Below, piece by piece: positions 1 to 64,000 of a DNA stretch of 64,000 nucleotides. Position numbers and translations under genes: made by a program. The notes beneath the pieces are model-generated. The model did not search any database. It was not told where the DNA came from and worked only from the letters and a program-made list of their open reading frames with translations. The stretch is from Watersipora subatra. Taxonomy: Eukaryota > Bryozoa > Gymnolaemata > Cheilostomatida > Watersiporidae. Every line of letters starts with the position of its first letter. Position 1 is the first letter of the stretch. The stretch lies in NCBI RefSeq assembly GCF_963576615.1, contig NC_088715.1:56392190-56456189 (forward strand), in the 5' to 3' direction.

Positions 1-484
1 AAAGATTGATGGAGCTTATTGCGCAATCCTGGCATCAAATAGTGACACCTGAAAAGCTTCAGACGCTGACAGATAGTATACCCAAGCGTTGCCGAGCAGT
101 GATTGACAACAAAGGCTGGCCAACCAAGTGTTGACCATCTTAAGGACCAAAACAGCTCTTTTCAAAGCTACTATACTTTGTCTTTAAGTTAATTCACAAT
201 AAAAGCCATTTCAAAGAAAAGAAATATGTTATTTTATGACTTTTGGTCAGACACTATTTAATAGAAATAATAACTGTACAGTAACTCTCCGACAGCTTTC
301 AGTAAACCTCTAATAATTTTTTTATAGAAAATACGATGTGGTTTTAATATAAGTTTATCAAAAAGCCAACATTGCGACAAATCCAATGATATATAATTTT
401 TTTTAGTTATGTAGAAATTTGATTGTAGAAAAAACAAACACAACTCGGAATTCATTACTATGCAACGAAAATTAGAGGCGATTC
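1..484. other. No recognisable gene
   Basis: AT-rich sequence with stop codons in all frames. The short open frame on the minus strand (258-455) has low-complexity composition and matches nothing I recognise. Confidence 0.5.
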
Positions 485-560
485 CATAATTTGTATCACC
501 ACTGTATCATAAAAACTCTCAAACATTCGCTCCGCTCGTTTGTTCATGGGATTATTATTT
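485..560. repeat. Hairpin-containing dispersed repeat, copy 1
   Basis: A short imperfect hairpin (CAAAC, a GC-rich loop with CGCTCCGCTC, GTTTG) is followed by GGGATTATT. A related block at 19120-19190 has the same order: ATCATAAA, a CAAAC stem, a CGCTTCGCTCG loop, then the pairing stem and GTGGGATTATT. The stem differs between copies but stays paired. This is a dispersed element of unknown type. Confidence 0.4.
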
Positions 561-603
561 GAATTACAATAAAAGGTCAGCTGAAGTTATATACCGTGAA
601 GCA

Positions 604-730
604 TTTAATTGAACGCCACCTCTATTTGAACGCAACCTCTATTTGAAAGCCGCCTCCAATTGACCACCACCCTGAGAGAAGGTTTGAAAAATAGACTGCC
701 ATTCTCCAGCTGAATGCCGCCTCCATTTGT
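604..730. repeat. Dispersed repeat, copy 1 (CCGCCTCCAATTGACC type)
   Basis: The block is an imperfect array of GAACGCCACCTCTATTT-like phrases, followed by CCGCCTCCAATTGACC and GAGAAGGTTTGAAAAATAGA. The same phrases recur in the same order at 3712-3815. Their sharing shows a dispersed repeat family. I cannot assign it to a transposon class. Confidence 0.45.
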
Positions 731-778
731 GTGTGTGCGCGCGTGCGCGCGCGTGCGTGCGTGTGTGTGTGTGTATGT
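727..778. repeat. GT/GC microsatellite
   Basis: Alternating purine-pyrimidine tract of GTGTGT, GCGCGC and GCGTGCGT phrases. This composition favours Z-DNA. Open frames on both strands here are repeat artefacts. Confidence 0.85.
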
Positions 779-964
779 ATGTGATTTATTTCATCAAATA
801 CATAATAAATACAATAATTATTGCATACATACAAAAAAGCTTCAAACAATTGTACACGTATATCAACAATCAAACAAAAGTAGAGAAAATGAAGACAGTG
901 CAAAATAGCAGAGCTAAACTGGTCGCAGGCCTAAGTCGACAGCATAACATGTAGACACTAATGT

Positions 965-2420
965 TCACCAAGCAGAGCTAAGGTGGAACCTTATCTCCGT
1001 CTTAAACTTACCAATAGGTTTTATTAATTTTATCGAGACTGGAAATTTATTCCACAATGCAGACATCACAAAGTTAGATGTTCGTTGACCAGCAGATGAA
1101 GAATAAAAAGGAGTAGGAAGTGAGCATGATTGAAATCGGGTGTTATTATGTGAAGGTTTTTGAAATGTTTGCAAATGATACAGTTTTTGTGCTCTAATAA
1201 GTGATTTGTAAGGATACATTCTATCAGCAGTAAAAATCTTAGAGTCGTGAAATAAATCAAAATTTTGGTAACCAGTAGGCTTTTTATAATAATACGCAAT
1301 ATTTTCTTTTGAATCTTAATTAGTTTGTCAAGGTCAACCTAAGAAGCATTCTTTCATGATTTTATAGAGTAGCATAATTTAGAGAGAATAATAGAGTAGT
1401 AAAGCATTATCAGGATCTTTCTTGGAACAGTAGTGCTTAATCGAAAAAACAGTCCTGAAATAGGTCTTAAGTCAATCAGTAAACTGCGTGTGTATGAAGA
1501 CCAACTCAAATATGTATCAACCGTAACGCCTAAAAATTAAATTTCATCAATCTCAACAATATTTTTATCATTTGAAGCTAATGTGTTCAAATTTAAATCT
1601 GTTTTGGTAGTTTTTGAAAACAACGTAAGCTGCCTTTTCACAATTAATTGTTAGTTTATTTACTTGACATCAGAGGCTCAGTCTTTGAAGATCGAAATTA
1701 ATTTTAGTGTAAGATTCATTTAGGTCGGAAGAAGAAAAAACAAGTTTGTGTCGTCAGCATACAAAATTGGAGTTAGATACTGCAGAAATTGAAAAAGATC
1801 ATTTATATATAGTAAGAACAGAGTTGGCCCTAACACAGAACCCTGAGGCACACCGCATGTTATATCACTGGAATTAGAATATGAATCTTTTATTTGTGTC
1901 TTGAGTTCTATTCGACAGACAACTATGGATCCAATTAGTAGTCAATGGATTAAAATTATAATTGTTCAACTTGTTAAGTAATATGTTATGATCAATGGTG
2001 TCAAATGCTTTACTAAAATCTATGAAAATACTAATTACACATTCAATTTAATTAAAAGATTCTAGAATTTGATCAGTAAAAGATAAAATTGCATCTGATG
2101 TGCCTCTTCCCCGCCTAAAGCCAAATTTATTTTGTTTTAGAAATTTGTTGGATTCTAAATAATCAAGAATTTGCTGATTTACACATTTTTCCATTATTTT
2201 ACAAAAAATAGGTAGGATAGAGATTGTACGATAATTAGCACATTCCTCACAAGATCCTTTCTAATGTAGTGGAATAGCTTTCGCAGTTTTTAATTTGACC
2301 ACCACTTTGCCATTATTCGATATTATATATCCAGCCCATGATATTAACTGATCAGTAGAAAGGTGTCTACAAAATTGTATTAATAATGAATCGCTTATAT
2401 CAATAACAGTTAATTCTCTC
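965..2420 (-). pseudogene. Decayed non-LTR retrotransposon reverse transcriptase (Jockey/CR1/I-like)
   Basis: Minus-strand translation gives the landmarks of an APE-type non-LTR reverse transcriptase in the right order. Near 2260-2200 is NYRTISILPIFCKIMEK. Near 2130 is FGFRRGRGTSDAI. Near 2020 is FIDFSKAFDTIDHNIL, containing the first catalytic aspartate region. Near 1860-1800 is CGVPQGSVLGPTLF followed by LYINDL. Near 1760 is the YADD active-site box. The block 1219-965 is the usual C-terminal tail (ALWNKFPVSIK, then a basic FK.E.R.HL stretch). Several stops and frame changes interrupt it, so it cannot be active. No endonuclease domain is visible upstream, so it is probably a 5'-truncated copy, which is normal for target-primed elements. 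Confidence 0.85.
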
Positions 2421-2460
2421 GTTGTCCAATTCCAAAGCTTTTTGTTTTTTTCAACTTTGA

Positions 2461-2845
2461 ACACGACACCATAAAAATAATCAATAACCATGTCAGGCTA
2501 GTAGTAGCTCGTTGCTTAACTCGGTCTTTCTACTTCGAAATAGCCTACATATACAAAAAAACCGGTTTAACTTTAAAATGGTAGATGAACTTTCAAAGCA
2601 TTGCTATAGAAATAATTACTGCCTCTAGCTAACAGTAGTTCTTTGTTTAACGTAGCCCTGATACTTCGAAGTACGTTTATATATATAAAAACGGTTTAAA
2701 TTTACGTTGGCGGATAAAATTTGAATGCAACACCATGAAAATAATTAATATTTGTCTTAGGCTTATTAGTACTTCCTTGTTTAATGCAATCTTTCTAGTT
2801 CGAAGTAGCCTACATACATGTACATGTATATCAAAAGCAGCTCTC
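2461..2845. repeat. Three diverged ~125-bp tandem copies
   Basis: Three blocks (about 2461-2590, 2600-2715 and 2728-2840) share the same order: ACACCATAAAAATAAT, TAGTAGT or TAGTACT, TTGTTTAA, CTTTCTA, CTTCGAAGTA, then a TA-rich stretch and CGGTTTAA. Divergence is high, so the duplication is old. Its left edge overlaps the 5' side of the non-LTR fragment. Confidence 0.5.
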
Positions 2846-4994
2846 AAGTTTTTGACCAGAAGTTACGTTTAGTGAGCAAACTTTTAACACTGCATTAGTG
2901 CTAAATGTAGCTCGTGAAAGTTTTTCTCGCCGACAAATTGTTTAAATGCTAATATCGATTAGTTCAGCAGTGCAGAAGAAGAGTTGAGACCAAAAAATAT
3001 TGTGGAAGGTATTAAACAACTAAAGGATGTTCGTTCCATCAGTAGCAACAATCAGAACGCAGCTGTCAGAGCAAACAACGGAGACATTTTTGTTTTAAAA
3101 ACGTTAACTTTACTTTCTGCATGTAATATAAGTGGGATTCGTGTATGCCACTTTTCCATGAATATCTATTTGTATCATTTGATAGATTATTGCTGAGCAT
3201 ATTTATAAATAGACTTATAAATATGCAGATTTGTAGCATGTTATTTAATAGCATCCTTGCGACTATCTTAACACGGCTTACAGTGGATCAATGCTCATAA
3301 CTCCACTTCAATTGCACATAAAAAGCTAGTTTTGGCTGTAAACTGTATCAAACATATCAGTGAGTGCAATGAGCTTTTATTCTACAATGTTAAATATAGG
3401 TATAAAATAAAAATATGTTTTCGAACTTAGAAAGAAATAAAATTGAAAATTCCAACAAATTACAAAGAAGAACACAGGCTATAATATAATCACAAGTCAA
3501 TTGCAAGCAATAGATATCCACTGGTAGAGATATTTTTGACTCGGTTTGTTTATGCACATTTATTAAAAGATGTTTGACAAGTTAGAGGTAAATTAGCATA
3601 TTAATTGCATTCAAAATGCTTAATATTGGTCCACCGGAAAAAATGGGCAAAATATAGGTGACATTCACTTCGCCCGTAATAGGGCTAAATTTATCTTCCC
3701 AAAACTCTGATGAGCTATTTAAAAAATAGACCGCCAGCCTCTATCTGAACCCTGCCTCCAATTGACCGCCATTATAGAAGAAGGTTTGAAAAATTGAGTG
3801 CCATGGCATTCAATTTTTACGAGGTTTTACAATATACCACTTCATTGGCAATAACTTTATTTTAAAAAGAAATTTTTTTAAATTATGCCATAAACCGAAA
3901 TGAGAAAAAAAGGCAACAGTTAGACACTAAAATCAAATAAATAGTTTGAAATACTTTTCTGACTTTGCGATCAAAGATCTTGAAACTTTTAATTTGGATA
4001 AAATAAAAAAATTGAAAGATAAAGCAAACATTCAAGTATTTCAAGAAAATCTTTGAACATTTGCAAAGTTTTAAAAATATTATTTGAAGAAATAAAATAC
4101 GACGAAAAAAGATGTAAATTTTCAAATGTAAAAATCAAACTTCGTAAATTTGAAGTCTTTTGAAAAAGCTCCATTACAACTGAAAATTTAATAACGTTAA
4201 GGCTGCTTTGTGTTTAAAAAAAATGAACAATTCTTATTTACTATGAATTAATTGCAATTTTCAACTACATTCACACTTTAATAACTCATATCTTGTACAT
4301 GGAAATCTGTTGATACTTATTGATCTATTGATCTGTACTCATACTCACAGATCTATTGATACTCACCATCAAACTTAATCAAATGTTCACCTCTACGTGG
4401 CAAACTGTTTTTGAATATGGTACTTTCAAAAATACTTAAAACATGAAGTCTAAGTTAAAGAAGGTAAAAAACTAGCAGATGTTAAAATAAGTAAAACATT
4501 AGTACAAAATATATAAACCAAGATAATTTAAATCAACATACTTTAAATTCTATCAAAAGATTCTATGCAGAAACTCGAGCTAGTTTAGCTTTGGGAGACA
4601 ATGCATTTAAAATAGACCTATAAGATTTAGCCTTCAAACCAAACCTCAATTAGTGAGAACCGTTATGAATACTTATGTAACGCTCACACCTTAAAGGGAA
4701 CGTGAACACAATTTACTGATGAAGGCCAACTTTTACCCTATTTGTTTTGTGTAATTTACCATGTTTAGCAAAACATAAGTTATTTCTTACAACAGATAAA
4801 TACTCAGAATAATATTTTAAAAACAAAAAATGCCCATGCATTCACATATAACTGAGTACAGAGTTTTTTTTTCAACTGCATATTTTGCAAAAATCGAATG
4901 AATAACGCCATTGCAAAAAATGTGTGTGAAATGGACTCACCACTGATATTTTCACCCTTAATCTTGTGGTTGTCTCAAATGTTTCAGAATAAAG
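2846..4994. other. Gene-poor stretch with one dispersed repeat
   Basis: No convincing coding potential on either strand. The minus-strand frames at 3883-4174 are A/T-driven and low complexity. The only structure I see is repeat copy 2 at 3712-3815, matching 604-730. Confidence 0.5.
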
Positions 4995-5183
4995 CTAGAT
5001 CTCATGGAAGTGCCTAATGCACACGACCGCACTAGCAGGTAGTCTGCAAAAATTCAAATCGGCACGCTTTGCTTTAGACAGCCACTTTGCTAAATTTGGC
5101 AACTGAGACACAGGCACTCTAAAAGAAGTTATGTCATGAATTGTAGTGCCAGATTCGCAACTAGTAAAGAGACATCTACGCAT
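4995..5183 (-). CDS. THAP-domain exon or fragment
   Basis: The minus-strand frame starts at an ATG (5183-5181) and encodes 62 residues. It opens MRRCLFTSC and ends VCIRHFHEI. In between are TSFRVP and an LAKWLSKAKR block. This matches the C2CH THAP zinc finger: Cys-X4-Cys at the very N terminus, a conserved FP or FRVP, a W-containing helix, then Cys-X2-His-Phe. THAP domains bind DNA in transcription factors and in P-element-type transposases. The frame stops straight after the domain. It is therefore a first exon whose splice donor I cannot place, a truncated gene, or the N terminus of a dead P-like transposase. No P-element catalytic region is seen nearby. Confidence 0.6.
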   Translation of the reverse strand: MRRCLFTSCESGTTIHDITSFRVPVSQLPNLAKWLSKAKRADLNFCRLPASAVVCIRHFHEI

Positions 5184-5210
5184 CGTAACTAACTGATTGT
5201 GGCTAAACAA

Positions 5211-7060
5211 AGAAATTCAAATGCGTTAGACGTTATCTCACTAAGGAATAAGTTACCGGAAACGGCTGAATTACGATATAGTGATGGTCCGAGGTAAATG
5301 CGTCTAAATATATTTTCAACTTTAAACTTGCTAAACTAGTAAAAATATCTGCTGAAATTTTGTTTTCTCATTCAATTAACATTGTATGATGCATGACCAT
5401 TCATATAAAACATTCTTAAAACTACGTGTTTACTTTCACTTTAAGTGAAATGGCAACCAATAAAGTTTAGTTAGCTGTCTCATGTATGGAGACAGTAAAT
5501 GTGTTATATTTTACTGCCTTTTCGGTGGGTTTCAAAAGGATTATCATAGGGTAACGCGTTCAACTAACACATAAACATGAATTTATACAAACTTCAATCA
5601 ATTTTATCACAAAGTATAGAAGAATTTTCTCATCATTTGCGATTTGTTTTGTTGTTTGTTGTTTTAAAAGCCAGAATGTTTTAAAATTGAAAAAATTTGA
5701 TTATGGTAGAAAAATTAAGAAAAACACACATAAAATGATGTCACTAGTTGTTATTGTTGGGATAGTTGATATAGGCTGCGTTCAGTTTGCAGCATTATGC
5801 ATTTCTATTCCGTTGGTCTTTTTGCAACTATAGACATCATAATTGTACTTTCCCTTGATCTGAGTCTTTGACATGTAACTGCGTTCAAGTTTTATTGAAT
5901 TTAATCTTCAAACACCCTGGCAATCATATCATCTCAAACATCAAAAAAATGCTAATGATAGAAAAGTTTGAATATTCTTTGATGTAATCTACTCAAATTT
6001 GTGTAAGTTTATTTTTAGCAGACACCCAAAATTATGAACCAAGTCTAACAAACTTACAAATAATTACAGATTTAAAAGCAAAGTACCCAAAGTAACTTGG
6101 CATGTCCGGGTTGTCTTGTCATTGATTAATCTAGGCGCTAATGATGGCATAACCAAGCCAATGCAGATATGTTGGGAAACAATGCGGCTATCAAACTTTC
6201 ATGGCGTTTTGCAGTGCAACCGTGATGGTCAGTGCAATGCGCAAACTACACTGAAAATGATTGATGGTCTCAGATTATGTGATCTATATTTATGATAGGT
6301 GAATCACACAAATCAGGGCTAGTATTTCAGTGATTACATTGTATACTGATAAGGCTATCTCAGACAAGATTGGTTGATGTAAACACATCAAGATAGTGGA
6401 AACCATGTTATCACAGATGACATTGATAACCAAGAAAGTTTGAGATTCTGACCCATATACTGCCTGACAGTATGTATGAGTCTTTCTACTGAGGAATGAC
6501 TGTTGACATTTGTTAACTTGTTAATTAAGTTTGTTAATGCATGTAAAAACAATTACTTTTTCTATCATTAGCAAGTCATAAAATTTGTAGAACACAATGA
6601 ATCCAGACAAAATGGCTGTAACCCCAGCATTAAGTAGTCGATGTCGTAGCATTTTGGGTCATCAGTCAAATGGATTACTGGCTAAACCATTACATCAGCG
6701 TAAACAGGAGTCGAAGATTAGTGAAAAAAAGTGAAGTGTATATTTAAGGTTTGCTTTAAAGGTGAATATAAATATAATTAAGTTTGAATTATTTTCCATT
6801 TGACTCAGTATAATGCTATGAGAAATTAACTCCACAAAATTTAAAAAAAATTGTACAAAAATTTTAACAAAGCTCGTATTAACCATGACAAGCAAGATTA
6901 TTTCATATTTTCTACATTAGACTCCTTAATAAGTACATGGTGATCTATCAATCACTGACAAGTATCACAGTTGTGAGTTGAAAGGTATGTTTATTGTACC
7001 TCTCAACTCATAACTACGCTTTTTGTTTAGAATTTGTTGTTATTCCAACTTTTAAATTGT
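5211..7060. other. No recognisable gene
   Basis: Mostly AT-rich. The section around 6090-6460 is somewhat less AT-rich, but no frame there is open for any length or recognisable. Part of 5775-5830 resembles a phrase at 15010-15060, which suggests more dispersed-repeat DNA. Confidence 0.45.
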
Positions 7061-7067
7061 GGAAAAA

Positions 7068-7313
7068 CAAGGAGAGTAAAAGCGAGAGAGGGAAAGGGAG
7101 AGAGAAAGGAAGAAAAACTGATAGAAAGAGAGAGAATGGGAGAGAAAGGGAGAGAGCGATAGAGAGGGAAGGAGAGAAAGGGAGAGAGAGAGAGAGAGAG
7201 AGAGAAAAAGGGAGAGAGAGAGAGAGAGAGAGAGAGGGAGAAAGGGAGAGAGAGAAGAGAGAGGGAGAGAAAGGGAGAGAAAGGGATAGAAAGGGGAAAA
7301 AAGGGAAAGGAAG

Positions 7314-7344
<31 letters not shown>

Positions 7345-7568
7345 GAGAGGAGAGAAAGGGAGAGAGAGGTAGAGAAAAGGAGGGAGAGAGAGAGGAAGAG
7401 AGAGGAAGAGAGAGGAAGAGAGAGGAAGAGAGAGGGAGAGAGAGGGAGAGAGAGGGAGAGAGAGGGAGAGAGAGGGAGAGAGAGGGAGAGAGAGGGAGAG
7501 GGAGAGGGAGAGAGAAGGAGAGAGAGAGAGTGAGAGAGAGAGAGAGAGAGAGAAAGGGAGAGAGAGGC
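7068..7568. repeat. 500-bp homopurine GA/GGGA tract
   Basis: The plus strand is almost purely purine for about 500 bp, made of GAGA, GGGAGAGA and GGAAGAGA units with only a few pyrimidines. Perfect mirror-repeat stretches of this kind can form intramolecular triplex (H-DNA). The 179- and 199-residue open frames across it (R/E/K/G-rich on plus, L/S/P-rich on minus) are consequences of the repeat, not genes. Confidence 0.9.
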
Positions 7569-7739
7569 AAAATATTCAAAGTGGTGTGGTTCTTTGTAGT
7601 GTAAAGGAATGCAGTGGTTCCTTTACAAAAGGATAAATAGTGATATGCCATGTGGTCACTGAAGCAAATCCAGGGAACACTATAAAGTTCAGAATTATAA
7701 AATAGTAAACAATCTATTAGGTAGCTTGACTAGTTTGGG

Positions 7740-7935
7740 TGGTTTGCTATCATCAACCGGGAGCAACTTTGATGGCAGTTGCACCGGAACATTAAACGTA
7801 CACATGTAATTTGTAGAATTTTTCAGAAAATATTAGTATTTTCTATCATTAGGGATTGTTTTTGATGCTAAGAGTGATCAAAATACCAGGATGTTTCTAA
7901 ATTAAAATTTTAAGATACTTAGACCACATTCAGCC
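7740..7935. repeat. Dispersed repeat family, copy 1
   Basis: Shares a continuous diverged match with 14690-14900: TATCAT, CAGTTGCACCGGAACATTAA, TTTTCAGAAAATATTAG, TTTTCTATCAT and AGTGATCAAA. A shorter related piece is at 8690-8830 (ACCGGAAAGTATTG, TATCATTTGC). No coding capacity is seen, so it is probably a non-autonomous element. Confidence 0.5.
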
Positions 7936-9680
7936 GTGTTTAAGTATATTGGCCATGTTCTACAAAAAAACTCAAAACTGCTTTCACGTTTTGCTTGTAA
8001 AAACACTCGGCATGGCATAAACTTTTGAGTTCTTCTGCACAAACAGTTTATTACCAGTAGCTACGATGGCACAGTTACTAAGTGCAACCGATTGCCTGTG
8101 AATAGATTTTAGCAACTAATTTTTAGGTTTTAAAAACTACTAAATTAGTGAGCTCATTGTGAAGTGTTTGTGACTCAGAGGTAACCTACATGTACCTAGC
8201 GTTTTGGATTTTCAGTCGTAAGTTCTAAAATTTTGTTGTAAATTGTAGATAAATCTGAAGTAACCTGGAGATGACAGCTTATGTCATCAGGGTTGACAGA
8301 AGTCAAGTTATGATAGACATTGTGAGCAAGCCTAAAACAGGCTAAATTTAGCGATTTGTAAAAATATAACATAGATATAATATAATATCTAATTTATGTC
8401 CATAGAGGTGCAGAGAAAACAAGCAAAAATAGACAGTGATAAGATAAGTGAGAACACAATCTTAGGAGTACTTACCAATCTATTGACCGGGTTAACTGAA
8501 AGAACGAAGTTGAAATATTTTCAACTCAAGTGCAAAGAGCTGAGTGGAGTAGTGGCTAGCAGAGCAAAAGTTAAGCGAGCCGAAGCTTATACCTGTTAAA
8601 ATACTGAAGCATTGATAAATCAAGTCTGTCATATACAAGGAATTAAAGCCGACAACTGTGAGCTTGCATCATATATGTGAGTCATTCTATTGCCTGCACG
8701 CAACATGATGCATGCTGTGAGTTTTTATCGACGTAAAAATGAACTTACACCGGACCTTTGTAGATTTTACCGGAAAGTATTGCTATTTTTGTATCATTTG
8801 CCATTGCTTTTGATGCTTTTATGGGAACAGATCCTGCCGAGCCTAGCGTCGCAAGCGTTTTGCTGCACATCTTACCGCCGGAGTCTCGCAATCGATATGG
8901 GTACCAGGCTTTATTGCCAGGATATTTCAAGATTGCAATGGAAAAGGCTTCATCATGACTAAGAAGCTCAGATCAAACAAAAGTGTAATTAGGATGTTTA
9001 TAATTAAAAAGCTTAGTGCTAAAAATACCTTGGAGTTTGACATAGGATAAGGAATTATGACTTTCTCTCTGAATCCTATTTGACCGGCTCATTAATTTGG
9101 AAGTTGTCCACTTTTATGTGCTTGCTTGTGCTTAGACTTTTATGTTCTTAGATCCTTAGAAGTCTTTAATTTCTATGCAACAATAGCCTTAGTTCCTTTA
9201 GAACCATTGAGATTGTTTAGTGTGGTCACATGATCATTGGAACAATCATGGCTAAAAATCAAGATGAAAACTACTGCAAAAAACAGAACTGCAAACCACA
9301 AAACAGTACTGCGAAAAAGAAAAAATATCCTCCAGGGAGTGGAAGAGAAACCATCTAAAAACTAAAAAAGTAAAATGTGGGTTTACAGAAGTTTGAGTCT
9401 TGTCTATTTGCACGCTTTGATGTTTAGTTACATTTATGAAGCAGTGAGTGACGTAATTGCTTTGAGAGAGTTTACTTTTCATTATGAGGGCAGTATAGGG
9501 TTATGTGTACTGGTACACAGTTATGATGATTCAAAGTGATTGACAATTTATGAAAGCGGTATTGCTATGAAACATCCCAAACTTTTCCTTAAAGTAAAAA
9601 AAAACAATGCAATGTGTGTTGCTGCCTTTCTTTCCATCATTTTTATGATTCACTTAGTGAAGCATGAATGTAAATGGGAA
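7936..9680. other. No recognisable gene
   Basis: Contains the partial repeat copy at 8690-8830 and otherwise nothing I can identify. The small frames at 8396-8599 (plus) and 9252-9482 (minus) have no recognisable domain and no splice or start context that would support them. Confidence 0.45.
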
Positions 9681-9681
9681 T

Positions 9682-9872
9682 CCTTCAGTTTACTGGGGTT
9701 GCATGTATATTTAGGACCTACTTTTTGACCATGTTGGCGTCCTATTCTTATACATGTATGTGTAGTCCATGTGTCTTTCAAAGGAAAGCGTGAAGGCAGC
9801 TGCCATGTTTCCTTTATTGCTCCACAAGAATTAAAACCACTGAGTGCAAAGCATTAAGATATATATATATAT
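9682..9872. repeat. Left arm of inverted repeat flanking the R4-like element
   Basis: About 180 bp reading CCTTCAGTTTACTGGGG at its outer end and running to AAGCATTAAGATAT at its inner end, where a (TA)n run begins. It is matched in reverse complement at 13228-13400 with few differences, one being a ~14-bp extra stretch near the inner edge here. The pair brackets the non-LTR element, the tRNA-like head and the hammerhead palindrome. Confidence 0.75.
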
Positions 9873-9892
9873 AAATATATATATATATAAAA
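9859..9892. repeat. (TA)n microsatellite at the 3' side of the R4-like element
   Basis: TATATA run directly next to the 3' end of the minus-strand retrotransposon. A matching TA run sits past its 5' end (12854-12924). Confidence 0.85.
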
Positions 9893-9951
9893 TTGTTTCC
9901 TCATCCCAGATACCCCGTATGGGTGGTAAATTCTGCTCTAACTCGGGTCTC

Positions 9952-10755
9952 CTACCAGAGACCTGGGAGTTTGAGCACTCGCCTCAAGATCTTAGCTGTT
10001 CCCATTAGCGCACTTTTCTGCAACTCACCTGAGTTGATTGTTGTTGGTATTTGGGCAAGCCACATTTTATGCGCCGGTGTTATTACGCCCAGTGCCCCAA
10101 TGACTACTGGGATTACAGTTGTTCTTACATTCCAGCATTTTTCAATTTCTTCTCCAAGAGGGAGATATTTCTCTACCTTTGCTTTTTCTTTGCTGGCTAT
10201 ACTGTAGTCATTGGGTACTGCTATATCTATTATATTAGCCCTCTTGTTCTCCTTGTCTACCACCACTATATCTGGTTGGTTTGCCAGAACATGCTTGTCA
10301 GTTTAGATGTAGAAGTCCCAGAGGATCTTAGCGCGGTCATTTTCATTGACCTTACCAGGAGCTTCCCACCAGTGTTGTGGTTTATTAAGGCCATACTCAT
10401 CACATAGACTTCTATACACAATACCTGCGACATGATTATGCCGCTCAGTTTATGCGTTCCCTGCTATCTGCCTGCATCCACTGATAATGTGTTGGATGGT
10501 CTCAGGTGCATCTTTGCACAGTCTGCATCTAGAATCGTCTCTAGTGTGATAGATTTTCGTTTGAAGTTGCCTTGTTGGGAGCACTTGCTCCTGGGCTGCC
10601 ATGATTAGCGACTCTGTATTGGCCGTTAGGTTTCCTTTGTTCAGCCACATATATGTCTGGTGAAAATCGCCAACCTTAGATATTTGTTGGTGGTAAGCAC
10701 CATGAAGAGGTTTCGTGTGCCAGTCAATTTCCTCATCATCAGGGCGTAGGTCCAT
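9952..10755 (-). pseudogene. CCHC motif and restriction-like endonuclease of the R4-like element
   Basis: The first part carries CRLCKDAPETIQHIISGC, a Cys-X2-Cys-X8-His-X4-Cys knuckle in the position where R2/R4 elements have their CCHC motif. After a stop, the frame continues with RHNHVAGIVYRSLCDEYGL, then QPDIVVVD and IIDIAVPND followed by a Lys-rich YLPLGEEI segment. The PD...D...K arrangement fits the PD-(D/E)XK-type nuclease that makes the first-strand nick. One in-frame TAA lies between the knuckle and the nuclease, just before TDKHVLANQPD. Confidence 0.8.
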
Positions 10756-10770
10756 TGTAAAAGCAGCCGA

Positions 10771-11955
10771 TTAAAATTCAGCTAGCAACTTATCTGAGAT
10801 GGCCATAGAGGCTGCATATGCTTTGATGCTTTGCTCCTCTTCTTTCACTGTCTGCTGTACACTTTTGAGTCCCATACCGCCATCTTTCCTATCAAGATAC
10901 AATTTAGTAGTATCAGATTTTGGGTGGAGTGCTCCATGCATAGTCAGCAGTTTACGAGTTGCTATATCTGTTTCTTTGATGGCTTCCTCAGTCCACTTTA
11001 TTATGCCTGCTGGATATCTTATTACTAGCAGTGCGTAGGTATTTATTGCCATGATTTGGTTCTTGGCATTGAGCTGGCTCCGTAAGACCTGCTGAAGGCG
11101 TTTCTTGTATTCGGTAATGGCTTTGTGACGTACCTCGGCTTCGTGGTTGATATTGCTTTGCATAATCCACAAGTACTTGTACCCTTCTTCTATATCTTTG
11201 ATGGTACCATTTGGCATTCTTAGGCCATCTGTGAGCATAGAATGGCCTTTTTTAAAAATTAGCCTTCCACATTTCTCAATACCGAAGGTCATTCCGATGT
11301 TCTTGCCGTATACCTGAGTGAGGTGTATTAGCGAATCAATGTCCCTTTCTTTGTTAGCGTACAGCTTGATGTCATCCATGTAAAAGAGGTGGTTTATCTT
11401 GGTGCCACTCTTAAACTGGTACCCATGTTGAGTCTCCTCCAGCATATTGCTTAGAGGGTTTAGGCATATGCAGAAGAGCAGCGGTGATAAGGAGTCACCT
11501 TGATAGATGCCTCGCTTAATTTGTACACTCGCCAGCTTTTTGCCATTAGCCTCCAGTTCCGTCTTCCATTTGGTCATTGACATCTTGATGAATGCCACAA
11601 GAGCAGGGTGAACATTGTACATACTGAGGCACTCAAGTATCCAACTATGGGGAATTGAGTCATAGGCCTTTTTGTAGTCAATCCAAGCCATGGCAAGACT
11701 GGTTTGCCTTCTCCTGCTGTCATGAAAGATCGTCCGATCCACCAGTAACTGATGTTTAGCTCCTCGGGTATTGCGCCCAATTCCTTTCTGAGCACTGGAC
11801 ATATAGTGACTCATGTGCTCTTCCAGTTTGTCTGCAACTATTCCTGAGAGCAGTTTCCAAGTGGTGGGCAAGCACGTTATTGGTCGATAGTTTTGGAAAT
11901 CAGCCCCTGATTTGGATCTTTTATCAGAAGTACAGTTCGTCCTTTGGTCAGCCAT
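10771..11955 (-). pseudogene. Reverse transcriptase domain of the R4-like element
   Basis: The longest open frame of the element, 394 residues. It reads through NYRPITCLPTTWKLLSG (fingers), WIDYKKAYDSIPHSWI (first catalytic Asp), YQGDSLSPLLFCICLNPL and the FYMDDIKLYA catalytic box. A thumb region follows with GIEKCGRLIFKKG. It copies the element's RNA at the nicked target. The frame is intact internally but cut from the N-terminal part by a frameshift and from the endonuclease part by another at about 10760. Confidence 0.9.
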
Positions 11956-12749
11956 TCTGGATGGTCACCTTGTTCTATTAGGCATTCCATCTGCTTAGCC
12001 ATTCTAGTGTGAAGTGATGTCAATTTCTTTAACCAGAAGGCTTGAATCATGTCATGGCTAAGTGCTGCCCAGTTCTTCATACGCTGCACTCTGCACTTGA
12101 TGTCCTCTTTGCTGATGGTGAGTCCTTGCTGAGCCACAGTGTGTTGATGGTTCTCTTTAAGCCAGCCAATTTGCAGTGGTGTCATGAGTAGTCTCTTTCT
12201 CCCAGATGTCCTTCCAGAACTTTGAAGTGCTAGATCGGAGAGGCTCAGACATTAGCCTCTGCAGTTCACCTTTGAACTGGGAATACACTCTAGATAGATT
12301 ATTGATGAACAGTTTGTTCATTCTCTTGTTATTCCGCTCTTTGGTGTACCGCTTCAGTCGTGCCGAGAGTGCTACTAGCTGCTGTTTGGCAGATTCTAGA
12401 GCTTCTATTGTGGCTTCCCTTTTTTACACTCCAAACTGTGGTTAGATCACTCACTGAGCCTACTAACTTTCTTGCGCACGTCTTTGATCTTATTTTGTAG
12501 CCTCAGCTGCCAGAATGGAATGGCTTGAAGCCTTGTTGGCATTGGCTTAATATCCATCTCCTCCAAGATGATGGTTGCTGTACTGTAGATTAAGGCATTA
12601 GTCTCACTGATTGATCCAGTTGAGATCGACTCCAGTGCCACGTTGATGTCTTCTAACAGCTTCTTAGGTATGGCCTTGCTAACTCTTCGTAGTGGTACCC
12701 TGCTTCCATAATCTTGTCTGTCCATATCATAGTCTTGTCCAAGGACCAC
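11877..12749 (-). pseudogene. N-terminal part of the R4-like polyprotein
   Basis: Three frames must be followed to read this part. 12749-12447 ends in NKIKDVRKKVSRLSE. The next frame carries KQQLVALSARLKRYTKERNN and SSTSKFWKDIWEKE. Then 12185-11877 carries DIKCRVQRMKNWAALSHDMI and HPEWLTKGRTVLLIKD. The last phrase is the usual lead-in to the reverse transcriptase in this family. No N-terminal zinc finger or Myb-like DNA-binding motif is seen, so the extreme 5' end may be missing. Confidence 0.75.
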
Positions 12750-12758
12750 CAGAAAGGT

Positions 12759-12830
12759 GCAGTTGTTGGGGTTTGAACCGAGGACCTAATGATCACGATC
12801 CCGATACCTTACCAACTGCGCTATCTGTCC
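12759..12830 (-). mobile_element. tRNA-derived SINE-like head
   Basis: Read on the minus strand, it has an A box in TAGCGCAGTTGGTAAGG and a B box in GGTTCAAACCCC with tRNA-like spacing. The acceptor ends do not pair, so it is not a working tRNA gene. It lies just upstream of the R4-like element's first frame and starts at GGACAG, which is itself duplicated in inverted orientation next door. Confidence 0.55.
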
Positions 12831-12853
12831 TATACATATAGGACAGATAGCGC
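12818..12853. repeat. 36-bp palindrome made of the tRNA-like 5' end
   Basis: The 13 bases GCGCTATCTGTCC and their exact reverse complement flank a 10-bp TA-rich centre (TATACATATA). The motif is the first 13 nt of the tRNA-like head at 12759-12830, copied in opposite orientation. Confidence 0.85.
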
Positions 12854-12854
12854 C

Positions 12855-12887
<33 letters not shown>

Positions 12888-12924
12888 CTATATATATATA
12901 TATATATTATATATATATATATAT
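12854..12924. repeat. (TA)n microsatellite
   Basis: Nearly pure TA run between the tRNA-like palindrome and the hammerhead palindrome. It is the 5'-side partner of the TA run at 9859-9892. Confidence 0.9.
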
Positions 12925-12959
12925 ATATTTGAAAAATTATTGCGAAAAAAGTAAACTTT

Positions 12960-13018
12960 TAGTATTTGCGTTACAAATTTGTTTCGTGCGAAGCATTCCT
13001 CAGACACAATTGTACTGA
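12960..13018 (-). ncRNA. Degenerate hammerhead motif (left arm, minus strand)
   Basis: Mirror copy of the right-arm motif. It keeps CTGAGGA (13003-12997), GAAA, the ACAAATTTGT stem III and the GTA site. The base pair closing stem II next to the core is changed from G-C to an A-C mismatch, and the outer stem I block has lost one pair. Activity is likely reduced or lost. Confidence 0.6.
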
Positions 13019-13023
13019 AGTTT

Positions 13024-13081
13024 TAGTACAATTGTGTCTGAGGAGTGCTTCGCACGAAACAAATTTGTAACGCAAATACTA
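13024..13081 (+). ncRNA. Type I hammerhead ribozyme motif (right arm)
   Basis: All core elements are present on the plus strand. Core CTGAGGA is at 13038-13044 (CUGANGA consensus). Stem II GTGC/GCAC (13045-13048 with 13052-13055) has a TTC loop. GAAA is at 13056-13059. Stem III is the self-complementary ACAAATTTGT (13059-13068). The predicted cleavage site is after A13069 in a GTA triplet. Stem I has two blocks, TGTGT/ACGCA and TAGTA/TACTA, split by an internal loop (CAAT/AA). Type I motifs with an internal loop in stem I are known from Penelope-like elements and animal retrozymes. Cleavage itself is not shown by sequence. Confidence 0.75.
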
Positions 13082-13192
13082 AAAGTTTACTTTTTTCGCA
13101 ATAATTTTTCAAATATTTCATACTCCACTAATAATCTTTTGGGTTTTTAGTGTAGAGTTCTCTTTTTATATGCTTTTGCACTTGCTTTTAGT

Positions 13193-13236
13193 TAATATAT
13201 ATATATATATATATATTATGTATATATATATATAAT
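13193..13236. repeat. (TA)n microsatellite
   Basis: TA run with one TATG interruption. It ends where the right inverted arm begins. Confidence 0.85.
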
Positions 13237-13400
13237 ATCGTAATGCTTTGATTCTTGTGGAGCAATAAAGGAAACATGGCAGCTGCCTTCACGCTTTCCT
13301 TTGAAAGACACATGGACTACACATACATGTATAAGAATAAGATGCCAACATGGTCAAAAAGTAGGTCCTAAATATACATGCAACCCCAGTAAACTGAAGG
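13228..13400. repeat. Right arm of inverted repeat flanking the R4-like element
   Basis: Reverse complement of 9682-9872. The inner end ATATCGTAATGCTTTG meets a TA run. The outer end is CCCCAGTAAACTGAAGG, which is then repeated in tandem. The arms share CTTGTGGAGCAATAAAGG and TACATGTATAAGAATA. The arrangement looks like the terminal repeats of a larger or foldback element. Confidence 0.75.
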
Positions 13401-13461
13401 GTTCCCCAGTAAACTGAAGGGTTCCCCAGTAAACTGAAGGGTTCCCCAGTAAACTGAAGGA
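13384..13461. repeat. 20-bp tandem repeat, four copies
   Basis: The unit CCCCAGTAAACTGAAGGGTT is present about four times, the last diverging into AACTGAAATATATA. It is an amplification of the outermost 20 bp of the inverted arm. The left arm at 9682 has a single copy. Confidence 0.9.
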
Positions 13462-13466
13462 ACTGA

Positions 13467-13484
13467 AATATATATATGTATATA

Positions 13485-13570
<86 letters not shown>
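13467..13570. repeat. (TA)n microsatellite, ~100 bp
   Basis: Nearly pure TA run with two TATG interruptions, ending exactly where the retrozyme-like repeat starts. Confidence 0.95.
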
Positions 13571-13571
<1 letters not shown>

Positions 13572-13575
13572 TCAT

Positions 13576-13621
13576 GCTACAGACAGTACTGTTTCGGCTA
13601 TTGAAGCCTCATCTGTGCAGC
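13576..13621 (-). ncRNA. Hammerhead copy with one core substitution
   Basis: Identical to the motif at 13836-13881 except that the core reads CAGATGA instead of CTGATGA (plus-strand base 13614 is T). The affected base, U4 of the core, is invariant in active hammerheads, so this copy is expected to be inactive or very slow. Confidence 0.8.
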
Positions 13622-13835
13622 TCAGAGCTTAGGCAAGGGACACAAATCCCATTACCAATGAGAGTTGACTTCCTGCCATGAAACAACTAAGTTGCTTCAC
13701 AGACTTTAAGAAAGTCAATGTGCTGGCACCAGAGTGCTCAAATCACAAAAGTGATGAGCTTTGCACAAAGGCTAGTAGTGCCGCACCTCTCACAGAGCGC
13801 TCAACCAAACCGAAGTGAGGGAGCATAATACTCAT

Positions 13836-13881
13836 GCTACAGACAGTACTGTTTCGGCTATTGAAGCCTCATCAGTGCAGC
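13836..13881 (-). ncRNA. Type I hammerhead ribozyme, consensus core
   Basis: Read on the minus strand. Stem I is TGTAGC paired with GCTGCA (six pairs including one G-U). Core CTGATGA is at 13875-13869. Stem II is GGCT/AGCC with a TCAAT loop. GAAA follows. Stem III ACAG/CTGT has a TA loop, and the site triplet is GTC, with cleavage between 13842 and 13841. Every invariant core position matches the hammerhead consensus, and GTC is the classic site. Confidence 0.85.
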
Positions 13882-14024
13882 TCAGAGCTTAGGCAAGGGA
13901 CACAAATCCCATTACCAATGAGAGTTGACTTCCTGCCACGAAACAACTAAGTTGCTTCACAGACTTTAAGAAAGTCAATGTGCTGGCACCAGAGTGCTCA
14001 AATCACAAAAGTGATAAGCTTTGC

Positions 14025-14281
14025 ACCAAGTGGTAGAGCTGACTTAGGATTTGTTTCCTCTTTCTATTAACGAGCACACAACTCTTATAGCAGATGGTCA
14101 TTGGAATACTTTGCGCTTGAAAATAAACTTATGATCCGTGTTTTGGGTAAGCAACAATACACTTAGTAATTACTAATTACTAATAGTACATTAGTACATT
14201 ACTAATAGTACATAATACTAATTACTAATAGTTAGTACATTATACAAAAATATAGTTAATACAATTGCCTGAGTAAAATTT
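14025..14281. repeat. Inverted repeat A, left copy
   Basis: About 257 bp from ACCAAGTGGTAGAGCTGACT to GAGTAAAATT. It is matched in reverse complement at 17110-17365 with small indels in a TACTAATAG-rich section. Its outer end is joined directly to the truncated retrozyme unit. Confidence 0.85.
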
Positions 14282-14689
14282 AATGTCAGAAAACTATAGT
14301 TAACACAAAAATAAAAAATAACATAAATTTAACAATAAAAAAAAAACTATTATTGTTTGCCTTTTGGTCATGGTCTTTCTTCCTAAATTGGCATACATGA
14401 CCGGCATAGTCTTTTGTTAGTTTTATTTGTATTCGGGCAAGTTTTTACTGTGGTTTTACCTGACAGGGAGTGTATATAAGGATTCCGAATTTTATAGAGC
14501 GCAGTTGTGTTTCTACTTTTGTACAATGAATACACATATTTTAGTCACAATAATTAACCTTAGTTTGTTACCCCAATTACCCACAGGTCACCCAGACACC
14601 ACTCAGTATTTGTTTCAAGGACACAGAACTGGACTTACGTTAGCTTAGCAAGGTCATTGCTAGGACGTCATATCTGGACTCAGTAGTTA

Positions 14690-14900
14690 TCATAGCCAAT
14701 AATCACAGGTGTTAATGAACCAGGAGTGACTTGACAGCACCTGAGTTGCGCCGAAACATTAAGCATACACACGTTTTTCTGTAGACATTTTCGGAAAGTA
14801 TTGGCATTTTTCTATCATTTGCAATTGTTTATGATTTTTGAGTTGATCAAATTAGAACGATGTTTTTTAGAGTAAAATTAATAAAACTGGATCGCATGGA
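14690..14900. repeat. Dispersed repeat family, copy 2
   Basis: Diverged match to 7740-7935: GAGTTGCGCCGAAACATTAA, TTTTCGGAAAGTATTGGC, TTTTTCTATCATTTGCAA and GAGTTGATCAAA. It lies inside the interval bracketed by inverted repeat A. Confidence 0.5.
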
Positions 14901-15669
14901 TAAAACTTGATTACTTAAAACAGCCATAAGAAAGCTGCGTGCGAAAATATGTCATGAGTTGTTATCGCTCAGATAGCTCATATTTGCCATCATTGTAATA
15001 GTTGGAGTGTAAAGCGGTTTTATTTCGTTGGTCTCTTTGCAATAAAAGGACTGAGTGCTAAAAGTGCCTTAGTCATGCATAATAGCTAAAGAGAAAACCA
15101 GCAATTAGATTTCACCTCTATCATTAAAATCAGCATGAGTAGTTTTTAATTAATGTTTTTTTAAACGCCCTCAGTGTATGTTTGTGTTGCCCTTAACAAT
15201 ATACACACAAACTTTTGATAAAATTATTACACATTCTTTGGTAAAAATACAATTTTTTCTTTTAGGCACTTTTAGCCGGGAAAGTGGACCAAGGGTTTTT
15301 TAGCACAACAGCCGGTAATAGATTTAAACATTTTTAGCTCAAAATACTCATGCTCCATTCAACAAAAGCATGTATCTTTTCTTAAATGACAAGATCAACT
15401 GAAATGGTTTTTGATAATGACATAATGTGACAATATACAATATATTATTATACACTATTTTATTAGTAATAATTCGTGATACAGTATAATCTGGTAAATC
15501 GAGTAAGTAAATGTAGCGTGACTGCCTATGATGGATAGTATGGCACGCTACTAAAAACGCATGAAAGTACGTTCTATAAAGTTATGCGTTATAAGTACAT
15601 GATACATGTAATTCTGTTATATTCGGATTGACAGTCTCATTCACTCTCCCTAAAAACTCTACCTACATG
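14901..15669. other. No recognisable gene
   Basis: AT-rich interior of the inverted-repeat-A interval. No open frame of note on either strand. Confidence 0.5.
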
Positions 15670-15918
15670 TAATACTGCATTTCTCCTATTGGAGTGGAGA
15701 GATATAAACATATACCTATGCTTTTTCTTTCATTATTGCTGTTTGTTGTACATAATAACACCCAGTACATTACAGCTACCATTGCAGCTGCCATTGCAGC
15801 TCTATTGCACTGCGCTGCCATTTGACTGCTAATATTGCATTTTTCAACCAGCAGAATTTCTTTTTTCCATTATCACTTTGGTCGTGGGCTGTATGACAGG
15901 GGAATTTCTAGTATATGT
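15670..15918 (-). repeat. Dispersed repeat B, copy 1 (minus orientation)
   Basis: Reverse complement aligns with 18023-18268 over about 245 bp. Shared phrases are CTAGAAATTCCCCTGTCATA, CAGCCCACGA, TGCAATATTAGCAGTCAAAT, GTAGCTGTAATGTACTGGGT and AGGAGAAATGCA. This copy has an extra GCAGCTGCCATT-type duplication. No coding capacity. Confidence 0.8.
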
Positions 15919-16046
15919 AAGCAATAAGATAATTATATGTTTATACATTTATATAAATATTTCTAAAAGTTGGTCGTCGTATGTGTATTCGTAGGTTTTA
16001 TTGTCCAGCTATAGTTCTTAAAATCTTAGAATACAGATTTCATACC

Positions 16047-16112
16047 AAAGAAGATTCGATCTTGGACCTTGCTGTTTGCCCGTCTGACCCTTACCTACTA
16101 GACTACTGAAAT
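16047..16112 (-). mobile_element. tRNA-derived SINE-like head
   Basis: Minus-strand reading gives TAGTCTAGTAGGTAAGGGTC (A box) and AAGATCGAATCTTC (B box) at tRNA spacing. The acceptor arms do not pair well. I call it a decayed tRNA-like SINE head, not a gene. Confidence 0.45.
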
Positions 16113-16389
16113 TGAATTGCTAGCTTGCCAATGTAAGTTTTTATATGAGAACAAATACTTAACTGCTTTGCGTACGACGCAGTCATAGCATAACATCACG
16201 AGAAGCTGTTTCTCACATCATAAAACCTACTGGCTAATAGCGTGCAGGCTAATAGCGAGCAACTCTCACTACTTCTCATTGCTTATAAAAAACACTTTTC
16301 TCATGATATGTAGTTTGAAAGTTAGAATGACAAACGTCGTTATACATGTACGTTAAATACACATCAATTTTTTGCCCAAAGACTCTTCT

Positions 16390-16425
16390 ATTACCCGGGC
16401 AATGCCGAACAGCACAGCTAGTACA
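16390..16425. repeat. ATTACCCGGGCAA...CTAGT terminus (Helentron/HINE-like)
   Basis: The phrase ATTACCCGGGCAATGCCG followed by CAGCTAGT and a TA run resembles one at 25690-25732. ACCCG-G-GC...CTAGT termini followed by microsatellite are widespread in non-autonomous Helitron-related elements of invertebrates. The family assignment is from memory of that pattern and is tentative. Confidence 0.35.
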
Positions 16426-16431
16426 TATATA

Positions 16432-16540
16432 CATGTATATATATATATATATATATTATAATAATAAGCTAGTATACATATATACAGTATATATATATAT
16501 ACTGTATATATACTGTATATATATCTATATATATACCGTC
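16432..16540. repeat. TA/TATACTGTATA microsatellite
   Basis: TA runs interleaved with repeated TATACTGTATA palindromes. Confidence 0.85.
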
Positions 16541-16984
16541 GTTATTACCACCGTCGGCAAAATATTTTTGTAAACGACTTTTCTAAAGGTTTGGTGAATT
16601 TTAATTTTTACCAAACATCCGCTTAGCGATCGCCATTCTGAAGCATGGAAAAGTGAGGTGACCTTCGCATAAACTTCAAGAAAAATCGGCAAAATTGATC
16701 TTGGTTAAAACGCTCAAAAGAAAAAGATGTCTTTTCTTCTGAGCATTTCAACAACGATCAAGTTTTGCCAATTTTAATCTAAAAAAACGTCCTGGTAATA
16801 AAATCACCTCAAACAACATAACAATCTCAAGTGATAGAAAAATCTCCTATACTTTTGAATAAAAAAGTTTTAAACTTTACATTAGAAGCATTTAATTTGA
16901 AACAAGTCATTTATGCTTTTGATTTCTATTATAGTTTGTATATGTGCATGTATCTACTAATAAATAAATAAATACATGGACTTG

Positions 16985-17068
16985 TGACAGTGCTCTGATA
17001 ACTTGAACGCTCTGATAACTCGAACACTTTCGCTTGGTCCCGTGAAGTTCGAGTTATCCATGTTTGAC
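16985..17068. repeat. Transposon-end-like sequence with GATAACTCGAAC repeats
   Basis: Read on the minus strand, it starts TAGTCAAACATGGATAACTC next to a TA run and contains repeated GTTCGAGTTATC-type half sites. This resembles the terminal repeat of pogo/Tigger-type Tc1-mariner elements, which insert at TA. No second end or transposase is seen in the window. Confidence 0.35.
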
Positions 17069-17100
<32 letters not shown>

Positions 17101-17109
17101 TATAATTTT

Positions 17110-17365
17110 AATTTTACTCAGGCAATTGTATTAACTATATTTTTGTATAATGTACTAACTATTAGTAATTAGTATTATGTACTATTAGTAATGTACTAAT
17201 GTACTATTAGTAATTAGTAATTACTAACTGTATTGTTGCTTACCCAAAACATGGATCATAAGTTTATTTTCAAGCGCAAAGTATTCCAATGACCATCTGC
17301 TATAAGAGTTGTGTGCTCGTTAATAGAAAGAGGAAACAAATCCTAAGTCAGCTCTACCACTTGGT
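17110..17365. repeat. Inverted repeat A, right copy
   Basis: Reverse complement of 14025-14281. It runs from AATTTTACTCAGGC to CTACCACTTGGT. Together the two copies bracket about 2.8 kb with no transposase gene. A TA run lies directly at its inner edge. Confidence 0.85.
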
Positions 17366-18022
17366 ATACACCAAGCGATTAAATGTCGAATAGCTCTCTC
17401 ACTTATAAATATTCATATGAGTCAAGAGGGTTTTCTCTATGAACAGTACTTTAGTACAGGTTGTTACTTACAATACACTTGCTTTGTGTTATTTGGTTGA
17501 TACTTTTAAACAACAAAGACGGCTTCTGATGGAAGCAATTTCATAAACTTATTTGCATGCCTTTTGAAAGTTTATGGCCACACACTTACCTGTTTGCTGA
17601 GATCTTCACAGTTACTATGTGTATAAACATTTTATCAACTCTGAAGAGTTTGCTGTGACTGTGATAAAACTAATAAAAGTCCCTTTCAACACAATTAAAA
17701 AAAGCCCGTTAGATCCTTAGTGTTACATCATACTAGTACCTTACATATGATAATTTTGTTAAAAACTGTAAACTTTGAAATTGTTTGCTCAAAATAACAA
17801 TTTGCAGCCAAATAATTGGGTAACGGTGCATCTTAGGTTGGTCCATTGCGCATACAACGCATGCGCAATGGACATACAAAGCACTTGGAATGCACAAATA
17901 CTGTGGATACAATGCTAAAACAAGTAACTAACAACTAACAACACATGTGCCGCAATGTGACACTGTTAACACATTAATATTATTAATAATATTAATGCGT
18001 AATAATAATAGTAGAAATAATA
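17366..18022. other. No recognisable gene
   Basis: AT-rich. It contains an imperfect palindrome GTCCATTGCGC...GCGCAATGGAC near 17840-17873 and an ATTAATATTATTAATAAT run. No coding signal. Confidence 0.5.
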
Positions 18023-18268
18023 TTATATTACTAGAAATTCCCCTGTCATACAGCCCACGAATAAAATGATATTGGAAAAAAGAAAGGGTACTGATGGTTG
18101 AGAAATGCAATATTAGCAGTCAAATGGCACTGCAGTGCAATAGGATAACTGCAATGGTAGCTGTAATGTACTGGGTGTGGGTGTTATTGTGTACAACAAA
18201 CGGCAATAATAAAAGGAAAAGATTATATGTTTATATCTCTCCCCGCAATAGGAGAAATGCAATATTAG
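18023..18268 (+). repeat. Dispersed repeat B, copy 2
   Basis: Plus-orientation partner of 15670-15918. Diverged copies of the same element in opposite orientations 2 kb apart. The plus-strand open frame at 18094-18327 falls inside it and is not a gene. Confidence 0.8.
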
Positions 18269-19119
18269 AAGTAAAATGTACTGATATTATTAGAATAACC
18301 AATATTATTAATATAGTAATACAGTAATAATAGAAAACCAATGCACAATTTTGTTTACATTTCAAAACGTCATAGCTAACAATATCAAGAAGTTGTGATA
18401 TTTATATAGATTTTTAGAAAATCTATTTAACAAAACTATTTAGAAAAAATAATAACAGTAACATATTGCCCAACATCGGTCACTATATACTTTGACCTTG
18501 TAAATTCGAATGCTTATTCTTACAATTAAATGTTATAAAATCAAATAATTATTCTTATAATTAAATATTGTACTAATCTCATAAAAATCGTTGGAAAAAA
18601 TATCATCGTCATTTCCTTTGCTTTCACTGCTTTGGACATCAGTTGGAATACGAAAACCACGACATCAAAAATGTCAATTACTGTGAAATCGGCAAAAAAG
18701 AAACGATTGCTTTTTAGTACTTCTACGTTAATTACAGAAACCTTCGGCAATTGGACAATGCTATAGACTGGTGAAATGTGCACGTTTTCTTGTGAAATGT
18801 GCACGACTTAATGGTTCTATTCTCTGTCGTTCGGTGTTTCGATTGCTGGTCTTAATTTTGATAAAAATAAAGCTTGTCAAGTTTTAATAACGTTTTTAGG
18901 CCAAATTATTCTGTCTATTTATGTATAATCCGATCAGATGGTTAAGGTTTAGGAAATTTTCTACAAATGATAAAGACTTGGTAACATAATTAAATAGGTT
19001 TATATTTGTTTTGTATTGTTATTATATTTAAACAACTCCATTAAAAAATGGTTAAATTTGTTGTTGAGATTTCGGTACAAAGGTTTGCGACGGCCGTTGA
19101 TGAATAATTTTCGTGAGTT
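18269..19119. other. No recognisable gene
   Basis: AT-rich, with short frames only. Confidence 0.5.
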
Positions 19120-19190
19120 GTGTGCACATATGCATTTATCATAAATCTCCCAAACAATCGCTTCGCTCGTGTTTGGTCGTGGGATTATTC
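19120..19190. repeat. Hairpin-containing dispersed repeat, copy 2
   Basis: Contains a 7-bp stem CCAAACA/TGTTTGG enclosing an ATCGCTTCGCTCG loop, followed by TCGTGGGATTATT. Partner of 485-560. Confidence 0.45.
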
Positions 19191-19686
19191 AATATTCTAT
19201 TTATAGTTAGAGCCTGTAAATAAAACAGGTCTAAACACTACACAAAGTGTTCTATTTTTCTATTGACCGTTGTATGTGCATTGTGATGATTGTGCATGCG
19301 CGATGTATCCACAAGGTTTGTGCGTTGCAAGTGCCTCATATGTTCGTTGTGCATGCATTGTATGCGCGTTGTACTGATTTAAGATGCACCGTTACCAAGA
19401 ATTGTTCAATGAAAAATTATTTTTGTGTACGAGTCCTTTATTATTTGTTTTGTTTTGATTGCTGTTGGAGAATTTTTCAAGATACTGTAATAAAAATTTA
19501 AAGTCTATTAGCAATAAATCTATATGCGTAATATACATTAAGTTAATAGTTAATACATTCTGATGTACCATTGATTCATGTGGCACTACACTAGCCATGA
19601 TATCAGAGGAACTACAGTATCGGGTAGTTTAGACTAGGTAGTAAACATGGAAGGTCTCAGTGAAGGAGTCTAGTACTCTGCACTGA
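19191..19686. other. No recognisable gene
   Basis: No supported frame on either strand. A short hairpin CCTGTAAATAAAACAGG is at about 19213. Confidence 0.45.
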
Positions 19687-20803
19687 GCAAGCAAAACGCC
19701 CTATCTGGATCTTTGTAAGTGGTTCAGTACAAGCACAAATGCGTTTTGGTTCAGCCTGGCATCAGTATTAGCAGTATTTTAATTATTTTTTTCTGATTTA
19801 TTATGGTGAGATATCCAACAATCTTTACTAGAAAATTGTTTTTGTGAATTTTCAAAATCAAAGGAGTTATTTCACTTAGGACGTTTTGATTGCCTAAAAT
19901 GACAATTTACTATGCTGGCATTAGGCAATCAAAACGCCCTATCATGGCAGATAGGGCGGTTTGATTGCCTAATTGGACTGGTTTCTCATTGTTAGCTTGC
20001 CACAAGGCTATGCGCTATGACTGGATTATCAAAGGATTAAAAGTTTCAATCACGATATTCATCCGCAACTAGTCAGCAAAAGAATAAATGTGGCATTTCT
20101 AATTACTCATCCAGGATTAAAGTCTTGTCATAGCCATCCTTCAGCTCAAAAGTCATGACATGGTCAAAGATCTAAGTCTCATTCAAACCTGATGTTTGTG
20201 AAATGAAAGAAGTAAGTAAAATAGTAGTTTTAATATGATCAAACGCTTTTATTGAAAATAATTTAAAACAAACAATTGAGTGCAATAATGTCAGTATTTT
20301 AAGAAAGCAAAACCTTTCCATGGACATGTAATTAAAACAAGTTTCTCATCAAATTTCAGAGTCAGATTTTTGAATCTAGAGTTTTATCACTTAGAGATCG
20401 TCTTGTCATAATAAATATGTTACGATAAAAATATAGCAATAGGATCGAGCACTTAAAAGTGCACTAGTTTGTTAAAGCTGCCTTAGAAACAACAAAATAT
20501 ATCTGCTTCAGCTTTGCTTCTCTTTGTTTATATACTAAGTGATTACATAATGCTGCTCATCATGCCCAACTTTGTCTATGTTCAGGCCAATCAAAATGTC
20601 TTATCTGCATATAGGGCGTTTTGATTGCCACTTTATGTGTGGTAAATGTGGATTGGGTGTTTTGCGCATTGTGAAAAGTGCTATTTCTGGTGCTCTCAGA
20701 AATATGCAATTTCGGGACATGTTAGATCTCAACCTAACTTACATATAAGCACAAAAAAGTAGATTTTGAAAAAATGGTCAGATAGGCTGTTTTGCTTGCT
20801 TAG
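19687..20803. repeat. Cluster of a recurring ~20-bp motif, CAATCAAAACGCCCTATCTG
   Basis: The motif or close variants occur at 19687-19708, 19879-19897 (minus), 19921-19943 (plus), 19950-19972 (minus), 20585-20605 with 20608-20630 (inverted pair) and 20779-20803 (minus, diverged). Two places are inverted pairs separated by a few bases, the 19921-19972 pair being almost perfect over 23 bp per arm. The DNA between copies is unrelated. The cluster lies 0.8-1.9 kb upstream of the fucosyltransferase. Confidence 0.75.
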
Positions 20804-21583
20804 GGCAGTTAACTGGTTGCTGCATAAATTATACTTGATATCTGAACATTTTGTTTCCAAATGATAACTAATGAGTCATAATTATACTTCTGAGTAATTG
20901 TCAGCAGATCTAGCAATTTTCAATCATTAAATATGTGCTTTGGATACCAACCATAAACACTTTTTAAATAATTTAAATAAGACTTACTATGGCTCTAGCT
21001 AATCTTTTTAAACATGAGACATTTATGTGTTTTAAGAACTAACAAATTTGTTTTTAATAATTTTATTAAAACTTCACTTATTATCCAGTGATTATATTTC
21101 CATCTTTTATTTTTTTATTGAGCATTTTTCAAAAAATCTCTGCATTGATGAATGCAGGTAAACACATGCAATCATTATGGAAATCACAAAACAACTATGA
21201 AATTTTGAAAAATTTGGCTAATGGTTATACTATTCACCTTGTAGTTCCAAAACTCAGCATTTGTTTATGAGACGCTGCGTTTAATCTCAATTTAATAAAA
21301 TTTTGTTGTTGAAAATATTGTTTGTTATTGGGATGAAAATTTCATATTCATCTTTAACGATTAGGTCATAGTTGCTTATTCAGTAGGCGGATTACTAGAA
21401 ATAGCTGTAGTGGGTTGATTTATGTTATGTAATAATTGAATAGGCATTACACACATCAGACCAGGTCGAATGCGTGTTGATTGAATTTATACAAACTGAG
21501 CGCAGACAGTGAGCTAGTACACTACTTGCCACTGCTTGCTGAAATTAACAAGAGGCTACCGAGTCAGCTTTACCTGCTCAACA
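20804..21583. other. Upstream flank of the fucosyltransferase
   Basis: AT-rich non-coding DNA. I see no well-placed TATA box or other core promoter element that I would defend. Confidence 0.4.
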
Positions 21584-22780
21584 ATGAACCACTCATCAAA
21601 GGTTTTCAGTGTTATTAGTCTTGCTGTTATACTTTGTATCATCACTATTGTGTACAGACGTGAAAGTGACAAGGGGTTCTTTCAAGCAAGATATCAGTTT
21701 ATGGACAAATTACATTTATCTAGGAATCAAGATCGCTATGCCGAGGGTGAGCATTCTAAAGAGTTGGTTATAAACCAATCTGCAAATATGGCAAATATTG
21801 AGGTGAGGAAAGTTATACTGAGTATAGATAAAGGAGGGCCATGGCTGCTTCCAAGGATCCACTTTGATGGATGTGAATATTCAAATTGTGATCTCATCTA
21901 CAGTCCAGATAACATCAGTTATGCTCAACAAGCCGATGCTCTTATATTCGTTCCAAACACTACGCAGAGTTTGTTACAGTTTCCAAGAGCTGTTCGTCAA
22001 CGACAATTGTGGTTTGTAGCAAGCATGGAGCCACCAGCTTACCCTTGGCATAAATTCAACAGAGTTGTCAACAACTTTAATGGAAGCATGACCTACTTAC
22101 GCAACTCCACGCCTGCACAGTTACTTTACGGACACACAAGAAAAGAGCGTGCATCTACTCAGCAACAACCAACTATTAACTATTCGAAGAATAAAAATAA
22201 AGGGGCGTATGCATACGTCTCTCACTGCAAAACAAGACAGTATGACAGACTGCCCTTTATGGAGCAGCTAAAGAAGTACATAAATGTAGACATATTTGGT
22301 GGCTGCACCAAACAAATACCTTGTCCAAAAAGAGGTAACAAAACATGTGTGGCTGACACACACTATCCTTACAGATTCTACTTAGCATTTGAGAATTCTT
22401 TATGTACAGAGTATATAACTGAGAAATTCTAGAAAACCTTGAAGAGTAAAGGAAATATTGTTCCTGTTGCTCTCGGAGGTTTATCAGTGCAAGAATATAC
22501 TGACATTGCTCCTCCAGATTCTTTTATCCACGTCTACAATTTCTCATCAGTAGAGGCTTTAGGAAAATATCTCCAGCACCTGATGACAGATGAAGCTGCC
22601 TATAACAGGTACCACGAGTGGCGTCAGCATTACTCAGTTTCGTTAAATATAGGACAAGCTTGTGGCCTTTGCAAAAGCATCAATCACCCTGAGTTGCTGC
22701 TCGTGGAGCAAAATAGGCAATTTGCTGATGAAAGGAATATGGAAAAAAACTGCAAGAACCTGACCATACCTGCCAGTTAA
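21584..22780 (+). pseudogene. Alpha-1,3-fucosyltransferase (GT10) with one internal amber codon
   Basis: Single-exon frame of 398 codons from an ATG at 21584 (context AACAATGA). It encodes a Golgi type II membrane enzyme that would move fucose from GDP-fucose to N-acetylglucosamine of glycans. Residues 1-7 are a short cytosolic tail and about 8-23 a signal anchor (FSVISLAVILCIITIVY). A stem follows, then the catalytic domain with FVASMEPPAYPWH, FNGSMTYLRNSTPAQ, AYVSHCKTRQYDR and VDIFGGC. The GT10 signature FYLAFENSLCTEYITEKF is at about residues 265-282. Many N-glycosylation sequons are present. Codon 283 is TAG where GT10 enzymes usually have an aromatic residue, and the frame stays open for 115 more codons (GNIVPVALGG, PPDSFIHVYNF, CGLCKSINH). 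No other disablement is seen, so this is a very young pseudogene, a polymorphic null, a base error, or a recoded gene. Length is normal for the family. Confidence 0.9.
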
Positions 22781-23675
22781 ATACTCTTTAGCGCAGACAT
22801 TACATTGAAAGTGGCAGGTTCATTTTATTCATGACACTCTGTTGTGCTAATGAATTTTGTTGGCAAAGTTTTTTCTAGTATTACACCTGAACCAATTATT
22901 TATTCTTCGGTATCTAAAAGTTGCTTAAAGTGATATACATATATGTGTACTTAATAATAATGAAGTTTCATAGCTGCATCTTCTGTTTAATGTTTAACAT
23001 ATAATAGTAGATAGCGACTTACCAAGTTTGTATGTCTTTACTTTGGTGTTCAAAACTTGTACAGGCGAAGCAGTTAAATGAAGCAAAAGAGAAGCAACTC
23101 TTTGATTTGACAATGAGTTTTTGTATTATAAATAAATATATCACTGTCATATACTATTGTATAATCAAAGTCGTCAGGTCTTATCCATCTTGGCTTCTGG
23201 ATTCCTAGCATTCGAAAGGAGGTACAAAATGTGATGGAGATTAGTGAATGTGGAGGTCGAGTGAACAGAGATTCTCTTTTGCTGCCTGAACTCTGCAACT
23301 AAACAATTCGATCTCATTATGTAATATAAATGACAAACGATTCACTGTAAAACGACATGAGATTAGCTTTTAGGCAAAAATGGGACGATACAATTTCATG
23401 AAGAAAAACACCCAGTAAATGCTAAAGTTTTGCATTAGCATTGTAATTTAATTCTAATGTAAATCCATTAGGTTCTTTTTAGTAATTTCACCTGAATGTG
23501 AAGCCAAGTTTTCGTGAGCTCTTTAGTAAAATGATGATTACAATAAACATAAGCATATACACAGAGACAGGCGTATACGTAGAGAAAGATACAGACAAAG
23601 ATATAGAAAGTCAATAATTTCACAGGGATCACAGCAATATGCAACATCTCATACTATGCAAAGGTTTTGCCGCAT
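22781..23675. other. Downstream flank of the fucosyltransferase
   Basis: Non-coding. I find no exact AATAAA close to the stop. The minus-strand frame at 23074-23298 is not recognisable. Confidence 0.45.
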
Positions 23676-24690
23676 CTATCTATATATATAAATCTCAAGT
23701 TTGTGTATCATCTGTAAATCAGTGTGTACAGCTCTATGTCTATGTACAGCTCTATGTCTATGTACAGCTCTATGTCTATGTACAGCTCTATGTCTATGTA
23801 CAGCTCTATGTCTATGTACAGCTCTATGTCTATGTACAGCTCTATGTCTATGTACAGCTCTATGTCTATGTACAGCTTTATGTCTATGTACAGCTCTATG
23901 TCTATGTACAGCTCTATGTCTATGTACAGCTCTATGTCTATGTACAGCTCTATGTCTATGTACAGCTCTATGTCTATGTACAGCTCTATGTCTATGTACA
24001 GCTCTATGTCTATGTACAGCTCTATGTCTATGTACAGCTCTATGTCTATGTACAGCTCTATGTCTATGTACAGCTCTATGTCTATGTACAGCTCTATGTC
24101 TATGTACAGCTCTATGTCTATGTACAGCTCTATGTCTATGTACAGCTCTATGTCTATGTACAGCTTTATGTCTATGTACAGCTCTATGTCTATGTACAGC
24201 TCTATGTCTATGTACAGCTCTATGTCTATGTACAGCTCTATGTCTATGTACAGCTCTATGTCTATGTACAGCTCTATGTCTATGTACAGCTCTATGTCTA
24301 TGTACAGCTCTATGTCTATGTACAGCTCTATGTCTATGTACAGCTCTATGTCTATGTACAGCTCTATGTCTATGTACAGCTCTATGTCTATGTACAGCTT
24401 TATGTCTATGTACAGCTCTATGTCTATGTACAGCTCTATGTCTATGTACAGCTCTATGTCTATGTACAGCTCTATGTCTATGTACAGCTCTATGTCTATG
24501 TACAGCTCTATGTCTATGTACAGCTCTATGTCTATGTACAGCTCTATGTCTATGTACAGCTCTATGTCTATGTACAGCTCTAGCTATTAAAGTGTTGAAA
24601 TGAAAAGCTCGCACCGTGCTGGATTTAAACTCACGAAGATCGCAACCACATGCTTGTGATTCAATCATCTAACTACAAGTTTACGAAGAC
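23676..24690 (-). mobile_element. tRNA-headed element with a VNTR body
   Basis: On the minus strand, a tRNA-like head (about 24680-24608, B box GAGTTTAAATCC) leads into CTTTTCATTTCAACAC and TTTAATAGCTA. An 18-bp satellite follows, then a tail ending ATTTATATATATAGATAGAT. The same order (tRNA-like head, TTTTAATAGCTA, repeat, TA-rich tail) is seen at 38430-38610. It could be a tRNA SINE with an expanded VNTR or part of a Helentron/HINE element. The CTAGT-type end at 25690-25732 fits the second view. Confidence 0.5.
23728..24582. repeat. 18-bp satellite, about 47 copies
   Basis: The unit TGTACAGCTCTATGTCTA is repeated without length change. The only substitution is C to T at 23878, 24166 and 24400, giving spacings of 16 and 13 units. 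Because 18 is a multiple of 3, three plus-strand frames and one minus-strand frame stay open as repeat peptides. None has gene context and I treat them as artefacts. Confidence 0.95.
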
Positions 24691-25256
24691 TCCTATGTTT
24701 TCATAGCTCTTACTATACTATATCGTATACCCTTTTACCCGATTTCACACTCTAAACTGCGTATTAATTGATACTTGTGCCTACAGGTTAGGATGACCCT
24801 GTTATAAAATATTTTATGTCAATTTATATGAAACATGATGCTTTATTGTCCTCACCATACTAAGGAAAAATAGTTTTTTGCAATATTAAATCAACAAAAG
24901 TATCTCTCGAAATAAAAATTTCGAGATTGTTGTACTGATTTTTAATTGATTTTCTTAGTTTGTATGAATTGTATTATTACCAAATCATCTGTTTGGCAGT
25001 TTACATGCTTGCTATTTACATCTCATTTATATTTATTTTCTTTCCTAATTTATTTCATCTGCTCAGAAGACTTTTTCCAGCTACACTACCTTTTTATTGA
25101 TTCTGATTACGCATTAATTTATAAGGATTTCTTGGCGCTTACTTTGCGGTCCAAAATCAATAAATAAGAACAAAATGTGCTCCTTTTCTTTATATAGATC
25201 CTTTTTGTTATTTTCTTTAAATTATTTTTATAACAATTATGACTATTACTTTTTTT
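24691..25256. other. No recognisable gene
   Basis: AT-rich, between two tRNA-like heads. The plus frame at 24946-25167 is hydrophobic low-complexity sequence from T-rich DNA. Confidence 0.5.
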
Positions 25257-25335
25257 AATCCACTGCAAACTGGATTTGAACTCACAACTTCCAGTTCTGC
25301 GGACATCTATTGAATTAATACACTAAACTGTCCAA
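25257..25335 (-). mobile_element. tRNA-derived SINE-like head
   Basis: Minus-strand GGACAGTTTAGTGTATTAAT (A-box side) and GAGTTCAAATCCAG (good B box) at tRNA spacing. The 3' side GTTTGCAGTGG does not pair as an acceptor arm. It probably belongs to the same family as 24608-24680. Confidence 0.55.
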
Positions 25336-25689
25336 CTTGCTTCATCATGGAATAAACTTGGCACATACTAGGAATACATGCCAATATTTCATGGCTTCAC
25401 CTTAAACTGTAACACGCTTCATGTGTAAAGCCATACCGAAAGAAAAATGCATGCTTATAAATAAAAAAAATGCTTAAACTCGCATAGCCAACCAGACTAT
25501 TGTAATCAGTATAGATCTGTAGTAGGCACTGCAGCCGGTTCGGTATGAATTAAACAGAAATATACACAGTAAACATAAATAGCACAGTACACAGAAATAA
25601 ACAAACGCCTTGATTTAAAAGTTGTAATAGTGAAAGTTGATGTTGAATATGTTGATTAAAAATAAATAAGTTTTTTATACAAAAACCTT

Positions 25690-25732
25690 TTTTATTACCC
25701 GTGCAACTCTGGGCATCTATCTAGTTATAGTA
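25690..25732. repeat. ATTACCCGTGCAA...CTAGTT terminus (Helentron/HINE-like)
   Basis: The phrase ATTACCCGTGCAACTCTGGG followed by CTATCTAGTTATAG matches the pattern at 16390-16425. It may be one end of the element that contains the 18-bp satellite. Confidence 0.4.
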
Positions 25733-27740
25733 TATTCATAGAAATAGCTGCAGTTAAAAATAGGCCTTTTTTAATTATGAAAACGTTAAATTTTTTTTCA
25801 AAAGTTACTTTACCATTTTCTAAGCCATCGTGCTCTCAAGTGAAGGCAAATGTTTCACTAACAAACAAATAATTTCTAATTTTGTGCAGTTTAATTTACA
25901 AAATATTTAACCAAAAATATTGTGAAATAAGCTCATCATTTTCTAAAAAAGCACATACCTCTCAGTTTTAATGTTTCCCTGACTATTTAACTAGTTTTTA
26001 ATACTGATTCCAAGGTAATATATGAATAAAGATTCAAACAAACCAACAGTGAAATCTGAACCAGTAATAATTTGGTTCATGTTTCACTCAGTCATAGTAA
26101 AAGTATGATTTTCTTTGTATAGTCAAGTGAGTTCATATATTCTCATAGACCAACACCCCAAGGTTACCAAATCCCAACATTCAGTAAACTTTGCACATAG
26201 AGTTTCTTGCTAGACATCATAAATATAAGCATCGCTAGGATAGTGTGATGTCTACTGGTAGCTTTTGAGTCGCAGCAGATTTTCATACATGAGTGCAAGC
26301 GTATGCAGGAGTTGTCACACTTCCATATTCTCATTTGTTATCTAAATTCCTTGACTATTACTTTCTTTGGGTTCTTCAAGACAAAAACTCTAACATCAGT
26401 AAGTAACAATAATCCACCTATTTAGGCTCTAAAATGGGTTCATAAAATAATATTTGATGTTTTTAAAAATTTCATCAATTACTTGTATCCATCAAAACTG
26501 CGTAGCCATTTCACTAAATTACGATGTGAATTGAAGCTAACAAATATTTCAATGGAATACTGGCTTCAGGAAGCATATTATTTGGGTCAGTTACATTTTA
26601 AGGGATATTACAAAATATTGTAGACAAGTGGGTAGCATTTGAACTAAATTTTTAGTTACTACAGTTTTGACATAGTCACTTGAAAGGCCAGTGTGTTAGA
26701 TGATCATATGTTGGTATATTCCATTATTAAAGTTCAGACAAAAATGTAGATAGAATCATAAATATTAAATTTAGATTACAGTGCATCCCCAGGATACGAT
26801 GTTGTTCCGTTCCAGGGTTGGCATTGTATTGTGAAAATTTCGTATGTAGGGGTATAGAGGCCATTGTAATCAAACAATGCAAACATCCCCTGGTAAAATT
26901 GTCCAAATTGTTAAATAAAAAGATTGTCCATATAAAGTTTTGTCCATATAAATGTGTACATTTTGAAAACTAGTAACATAGTATTATGTTAACTTTAGTA
27001 ACTATAGTTATCTACAGTAATTGTTTAGTGTTTAGGGTATTTTAATGGTTATGATCTGCAATAAAATGCAACATTATAATGTATGTACTAAATGAAGTAC
27101 GTGCAGTAATGAGTTCTTACCTTTACGGTGTACATCTAACATAAACTTTGAATTAACTTCAAGTAAGTTCAGTTTACTAAACTCACGCCTAAAAGTAAGC
27201 TTAAGTATGTATTTTTAACTATTTTACTGAATTTAAACTTTTTATCACTAAAATTTTATTACTTTTCAAAAAATTTATTGAACCTAATTTAATAAAAAAG
27301 GTCCAGCAATGCAGTTATCAAAAGCGGCTTCTTGTACACTTGACCATTTAATGGTCATTGCAAAGAAAAATGAAATTTTATTTACTATACAGGATGTGCA
27401 AACGTTTGGGGTAACGTGACTTGACCTGGTACATGTAACGAGTAGGGCAGAGAGGAGGCAAAAAGTATCAATGCTATTGATGTTAGAATGATTTATGTAC
27501 ACTTGAAAATAAATTTAATACATAATGAGAATTTTTAGCGATCTAAAAGAAGTTGTCTACTCCTGTTGAATTGGATCGCAACTCCAATTTTCCTACTGGT
27601 TTTCAACAAAAAGTTTACCAATTTTGGGTCCTGAAAAACGGAAATGGCCAGGGAACCCAGCTTTCTTGCTGGTGCAAAAAGTGCTTTAAGAAAAGTGTTC
27701 TTTTGTCTCTAGGTTTTTTGTTAGAATCACAGTTATCATC
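25733..27740. other. Gene-poor stretch with one MITE-like fragment
   Basis: No coding signal. The block 26780-26905 (ACAGTGCATCCCCAGGATAC, GTTCCGTTCCAGG, CGTATGTAGGGG) looks like one end of a mariner-type MITE with an internal hairpin-like arrangement. I cannot find the partner end. Confidence 0.4.
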
Positions 27741-28037
27741 TCAGATTTTTGACACTTTTCCATTTAATAAAAACCTATCTAATAAATTCTGTTTCTGACG
27801 ACTCCTCAAACCTTCTCTAAAATAACTCATGCACCTTTCATTAACATTGTCCACAACACGGCATGGAAGAACATTTTTTGGATGTTTATGTTCAATAAAC
27901 CTAGTAAGGCTTTCATACCAACTTATACCTTCCTTGATTTCTGCTGAAGTAGGTTTTGCTGTCTTTTCCACTTTATTGCCACTAAATTGTTGTTCCTCTT
28001 GAATGCTGATCCCATACATGGCCTCCAACTCCTTCAA
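27741..28037 (-). pseudogene. Possible C-terminal fragment of a pogo/Tigger-like transposase
   Basis: A 98-residue minus-strand frame includes EIKEGISWYESLTRFIEHKH and ends RSRQKQNLLDRFLLNGKVSKI. The QKQNLLDRFL end resembles the PCNA-binding QxxLxxFF-type tail found in pogo-type transposases and other replication partners. No DDE catalytic region is visible. I hold the assignment loosely. It could equally be the last exon of an unknown host gene. Confidence 0.3.
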
Positions 28038-28825
28038 GTTGTCAGTTGAAAGCTCCTCCTTGCGCTTGCTTTAATGTGTTTTTTTTGCAATAATAATTGC
28101 AATTGTTGATTGGTTGCGGCCATATTCCTTGGCAATATTATATATATTCCTTCTTCTTATTTATTAATGATCTTCAACTTTGTTGTCATGGAAATCATTT
28201 TTTCCTTTGTCTTGTAACATTTGTATCGATCTCAAAATTGATAGCTAACAAATTAAATATAGGTACTTGTAGTTATATACGTATGCTGAATAAAAGTTTA
28301 AAAATTTATAGTAGAAATGAGTTTAAGAGTAAAAATGAATATTTGCTCTCGCTTATGTACTTTTTACGGTGTTCATGTCTCGTCCAAACATTGTGAAAAA
28401 GTTTTTGGCTAACCAAATTTTGGCATTTTTGTCATTTCAAGGTACGTAACAAGCACACCAGCTGCCAAATTTGAACTCGGGCGAAAGTTTTCTTTAACTC
28501 GTATAGTGAGATAAACTTTGTATGATGAAATGAAAACCTTACCATGTTTAACTTCGTAAGGTGAAAATAATTGGATATCAGGCTAATCGTATCCTGATGG
28601 TCCACTGTACATTGATTGGAGTTCAAGATCATAGTTTCATTTGTTTTACCTTGTTGTTATTTATTACACCAGTGTAACGAAGTAAAAATACCTAATCTTT
28701 TTAGGTGCTTGCTTCAAGCTGTCTAGGTACCAAAGCTTCAAAAATGTTTACTGGGGAAGGGCTGGTCAGTTCAGAGCAGATGTAAGAGATCAAGTTGAAA
28801 CCTTTTGTTGAACAAAACTCAATGT

Positions 28826-28885
28826 CCTGCCGCGAAGGTTGCTAGATTGGCAAGGTAGCGCCTTTGCCAATTGACTACCTACCTA
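28826..28885 (-). mobile_element. Decayed tRNA-like head
   Basis: Minus strand: GGTAGGTAGTCAATTGGCAA (A box) with a weak B-box region AACCTTCGCGGCAGG. It is imperfect. Confidence 0.3.
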
Positions 28886-29615
28886 GGTTTGCTAATTGTG
28901 TTTATTTATTCTCTTTGCTTTATACAGACACACCTAATGATTTTTACCAGCACTCTAGATTTTCATGGTACAAGTATCTAATGAGTGATCATGTACTTTC
29001 TAGAATAAATGGGAAGCTTTGAAGAGCAAAGTTTATACCTGATAAAGGAGCATATTCTGGTGTCAAAACCACTTATATTTTCCTAAAAGTTTGTAACTGT
29101 TAAATTACTTTGACTGAATCTATACAAAGTATTTGCATCATGCAGAAGTCATGTATACTAGAGTAGCGTGACGATGGTAGGTTTTCTCTTCTCTCATTTC
29201 AAAGTTGTCAGAATTTTATTTGCAACTTTTGAGTTTTTATATCAGAATTATTTTGTTGGACTTGGTTGTACAGCAAAGTTGAGCATTTCACAGAAGCTTC
29301 TGATTGCATAGTAAAAAACTGTATCATTTTGGTAATGGGGCAATATTTAATGATTGCTATTGTTTGCAATACAAAATAATACTGTGTTTTGTGCGCAACT
29401 TATTCCTCAAAAACCGAGTTTGAGGTCTGCTTAGTGTGGTAAACAAAATGTTTTGCTATTTTTAAGAATTATGCTGCACAGACCATTGCTCTATGACCTC
29501 GGCCAAACTGGTTTGAATCTGTTGGTAAGCAAATGTCAACAGCTGGAGACACACTCAGTTGAAGAGGGCTATTAAAGGATGGATTTCATTCTTGTTACCA
29601 CCAGTGCTCTTTTAG

Positions 29616-29680
29616 AAAATTTAATTCTAACCTGCTGTTTACAGGTCAAGAATTCCAAGCCACTAGGCTAAGGCAACACC
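29616..29680 (-). mobile_element. Decayed tRNA-like head
   Basis: Minus strand: GGTGTTGCCTTAGCCTAGTGG matches an A box. The B-box region GGTTAGAATTAAAT is mutated. Confidence 0.35.
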
Positions 29681-31736
29681 ATACTATATTTAAATATGAA
29701 AGGATAAATTCACACAAATATTAAGGCTATAACCCTGCTATAACCCTATGGTCTTACAGAACTTTTAAACAATCAATAGTCACTTATTAGATTATTGAAA
29801 TAGTTTGTGAATAATTCAAATACTTCTAGCTATAATGCAATTAATAATATTACATTACTTATTAAAAAGTTGCAGTGATTACTTGCTATTGTCCTAACAT
29901 TGAATATCATCAAGGTGACAGTAAGAGAAACTTCTGGTGAGAGCTTCAATGAGTTTGACTGGCGTGAGCAAAAATCTTCTGACCAAAGCAGTTCTCATAT
30001 CGCCGATGACTGTATAATAGTATGCTGCAGAGTCTCGTGGTCTAATGATCTTACCATCAAAAAGGAAACAGGTGAAAACATATCCTGTATTTAAGGAGCT
30101 TAAAGATACTGTCATAAAGTGTTAGCTTTTAAAATGTGGTGTATTATAAGTTATTAAATGGATACTGTTTGCTGACTTTAGAACACTTTAGACATTACAC
30201 TTTTAGATTTTAGAGACCCGTAGAAGGCTTTCAAGGTTTTGCTAAAGCAAAAGTAAATATTGAGCACGGGAAAGTGCTGTTCTATTCAATAAATTTTCCA
30301 GTCTATGGTACAATTGCCATTTATTCTGTTATTATCTGTATATGAGGATATCTTTTTGGAGACACCTTTTTTAATGATGAACATAAGCCCCACCTGCAAT
30401 TTAATAAAAGGCCATCAAAGGTACCACAAAAACCGACGCATAGTAGTCAACTCGGTAGAAATGTTGAAACTGAGATGTTTTTTGGTTTCCAGATCACGGT
30501 TCATAGCCTTGATCAAACAAAGCCTTTGGGCTGTGTCTGTTTATCTTTCAAACTGATCGCACAACTCTGAAGTTTGCAATGATTGTTACAATTGCTCTTA
30601 AAGCGTTTTGTCAAACTTAAGGCTTTTATCGAGCTTAACAAAATCACCCTGAAATCACCTATTGTTATGCAACAGCAAATCGAGATGTTAATTTTAGTTA
30701 ATTTGTAAAAATACAATTATTATTTCAAATTGTATTAAAAGTTTATATTTGCCACTTCATTTAATTTTACCTATGACAGAACAATATAACAGCCTAATAA
30801 GTTTAAAGATGCAGCCTGTTTACTTTTGCTAAGTCTATGATCTAGAAATGTAATTAAATATTAGAAATAGACTGAGTCAAGATAATGCTAGATTGAATAA
30901 TTAATTTAAAAACTAACCAAACGCAAGAAAGTCTTAGATTTTAACTAAAAATTATGGTACTTAGAGTTTTTTTTATCCTTCATTGTCTGTTTTTGTTTGA
31001 AAAATGAAATCGTTAAATAACTTTAATGATTGTATGAAACTTTACAGAGTTGAGAGAAGCTATCAACTTGATAAGTAGCCTTACAGTGTTAAGTAGTGAT
31101 TTCGTTTTGTTCATGCTCAAACTTATGACTTAGAGGAAGCAGCATTTTGCTTAAAGTAAAAGCCTGTTTGTTTACTAGACTTAGTGTGACAGTTTGTATC
31201 AGTTGTTGTTGATCTAAAAAAAAAATAAATTGAACTTTGATCATAATACACATGCACATAATTATGATTACATACATGACATACAAAAATCCTTAGCTTT
31301 TAGATGGTGACACATTTTTTTTACTGCACTGCATGCTTTGCTTAATTAGTGTAATTCTGAAAACTAATTAGTGTAAACTCTGAAAATTAAATGTTAGAAG
31401 TTATTAAAAGCAATAAACTAAAGTCTTATTGTCATCCTTATAATAAAAAAATGGATGAGTAGTTTGGGCGATACAGGAAATGAATGGTGTGTAGGTAAGA
31501 GCAGCAATTGCAGAGAAATGGGGCTGGTATAACTTAGACTACTATACCTAGACTTTAAATCAACATAACTTACCATATTATTGTACTTTTATGGTCGGTT
31601 TTTATGTTGGACTAATAACCGTTCATTTCATCATTTCCAAACTCAAACATTTATGTGTTCATTGTACATTTATATCTCTGTTAGTTTTTTTCTACAATTT
31701 ACCTGTCAATGCTTGTGTAGACATCTGCCGGCTGGC

Positions 31737-32900
31737 AGTTTTAAAGTCATCTAGGGGTGGACAGCTTTATATACATTTAGTAGTAGACAGCTTTATATAC
31801 ATTTAGTAGTAGACAGCTTTATATACATCTAGTGGTAAACAGCTTTATAGACGTCTAGTAGTAGACAGCTTTATAGATATTTAGTGGTAGACAGCTCTAT
31901 AGACGTCTAGTAGTAGACAGCTTTATAGACATCTAGTAGTAGACAGCTTTATAGACATCTAGTAGTAGACAGCTTTATAGACATCTAGTAGTAGACAGTG
32001 TTATAGGCATCTAGTAGTAGACAGCTTTATAGACATCTAGTAGTAGACAGCTTTATAGACATCTAGCAGTGGACAGCTTTACAGACATCTAGTAGTAGAC
32101 AGTTTCATAAACATGTAGTAGTAGGCAGCTTTATAAGCACCTAGTAGTAGACAGCTTTATATACATCTAGTGGTAGACAGCTTTATAGACGTCTAGTAGT
32201 AGACAGCTTTATAGATATTTAGTGGTAGACAGCTCTATAGACGTCTAGTAGTAGACAGCTTTATAGATATCTAGTAGTAGACAGCTTTATAGACATCTAG
32301 TAGTAGACAGCTTTATAGACATCTAGTAGTAGACAGTGTTATAGGCATCTAGTAGTAGACAGCTTTATAGACATCTAGCAGTGGACAGCTTTACAGACAT
32401 CTAGTAGTAGACAGTTTCATAAACATGTAGTCGTAGGCAGCTTTATAAGCACCTAGTAGTAGACAGCTTTATAAATATCTAGTAGAAGACAGCTTCATAG
32501 GCATCTAGTAGTAGACAGCTTTATAGACATTTAGTGGTAGACAGTGTAATACAGATCTACTGGGAGGCAGTTTCACGGACATTTACTGGTAGACAATTTT
32601 GTAGACAATGTCGTGTTGTTAGTTTTATCGATATCTACTGGTGAACAACTTTAAAGACAACATCCGATAAACAGTTTTATAAACACTTAACAAAATATAT
32701 TTTTATTGAGATCTACTCATAGTCTGTTTTATAGACCTCTACTAGTAAGCAGATTTATAGAAAACTACCAGTAGTAAACTATAGGTGCATAGATAATTTT
32801 ATAGGCATCTAGTAGTAGGCAGTTTATTATAAATTTATTGGTAGACAGTTTTATGAACAATTACTGGTAGACAGTCTTAGATTTTTTAAGTAGTTGGTAT
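31737..32900. repeat. 26-bp minisatellite with a 338-bp higher-order unit
   Basis: The 26-bp unit contains TAGTAGTAGACAGCTTTATA followed by GACATC. About 32 recognisable copies run to 32560 and degenerate copies trail to 32900. A block starting at 31815 recurs at 32153, 338 bp later, with the same series of variant units (for example GATATTTAGTGGTAGACAGC). 338 is exactly 13 units, so a 13-unit block has been duplicated. Confidence 0.85.
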
Positions 32901-32928
32901 GAAAAGTAATGATGATGTTTGTTCAGCA

Positions 32929-33500
32929 TAGGGATGGACAAGATAATAATAGCGATATTCGGTAGTTGTCTTCTCGATAATATAAATTGAAGTGAAACTG
33001 CCCTTTCGTGTTATCGATCTTACCGGTAGTTTCTTTTACTCATCGATAGTTCAAACTTCAAAATATTGTTTGTCAATTTTTTTGTTGCAGATAGTTTTTT
33101 TTTCTCCAGTTCATTCTTTTTATTTATAGATCACGATATCATGATTGTTCTGGCTGTGATTTTGTTGCTGAATCAAGGTATTTTCTTTCTCCTAATAAAT
33201 GCTGACTGAAGCCTAAGCACTCAATTGAATCTTTTAAAGACTATTTTTGCACACACAATCTTATCATTTCAGTAGATCTTATGCCATAAAAATCCTTGTT
33301 CCCTTGATAATTATTGAGATTTTTTTAGTTATTTCTTGTCAACTCAATATTTTATTTGACCAATAGGTCGATAGTTATTTTATTTTGGTAGGGAGTTGAT
33401 TGCATCACCATCATCCAGTAGTTATCGGTAACTCGATATATCAAGAAAACAACTCCCAAAGATTCGGTATTAGCATATCATTATTCATCGTCCAGCCCTA
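32929..33500. mobile_element. hAT-type MITE, 572 bp, with 8-bp target duplication
   Basis: The ends are imperfect inverted repeats (TAGGGATGGAC at the left, GTCCAGCCCTA at the right). Both are flanked by the identical 8 bp GTTCAGCA at 32921-32928 and 33501-33508. An 8-bp duplication and a CAGGG-TGGAC-like end are characteristic of hAT elements. The interior has GATAATAT- and ATCGAT-rich DNA and no coding capacity, so it must be moved by a transposase supplied in trans. Confidence 0.85.
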
Positions 33501-33508
33501 GTTCAGCA

Positions 33509-34378
33509 TTAATTTTTTGCTCAATTGAGAGGATTGTCTTTTCCACTTCACTTCGCTACTACTACTACATACACGAGACGCTGCACGATTTATAGATTAA
33601 AGCCTAAGATAGAAAAACAGGCTCAAAGTAGACCTACTACTTAATATCATTCAGATATCATAGAACCAAAATGAAGAGGAGCTATGTAAATCTCCACGGA
33701 TATACAAGCTTCAGATACACAAACTTCACTGATAAATAAACACTGATATACAAATTTCAGGACTTATAAATACTATATGTGCATGTTAAAAGTATGCTGA
33801 TTGTATAGTCAAAAATCTGCTACAATTTTCAAGTTTCCGCTAAAAAAATTGGTGTTTTAAAGTACTAAAAAATTCGAGGATTGACTAATTTAATCTAGTC
33901 ATTGATTTTGATTTTTCTTTAAAATTAATTGTGTATTAAAAGTTATGTTTGCTGAGTCTTATAACATTTGCATTGGGTATAATTCTTTCATTTTCTTCTA
34001 AGGCTACCTCCCAATTCACTATTTTCAGAAACTGACAACAAATGTTTTCATTGTATTATTAATAGTAGTAGATAACATTACAAACTGTTGTTTAAATGCA
34101 AGTTTCAACCAAATATCAAGTTATATCAAAATTTTCTAGCTTTGATAATAGACCGGCAACTTTGGCAATCTTTGAAAGATGTTGACTGGACACAGTTACA
34201 ACGCTGAATAATTACTGCATTTTTATGCCACAGAACGCAGTATATCATTGGGTCCAGTTTTCATTGTATAGTCTATTTTAGTATTTAAACTGTGTTTAAG
34301 ACACACTATATCATAAGATGAACTTTAAAACGTATGTCTAAGACAACACCAAAGGAAAACAGAAAACTTTGTCAATTT
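33509..34378. other. No recognisable gene
   Basis: AT-rich DNA between the MITE and the hAT element. Nothing coding or structured that I can support. Confidence 0.5.
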
Positions 34379-34558
34379 TCAAAATAGGCACACTTCTTCC
34401 ACAAGACCTTTCAAGTTTTTGTTCTGTATATCTGAATTAGACAGCTGAGCTGTGTCACTGTTCAGCATTCCAAGTTTTTTCTCATCCTTATCCGAGTCAG
34501 ACAACATTGATGCCAGCATGTACATGAACATGTATGAAATATCTAACAATATAGAGTT
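34379..34558 (-). CDS. Possible terminal exon fragment of an unknown gene, cut by a hAT end
   Basis: The minus-strand frame reads SILLDISYMFMYMLASMLSD, then an acidic-basic DSDKDEKK stretch, and stops at 34379 after GLVEEVCLF. It has mixed composition unlike the surrounding AT-driven frames. The open frame runs straight into the hAT terminal repeat at 34559, so the element may have inserted into it. No domain is recognised and no splice site is confirmed. Confidence 0.25.
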   Translation of the reverse strand, partial: NSILLDISYMFMYMLASMLSDSDKDEKKLGMLNSDTAQLSNSDIQNKNLKGLVEEVCLF

Positions 34559-35082
34559 CAGTGCTGGGCAAAGTGCGGCTCTAGAGCCGCATGCGGCTTT
34601 TGGCAAATTTTGTTGCGGCTCTTTTAACTCTGTGACAATTCAAACTTTTTTGACGTATATAAAAATATCCTTATAATATACTGTATAAAACTACATGCAT
34701 TGTGACATATTAGGCTTATCTAAAAGTGCACTATTACTGCCTTATATGTATAGCCTACACATTCATCAGAGTCATAAGTCATGACATAATGTACATGTAG
34801 CTTTTCTGATGTAATAACGTCCGTTGCTGACCTTATGAGGACAAAAATAGATTGCTCCAGAAAGGTTCATGAAGAAGTCATTTCATTATGATTTCATAAT
34901 GCTGGCTTATATAAGATGCTGTGCCTTAGCTGAACGTGTTATTTGTAATTGAGCCAATTAATGAAGTGGGGGTAGCAATGGCATATTCAACAGAACAAAC
35001 CTTTCCCAGAGTTACAATAGAAACCTCACCAAGTAAACAAAATAGAAAAATATCTACAAGAAAATTCTAAAATGAGTGCACC

Positions 35083-36690
35083 TTGGAATATGCATTCATT
35101 TTTAGGCATGGCAAACCGCAATGTCTATTGTGTCAGGAAACGATCTCCGCTAACAAGAAGACGAACATCAAACGGCATCATTCGGCGAAGCACGGAGAGT
35201 TTACTGCAACATTTCGACTGGGATCTTTAGCGAGACATCAAAAGCTAAATAAACATCAAAAGTCACTAACGTCTTCAGATAATATGCTAGTTTCTTTTAC
35301 AGCTACTGATAAACGCGCTTACGAAGCATCTCTACGAGTCTCAAAGATTCTAGCAAAAGCAACGCTTCTCTATTCTCATGCTGAGATTGTAAAAGAATGC
35401 ATGGTTGAGGCTATGAAATCACTTTTTCCAGATAAGCGTGATATAATTGGTAAAGTCAAGGCAATACCACTTTCTAGGAAAACTGTCACTGGTAGAATTG
35501 AAAGCATTAATGTTCTTTGCTTACCCATATAGACCAGGCAGATTGCTTTTCAATCGCTATTGATGAATCTACTGATATAATGGGCGTAGCTCAATTAGCA
35601 GACATTGTAAGGTATGTAGGCTACTGTGTGTACACCCACAACTGGTAATCATTTTTACCATGCATTTGCAAGCTGAAGTCATACGTGCATTTTAATAGAC
35701 AGTAAAGAGAGAACACAATTCCAAGTAGAAAATGTTGCACTTATTTTATGATATTTGTTTCAAAGTGACTAACCCACACATTTATACTACATGTTTCTTT
35801 ATGAAACGTCAGTATGTTTCTTTATAAAGCATAGTGTTATGCTTTAGTCATACACCCTGTGTTGCAGATTCTTTGATGGTGAAGAAATAAAGGATGAGTT
35901 TCTTACTTTGGTTAGATAAGAAGGAGAAACCACCGGTCAGGCTAACTATGATGCCCTCGTTAAAAGACTTGACAAGATGAAGATACCTCCCACAAATGCA
36001 TATCTGTAACAACAGATGGCGCACCAGCCATGGTTGGAAGAGATCAAGGGATCATAGCTAGATTGAAAAAGGATATGCCATCAATGCTAGTATTCCATTG
36101 CATCATCCACCAAACTTTTTTATGCGGAAAACTAAATGATCACTACCAACAACTAACGTGTTCAAGCTATGAAGATGATCAACTTCTTCAGAAGTCAATC
36201 AGCTCTCAGACACAGAAACTTAAGGAAGTTTCTCAAAGAAAGCGATGCCATTTGTGAAGATTTACGAACATACAATAACATTAGCTGGTTAAGTAAGGGA
36301 AATGCTCTGTCGAGGCTGTGGAGTACTCGTCTGGAGCTAACCTCATTTCTAAATACATGCACAAGCTTGAATGCAAAACAGTTTCAAGAGATGATGAGCT
36401 CTTCTAAAGATATGAGTGACCTTGCCTTCCTTGTTGACATCTGCGGCCATTTGAATGATTTGAACCTCAAGCTTCAATCGAGAACAAGACTATCATTAAT
36501 ACTCTACCAGCTGTTCAAGCCTTCTCTCATTAGTTGGAGTTGTTTCTGGTGAATGTGCAAAGTGATTTGCTTCACTTTCCTACGCTAAAAGCATTTTTAT
36601 ATGACGATGAAGAAATGGCGTCTTGTACAGCTGAGTGCACTCACTTTATAGAAAAGCTGCAACAAGAGTTTAGAAAATAGCCACTCACAG
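35083..36690 (+). pseudogene. hAT transposase pseudogene with one recognisable intron
   Basis: Reads as a hAT transposase of the type related to GTF2IRD2. First is an N-terminal BED-like zinc finger (CLLCQE...HHSAKH). Then come LAKATLLYSHAEIVKECMVE, a catalytic-domain piece SIAIDESTDIMGVAQLAD, TDGAPAM and a FHCIIHQ box, then RKFLKESDAICEDLRTYNN and RWLSKGNALSRLW-like sequence (here SWLSKGNALSRLW). It ends with LFLVNVQSDLLHFPTLKAF. At 35612-35877 a GTATGT...TTGCAG intron splits an Arg codon and restores the frame into FFDGEEIKDEFLTLV. Stops and frame changes at about 35530, 35920, 36010, 36230 and 36550 disable it. A GTAAGT at about 36694 may be a further donor. Confidence 0.85.
35612..35877 (+). 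other. Predicted intron in the hAT transposase
   Basis: GTATGT at 35612 and a TTGCAG ending at 35877, preceded by pyrimidines. Removing it joins GAC ATT GTA AG to A TTC TTT GAT, giving a continuous reading frame that matches the family. Confidence 0.7.
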
Positions 36691-36989
36691 GTGTAAGTAG
36701 GGGCAGTAATACATATGTGTAGGTAGTTTCTCACCAACCTGTTAAGCCTAAGATATGCAGATGCTCAGTCTTTCCACCAAGCTAGCAGATCAACATCATC
36801 ATGAGCTGTGGTACCTCGCTTGTACTTTTGTAGTTTTTCATGACTTGAAATGTTTGTAACTTCATTATCGCTGTCTCTGCTTTTACTGGAACTGTATAAT
36901 GTTGGTATTCACTTCTTTTTATAGGATGCTCATCAACGCTAGTTGAAGACTGACTAGTATCTCCTTCCTTAAAGATTGAATTGCAAAAA

Positions 36990-37135
36990 AATTCACATTA
37001 CAGCTATTTGGTATCAAAATATTCACCATGTTTCATTCTGCTGTATTGTAGATGCAAAATAAGCAGAAATGTAATTACAAGTTTTTAAAAGCTCAAAAAC
37101 GAACAGTCAATCGCCACCATCACGAAAAAGCCATA
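36990..37135. repeat. Inverted repeat C, left arm
   Basis: Matches 37725-37870 in reverse complement over about 140 bp: ATTTGGTATCAAAA, CTGCTGT...TTGTAGATGC, AGCTCAAAAA and CCATCACGAAA. It lies between the two hAT transposase fragments, which are on opposite strands. Confidence 0.75.
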
Positions 37136-37724
37136 GGCTGGAATTAATTAGTTTCTCTGACGTACTCAAACAATTTGGTTATTGTTTTGGCACGTGATGT
37201 TATCACGTGAATTGAAAGGCCAATAAAAGACTCAATATAGAATATTTTGTTGCACTAGTTTATGACAAACACTGCGGGGCTTCACTGAAAAGCCTGTATC
37301 AATTATAGATGCTTGCTACATTACAGTTTTTTTTCGGTTTGGTTTAATCATCAAGTCGTAATTTGATCCTGTGACCCATACTTCTTGCCAAACAGCGGGC
37401 GAATAATTTCTGTAGCATTTTTTACTATCACAAGTGACCAACAACCTCATTATGTTTATCAGAGTGTGATATGCACTCATTCGAGCTAAGTTTAAAAACA
37501 TAAATGAGCTTTAGTGTAGGTTTTAAGATATCAGTGCTCGAAAATGACCGCATTACAATGATGATGAAACCGACGCGCAAGGACAATCGGACACGGTTTT
37601 ATTAAATGCGAGAAGTATATTTGTGAAAATTTTTCAATGAATGAGGTTGCATAAAAGGGTAAACAGAAGCCATCTTGTTCAGCTACGTTCCATTTGAGCC
37701 GTTTTGAAAAGGGATTCTTATCTA
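37136..37724. other. Spacer of inverted repeat C
   Basis: About 590 bp without a recognisable gene. The frame at 37316-37501 (minus) is unsupported. Confidence 0.45.
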
Positions 37725-37870
37725 CGGCGCTTTCGTGATGGCTGCGATTAACGGTTCATTTTTGAGCTTTCAAAAGCTCGTAGCCACATTTCCGCATATT
37801 TTGCATCTACAACACAGCAGAGTAAGACATGGTAATTTTTTTGATACCAAATCACTTTAATGTGAATTTT
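37725..37870. repeat. Inverted repeat C, right arm
   Basis: Reverse-complement partner of 36990-37135. It abuts the 3' side of the minus-strand hAT fragment. I see no target-site duplication at the outer ends. Confidence 0.75.
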
Positions 37871-37885
37871 GTTAGGTATAAAATT

Positions 37886-38420
37886 TTAGACAGTTTTTCG
37901 ATCTTCTTTTGGTATAAACTTCAATGTCTTAAACCTCAGGCCCAAGTCAGAGGCAGCTTTAACATGCATGCTGGATTCAAGAACATCAAGCCTTTGTCTC
38001 AGATTACTAGGGCAGGCTTGCTTGAACTGTGATATATATCCAGGATCATCATCATCCACACACATAAACCTTAAGAGATGATTGAGCTCTGGAAGTGCGA
38101 TTGCTAACGATACAAAACTTGCGCCACAGAGTCTCTGAGTAGCAACCTCCAAAGGAGTCGATAGATCTTGGACTTTCCTAAGCTTTTCCATTTCATAACC
38201 TGGTATAAATAAAAGTAACTAGTAAACCTGAAAACGCTTTGTTCTTGTGAATAGGGACTAAAACAAAATAATTACTTGCTAATGATAAAATTTTCTTATT
38301 ACCTAAACCTCTTAAAAAAGCTTGAGCGCAATCAATATTTTGTAGAGCACTGTTAATCATGGTTATTGTAGAAGCCCACCGAACAGGTAAATGTCGCTTT
38401 TGTAAGAAGAAAAGTGTAGA
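37886..38420 (-). pseudogene. Second hAT transposase fragment (ZBED-like), two exons
   Basis: On the minus strand an upstream block (about 38420-38303) encodes LQKRHLPVRWASTITMINSA. Then comes a GTAATA...CCAG intron (38302-38200, 103 bp). The next exon (38199-37886) reads KVQDLSTPLEVATQRLCGAS, ALPELNHLLRFM and GLRFKTLKFIPKEDRK. The two blocks join in frame through a split Gly codon. P-V-RW-ST and LPxLNHLL are hAT/ZBED-type phrases. The upstream part is cut off by the tRNA-headed element at 38430, and the downstream part ends at inverted repeat C. It is a different subfamily from the plus-strand copy next to it. Confidence 0.7.
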
Positions 38421-38429
38421 TTTAAGCTT

Positions 38430-38610
38430 GCATTCATCTATATATATGTATATATTTCTAAATGTTGGTGTGCGTGCGTGTGTGTTGCTTCAATTATAGC
38501 TATTAAAATATTGAAGCTAAGATTTTGTATTCTGATGGATTTTAACGCACAACAAATTACACAACATTCTTATCCATGCGCTCTACCACTGAGCTACAAT
38601 GATATATTAA
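38430..38610 (-). mobile_element. tRNA-derived SINE-like element
   Basis: Minus-strand head TGTAGCTCAGTGGTAGAGCG is a near-perfect tRNA A-box arm. The B-box region GCGTTAAAATCC is slightly decayed. TTCAATATTTTAATAGCTA, a CA-rich microsatellite and a TA-rich tail follow. This is the same architecture as 23676-24690 but with a short CA/GCAC repeat in place of the satellite. Confidence 0.65.
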
Positions 38611-40128
38611 CCAATACATTATTAGATACCTCAGACCACAAAATTATTTTAGCATTACGATACCCCTGTTAAGAAATACTTCCTCGTAAGATTCAGTTAC
38701 AATATCTGTGGTGTAAGGTTCACTAGGCTATACTCTAACTGCTCTGACCTGACAATAATTTTGTAATTAGCTGTTTTTGTCATCAGTTTTGGTAAACCCA
38801 TAGCTGTTTATTGCTCTATGATGGCCTATGATACCACTAAACCAACAAGTATTCACACTGGTTGTTGATTCATTTTTAAGGCAACAAGTCAGCTGGTAAC
38901 ATGTAAGATTTACATATCTCTACAACAAACTTTCATATATTATACTATTATACCTAGCTCTTGATTATATGCTTTACATGATCAAACAGCTACATATTTG
39001 CTCATACTAATTCAGAGGCAACCACAAGAAGACATTCATTCATATTATATAACTGTTTCCCCGGAGAGTCAAACAAGGTATTGTTTTTATTCTGTTCATT
39101 ATTCAGTATTACTCATTACTATGCTTTATGTATTGTTTGTCAAACTACAAACAACATTGTTAGTTATTTTATACTATAGTATATTTTTATATCACTTATA
39201 GCCTTTCATTATTCTGTATAAATTAGTATCTCACATAACATGCGTAATATCTCTCACGAAATATCTCACATAATTTATCGTAGTTTTTACAGTGCTTATC
39301 AATACGCAACAAAACCAGTGAAAGCATCAGTTGAATTCTTCACAATCTGGGCTGAAGCAGTTTACAGTAAAAACTTGTCACTTCAAGACTTGTGGTTCAG
39401 ACCCATACAACAGCTGCATAGTGTGAAGAGACAGAAGTAGTATATATCTACAATTATACAACAGCCAAGGCGGCCCAGAGTAAAATCAGAGTAGCTGAAC
39501 ATTTACTACCTAGGATTTTCTTTTCTACAAGATATCATCATCTGCTACATGAAAAGATAGTGTTTGTTTTATTAAAACTTATAGTCTTCAATTTCAACTT
39601 AACTGCTCACACATACTGTTGTAGTAAAAATGCTACAGAAATTAACTCTCTCTACAAACACTATTATTCATCACAATCGATTAGTATTTAGGTTTAGTTA
39701 TTAGCTGTTACACTTAGAATTAGAAGCAGCTTTTTTAATATATACATATGTAATTTGGTTCAAAATTGTTGAAAGTTGGGTCAGTAATATCATAGCAGAC
39801 TTGTTTAGATGCCAGGCATCGCTTTGATCAATCTCATTATCCTTATTGCGCAGTGTGTTAAGTTCTTCACTGTGTATGTGTAACCAACCATATTACATAT
39901 CAAGATATTTTTTTACAATTGCTGCCTTGTAGAAGCAGTGGGGGTATGCTGCATGGAGTTTTTCTAGCCTTTACAGAGAAATCTAGTTTCTTGCCTCAGC
40001 CACACATTGGCAGCAGCATTATGATTGTGTTTTATGTACTTCAGTTTTAATAATTATTTTACAACATACTTACTAACATGACCAGTTCATCAAACCATGT
40101 TGACACTCGCTAACTCACATCACAGATA
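38611..40128. other. No recognisable gene
   Basis: Upstream flank of the BEL/Pao element. I see no LTR pair. Frames at 38998-39440 are not recognisable. Confidence 0.45.
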
Positions 40129-40825
40129 ATGCAAGGACTGCTGCTTTATAAGGAAGCCGAAATTGCCATTGAAATTCAAAGTCAGTTTTATTTCGGAGTC
40201 AAGCATGAATTGAGCAGTAGTGATACACAAACTTCCCACATTGAGCAGCTAAACCAACAGGTCACCATTTCACCTAGTTTAAGTGAAGCTGTTGAACATT
40301 TTGAAAAAAGCTATGCAGATGGAGTTATCTGATGAAAATATTTCAAAGTTGGTGAAACAAATGGATTGCATGGAGGCAGATAAAACAAATATTTTAAGAC
40401 AGTTGAAGCAGAGACTTAGTGTGTCAGCCAGTAGGTCCAACAGCTATTCACTTCCTCATTTTAGAAGTAGCAGGGATAGGCAAAGGCAATCACTACAGTC
40501 ATATTCATCACGTCTAACTCTTAATTATGGTCAAAATGAACTGGTACAAAGCGGTATGGCTGCTTTGGGTTTGAGTTCGGTTAGTGAAAAAGTTTGTAGC
40601 AAGAGGTCATCGGGGTCATACAGGTCTGACTCACAGATCAGGGATCTGTACCTGACCTTGAGACACTACTAAGGACTCACACCATGAATGAAAACGATAT
40701 TAGCTTAGGACAGCTTAATGCATCTAAAAGTAACTCACCAAAATCACAGACAAGTCTTAGGTCACAGCCCAAGAAATCTAGTTCAAAGGCTCAATCAAAT
40801 AAGTCACAAGCAGTAGGCAGTTTTA

Positions 40826-42320
40826 TTGAAACTCTCACATCAAAATCATAGTCATGCAAGACTACAAACAGTGCTCAAACTGGCAAGTCTCAGGCTTCCT
40901 CATATTTTAGAGCAAAGGCTACAGAAGCAGCCGCTAAAGTTGCCACAGCAGAGGCAAAACTTCAAGCGGAGTTTGACGCCAAGCGTTTTGAGGAGCTGGA
41001 ACTGCTTCAGATCAAACAACATAAGCAGGTCTTGGCTAAAAGGCGACATATCACCGAAATCAAACTTTGTGGTGAAGTAAAGACTAACAGGGCAAAGCAG
41101 CAAGCCTATGAAGCTGCATCAGATAGACACCATGACGATGAGTTAAGGTCCTTATTGTTGCAACCACCCTCCAACATCTTTCAGAGTTCTGGCAAAAGAA
41201 ATGATTAAACAACTTATAAAGATGTAGAGACCAAAAGTGTATTATCAGCTGACTCCATAAGTCTGGTACAAGATGTATCTGAGACTACTGTTAAAACTGT
41301 GGGTGAATCTATGGCTACAGCCATAGCCATGAACAGGAACCATATCCCGGCTCCAGCTGTGTTCAATAGAGATCCACTAAAGTACACAGACTGGAAGATA
41401 GCATTCCATGTCTTGATTGAGACTTGCCCATACACTCCTTTTCAAAAGCTTCATCTACTTCATCAGTATGTAAGTAGAGGTGCTATTGAGTGTATAAAGG
41501 GGTATTTCACTTTGCAAAAGCCCAATGCATACCAAGTGGCATTAAATGTACTTGAAGAATAATTTGGTTCTCATGAACTGATTGAGAAGACTTTCTATGA
41601 TAGGTTGGTACAGTGGCCAAAAATCATAGATCATTCAACATTGAAAATGGACAGTTATTTTCTCAATCAATGTGCAACAGCATTGGAAGCAATTCCAGGC
41701 CTTCAAGTACTTAACAAAATTAGAGATAACAAGAAACTCATACATTTTCTACCAGAACAACTGCGTGACAGACGGATCAGGTATGCAACAAATCAGTTGA
41801 AAAAGTCAGATGTATTTCCTGATTTCCACAGTTATGCCAAGTTCATTGCTCACAAAGCAAAGGTTTTTGGCAGCACTTTGCATGAAATAACACACAAGCA
41901 AGTGAACAAAGACAAATCAGACAGCTTGAAGAGAAGATCAGCACATGTTTTTTAAAAGCAGAAACTAAGTCTCAAAGTGAAACCAACAGTGTTGTTGAAT
42001 CTGAAGTACAAAATGAACCTGAAAATGTTGTTAGGAATAAGCTAGTACAGGGAAATTCGGAAATCCAGTGTTTATTTTGCAAACTTTCAAGAAAAAAACG
42101 ATGGAAACATGAAACAGCAAATTGTTTCCATCTAGGATAACTCTCAGAGCAAGAAATCCAAAAGTTCATAACATATAGGTCTTTGAGCTCTGCATGCTTA
42201 AGAAGGGCCATGGATACCAACAAGGTCAATCAAAATCTACTTGTGTTACATGCAAGGCAGCACACCCAATTGTACAACATGCAAAGTATGAAGCTGAAAA
42301 CCACCATGCTACTCAAGTAA
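40826..42320 (+). pseudogene. BEL/Pao gag remnant
   Basis: A basic coiled-coil segment (AEAKLQAEFDAKRFEELELL) precedes the capsid-like part. That part has FNRDPLKYTDWKIAFHVLIE, then LVQWPKIIDHSTLKMDSYFL, LEAIPGLQVLNKIRDNKKLI and FPDFHSYAKFIAHKAKVFG. It ends with zinc-knuckle-like motifs: CLFCK...KHETANC near 42064-42126 and CVTCKAAHPIVQH near 42240. Stops at 41560 and about 41955 split it. Confidence 0.8.
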
Positions 42321-42399
42321 ATCCTAACAGTAAGACACCTGAAATACTAAAACCACAAAACTTAGCCACAGATGCAAAGGAAACTGTATGCAACCTAGC

Positions 42400-43260
42400 T
42401 TCCACTAAAAGAACCAAAGTGCTTATGTCAATGACAGTTCTGGTTTGGGTCTTTTCTGTAAAGGAGACAAACCAAAAGGCGCTCACATATGCTAACTTAG
42501 ACTCAGGTAGCGATTCTTGTTACATAACAGGCACTATAGCCAATCAACTCACATGTGACAAAAAACCTATCAAACTGCCGATGGCAACAATGTCTAACTA
42601 ACACTTGGTTTGTGCAACAAATGGTAACTAGACACAATGTCTACATCTGACCTCATTGTCAGAGGGTATAACTGCAAAAAAGATGTTAATCTTCCTGTTG
42701 TATACACTACCAAACAGATACCTTCTAAATATGAGTCTATATCGAAAGCTGAGGTAGTAACTCGTTGGGGTCATCTGTGAGACATTGCAGAAAAAATGAC
42801 TAACGAACCAGACATTGAGGTCGATCTACTCATAGGAGGTAATTGTCCAGTAGCCTTCAAACCTAGAAAAGTCAGGATGGGAAGCAATCTAGATAATGAG
42901 CCTTTTAGCCTGCACAGTGATCTGAGATGGCCAATTATGGTCAGTCTGAAATTTTACTCCGGAGAAATTTCTAACTGCACCATTGTAAACAAAACTATCA
43001 TAGAACCCATAGATGAGAAAACTGAAACAAATTTCGTTTGCCAACCTGAAACAAGCAAAACCAATAAACAAATTGATAAACGTGCTAAGCCAAGACTTCA
43101 AAGATTTTGCTACTACCAAAGATGCACTATCCATAGAAGGCAAAACCTCTTTTGAACTAATGAGCAATGCAACTGTGGTATCAGAAAACAATGTCACAAT
43201 GCCGTTGATGCTCAAACAGAAGCCAACTTCAAATCGTAGCTTCAAAACAGCAGAGGCTTG
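42400..43260 (+). pseudogene. BEL/Pao protease and DUF1758-type linker
   Basis: YANLDSGSDSCYITGTIANQ near 42490-42550 holds the aspartic protease LDSGS-type active site. DIEVDLLIGGNCPVAFKPRK near 42808 is the conserved segment after it. VLSQDFKDFATTKDALSIEG near 43090 and MLKQKPTSNRSF near 43208 correspond to the usual run-in to the reverse transcriptase. Frameshifted and stop-containing. Confidence 0.75.
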
Positions 43261-43289
43261 ATTCACACCTGTTAAATCTGTAACAGCGC

Positions 43290-43606
43290 TACGACTAGAG
43301 CTTCAAGTCGCACATGGTGCTGTTGAGCTCTCTCAGAAAGTACAAGAAGAATTGCAACTGCATAATGCTGACAAATTTTATTAAACAGACTCTGAGGTGG
43401 TTCTAGGTTACATTGATAATACCGAAGCTAGATACCATACTTATGTAGCTAATAGAATCGATCAGATCCGTGATAGTAGTGATCTAAACAAGTGGTTTCA
43501 TGTTCCACCCAATCTAAACCCAGCCGATCATGTCTCAAGAGATTTGTTTCCCAAACAACTTCTATCTCCTACCTGCCAATGGTTTACAGAACCAAACTTT
43601 TTGTGA
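43290..43606 (+). pseudogene. BEL/Pao RNase H tail
   Basis: TDSEVVLGYIDNTEARYHTY, IDQIRDSS and NLNPADHVSRDLF are characteristic of the RNase H end of BEL/Pao pol. A TAA interrupts just before TDSEV. Confidence 0.8.
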
Positions 43607-43672
43607 AATGAGCCTGCAACTATTACTTCACAGCCTAAGTTTCAGATCTCAGCTAGTGATGCAGAAGTCAAG

Positions 43673-44510
43673 GTGTCATTAGCAACTCAGAGCAGCTGCG
43701 CTTCTATTGATGGGCGCATATACATTTTCTCCAAACTTAACAAAGCAGTCGCTGTAATTTCTAAAATTCAAAGTATTTCCCCTCACTACAAAGCTCATAG
43801 CCAAACATATTGTAAACAACAGGCAATAAATGCAATGATCAAAGCTATTCAACTGGAACACTTTCTAGAAAAGGTCCACAAGTTGAAAAGCTCAAAATCT
43901 GTAAATGCAGACAGCTCAATTCTCATACTTCACCCATTTTTCGATGAGCATTCTTTCTTTAGGGTGGGAGGAAGGTTGCAGTCTAGTGGGTTACTAACCT
44001 TTGAAGAAAAACATCCTCTTCTATTGCTGAAAAAAAGTCACCTAACTTAATGATGATAGATTACTTTCAGCATGACACAGCTCATCTAGGTACAAAATAC
44101 ACTTTAGCCCGGCTTCGTACACTTGACTTTTGGATTCTTGGTGAGAAATCTAATGTTTCATTTAAAATTCGAGACTGTGTTGCATGCATGAAAATATGGG
44201 GATGTCCACATATCCCTCAATTGGCAACACTGCCTTTTGTCCAGGTCAACAAGTCTCTTTGATTCACACATTATGGCCTGGACTGCTTTGGACCATTTTT
44301 TGCCAAGGATGGGCATAAGGAACAAAAGCGTTATGAGTTAAATTGTCACCTGCATGGCTTCAAAAGCAGTGCACATTGAGTTGCTGGACAATATGTCAAC
44401 TGACATTTTCATAAATGCTGTATGTACTGTCATGGCAAAAAGGGGTCCAATAAGCAGCGTACAGTCTGACGAAGGCACCAAATTTGTTGGTGCATATTGT
44501 GTTGTCTGTC
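43673..44510 (+). pseudogene. BEL/Pao integrase remnant
   Basis: VGGRLQSSGLLTFEEKHPLL begins the zinc-binding part (43970-44030). HDTAHLGTKYTLARLRTLDF and CVACMKIWG (44072-44200) complete it. YGLDCFGPFFAKDG, VHIELLDNMSTDIFINAV and SDEGTKFVGA represent the catalytic core up to the second Asp. The DDE core is truncated before its Glu. A stop at 44048 and a frameshift at about 44262 disable it. Confidence 0.8.
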
Positions 44511-44640
44511 ACAATATATGGTCTCCTATTGTCACCGAATGGGCTTCTCACCATGAAGTCAGATGTTGTTCTCCCTCCTTGAAGCACATTCTCAGAGGCT
44601 GGTTTTGACTCTCGTAGACGCTGGGATGATAATTTTTGGG

Positions 44641-44975
44641 TGTCAGCTTGATGGAAAGTACATTTATAAGTCCAAAACAAATTTTATAAGGCTACTGATT
44701 ACAAGGCACATTCAAAGAACTAAAGTTGATGCATGTATTAGGTGAATAAAGCTTGAATTGAAAAGCAAAGCAATCGAAGGTACACTCAAAAGCGATGGAG
44801 ACTATGAGGTGCTACTCAAATGGCTAAAAGGTACAAACAGCCTTTTAAAAAATGACCAAAACAAGGGCTGGGAATATATTATACTATAATGTCACAAACA
44901 GATAATGTAGCACTCTATAGTTTTTTTTACTTATGTCATCCTGTACAAATTCAACAAAAACGATTCTTTTCTGCT
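44641..44975 (+). repeat. Dispersed repeat D, copy 1
   Basis: Aligns with 62813-63180 in the same orientation. Shared phrases are AAGTACATTTATAAG, AAGTTGATGCA, GGTACACT, GGGAATATATTATACTATAA and AACAGATAATGTA. It follows the BEL/Pao integrase fragment, so it could be LTR-derived, but the other copy has no BEL coding sequence next to it. Confidence 0.75.
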
Positions 44976-47776
44976 GTCAAATATATTTTTTTCATTGGCA
45001 AGAGATTATTTTTGGCAAGCTAATAAGACAGTTAAGGCCATCTTGGTTTGTTGAAAACCAGCCATTTGGCCCTAGACTCAGCTCAACTCGTCTAAGCTAC
45101 CAGTCAAACACCTGCTTGTCTACTTCTGCAAATTAACGTGAAATACCTAAAGTTGTTCTTCCAATTTACACTAAGTAGCCGTTAGTTATATCATTAGCTT
45201 TAACAACTAACTCTATAAGAAATGTTACACTGCATGAAAATCTAACTTGTGTATTGTTTGAGGAGGACAAGTACATTCTCGCCCTTGCAAAGCCTTTTAG
45301 CGCTAATTAAAATACTTTTTTTTCTCTTTTTTTTCATCCCCTTTGACTCCATCAATTTTCTTTAACTTTTAGGTGGTATAGTATGCTTCTATATTTCTAG
45401 CTGTTTCTATTGCAGAACCAGGGCTTGCTTAAACCCCCAATTCACATTTGGACCATCATTACAGCAAGCACCTAGAATACTTTTAATCAGCAGGGAGTAG
45501 GTTAATTTTCCAAGAGTAATAGCCTTGGTCTTCTCAATAAACTATGTCCAATTCATTTGAATCTCTACTTTGTGTGCTTTGGATGGCTGTTATGCACCAT
45601 TTTGCAAGATCTGACAAGTTGCCACTGTTCATTTTTTACAGTTATCTATCTGACTGTTTTAGTCCTTAGATTAGCTGTGACAAAAATAGATAATCTTCTG
45701 AAATTCTATCGTTTTACAAAGTCTATAAGTTTTCCACTGAGAAAGAGTTCTATGATATTACTTTCATGTTGTCTAGTTTTCAGACTCTTATTGGCAAACG
45801 TAGGTAAAAATCCAAAATTAGCTCCTTGAATTGGACTCAAACTAGTGTTGTAACACCCAGTAGCCTATTGACTTGTGCTGCGCTACACATTTTTAACAAA
45901 TGTTATTTCTTTAGATTGATTTATATCACAATTTTGTTTGTGGTGTGTTATTTAAACAAAGTTCAAACTAAATTGAACTAAATAACAGTTGCTAAATAGC
46001 CCCATTGCATAGTATTCAAACATAAAACTTTCTAGAACAACATAAGTCAGTCATAACCATTATGTAATTAATAGGCTTTTAATTCATTGTGCATTGCTAT
46101 TTTTAAAAAACATGGTGATGGCACAATGCTGCATTTCACTTACTAATTATTGTCCAATTTTTGGCCAGAAGATCAGAAACAAACGGAATGAGATATCATA
46201 TTATACATGTGTCATACAATCCCATGGTGGTTGAGGTTAACAGATTAAGAGGTTCGAGGCTTGAAGGTTTCATCTAAAATTTTAAGACTAAAAATCACCT
46301 CCTTTACATAGAGTTGAAAGCTACAAGGTAAAGATTAAGAAACTTGAGGGTATGCTCTACAAGGTTGTACCCTAGCATTTACGATTTAGCACGCACCTTG
46401 TACTCAGTTAGGAAAGTCACAACGTCAAGCGACTCATAAGGTTTGCAGACAATCACTTTATACTATACAATAAACAAACCAATGTTACCAAAATTACTAA
46501 GACTGTGATTGCATTATTGCATATAATCACTTTAAATCAAAAAAAAATGATTTTAACCAACTATTATACATTTTAACACAGAGTAGAGTAGTATGCAAAT
46601 AGTTAGCTAAAAGAATATCTTTAATAGTCACTCATCATGAAGAAATGGCAGCTAGCTGTTACCAGTACGGGAACATGTTTATAAAAATGTAGTTTTGCAC
46701 ATCAAGAAGTCGCTGATCTAGATTGGGCACTTGGCAGTTTTTCCGGATACCACAAGTGCAGCTCACTTTATAAACTTGTGATTCATGTGGCAAATGATAA
46801 TTTAGTTTTTGATATGCAAGAACACAAACTGGTTTTTGATATTGCCACTGAACGATAGATTTTGAGTGAGCTTTCTTACATGTATATACCCAAAACAGTA
46901 AGCATTATGTATGTATTATTGGCTGTGAACTTTAAAACATTGTAATTGTTAAACATTCTTTGGGAAAAAAAAACAGACAAAACATATTTTACAGTTGAGT
47001 TATACTTTGGTATTGCCATCGACAGTTTTGTAGCCTATGTATGTATAGTAATCTATGCGTGCATGTATTATTTTATAAGCCTATATCATTTACTCTTGTG
47101 TACTGCATGTAATACTATCTCTCGTTTCTGTGTACAAGTATTGCTGTCTCACGGATTGCTGTCTCTGTGTTTATTACCTAGTGGTTATGTCATTCGTAAT
47201 GTCATTCATTATGTCATACATTTTATTGTGTCATTAGATTATGGTTAGATGTCAACAAAATATAGAGGCTCTGCAAGATAATAGTTGATGTTTAAAGCTA
47301 CGCGTATTTAGCTGTATATCAAGTCAATCAGAAATAAGATATTGATTATAATGATGATTATAACAATTAATATGACTGGATGCAGCCGAAACTATTAGCA
47401 AGTAAATAATAATGCTAGATTAATACATTTATATTAAATGTATGTTATAAAATATTGTTAATTACTAATTAGCTATGTGACATCAGTCTTGATTGATAGG
47501 TAACATTTACAACTATACAGAATCAAAAATGCTGAGCATTGATAAATTTAATTTTAAAAGCTTAGATCACAATGATTTTATCCTTTAATAGTTGAAATAC
47601 TAAAAAGAAGATAAAATGTCATTCGTTGCCTCATTGTATCTGTAAGATATCTCAGGTGTGGGTATTTCATCCAGATTGAATTGGTAGCAGAAATACTTGA
47701 CAGTGAAGGATAAAATCATAGCGGTTTGGAGAAAATCAAAGTCCATGCTGATTTCAAAAGATTGCTAAATTTCAAC
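44976..47776. other. Gene-poor stretch with one tRNA-like head
   Basis: No supported gene on either strand. The tRNA-like head at 45828-45886 is listed separately. The hydrophobic frames at 45557-45829 and 46946-47248 come from T-rich DNA. Confidence 0.45.
45828..45886 (-). mobile_element. Decayed tRNA-like SINE head
   Basis: Minus strand: GTAGCGCAGCACAAGTCAAT and GTTTGAGTCCAATTC at tRNA spacing. No acceptor pairing. Confidence 0.4.
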
Positions 47777-48412
47777 CTATGATCTAGGGCTTCTGAAACT
47801 GACCAGCTCATTATTGGTTGATAAATCAATTAAGAAACCTTCTGAATCTCTCTCGTCCAGGTGCATGATTGCTTGGCCATTTAGGTAGGTAGAGGCATTT
47901 TCATAGATGATACCATCTTCGAGATAGCATTTTAGAATCTTATTTGATCCGTAGACTGCCAAAACATTGTTGTCAGGAGCATTGATAGCATAAAAAAATT
48001 TTTCGTCTTTTGGATTTTTTGCTTCTAGCCGAGCTATGCCTTGAAAGTCTCTAAATGGCATGCATTCTAAAATCATTAGTGACTTTGCGTGATTAGATGG
48101 GTGCACATTATAATACACTAAGTTGTTACGGCTAGAGTGTCCAACAGCTGAGACAAGAAGATTTCGGGTTTTACTCACATTGTTAAAACTATAAGTTGAA
48201 AGAACAAGTGCGGAGCCTTTCTCACATTTTAAACAGCTGCAGTCTAAAGAAGTCAGATATGCAAAAGGAATGTTTGCATTCAGTTTAAGAGCCAAATGAT
48301 TCATTACAACAATAAATGATACTATTAATTTTTTTTTAATTGTTGTCAGGGCCTCTTTCCAAACTAGATCCAGAGTTATCAAACTAGAACTGTTAATTGT
48401 TGCCAACTCTAC
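47777..48412 (-). CDS. Terminal coding exon of an unrecognised gene
   Basis: A 211-codon minus-strand frame starts directly after a good splice acceptor (TTTTCCTACAG, AG at 48414-48413) and ends in a stop at 47777. It has no ATG near its start, so it is best read as an internal-to-last exon. Composition is that of real protein: LTSLDCSCLKCEKGSALVLS, YYNVHPSNHAKSLMILECMP, APDNNVLAVYGSNKILKCYL, YLNGQAIMHLDERDSEGFLI. Alternating short hydrophobic strands and turns suggest a beta-propeller-like fold, which is an inference only. It may share a gene with 51531-52489, about 3 kb upstream on the same strand. Confidence 0.55.
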   Translation of the reverse strand, partial: VELATINSSSLITLDLVWKEALTTIKKKLIVSFIVVMNHLALKLNANIPFAYLTSLDCSCLKCEKGSALVLSTYSFNNVSKTRNLLVSAVGHSSRNNLVYYNVHPSNHAKSLMILECMPFRDFQGIARLEAKNPKDEKFFYAINAPDNNVLAVYGSNKILKCYLEDGIIYENASTYLNGQAIMHLDERDSEGFLIDLSTNNELVSFRSPRS

Positions 48413-48963
48413 CTGTAGGAAAATTTTATTAGTTTAGCATTCCTGGAGTTGAGGCCAAGTCAAATTGGCCTAATACGTGATGACCAATGATAGTTGCCGG
48501 CGTTAAGTCATAAGCTAAGGTTTTGCTCAACTCATAGCGTGACGTTTTCTAACTTCTTTAGAAGGCAGCCAGATTTGAATAATTGCTCTTAATTATTAAA
48601 TTGTCAATTACTAAAAGATTATTTATTAGAGATTACAGGTTAGTTGCATATGCTATTGTATTTTATTATACCATGTTATGTTGTTTCTTGTCACTTTTCA
48701 TTTGATGTTCAGTACGTTTACTTGCTATCATACTGTAACTTTTCATACTTTATTGCATTCATAATTATTGTGCTTTGCAAGTTGGTATAGAAATGGTACT
48801 GAAATATTATTTCAGGTTTCACGGTAAAATTAAAGATTGTGAACCGCACACTTAACCAGTGAAATCGTCTCTTTTAAAATCCTGAGTGAATTCAAAACCT
48901 AAAGTTTCCAAAAAACTCTACAGTGAAACCTTCCTCTAATCAACTGTGAGGACAATTGATAAT
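48413..48963. other. Probable intron sequence
   Basis: AT-rich DNA upstream of the splice acceptor at 48413, ending at the 61-bp tandem array. Confidence 0.35.
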
Positions 48964-49390
48964 CCAGTCAGCCACAGTGTAGACAACACAAGAGCTGTTC
49001 CGTACCAATAAAAAAGATAACTCCAGTCAGCCACAGTGTAGACAACAAAAGAGCTGTTCCAGACCAATAAAGAAAAAATAACTCCATTCAGCCACAGTGT
49101 AGGCAACACAAGAGCTGTTCTGGACCTATAAAGACAAAATAAATCTAGTCAACCACAGTGTAGACAACACAAGAGCTGTTCCGGACCAATAAAGAAAAGA
49201 TAACTCCAGTCAGCCACAGTGTAGGCAACATAAGAGCTGTTCTGGACCTATAAAGACAAGAAAAATCCAGTCAGCCACACTGTAGGCAACACAAGAGCTG
49301 TTCCGAATTTATAAAGAGAAGATAACTCCAGTCAGCCACAGTGTATACAACACAAGAGCTGTTCTCGAACTACAAGAAAAGATAACTCCA
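48964..49390. repeat. 59-61-bp tandem repeat, seven copies
   Basis: Each unit begins CCAGTCAGCCACAGTGTAG and includes CAACACAAGAGCTGTTC and CAATAAAGA or TATAAAGA. Starts are at 48964, 49023, 49084, 49145, 49206, 49267 and 49328. It ends about 225 bp before the BEL/Pao gag frame and may be part of that element's 5' untranslated region. Confidence 0.9.
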
Positions 49391-49614
49391 CCCAGTCAAC
49401 AGACATCAGGATCTATGCCTGCATTACATCTTAGCGAAAGTCAACTGTGAGTATCTGGATAGAACCATTCATTTAAACTAACATTTTACTAATATACATA
49501 CAATTGGCTATTCTGGATTTAGGCATTATTACCATACAATTTTCATTTTAACTATGCTATATATGTACCTATATTCTGGCAACCTGTAGCTTGTGACTCA
49601 CGTCGGCGATTTCT

Positions 49615-51567
49615 TTGAACAGCGCGCTTTTGGCCATTTACGTCAGCATGTCTAAGGTTGGGGACGCTTCCACGATGCTGCATACTGACGACACTGATGG
49701 TGTGCATAATGTAATGCTAAGCATAGAATCAATAGATGACAGTAATGAAAACTTGACTTCTAATGAAACACAGGAAATAGCCAATTCAAATAATGATAGG
49801 GAATTTAATAGCGCTCTCACTCCCAGTGTAGTCAGCAAAAGCATGCGCTTGCGACGAAAGGTAAAACTTTCTAGCATTGGGAGAGAAAGCCAAATTTCTT
49901 AGTTAAATCTTAAATTAACCAAACAATTCATGATTCAGTACAAAATTATTGGTAAGGTCCAGCATAATGTAATAAGAGAAACTTCTATTGACACATTGTA
50001 TGAAATTTGTGACAACATTGATGCTAGAATTATCAAGACTCATAATATGTATAATGAATTAGTTGCTCTATTTACTACTGATATGGTATCAAATAAAATG
50101 ATAGAAACAATAAAGCCCATGTATGATGGCCTTGTGATCACAGGTAATTCTCTGAAAGATTCAGTAGAGGAACACATGGAGGCGCTTGAAGAATTGCAAC
50201 TGCGGGAAGCTCAACAGAAAATTGCTGAAGTCAACAGAGAAATAGAAAAACAAGCAAGGCTGTTTGAAGAGATGGTAAAAGAGAGAGAATCTAGCTCTAA
50301 CTATCCTTCAACATCCTTTGTAATGCATAGCGTAAAACAAATTAACAGAGCTATCAACCAAACAAAGGAACCTGATTTGCCATCTATTGAAGGAGACAGA
50401 CACAACACAACCAGAACAGAACAAGCACAATCATGCAGAGAAGTAGCTAAAGTTACTGAGCAGATAGGTGTGAATGTTGAGAGCAGAAGAAACCCAACCA
50501 AAGCCCTACCAGATAAGTCAAAAAGTACCATGTCTACTTCTGACACTACAAAGTCAGAACTATCAATGGTAGAACAACTAGCAGCCTGCCTGGCAGCAAC
50601 ATTTAGAAGTTCACATAAATCCGTAGAACCCAGTGTATTTGAAGGAAATGTCTTAGAATTCAATGATTGGGAAGTAGACCTGGATTCCTACTTTTGTGCT
50701 GAACATATAGAGGGTAGCTACAAACTGCGACATCTCAAAAGGTTTTTGAAAGGAGAAGCCAAGCTATGTGTTGAAGGAAATTTCAGCACAAACACAAATG
50801 ATGCCTATCTGGCAGCTAGAACAACTTTAAAAAGCCGGTATGGAAATGAACAAAACATAGCTAGGTCTTTCAGAATGAAGCTGGACAAGTGACCAAAAAT
50901 TGTTTCCAAAGATGGATTAGGCCTGAGAGACTTTAGAGATTTTTTGAGTCACTTAAGGAGTGCCATGCAGTCTGTTAAAACGCTGCAAGTTCTCAACGAT
51001 TGCATTGAAAATGAAAGGATGGTGGAAAAGCTTCCTGAGTGGCTACAGCTTAAATGGATAAGAGTAGTAGCAAAAGCTGATTCGGCTAACAAAACTTATC
51101 CAGACTTTAAAGAACTGGCAGAATTTATCAATGAAGGAGCCCACATCTTGACACTTCCAATATCACAAACAATGATATCACTGAGTCATAAACCAAGCAA
51201 ACATAATCAGAGTGATAAACTTAGCACAAAAAACAGAGCCATTAAAAGTTTTGCAGCTTCCATTGAACAAAAGAAGGAATGTATTTGTTGTAAATCAACT
51301 AACCACAACACTGCAGACTGTTACCGTCTCCAAAAAAGGTCCAAACCAGAAAAGGAAGAACTTATTCGAAAGAATGGACTATGTTTCAAATGTTTAGAGC
51401 ATGGCCACCTGCCGAAGGATTGTGATAAGAAGATAAATTGTATGAAGTGTAAAAAAGGACATGCCACGGCTAATCATGACTCCAACTACCAGTATGGCAA
51501 GGCAACTTCACACACTGCTGGATCTACACTCTACACTACCTCTTCACTATTAAATATGACCGCGTAA
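49615..51567 (+). mobile_element. Second BEL/Pao fragment, gag only
   Basis: Two plus-strand frames read as BEL/Pao gag and then stop at the junction with a minus-strand frame at about 51531. No protease or pol follows, so only the 5' part is present. It lies between two minus-strand coding blocks, in what may be an intron of that gene. It is a different lineage from the element at 40.1-44.5 kb. Confidence 0.75.
49930..51567 (+). pseudogene. BEL/Pao gag with premature TGA
   Basis: The N-terminal half is a long coiled coil (EALEELQLREAQQKIAEVNR and on). The capsid-like part has FEGNVLEFNDWEVDLDSYFC, RHLKRFLKGEAKLCVEGNFS and LQVLNDCIENERMVEKLPEW. Two CX2CX4HX4C knuckles (CICCKSTNHNTADC and CFKCLEHGHLPKDC) are followed by a third CX2C...H motif (CMKCKKGHATANH). 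A single TGA at 50890-50892 interrupts an otherwise open frame from 49930 to 51567. The zinc knuckles would bind the element's RNA. Confidence 0.85.
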
Positions 51568-52489
51568 AAATCTAAACTAGAGAAATTTCTAATTTTTGCA
51601 ACCGTGTAATATGTCCCTGATGTTTCGTTTGCCTCGAGAATTGTTTTTCGGTTATCCTTTTTATGACGCCTACAATTCCCTAGCTCTCTATTTCTAAGCT
51701 TAAGTATATTTCTGCGGCCCTTTCTTTTCATAGAAAACTGGAGAGCACCGCTGATATCTCTAGTTTCAAATGTGTCAAGTTCATTTGATAAAATAGAGAG
51801 AATATTATGGCGTTTTGTGTCATCCATGAAAAGCAAATAGTTCTTCCAAGCATTAGCTCCTCTTGACCAGCCACCACTTTGCACAATAAGTTTTTCTTTT
51901 TCCACATATGCCCCAAACGCATCTGCATTTTAGAAACCTTTTTTGTTAGCTCAGGTTTGCACTGAAATGTTAGTCCATTTAGTCGCACATCCCTTAAAGC
52001 TTCATCTTGAGTTTTTACTGATCTGTTTAACATAAATAATTTGAAGGTTAGAGCTTCCTTTATTACAAAAGCTATAGTTAAAACTTTCATTTCTGGTGTT
52101 TTATCATCAGCCCAATTTAAAGTATACTTTGATGTTTCACAGATGATAGTAGTTGGCCCAACGATACACATATCAAAACCTTTACTAATATGGACACTTG
52201 CACCACTTTTTGGATGCTTGATAGTATGATCTTCAGCGGTGCCAATCACATGACCCTCAGAAAAATATACTGTCACAGTGTGCTGCTTTTTCTCGGCTCT
52301 TCCAATACAAAGCCTTATATTGCCTTGAATATTGATAATAATTAAATGTGAAGATTCAGCTACTCTACAGCAAAGTGTTCGTAGTCCACCACATACCATT
52401 TCGAAAATGAAGCTATGATGCTGCTCAAAGGCTCGAAGCTCTAATTTATTTTGCCCATCAAAGAACATTATAGCTCTATTAGCCGCCAT
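51531..52489 (-). CDS. Unrecognised gene fragment with a frame change
   Basis: Starts at an ATG (52489) as MAANRAIMFFDGQNKLELRA, with the frame open 12 codons further upstream. It reads through VCGGLRTLCCRVAESSHLII, GRAEKKQHTVTVYFSEGHVI, ICETSKYTLNWADDK and TQDEALRDVRLNGLTFQCKP. Near 51920 coding quality moves to another frame that continues with EKEKLIVQSGGWSRGANAWK, FMDDTKRHNILSILSNELDT and a basic RKGRRNILKLRNREL stretch to 51531. The shift is either a one-base indel or an unrecognised splice. The last residues overlap the BEL/Pao gag end, so the true 3' end of this block was probably removed by that insertion. No domain is recognised. Confidence 0.45.
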
Positions 52490-52529
52490 CTCAATCAGCT
52501 TCTCAAGTTGGTCCTTTCTTATATTTTAA

Positions 52530-54108
52530 AATTTCAAAGTGATATTTGCTAAGTGCTTCATCACTTTGACCTATTTCAGGAATTTATTAAAAATTTTCAA
52601 TTACAAGCTTATAGGCCTATTTGTTTTTAGTATTACTTGTAAGGTTACAAAGCAGCCATCATCTTAACTTTATGCTTTAGCAAAGGACCTTTAGATAAAA
52701 ATATATGCTGTCAAAAATAAAATAGTATAAAGCAGCTATATAAAAGTAATATATTATGATACAACTCTGAATTATTTTCCTGCTTTTGTAATCTGTTTTA
52801 TTTTTGTTGCGGAAATCATTTTAATGTTTGTTTTTGTCTTTTGCAGATTTTTTTAAATGGAAATTATTTTTTAAAAACAAGCTTTACCAACTTTATATGA
52901 GCATATAAAAATTCTGCAAGATAGAAGGGTGGTCGAGATTAAAAATGAAAATATAATATAGCTAAACAAAAAATTGATGGTAACAGCTTTAACTTTGGAA
53001 CCGAAAAATGATTGATAATGCGCTGAATTTGATATTATTTACCATCAAGTGAGACAAATGTGAAAAAATACAGTATAAAAATTATGGGCAAAGGTTTCAT
53101 GTATTCAATAGCTTGGTTAATCTAGATGCAAAGCTCAGCTGGCAAGTAGTGAGCAAGGGGAGACTTTCATGAACAAAAAATCACATGATTTAAAAAAAAC
53201 AAAGACGACCCAACAATGCACAGCCTACTCCAGCCTTGATATCAAGCGCCACTGCGCAACTTTCTCAAATTGATTAGAATTGATGATTCCTCAAATGTTA
53301 GAAGGCATGTAATTTTGTGCTTATAAGGCGTGATCTGAAAGCTAAAAATTTCAAGAAACTAAATTTGATGCTTAAAGTAAATTTACGAGTAGAGTAGAAG
53401 TGGTTGGTTTTATCAAGAGAACAACCTGTATAGTACATGCTGTTAGCCAGAAAATAGATGTGATGAGAGTATGATTCTGAGACAAAAATACTTTTAACAG
53501 TTTTAAACAATGATGCTGAATTTAGATTTCTTTTTAATCTTTGCTACTTTTTTAAATGCGCAAGAGTGTGTTTTCCTATGCTTTGATAAGTCTTAACTAT
53601 TTGCAAAAACGTTTTTCAGCTTTGTATGTACACCCGAATCAAATTTGACCAGAGCATAAATTTTGATGCATAAAAAATAAGCATAGAAACTTTGTCTAAA
53701 TACTTTTTCAAATCATTTATTGGAAGCTTCCTGTTCCAATTGAAATTTAAAATAATGATGAAATTTAATTTTCATAGCGAATGGTGTATGATGGTTTTGT
53801 TTGGTGAACCTAAATGGAAAGCCAATCCATTTAATCTCAATAAGAGAAGTTGAAAGCTTAGCTGATAGCTTTAAGTGTAATCGAGCCAAAATAATTGTTT
53901 AGGGTCTGCTCTTTTTCATATTTAACCGATACAATATTAACTGTTTTTTGGATAGTATCATATTTGGGGTAGTTAGGAAATTAATTCAAAATCTTCGCCT
54001 GCTTTTTTATTTGCTATGTTCTAAAAATTTCTAGAATTACTTATACTTGAAGCAAATTCTCATATTTTAAAGACTTAGTCTCAGGAAAAGGTTTTGTTAT
54101 CAAGTTTT
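52530..54108. other. No recognisable gene
   Basis: Strongly AT-rich. No coding frame I can support. It could hold 5' exons or introns of the minus-strand gene, but nothing shows it. Confidence 0.4.
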
Positions 54109-54369
54109 TTACGATTTTGTGATTACATTACAAAATTTGTACTCATTTATGATATCAGTATCATAGTCAGACTCAGAATTGAATATATCAATGTTGACAT
54201 TTCCAACGGTAATTTTATGCTGATTTTGGCATTCATAAACAAAGTTTTTTAGTAAAGATAGAGATGAGCCAAGCTCTGAAGCCTTGGGCCTATGAAAATA
54301 GGTTAAATAATTGAAACGAAGCAGTTTCTGTCCAAACCATTTTTTTGAAAACAAAGCTACAATGCACAT
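54109..54369 (-). pseudogene. Non-LTR retrotransposon APE-type endonuclease fragment
   Basis: The minus-strand frame contains LTYFHRPKASELGSSLSLLK followed by KITVGNVNIDIFNSESDYD and INEYKFCNVITKS. The VGN(D/V)NID phrase followed 20-25 residues later by F..VI.KST is the GDFN box and downstream helix of APE-type endonucleases in Jockey/CR1/I elements. In the box here GDFN is changed to GNVN, losing the catalytic Asp. No reverse transcriptase follows. Confidence 0.5.
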
Positions 54370-54699
54370 AAATTTTCAAAAGTTTTGTTTTATTATAATA
54401 CAAATTGCTGCAACAAATAGTTAGGCAGCAAAAAGCAAGAGTGTTTGTTTACATGTAGTAAAGTTTCAGATTGAAAAATTGCGTAAAAAGTTATCAACAA
54501 AATCTACATTAAGGTGGCCATGCGACTAAATATTTTATGAACACATTCAACATGTGAATGTAAAAAACTAAAGATCAGGATTTACCTACAAAACTGCTTG
54601 TCATTATTATGAGTATGTGCAAAAATAGTTTTGACACTATAAGGGAGTTTTCTGATGCTTTTTCAAGGTTTAGGCATGATTCCTGGTACTTTTAAAATC

Positions 54700-56950
54700 A
54701 ACCTGAAGGAAAATATAAAGCCACAGTGTTTATTTACACTCAGACCGATTGGGGCTAGTCTTAAGTATCAATTTAAAAAATAATTAGACAATATGTTAGC
54801 TAGTGGTGTTATTAAATCAGTTGACCAAATTCTGAATAGTTTTCCGAACTTACCATTGCGCCAAAACCTGGTGGTAAGGTTAGCATGTGTGTAGACTTGA
54901 CAAAATTGAAGAAAATTGTAAAAAGGAAAATACATTCTGTGCCTAGAATTTATGAGATGCTAACTAACTTATCTGAAAGTAGCTAGTTTCAAAATTGGAT
55001 GCTAATTCTGAGTTTTGTCAAGCAGATTTACATTTTGAGAGTAAATTGTTGTCAAATTTTGTTACCCCTCGATGTAGACTTTGTTGTAATATGATGCCAT
55101 TTGAAATTTCTTCAGCAACTGGACATTTTTCAAAGACAATGAAAAAATACTACAGGGATTAAAGGAGGGATGGTATGTTTAATGAGTGATGCATTAGTAT
55201 ATAGTAAAACAGTTGGTGACCATTGGTTACGTTTACATTGGTCACAAAGAAAAAATAAAACGAGCCAATATGACCTTAAAAAAACGAAAGTGAGTTTGGT
55301 TGTAGTAAAAGAAAATTTTTGATTCAAGTTATGTCCAGTGTTGGTGTTAGAGCGCAATACAAAATACTGGCAATTTTAGACATCTTATCTCTCGGCAATA
55401 AAGTAGAAGCTTAAAGGTTTCCAAGAATAGCCAATTATTTGAGTAAATTCAGTAATATTATTTCAGGGTGATGAAGGTTACCCTGAAATATTTCACACGG
55501 TTGCGGAGTGCATCAGAGTGCACTCCGTTACAGTGTGCACTCTGATGCACGCTGTAATGGAGTCAAGGACTGATGGGTATTGCGGTGTGAAACAACAAGA
55601 AAGTTTTGAAAAAATCAATAAAATATTGACTCAAGATCCTATATTATGTGCTTTAGATATTACTAGGAAACGTAGAGTCTCAGCTGATGCTGGTAAAAAT
55701 GCTACTGGTGCTGTTTTGTTGCAGTTAAAAAGTGACAAACTTTAGCAACCTTTCGAATATTCTTCTAGGAATATGAGATATGCTAAAGTTGAATGCAATC
55801 AAATTTAGTAAAATACTTTGGCCATAACTTGGGCAAGTGAGACAACTGATTATTACCTTGTAGGTAGACCATTTGAAATTGAAACGAATTCCAAAAGGTT
55901 CTATTTTCGGGTGAAACAAAATAGCTGATTAGCTGATTAAGATTCAAAAAATTAGTTTGAAACTTTTAAGATATTACTATGTCATATTTCATATTCCAGG
56001 TAAGGGTATGTTTTAGCAGATTCTTTAAGTAGACCAAATTAGCCGAAAATCTGTACAGATGATATTGATAATTGTGCAGAAGTAGAAGGGTAAGCAGATG
56101 CTGTGGTATCTTTGTAGAAATGCGTATACAGTGATGAGGAGAATTATTGCAATCTATTGCTAATGATGAGTGAATAAAACTGTGAACAAAATGAGGAGAA
56201 AAGATGGCCAGAGTCAAGTGCAAGCCAAGATGGAAAAATAAGTAAATTTTATGGAAGTAGAGAAAGGTTTAGCATTTGCATTTTAATGGTTTGCTGCTTT
56301 ACGAATCTGGCATTTACACATTTGAATCTTTGTGACATTCTTATTTAGAAAAAGTCATGAAAGTCGCAAAGGTGTTAATAAGGGTCATAGAAAGCCCAGT
56401 GATATTTTGGTGACCTGGTCTAAGTAATTATATTAGAGAATTTGTGGATAACTGCAATACTTGTATCATGCACAGGGATATTAAATATGAACTGGTGTGT
56501 CAGTGAACTACTATCCTATGTTCTTTGGGATGTAGTTAGGTCGGACATTTTTGTATTTGAACAGGTATAATATTTTTTAATTGTGACTATTATTCAAGGA
56601 AGATTGAGACTATTCCAATCCAATTTTGGTGTACCAAAAGTGTTTCGATCTGATAATGGACCATGATTTGAACGTAGTGGATTCAGAAACTTTAATGAAT
56701 TGCATAGATTTCAAATAGTTACTAGTAGCCTTACATATCCCCACTCTATTAAATTAGCAAAAAGTTCAGTGAAAACTGCAAAAAGGCTTTGAACAAAATG
56801 TGCACATAAATCTTCATATTTGTTAGCTTATTAGACAACTCCATTATCTTTTGGATACTCACTCAGTGGGCTAATGTTTGGTAGACCAATTAGGTCTAGT
56901 TTAGCTGTACCATACAACAGTAATACAAATTATAAAAAAATTTGAAAAGA
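54700..56950 (+). pseudogene. Decayed Ty3/gypsy pol
   Basis: Plus-strand pieces in Ty3/gypsy order. Reverse transcriptase is at 54730-55200: LRPIGASLKYQF, LASGVIKSV, IAPKPGGKVSMCVDLTKLKK, then PFGIS-like and DALVYS regions. The YxDD region is mutated to MSDALVY. RNase H is at 55640-55870: LDITRKRRVSADAGKNATGA, EYSSRNMRYAKVEC and TWASETTDYYLVGRPFEIET. Integrase is at 56600-56910: FGVPKVFRSDNGP, VTSSLTYPHSIKLAKSS and TTPLSFGYSLSGLMFGRPIR. Stops and frameshifts are numerous. No LTRs are found. Confidence 0.8.
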
Positions 56951-57639
56951 ATGTTTTACTTAGTAAATCTATAATTTTAAAAAAGTGAGAAAATAAATAC
57001 TGAGTTAGTGAGTTACCCAAACTTTGTTTCGGTAGTCTAGTTTAAGTGAAGACACCAGAAATTCTTGGAAGAAAATATAGCGATAAGAGAACACAACTAC
57101 AAAAGTTATTAGGGCTTAGGTTAGAATAGAAAATAGTTAAATTAGGAGAAATAGAAAACATTTACTTCATCTATAACATGATTGTGATAATGACAGCCTA
57201 AAAGAATTCTACTTACCTGATAAGGTTTAGTTACCTGAAAATACATTTATTACTTATACTATTGTGGATGATAGTGGGGATGATGATGTTGATGTTGGAG
57301 AGGATGTTGATGATATTGAGTTTGAAACAAACTTAGGTCATGATATTAATGATAATGCTAGCAATATTACTGAAACTAAAAACTTTGAGCCTGTTACACT
57401 AGAAGATAATTTATTTGCAACCAGGTATAAGAGATAGAGTAAGAGTAAGGATGAGCCAGTTATAGTATATTATTAAAACGTTAAGACTGTTGCAGACAAA
57501 CCATCACAATGAACATGAATGAAAAAGATGATGGGCAATAAACTGTAAAGAAGTAGAAAAGCTAAACGAAAAGCTGAAAAACTTAAGAAAGGACTGAGTG
57601 AGATGCGAGAAGAGGCCACTGGTTAGGAGAACAAAAACA

Positions 57640-57860
57640 GCAAAGGATGTTGGAAAAGATGAGAAGATGGTTTGCGAGAATTAATGTGGTAAGTGATGCA
57701 TGGTATGTAATGCAAAAAAAACACATAGCTGTAGACTGCGTTAGATGTTTTTGTAATAAATGTAAACAGGGTTGTCACTGGACTAGAAATTGCAATCAGG
57801 AGATAGAATGTAGGTAGTGTAAGACCTTTGGACACAATCACTTAGTGTCCTTATGGAGCT
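57640..57860 (+). pseudogene. Gag zinc-knuckle remnant
   Basis: CNKCKQGCHWTRNC is a CX2CX4HX4C knuckle, followed by a second partial one, CR*CKTFGHNHL, with an in-frame stop. It lies after, not before, the Ty3/gypsy pol, so it belongs to a separate inserted copy. Confidence 0.5.
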
Positions 57861-60800
57861 GATAGATTTTACAGAACTAGTAAGAGAAAGGCTGAAGAAA
57901 TAGTCGAGCATAAACCTAGCGGATCAATTTCTCAATTTGTACAAGTTATGCTAGTGTAATAAAGAATAATGAACAAGTTCAGAATGTTTTATATTGATCA
58001 AAGACAGTAGGTTTTAGACTAAGTAGAAAGAGACTTTTTTGATGAGAATAAATTTGAGAAAAAAAGAAAATCTATTAAACAAAGGGGCAGAGGTTACAAC
58101 GCAGTTTTGAGGAGCAAATGGGAGATTTGGAGAGTAGAACTGGAGTTGAGCAAGGAGTACAAGAGTTTTGCCATCCTCCAAGGTGCCTTAGCTAAAATGG
58201 CCAAAGTGAAAGCTCGTTTGCGTTCCAGATCTGTGAAGGCTAGGCGGTAGTAGATAGCGTTTCCGCCGGCACTCATGTTGTAGCAGAAAAAGCTGTTTGG
58301 CCCGGCTCTTGTCATCAAAACCTTGAGAGCTATTCTAGGGAAGTAACCTTTAGTGCGGAGAAGGCCAAGGTAGAAGCTGTAGGCGTTGCTAAAAACTTTC
58401 TAGACGAGTCTCTTGTGACCCTAATTTTTTCAAAAAGCAGCAAGACTGCCCGTGCAACAAATGACTGCACTGGTCAGACCCCCTTCGGCTTAGCTGGGCA
58501 AGTGGTTGAATCCTTATGGTTCTATTGCTTGGTATCCTTTTAGCATGTTGAGACTTCTTGTAATCTTCAGCTGATATTTTTGTTATAAACATACAAGAAC
58601 AATAAAGTTTTACTCAACATTATTTTTGCTTAATAGACAGACTCTTTGGTAATCATAATTTGTATTGACCAAATTGTGATGCTTTCTATTTTGTTTCTTT
58701 TTCTGTATGTAATAATAGTATGGATTGCTAGTTAAAGCTGGTACAAATTGGCAAAAATTGGTAACTTGAATAGTACAGCATTTTATAATTATTTTAAAAT
58801 ACAAAGTTGACTGCGGCGTACAAATAACTGCATTGTTTTATAAGCAACCTCACTTAAACACATGTTGTTGTAATGCTGTTTGACTTTGATAGAGATATAT
58901 TAACCATATGCTTGAATCAGTATAGCAGATGAGGCTGGCATTAAAAATCAATTAATGTTGTTGCAGGCAGCTCTTGAGAAAGAGAGCGCGTCAATCTCCA
59001 GAGATACCCGCAATAAATGCTAATCAATCTGTCATCAATCAGACTTACACCAGATGGTAGTAGAAGGTCAAAAAAGATGTTTACATGGACATTGCCCAAG
59101 CCTACACGTGATAAAATCTTGACAGACAATACCTTATACTGAAACCCAAACCCACATCAGGACCTATGACTAAGGCGAACTAAAGACCTCTGCTGAACTT
59201 ACATAGCAGAAACCGTATTTCTCCGCTCTCACGGTCTATCTTCCCTTTTGGAGTCACGACAAACAGATGACGAACAGATTTTGCAACCACATTTCAATAT
59301 TCTTATTTTAAAACCCTTTTGCGTCAGTCTGATGCTAGCCAATAGAATTACAAGATATTTTTAACCAGTTATATATACAGAATATTTACCATTATTATAA
59401 AAGCGAGAAAGTTATCATTTTTCTATCAGATACACTACCCAGTAACTTTGGAAGCACACTCGCTGGCACACATACACTTATATCTATATTTACACTTGCA
59501 CGCTCTCAGACTCTCTACCAGAGCTATTTACTGTTCAGGCAAGTGACTCTTTGTGTGACATAGCCTAGGGGCAGAGTTGTTTTTTTAGAGTGGTGGGAAT
59601 GTTCTTTTACATTTTATGCTATGCTTTGCAACAATTTTAGTAGATTTTGTACATTTTTTTCTCTGTTTTAATAGATAAAATTTGCTAGATGGGCACATGC
59701 CACCAACCTCATCTGGTTTTGTTATTTGGCATAGTGAACGGTTAAAAATTCTCGTGGTAGAAGCAACTCTATTAGTTAGAACTTGTCAGCAGATAACTTA
59801 GCCTGCTTAGCTAAAATGATTGACTAGTTCTAGAGGAAAAATATCACAGGGCTCAGTATTGCCTCACAAACGAACCTGCATGACTTGAACTCAGTTTGCT
59901 GGCATTTTAAGTCTAGACATTACACCTTGATCCCAGATTTGCTCTTCAGCACACCATGTTCAAAAGTTAATAAATTGGGTGCCCGCCAATTGAGCAAAAC
60001 CATTATATTGGTGTGGTGGAGACAAATCTGAAGTGAAAACTTATTACAGTTTTAATTGCTTACATAGCGGCTAATTGCATTTGCATTTTTGCATTCTGGT
60101 TGCCAATCTAACAGCGGAGGTACTTGCTTACAAACCATAGGTTAGTTGCAGTGGAAATAAGCAGAAACACATGAGTAAACCCCTGAGTGACCACTGCAGA
60201 TCTTTAAGTCACATTTATATATGATAAATAAGTACAAATCAGGGTCAGACAGCTAGTAATCAATCTTCAAAATAGTGGTAATTGGAAATTTTGACTTCAT
60301 GTTTTTAGTTTTTTCCTCCAAGTTTTAAGTTGATAAAAAAGTTTGTCCATGAAATATTGCTACAATATCAAGGTATCTCTAATCAACCAAAAAACTAAAA
60401 ATGGCTGCCAACAGAATGTTTGTGTCTAATGATATACCGATGGAAGATTTTAGGAATGAAGATAAAGTTCAACAGCATTCAACAACTCAAACAGTTTAAT
60501 GCGACTGGTCAAATTATCCTGATGATCTTTAGCCTTACCCATATGCACACTGGTAAACTCTGCACATAAACCACATTCTTGTAGCCGAAACTTATAGGAA
60601 CTGGCTACATTTCTAGGGTTAATAAAAAACCTAAAAGTTTTGTTTATGTCAGACCAGAGGACAGTCATCATTGAAAACAACGAAAGTGCCCGGAACGCAA
60701 TTTCCGTACTAAAGTAATAAATCCCTTATCCTCGATCTTTCTGAAACGAAGAAGTAAACATCTCTTGTAACAGAATCACTGAACACTTATTCTTGCACCA

Positions 60801-61639
60801 GCTTCAAATGCCGATATGACGATTCAAGTACTAAACACTTTCACTGAATCAACTTTCCCTCACTAACCAAATTTGCCAGCGGTGCCATGTTGGATTTCTA
60901 CTGGTCATTTGCCAGTAAGAAGATGCCAAATGAGTAAATATCATACCACAGTGCTTTGTATATATAGCCTTTACTTCATGTGACTTCCTAATGTAAATCT
61001 AGGGTCTGGCCAGTTCTTTGTAGCTTTGGAACCTATAATATGCACAGGTGTATATAACACAAAGTTGACCAACTAAAATTGAACTCTATGGATCATATTC
61101 ATTCTTTGCCAAATGAGGTGCCTATTGATGTTTGAAAAACTGAAATACAGTTGATGATTCATCCATACAGTTTATTCAATTTCAGTGCAAAGAAGTTCAT
61201 AGAAGGTTTAAAATCTGCTATTGCTCGTCTAGCTGAAAGACATTTAATGAGGGTAAGTGTGGCAACCAGTGGATAAAGGTTTTGATTTGACAGTTCTGGT
61301 TGTACGAGAGCTAGATGCTAAAAAGTGCAATTTATGTAACTGAAAATTAAAAAGTACCTTCAACAAAGCTAAAAACAGTTCTATAGGTTTCTCTTGAGTC
61401 TCTAGTACCGACTCTAGTTTAAACTGTTTAGCTCTATAAAAACTGCCTGCTAGTTTGTCACTTCTGAGGTCATACATTCTATTTTTGAGTTTTTGGGAAG
61501 CTAACATACAGTATTTTGTTTTGTGAAAGATTCATTTAAAGTGCGAACTTGCCAAAGTTTACTTTTAGGTGTTTAATTTGTTTCTTTATTTGTTTTATTT
61601 CACGTTAAGTCATGGCATAGCAAGATTATATAAAAGTTA
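57861..61639. other. Gene-poor stretch
   Basis: The section 58080-58520 is less AT-rich than its surroundings but no frame is recognisable on either strand. The minus frame at 60450-60680 (VLWSDINKTFRFFINPRN and on) has plausible composition but no domain or splice support, so I do not call it. A tRNA-like head is at 59871-59935. Confidence 0.4.
59871..59935 (-). mobile_element. Decayed tRNA-like SINE head
   Basis: Minus strand: a B box GAGTTCAAGTC is clear. The A-box side AAGGTGTAATGTCTAGAC is weak. Confidence 0.35.
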
Positions 61640-62060
61640 AAGTGCATAGTGGGTTCATATGCGCAATAGCATGGTTATTCGAGGCTCAGAGCCCGAGATA
61701 ACTAATGGGATTGATTGTCTATGAAAAAAAACAAGTTGTCTAAGCAATTGAAATCGGTAAAAAATATATTTCAGATAGTCCAACAGGAACTGCTTCAAAG
61801 CAGCCCTAAAACTAACAGGACTACCAATTTTTCTTAGCCAAATTGCCAAGGAATTCCATGCTGATGACACGATAGGCAACCTGTTTATGGCAGCCGGTAG
61901 AGGAAGAGGTTGGAAGATGTAAGGAAAATAAGGAACTACGAGGGTTATAATGTGTTGACAAGTTAATCTGTGACTTAAATTGTGTGAAGGTTAAAAGACA
62001 TATCCTTAGTTGGTTTAGTTGCTGTATAGGCAGAACACGAGATATTTTAAACAAAGGAGT
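61640..62060 (-). pseudogene. C-terminal fragment of a non-LTR reverse transcriptase
   Basis: Minus-strand pieces in two frames read THYNPRSSLFSLHLP, then SSAWNSLAIWLRKIGSPVSF and RAALKQFLLDYL. The HYNTR...LP..WNSLP..I...SF..ALK.FL pattern is the usual tail of Jockey/CR1/I-type polyproteins. The frames change near 61850. It is a 5'-truncated dead copy. Confidence 0.7.
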
Positions 62061-62812
62061 TGATGGAAGATAAGAGTTTTTATAATATATTATTCTAAGC
62101 AGTCACTTCTAAATGACTAAAAACATTTTGTGGTAGCTCATTGGAGCCATTCCCTGTGCTTACAAGTAAAATAATAGTTTACTGATAATTAGAGTATTAT
62201 ATACAAGCAAAAGAGGCACTTCTATTACGATCAACGAGCCCTGGTAAATAAGTCTTGTTGATAATAAGACTAACTAAGAATAATAACATGTTAAAATGAA
62301 GCTCTTTAGACTTTTTGTACGGTCTCAAAGAAATACTTTCTATGTACCTTAGTAGTGACTAACTTATAATGCGTTACTTTCTAACTTATAGTTTGAAAAG
62401 GCACCTTCTAGTCAACAGCCTTTTATATATTGTCTACTTCACTAAAGCTCCATTAAATGTATTTTTAGTATATGACTCCCTAGAGAAAAGCTTCTAATAT
62501 CAAGTTATTGAAAATGTGTATCCTGTTTTTTAGTTTATTATACAGAGTATTTTTTAACATCTAGTTTCCAGCAAATGAACTTCAAGTTTTCAGTTTTCTA
62601 TATGATACTATCCTCAATTAGGTTTCCTGAAAGATATTCGTAGTATCTGTTTTAAGACAGCCTTATTCTTTAAGCTTTCAGCGCCCACATATTAGTCTTT
62701 TGCACCTCAATGGGTTGTTTTTAGTTTTTAATTCATTCAAAAGTGCTTTAACATGATTTTCTATATCAAATGGATCCATTAACTTCTGGTTCCTAAATGA
62801 TATTTTTTTAGT
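62061..62812. other. No recognisable gene
   Basis: T-rich DNA without coding signal. Its left part may be further decayed sequence of the minus-strand non-LTR copy. Confidence 0.4.
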
Positions 62813-63180
62813 TGTCAAGTTGGTAGGAAGTACATTTACAAGCCCCAAAAATTAATTTCACAAGGCTAATGATTACAAAAAAATCCAAAGAATTAAAGTT
62901 GATGCAAGTGTTGAGTGACTAAATACCTGGCTTGAAAAGCAAGAGTCAAAGGTACACTTGAAAGCAATGGAGGCTATGACGTGCCTCTTAAAAGGCTAAA
63001 AACTATAAGCAACCTTCTAAAAATGACTAAAAAGTACCTTATAGGTAGCCAGGAATATATTATACTATAATGTCCCAAACAGATAATGTAACACTTTCTT
63101 TTAACTTGAACTTAAACTTGACATAAGTCAAGTTTATTGACTTATGTCACCCGTACAATTTAATAAAAAACTTTAATCAT
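62813..63180 (+). repeat. Dispersed repeat D, copy 2
   Basis: Same orientation as 44641-44975, with about 30 bp more near the end, including an inverted pair around 63113-63147 (CTTGACATAAGTCAAG and TTGACTTATGTC). No flanking coding remnant. Confidence 0.75.
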
Positions 63181-63584
63181 TTGGGTTAATTTTTATCATA
63201 TTTAAAGACTGCTGTGTGTTATCAATCGAATGAGGCAGCTAACAAAAAAGCTGCTTCAAAGAAGTGGCAGTTGCATTTTTCTATGTAACATTCAAAAAAT
63301 AATTTTGTATGGCATTATAGATCATAAAAAAATTATGCAATTATTACTCATGTACTTATTTATCAATGCTGATTATGAAACAACACAGTTATTGCATAAT
63401 ACAGTATGCCGCTTACTGATGCTAGTATAATTTTAGGCAAGTAATTCAGAAACAACTAAGATTGTATCATAAAATGCTATCATGAAGGTGTTTAACCTTT
63501 CCCTTTTCAAAAAGGATTCTAACGAATTACTTCAGTATTAATCAGAGTGCTCTCCACACATTTAATCAACTCTGGTTTCTCTCT
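63181..63584. other. No recognisable gene
   Basis: Short AT-rich stretch. The plus frame at 63230-63430 is unsupported. Confidence 0.45.
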
Positions 63585-64000
63585 GCCCCCTTGATGCAAT
63601 GAGCTGTCATCCGATACGCCTGATATACTATTATCACCTGCCCCTTGATGCAATGAGCTGTCATCCGATACGCCTGATATACTATTATCACCTGCCCTTG
63701 ATGCAATGAGCTGTCATCCGATACGCCTGATATACTATTATCACCTGCCCTTGATGCAATGAGCTGTCATCCGATACGCCTGATATACTATTATCACCTG
63801 CCCCTTGATGCAATGAGCTTTCATCCGATACGCCTGATATACTATTATCACCTGCCCTTGATGCAATGAGCTGTCATCCGATACGCCTGATATACTATTA
63901 TCACCTGCCCCCTTGATGCAATGAGCTGTCATCCGATACGCCTGATATACTATTATCACCTGCCCCCTTGATGCAATGAGCTGTCATCCGATACGCCTGA
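63585..64000. repeat. 53-55-bp satellite, eight copies, running off the window
   Basis: Units begin TTGATGCAATGAGCTGTCAT and continue CCGATACGCCTGATATACTA TTATCACCTG. Starts are at 63591, 63645, 63698, 63751, 63805, 63858, 63913 and 63968. Length differences come only from a run of three to five C at the unit junction. One unit has a G to T change (GAGCTTTCAT). The minus-strand open frame across it is a repeat artefact. Confidence 0.95.

Follow-up and report, generated by a model that had tools for sequence, protein, structure and literature searches.

Non-LTR retrozymes of animals have been described from Acropora millepora and Mytilus galloprovincialis as non-coding repeats of ~170-400 nt with a type I hammerhead ribozyme (HHR) and less than 50% GC, arranged as dimers to multimers, with a stable predicted circle and with HHR-bearing Penelope-like elements (PLEs) resident in the same genomes (PMC7229834). 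Circular templates were proposed for them, and PLEs were named as strong candidate helpers (Cervera and de la Pena 2020, PMC7229834); the mobiliser and the circular template have the standing of a proposal in that paper. The HHR repeats of newts and axolotls are also short, high-copy tandem repeats, but they have units of 330-350 nt and a very short stem III and act mainly as dimers (PMC7229834). The HHR-flanked RNA circles of the plant LTR retrozymes likewise come from tandem repeats, while these elements differ in having type III HHRs, a length of 600-1000 nt, LTRs, and 4-bp target duplications; Gypsy is their likely helper (PMC7229834, PMC7761336). For PLEs, an anatomy of pLTRs and tail has been described (PMC3846280; PMC11167929), the tail being on one of two inverted pLTRs (PMC3846280).

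The window, i.e., the whole stretch of 64,000 nucleotides that was analysed, contains a tandem array whose HHR type, unit size, GC content, and predicted structure agree with those of the metazoan non-LTR retrozymes (PMC7229834). Judging from its sequence, the element is a member of a dispersed non-LTR retrozyme family. It is very probable that it is a non-LTR retrozyme spreading through RNA templates, the choice of helper being a separate question. Its sequence is different from those of the coral and mussel retrozymes; it also differs from them in the 840 matches to one (TA)n junction and in arrays with one-template variant patterns. This genome would add a precise start site, a target sequence, and single-template patterns, as read from DNA, and no mention of retrozyme insertion into (TA)n or of start sites in arrays was found in the titles and abstracts of the open-licence literature. 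This genome lets the helper question be tested, with 840 junctions, near-identical arrays, and a young PLE and a LINE sharing the target. The array has the following parts.

13571..14025, minus strand: retrozyme array, 1.75 units of 260 nt; truncated RNA 5′ end at ~14025, 3′ end at 13571
13582..13841, minus strand: full unit of 260 nt between consecutive cut sites; 46.5% GC
13831..13887, minus strand: intact type I HHR, C3 at 13875; cleavage predicted between 13842 and 13841
13571..13627, minus strand: HHR of the 3′ end, C3 at 13615, A in place of core U4; cleavage predicted between 13582 and 13581
13468..13570, no strand: (TA)n tract that adjoins the 3′ end of the retrozyme; 840 genome matches to the junction pattern with at most one mismatch

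The units are 98% identical across 203 nt, and the predicted GUC cut sites are exactly 260 nt apart. Thus, the first-pass annotation had rightly read two units spaced by 260 bp with type I HHRs on the minus strand, the one complete in its core, GUC, three stems, and six-pair stem I, and the other deviating at core U4 alone. In the HHR with C3 at 13875, all core positions (CUGAUGA, GAAA, and GUC) are present. Its stem I consists of six pairs and, beyond an internal loop, of an outer CUC/GAG helix (the outer part was identified by eye), stem II is GGCU/AGCC, and stem III lies inside the palindrome CAGUACUG. The common HHR of the family reads CUC-UGA-GCUGCA-CUGAUGA-GGCU-UCAAU-AGCC-GAAA-CAGUACUG-UC^UGUAGC-AU-GAG in RNA sense (^ marks the predicted cut, after GUC), with a two-part stem I around the internal loop, a four-pair stem II, and a stem III that lies within the palindrome. 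Where C3 is at 13615, the HHR deviates from the core at a single position, with A at U4. Changes of U4 in the HHR core strongly lower cleavage. Thus, cleavage is probably abolished at the 3′ site of the window copy, and the release of a 260-nt monomer in cis, which had been expected of it, is unlikely. The tandem repeat does begin at 13571 as annotated, but its other end lies at ~14025 and not at 14030. No stop-to-stop ORF of 100 aa was found within the array. RNA folding predicted an unusually stable circle for the majority retrozyme unit (z -3.6), and 322 nt of the window copy gave a z of -4.5. The 5′ flank at 14025-14283 recurs as an inverted 259-bp copy at 17107-17365 with 98.8% identity, and the array has its 5′ end right at the edge of this repeat. 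An empty target site, in which this flank copy would continue into the sequence on the other side of the array, was not found within the window.

I searched the 784-Mb assembly (239 contigs), in which no match to COX1 was found, for the family. A 40-mer of the HHR gave 950 forward and 926 reverse matches (1876 together) with at most two mismatches, and the backwards control gave 0. The 3′ junction pattern with (TA)n gave 408 and 432 matches (840 together) with at most one mismatch, and its control also gave 0; the retrozyme insertions are fewer than 840, since some of the matching places are segmental duplicates. On contig C1 (79 Mb), 61 exact HHRs form 40 clusters (gaps of at most 600 bp), 26 of them single, 11 double, two triple, and one of seven. 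The counts of HHRs and junctions and the mostly single clusters of C1 thus indicate a dispersed mobile family. A one-off local duplication, which had been considered for the unit, is ruled out by the 1876 matches, and the assignment to the retrozymes holds, with a type I HHR in short, non-coding, and dispersed tandem repeats of 259/260 nt. Among 102 full units, 50 are 260 nt and 52 are 259 nt in length. Exact retrozyme termini number 29 on C1 and 70 on contig C2 (77 Mb), and 47 of the 70 are located beyond 41 Mb.

The 3′ ends and the 5′ ends behave differently. A first set of 45 arrays or fragments came from the comparison of the window copy with 39 loci that rank high in matching window positions 13560-14040; it favours TA ends because the query carried 11 nt of TA. 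In this TA-biased set, TGTAGCATGAGTA is followed by at least 95% A+T over 20 nt in 43 of 45 cases, the exceptions being an old copy with 83% identity (L019+) and a fragment of 31 nt (L037). In a less biased set of ten loci from the HHR-only list, picked as close opposite-strand groups or singles, the exact 3′ end occurs in 8 of 14 cases, and the other six stop ~1-4 nt earlier, also at TA. The 5′ starts in the first set, in contrast, are scattered over the unit. Even pieces shorter than a unit end exactly at the family 3′ site (L116, L118, and L119) or one nucleotide short of it (L113 and L114). The 3′ end of the arrays is thus one internal site, between GAGUA and UUAU, 13 nt past the HHR cut. 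Since an internal unit continues past this site with GAGTATTATGC or GAGTATATGC, the start falls at a UAU stretch able to pair with (TA)n. Moreover, a junction 13 nt past the cut spans a ligated or uncut bond, which excludes a cut linear monomer as the template. Two arrays begin exactly at the cut site (L015+ and one of L110), which fits a linear RNA too. The 5′ ends are not enriched at the 3′ arms of predicted hairpins (22% of 49 positions against a background of 36%, with the duplicates L021, L027, L034, L035, and L048 omitted). Target-site duplications are indistinguishable from the repeat because the junctions sit in (TA)n. Neither the 45 arrays of the first set nor the ten HHR-only loci include directly joined head-to-head twins of the retrozyme; at L044, L110, and L111, TA or other sequence lies between the opposed retrozymes, and the inverted piece at L041 is a mere 14-nt stub.

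Do the units of an array derive from a single template? Full units (n = 102) differ on average at 1.7 positions within loci and at 6.6 between loci, where L015 pools two opposite arrays. The contrast is 0.65 within against 5.16 between loci for the 259 subfamily and is weaker for the 260 subfamily (2.34 against 4.13). Identical pairs of units make up 47 of 110 pairs within loci, compared with 50 of 5041 between loci. In a permutation test on 140 fragments of 41 arrays, which included partial units and left out six subfamily-diagnostic columns, 44 of 146 variable array columns have a variant carried by every fragment of its array; 500 permutations within subfamilies gave a mean of 3.9 and a maximum of 14. 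When the segmental duplicates L021, L027, L034, L035, and L048 are removed, 37 of 116 columns remain, compared with a mean of 2.8 and a maximum of 12. The clearest array is L043, whose six full units have six common differences from the 259 majority and no private one, although two of the six fall at subfamily columns. Private variants common to the units of an array fit the pattern predicted for repeated passage round one circle, as far as DNA sequences can tell, and gene conversion or unequal crossing over could be partly behind the sharing within arrays.

It had been noted at first that no helper element was visible here. The window has two candidates, a LINE at 9890-12785 and a PLE fragment at 12925-13195. 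The parts of the latter are listed below.

13021..13084, plus strand: PLE type I hammerhead; predicted GUA cut between 13069 and 13070; stem II GUGC/GCAC
12925..13019, minus strand: inverted PLE arm, ending in (TA)n at site A; the same HHR, but with its stem II mismatched (A-C) at the basal pair
13022..13195, plus strand: PLE arm with 79-nt tail; ends at site B in (TA)n, which runs from 13196 onward

Positions 12925-13116 form an inverted repeat of 95-nt arms with 98% complementarity, and each arm has an HHR unlike the retrozyme HHR. The plus-strand HHR has, by eye, an outer stem I of UUUUAGUA/UACUAAAA. Head-to-head pLTR-like arms, a tail on one arm, an HHR, and TA-rich flanks liken 12925-13195 to the described HHR-bearing PLEs (PMC11167929, PMC3846280). 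On the strength of this pLTR-and-tail anatomy it would be an inverted piece of a young PLE, while profiles alone give no proof. A 26-mer of the PLE HHR has 179 and 165 genome matches (344 together) with at most one mismatch, and the control has 0. At L040 and L049, the PLE arms adjoin a coding end (L049 peptide, TYIGLC...RSYLLGYT). In a genome search with the L049 peptide, in which the best 150 of 4089 candidates were scored, 11 of the 150 have an open frame of at least 700 aa; in one of the 11, the match contains a stop. Copies in direct tandem, spaced by 2459-2461 bp, exist at three places, one of which was read (L065), and many neighbours are head to head. The order in L065 is ORF, HHR, site A (CAAA followed by TA), and, 82 nt further, site B (AGTTAA followed by TA), and both sites are element ends in use at other PLE copies. 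The 709-aa frame of L065 as a whole had no relevant match in Pfam and none in PDB; a 247-aa piece matched RVT_1 with an E of 0.018, below the cut-off, the 145-aa end had no GIY-YIG match, and NCBIfam gave the Drt2 reverse transcriptase with an E of 0.0055, far below the cut-off. By eye, the frame has YRDD and GIY/YIG-like letters, which may correspond to the motifs of a reverse transcriptase and a GIY-YIG endonuclease.

Both ends could be read at 28 head-to-head PLE loci, and all 28 pair an arm that ends at A with one that ends at B (extra ends at L011 and L080 were set aside, and the duplicates L009, L053, and L063 were counted once). Nine of ten longer pairs could be resolved, eight as A/B and one as B/B (L100/L101), while L102/L103 is unreadable on one side. 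Overall, 36 of 37 resolved pairs are A/B, although they are not all independent events because short palindromes may partly copy one another. These ends suggest that the two PLE strands started at different RNA sites. At all 73 PLE ends read (L062/L063, one place, was counted twice), the next 24 nt have at least 79% A+T. The PLE copies thus have an HHR near the pLTR and an AT-rich target. The retrozyme differs from PLEs in that it has no ORF, no tail, and, in the sets examined, no joined head-to-head arrays; the lack of such twins speaks against the retrozyme simply following the PLE route.

The HHR anatomy, the copy number, the recurrent 3′ junction, the variable 5′ ends, and the common private variants are seen in the sequences. 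From them I infer a cycle whose cleavage, ligation, circular template, and helper are all proposed steps. Multimeric transcripts of the strand reading from 14025 to 13571 would fold HHRs and be cut at GUC into monomers of 259/260 nt, which a host ligase would circularise. A reverse transcriptase acting in trans would then start on the circle at the internal site between GAGUA and UUAU, using nicked (TA)n DNA as a primer through UAU microhomology to the retrozyme RNA. The enzyme would circle a variable number of times and drop off, leaving arrays of copies of one template, constant at the 3′ end and variable at the 5′ end, and the 5′ end of the array would be joined within or beside (TA)n. The circular RNA would thus be reverse transcribed by a rolling-circle, target-primed route. 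The full version, in which a Penelope-like enzyme capable of internal initiation nicks (TA)n, starts at a fixed HHR-adjacent site in the circular RNA, and copies several rounds of it, is tentative and clearly short of an even chance. If true, it names the enzyme that spreads metazoan retrozymes and explains why the HHR lies beside the start site in both the retrozyme and the PLE.

Is the hammerhead real? A descriptor that demands a six-pair stem I, a four-pair stem II, stem III, and all core bases matches the 64-kb window at exactly two sites, namely the retrozyme HHR with C3 at 13875 and the plus-strand site at 13038, which the first-pass annotation had not listed, and has no match in 200 dinucleotide-preserving shuffles. 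The covariance-model check that the first-pass annotation had called for gave nothing above threshold for the window HHR, and this speaks for a chance look-alike without catalytic function. On the window, Rfam had no match at the gathering level, and the single row of the HHR clan was Hammerhead_HH9, which scored 21.2 bits where 52 are required (E of 0.019 in a 1-kb search and 1.2 for the whole window). In the genome, RF00163 had one weak match among the best 73 of 61516 candidates that were scored, and a 34-base HHR pattern had no exact match in IMG/VR. However, 121 of 142 ribozyme ends of the fetched arrays are letter-identical over the compared parts, another 11 fit a loose core pattern (the U4 change of the window and one further U4 change are among them), and ten fail it; CAGATGA, with U4 changed to A, is one of the 142. 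Since many copies are young and resemble each other anyway, this likeness is not by itself proof of selection. Two element families with unlike stem letters have the identical fold in one genome, and more weight is given to the genome-wide picture than to the missing Rfam match; a look-alike is extremely improbable. A real HHR could still be a passenger of satellite-like DNA, in which dispersed seeds grow by local unequal crossing over and are homogenised by gene conversion. The likeness of units within arrays and the tail-to-tail and other complex clusters (L015, L111, and L112) would suit it. However, the 840 dispersed matches to a single 3′ junction are a retrotransposition signature, 26 of the 40 C1 clusters have a single exact HHR, and sub-unit pieces keep the same or nearly the same 3′ end with variable 5′ truncation. 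Moreover, arrays with at least two full units never mix subfamilies beyond single-base length changes (L031 and L036), when L015 is taken as two separate arrays. Satellite growth is thus very unlikely, and RNA-templated spread is preferred. Whether its templates are circles or linear multimeric transcripts of existing arrays is a closer matter. The two arrays that begin exactly at the cut point agree with linear RNA, and unprocessed RNA was the dominant substrate of an Anolis PLE in vitro, where HHR mutants were still inserted (PMC11167929); therefore, that Anolis enzyme does not need a circle. The junction 13 nt past the cut argues against cut linear monomers but not against uncut multimers. 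Daughters of mixed parents would be expected to repeat the order of variant units, and by eye none such was seen in arrays with unlike flanks, which is a weak test. Linear templates are unlikely, though less so than a satellite, and the circle remains the preferred template.

The LINE of the window is as follows.

9890..12785, minus strand: LINE copy with a broken reading frame; RVT_1; zf-RVT at 27.3 bits, just under the cut-off of 27.5
9859-9889, strand -: (TA)n tail of the LINE, at the 3′ end of this copy

A tRNA-like stretch (GCGCAGTTGGTAAGG...GGTTCAAACCCC, by eye) lies on its 5′ side at ~12760-12830, and ARAGORN found no tRNA gene anywhere in the window. The LINE family is young, and its 3′ ends run into (TA)n. 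It is possible, though a little less credible than a PLE helper, that this (TA)n-tailed family and not the PLE mobilises the retrozyme. Copies are numerous in the genome (the best 104 of 7194 candidates were scored, and the longest open frame has 1171 aa), and in the fetched flanks (at most 1.5 kb) of 40 retrozyme loci, LINE pieces occur at 15 and PLE pieces at three, although these counts may reflect the greater abundance of the LINE. LINE reverse transcription usually begins at the 3′ end of the RNA. A circular RNA offers no 3′ end to start from, and the window LINE copy has no match to the HHR descriptor. On C1 and C2, three of 30 PLE loci have a retrozyme terminus within 3 kb, compared with 0.14 expected (4 of 3000 shifts reach this), as does one of the 14 best-scored LINE copies, compared with 0.06 expected (161 of 3000 shifts); the latter figure says little against the LINE because the scored list is a small part of the family. 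The TA-rich sequence past all PLE ends read and the presence of an HHR beside the end sites of the PLE itself speak for a PLE helper, and internal initiation has been reported for a PLE in vitro (PMC11167929). The co-location of PLE and retrozyme can be explained by the common (TA)n niche alone. On balance, the co-resident HHR-bearing PLE is the favoured helper at not quite an even chance, narrowly ahead of the LINE, and it is rather improbable that the helper is neither of the two.

Does the start site of the retrozyme resemble the two PLE start sites? All 259/260 positions of the circle were ranked for this with five window sizes in two subfamilies. The true site ranked 5th to 175th and was never the best, which speaks against a PLE helper, and the comparison was rejected as support; the best positions of some windows lie 2 to 9 nt off the true site and were not counted either.

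Other tandem arrays of the window are at 13384-13460 (20 bp, 100% regular), 23725-24582 (18 bp, 99% regular), 31736-32544 (26 bp), 48958-49390 (61 bp), and 63587-64000 (units of about 53 bp). A fucosyltransferase (GT10) frame of 304 codons lies at 21518-22780 on the plus strand; after one stop, 115 open codons follow in the same frame, which by eye resemble its continuation.
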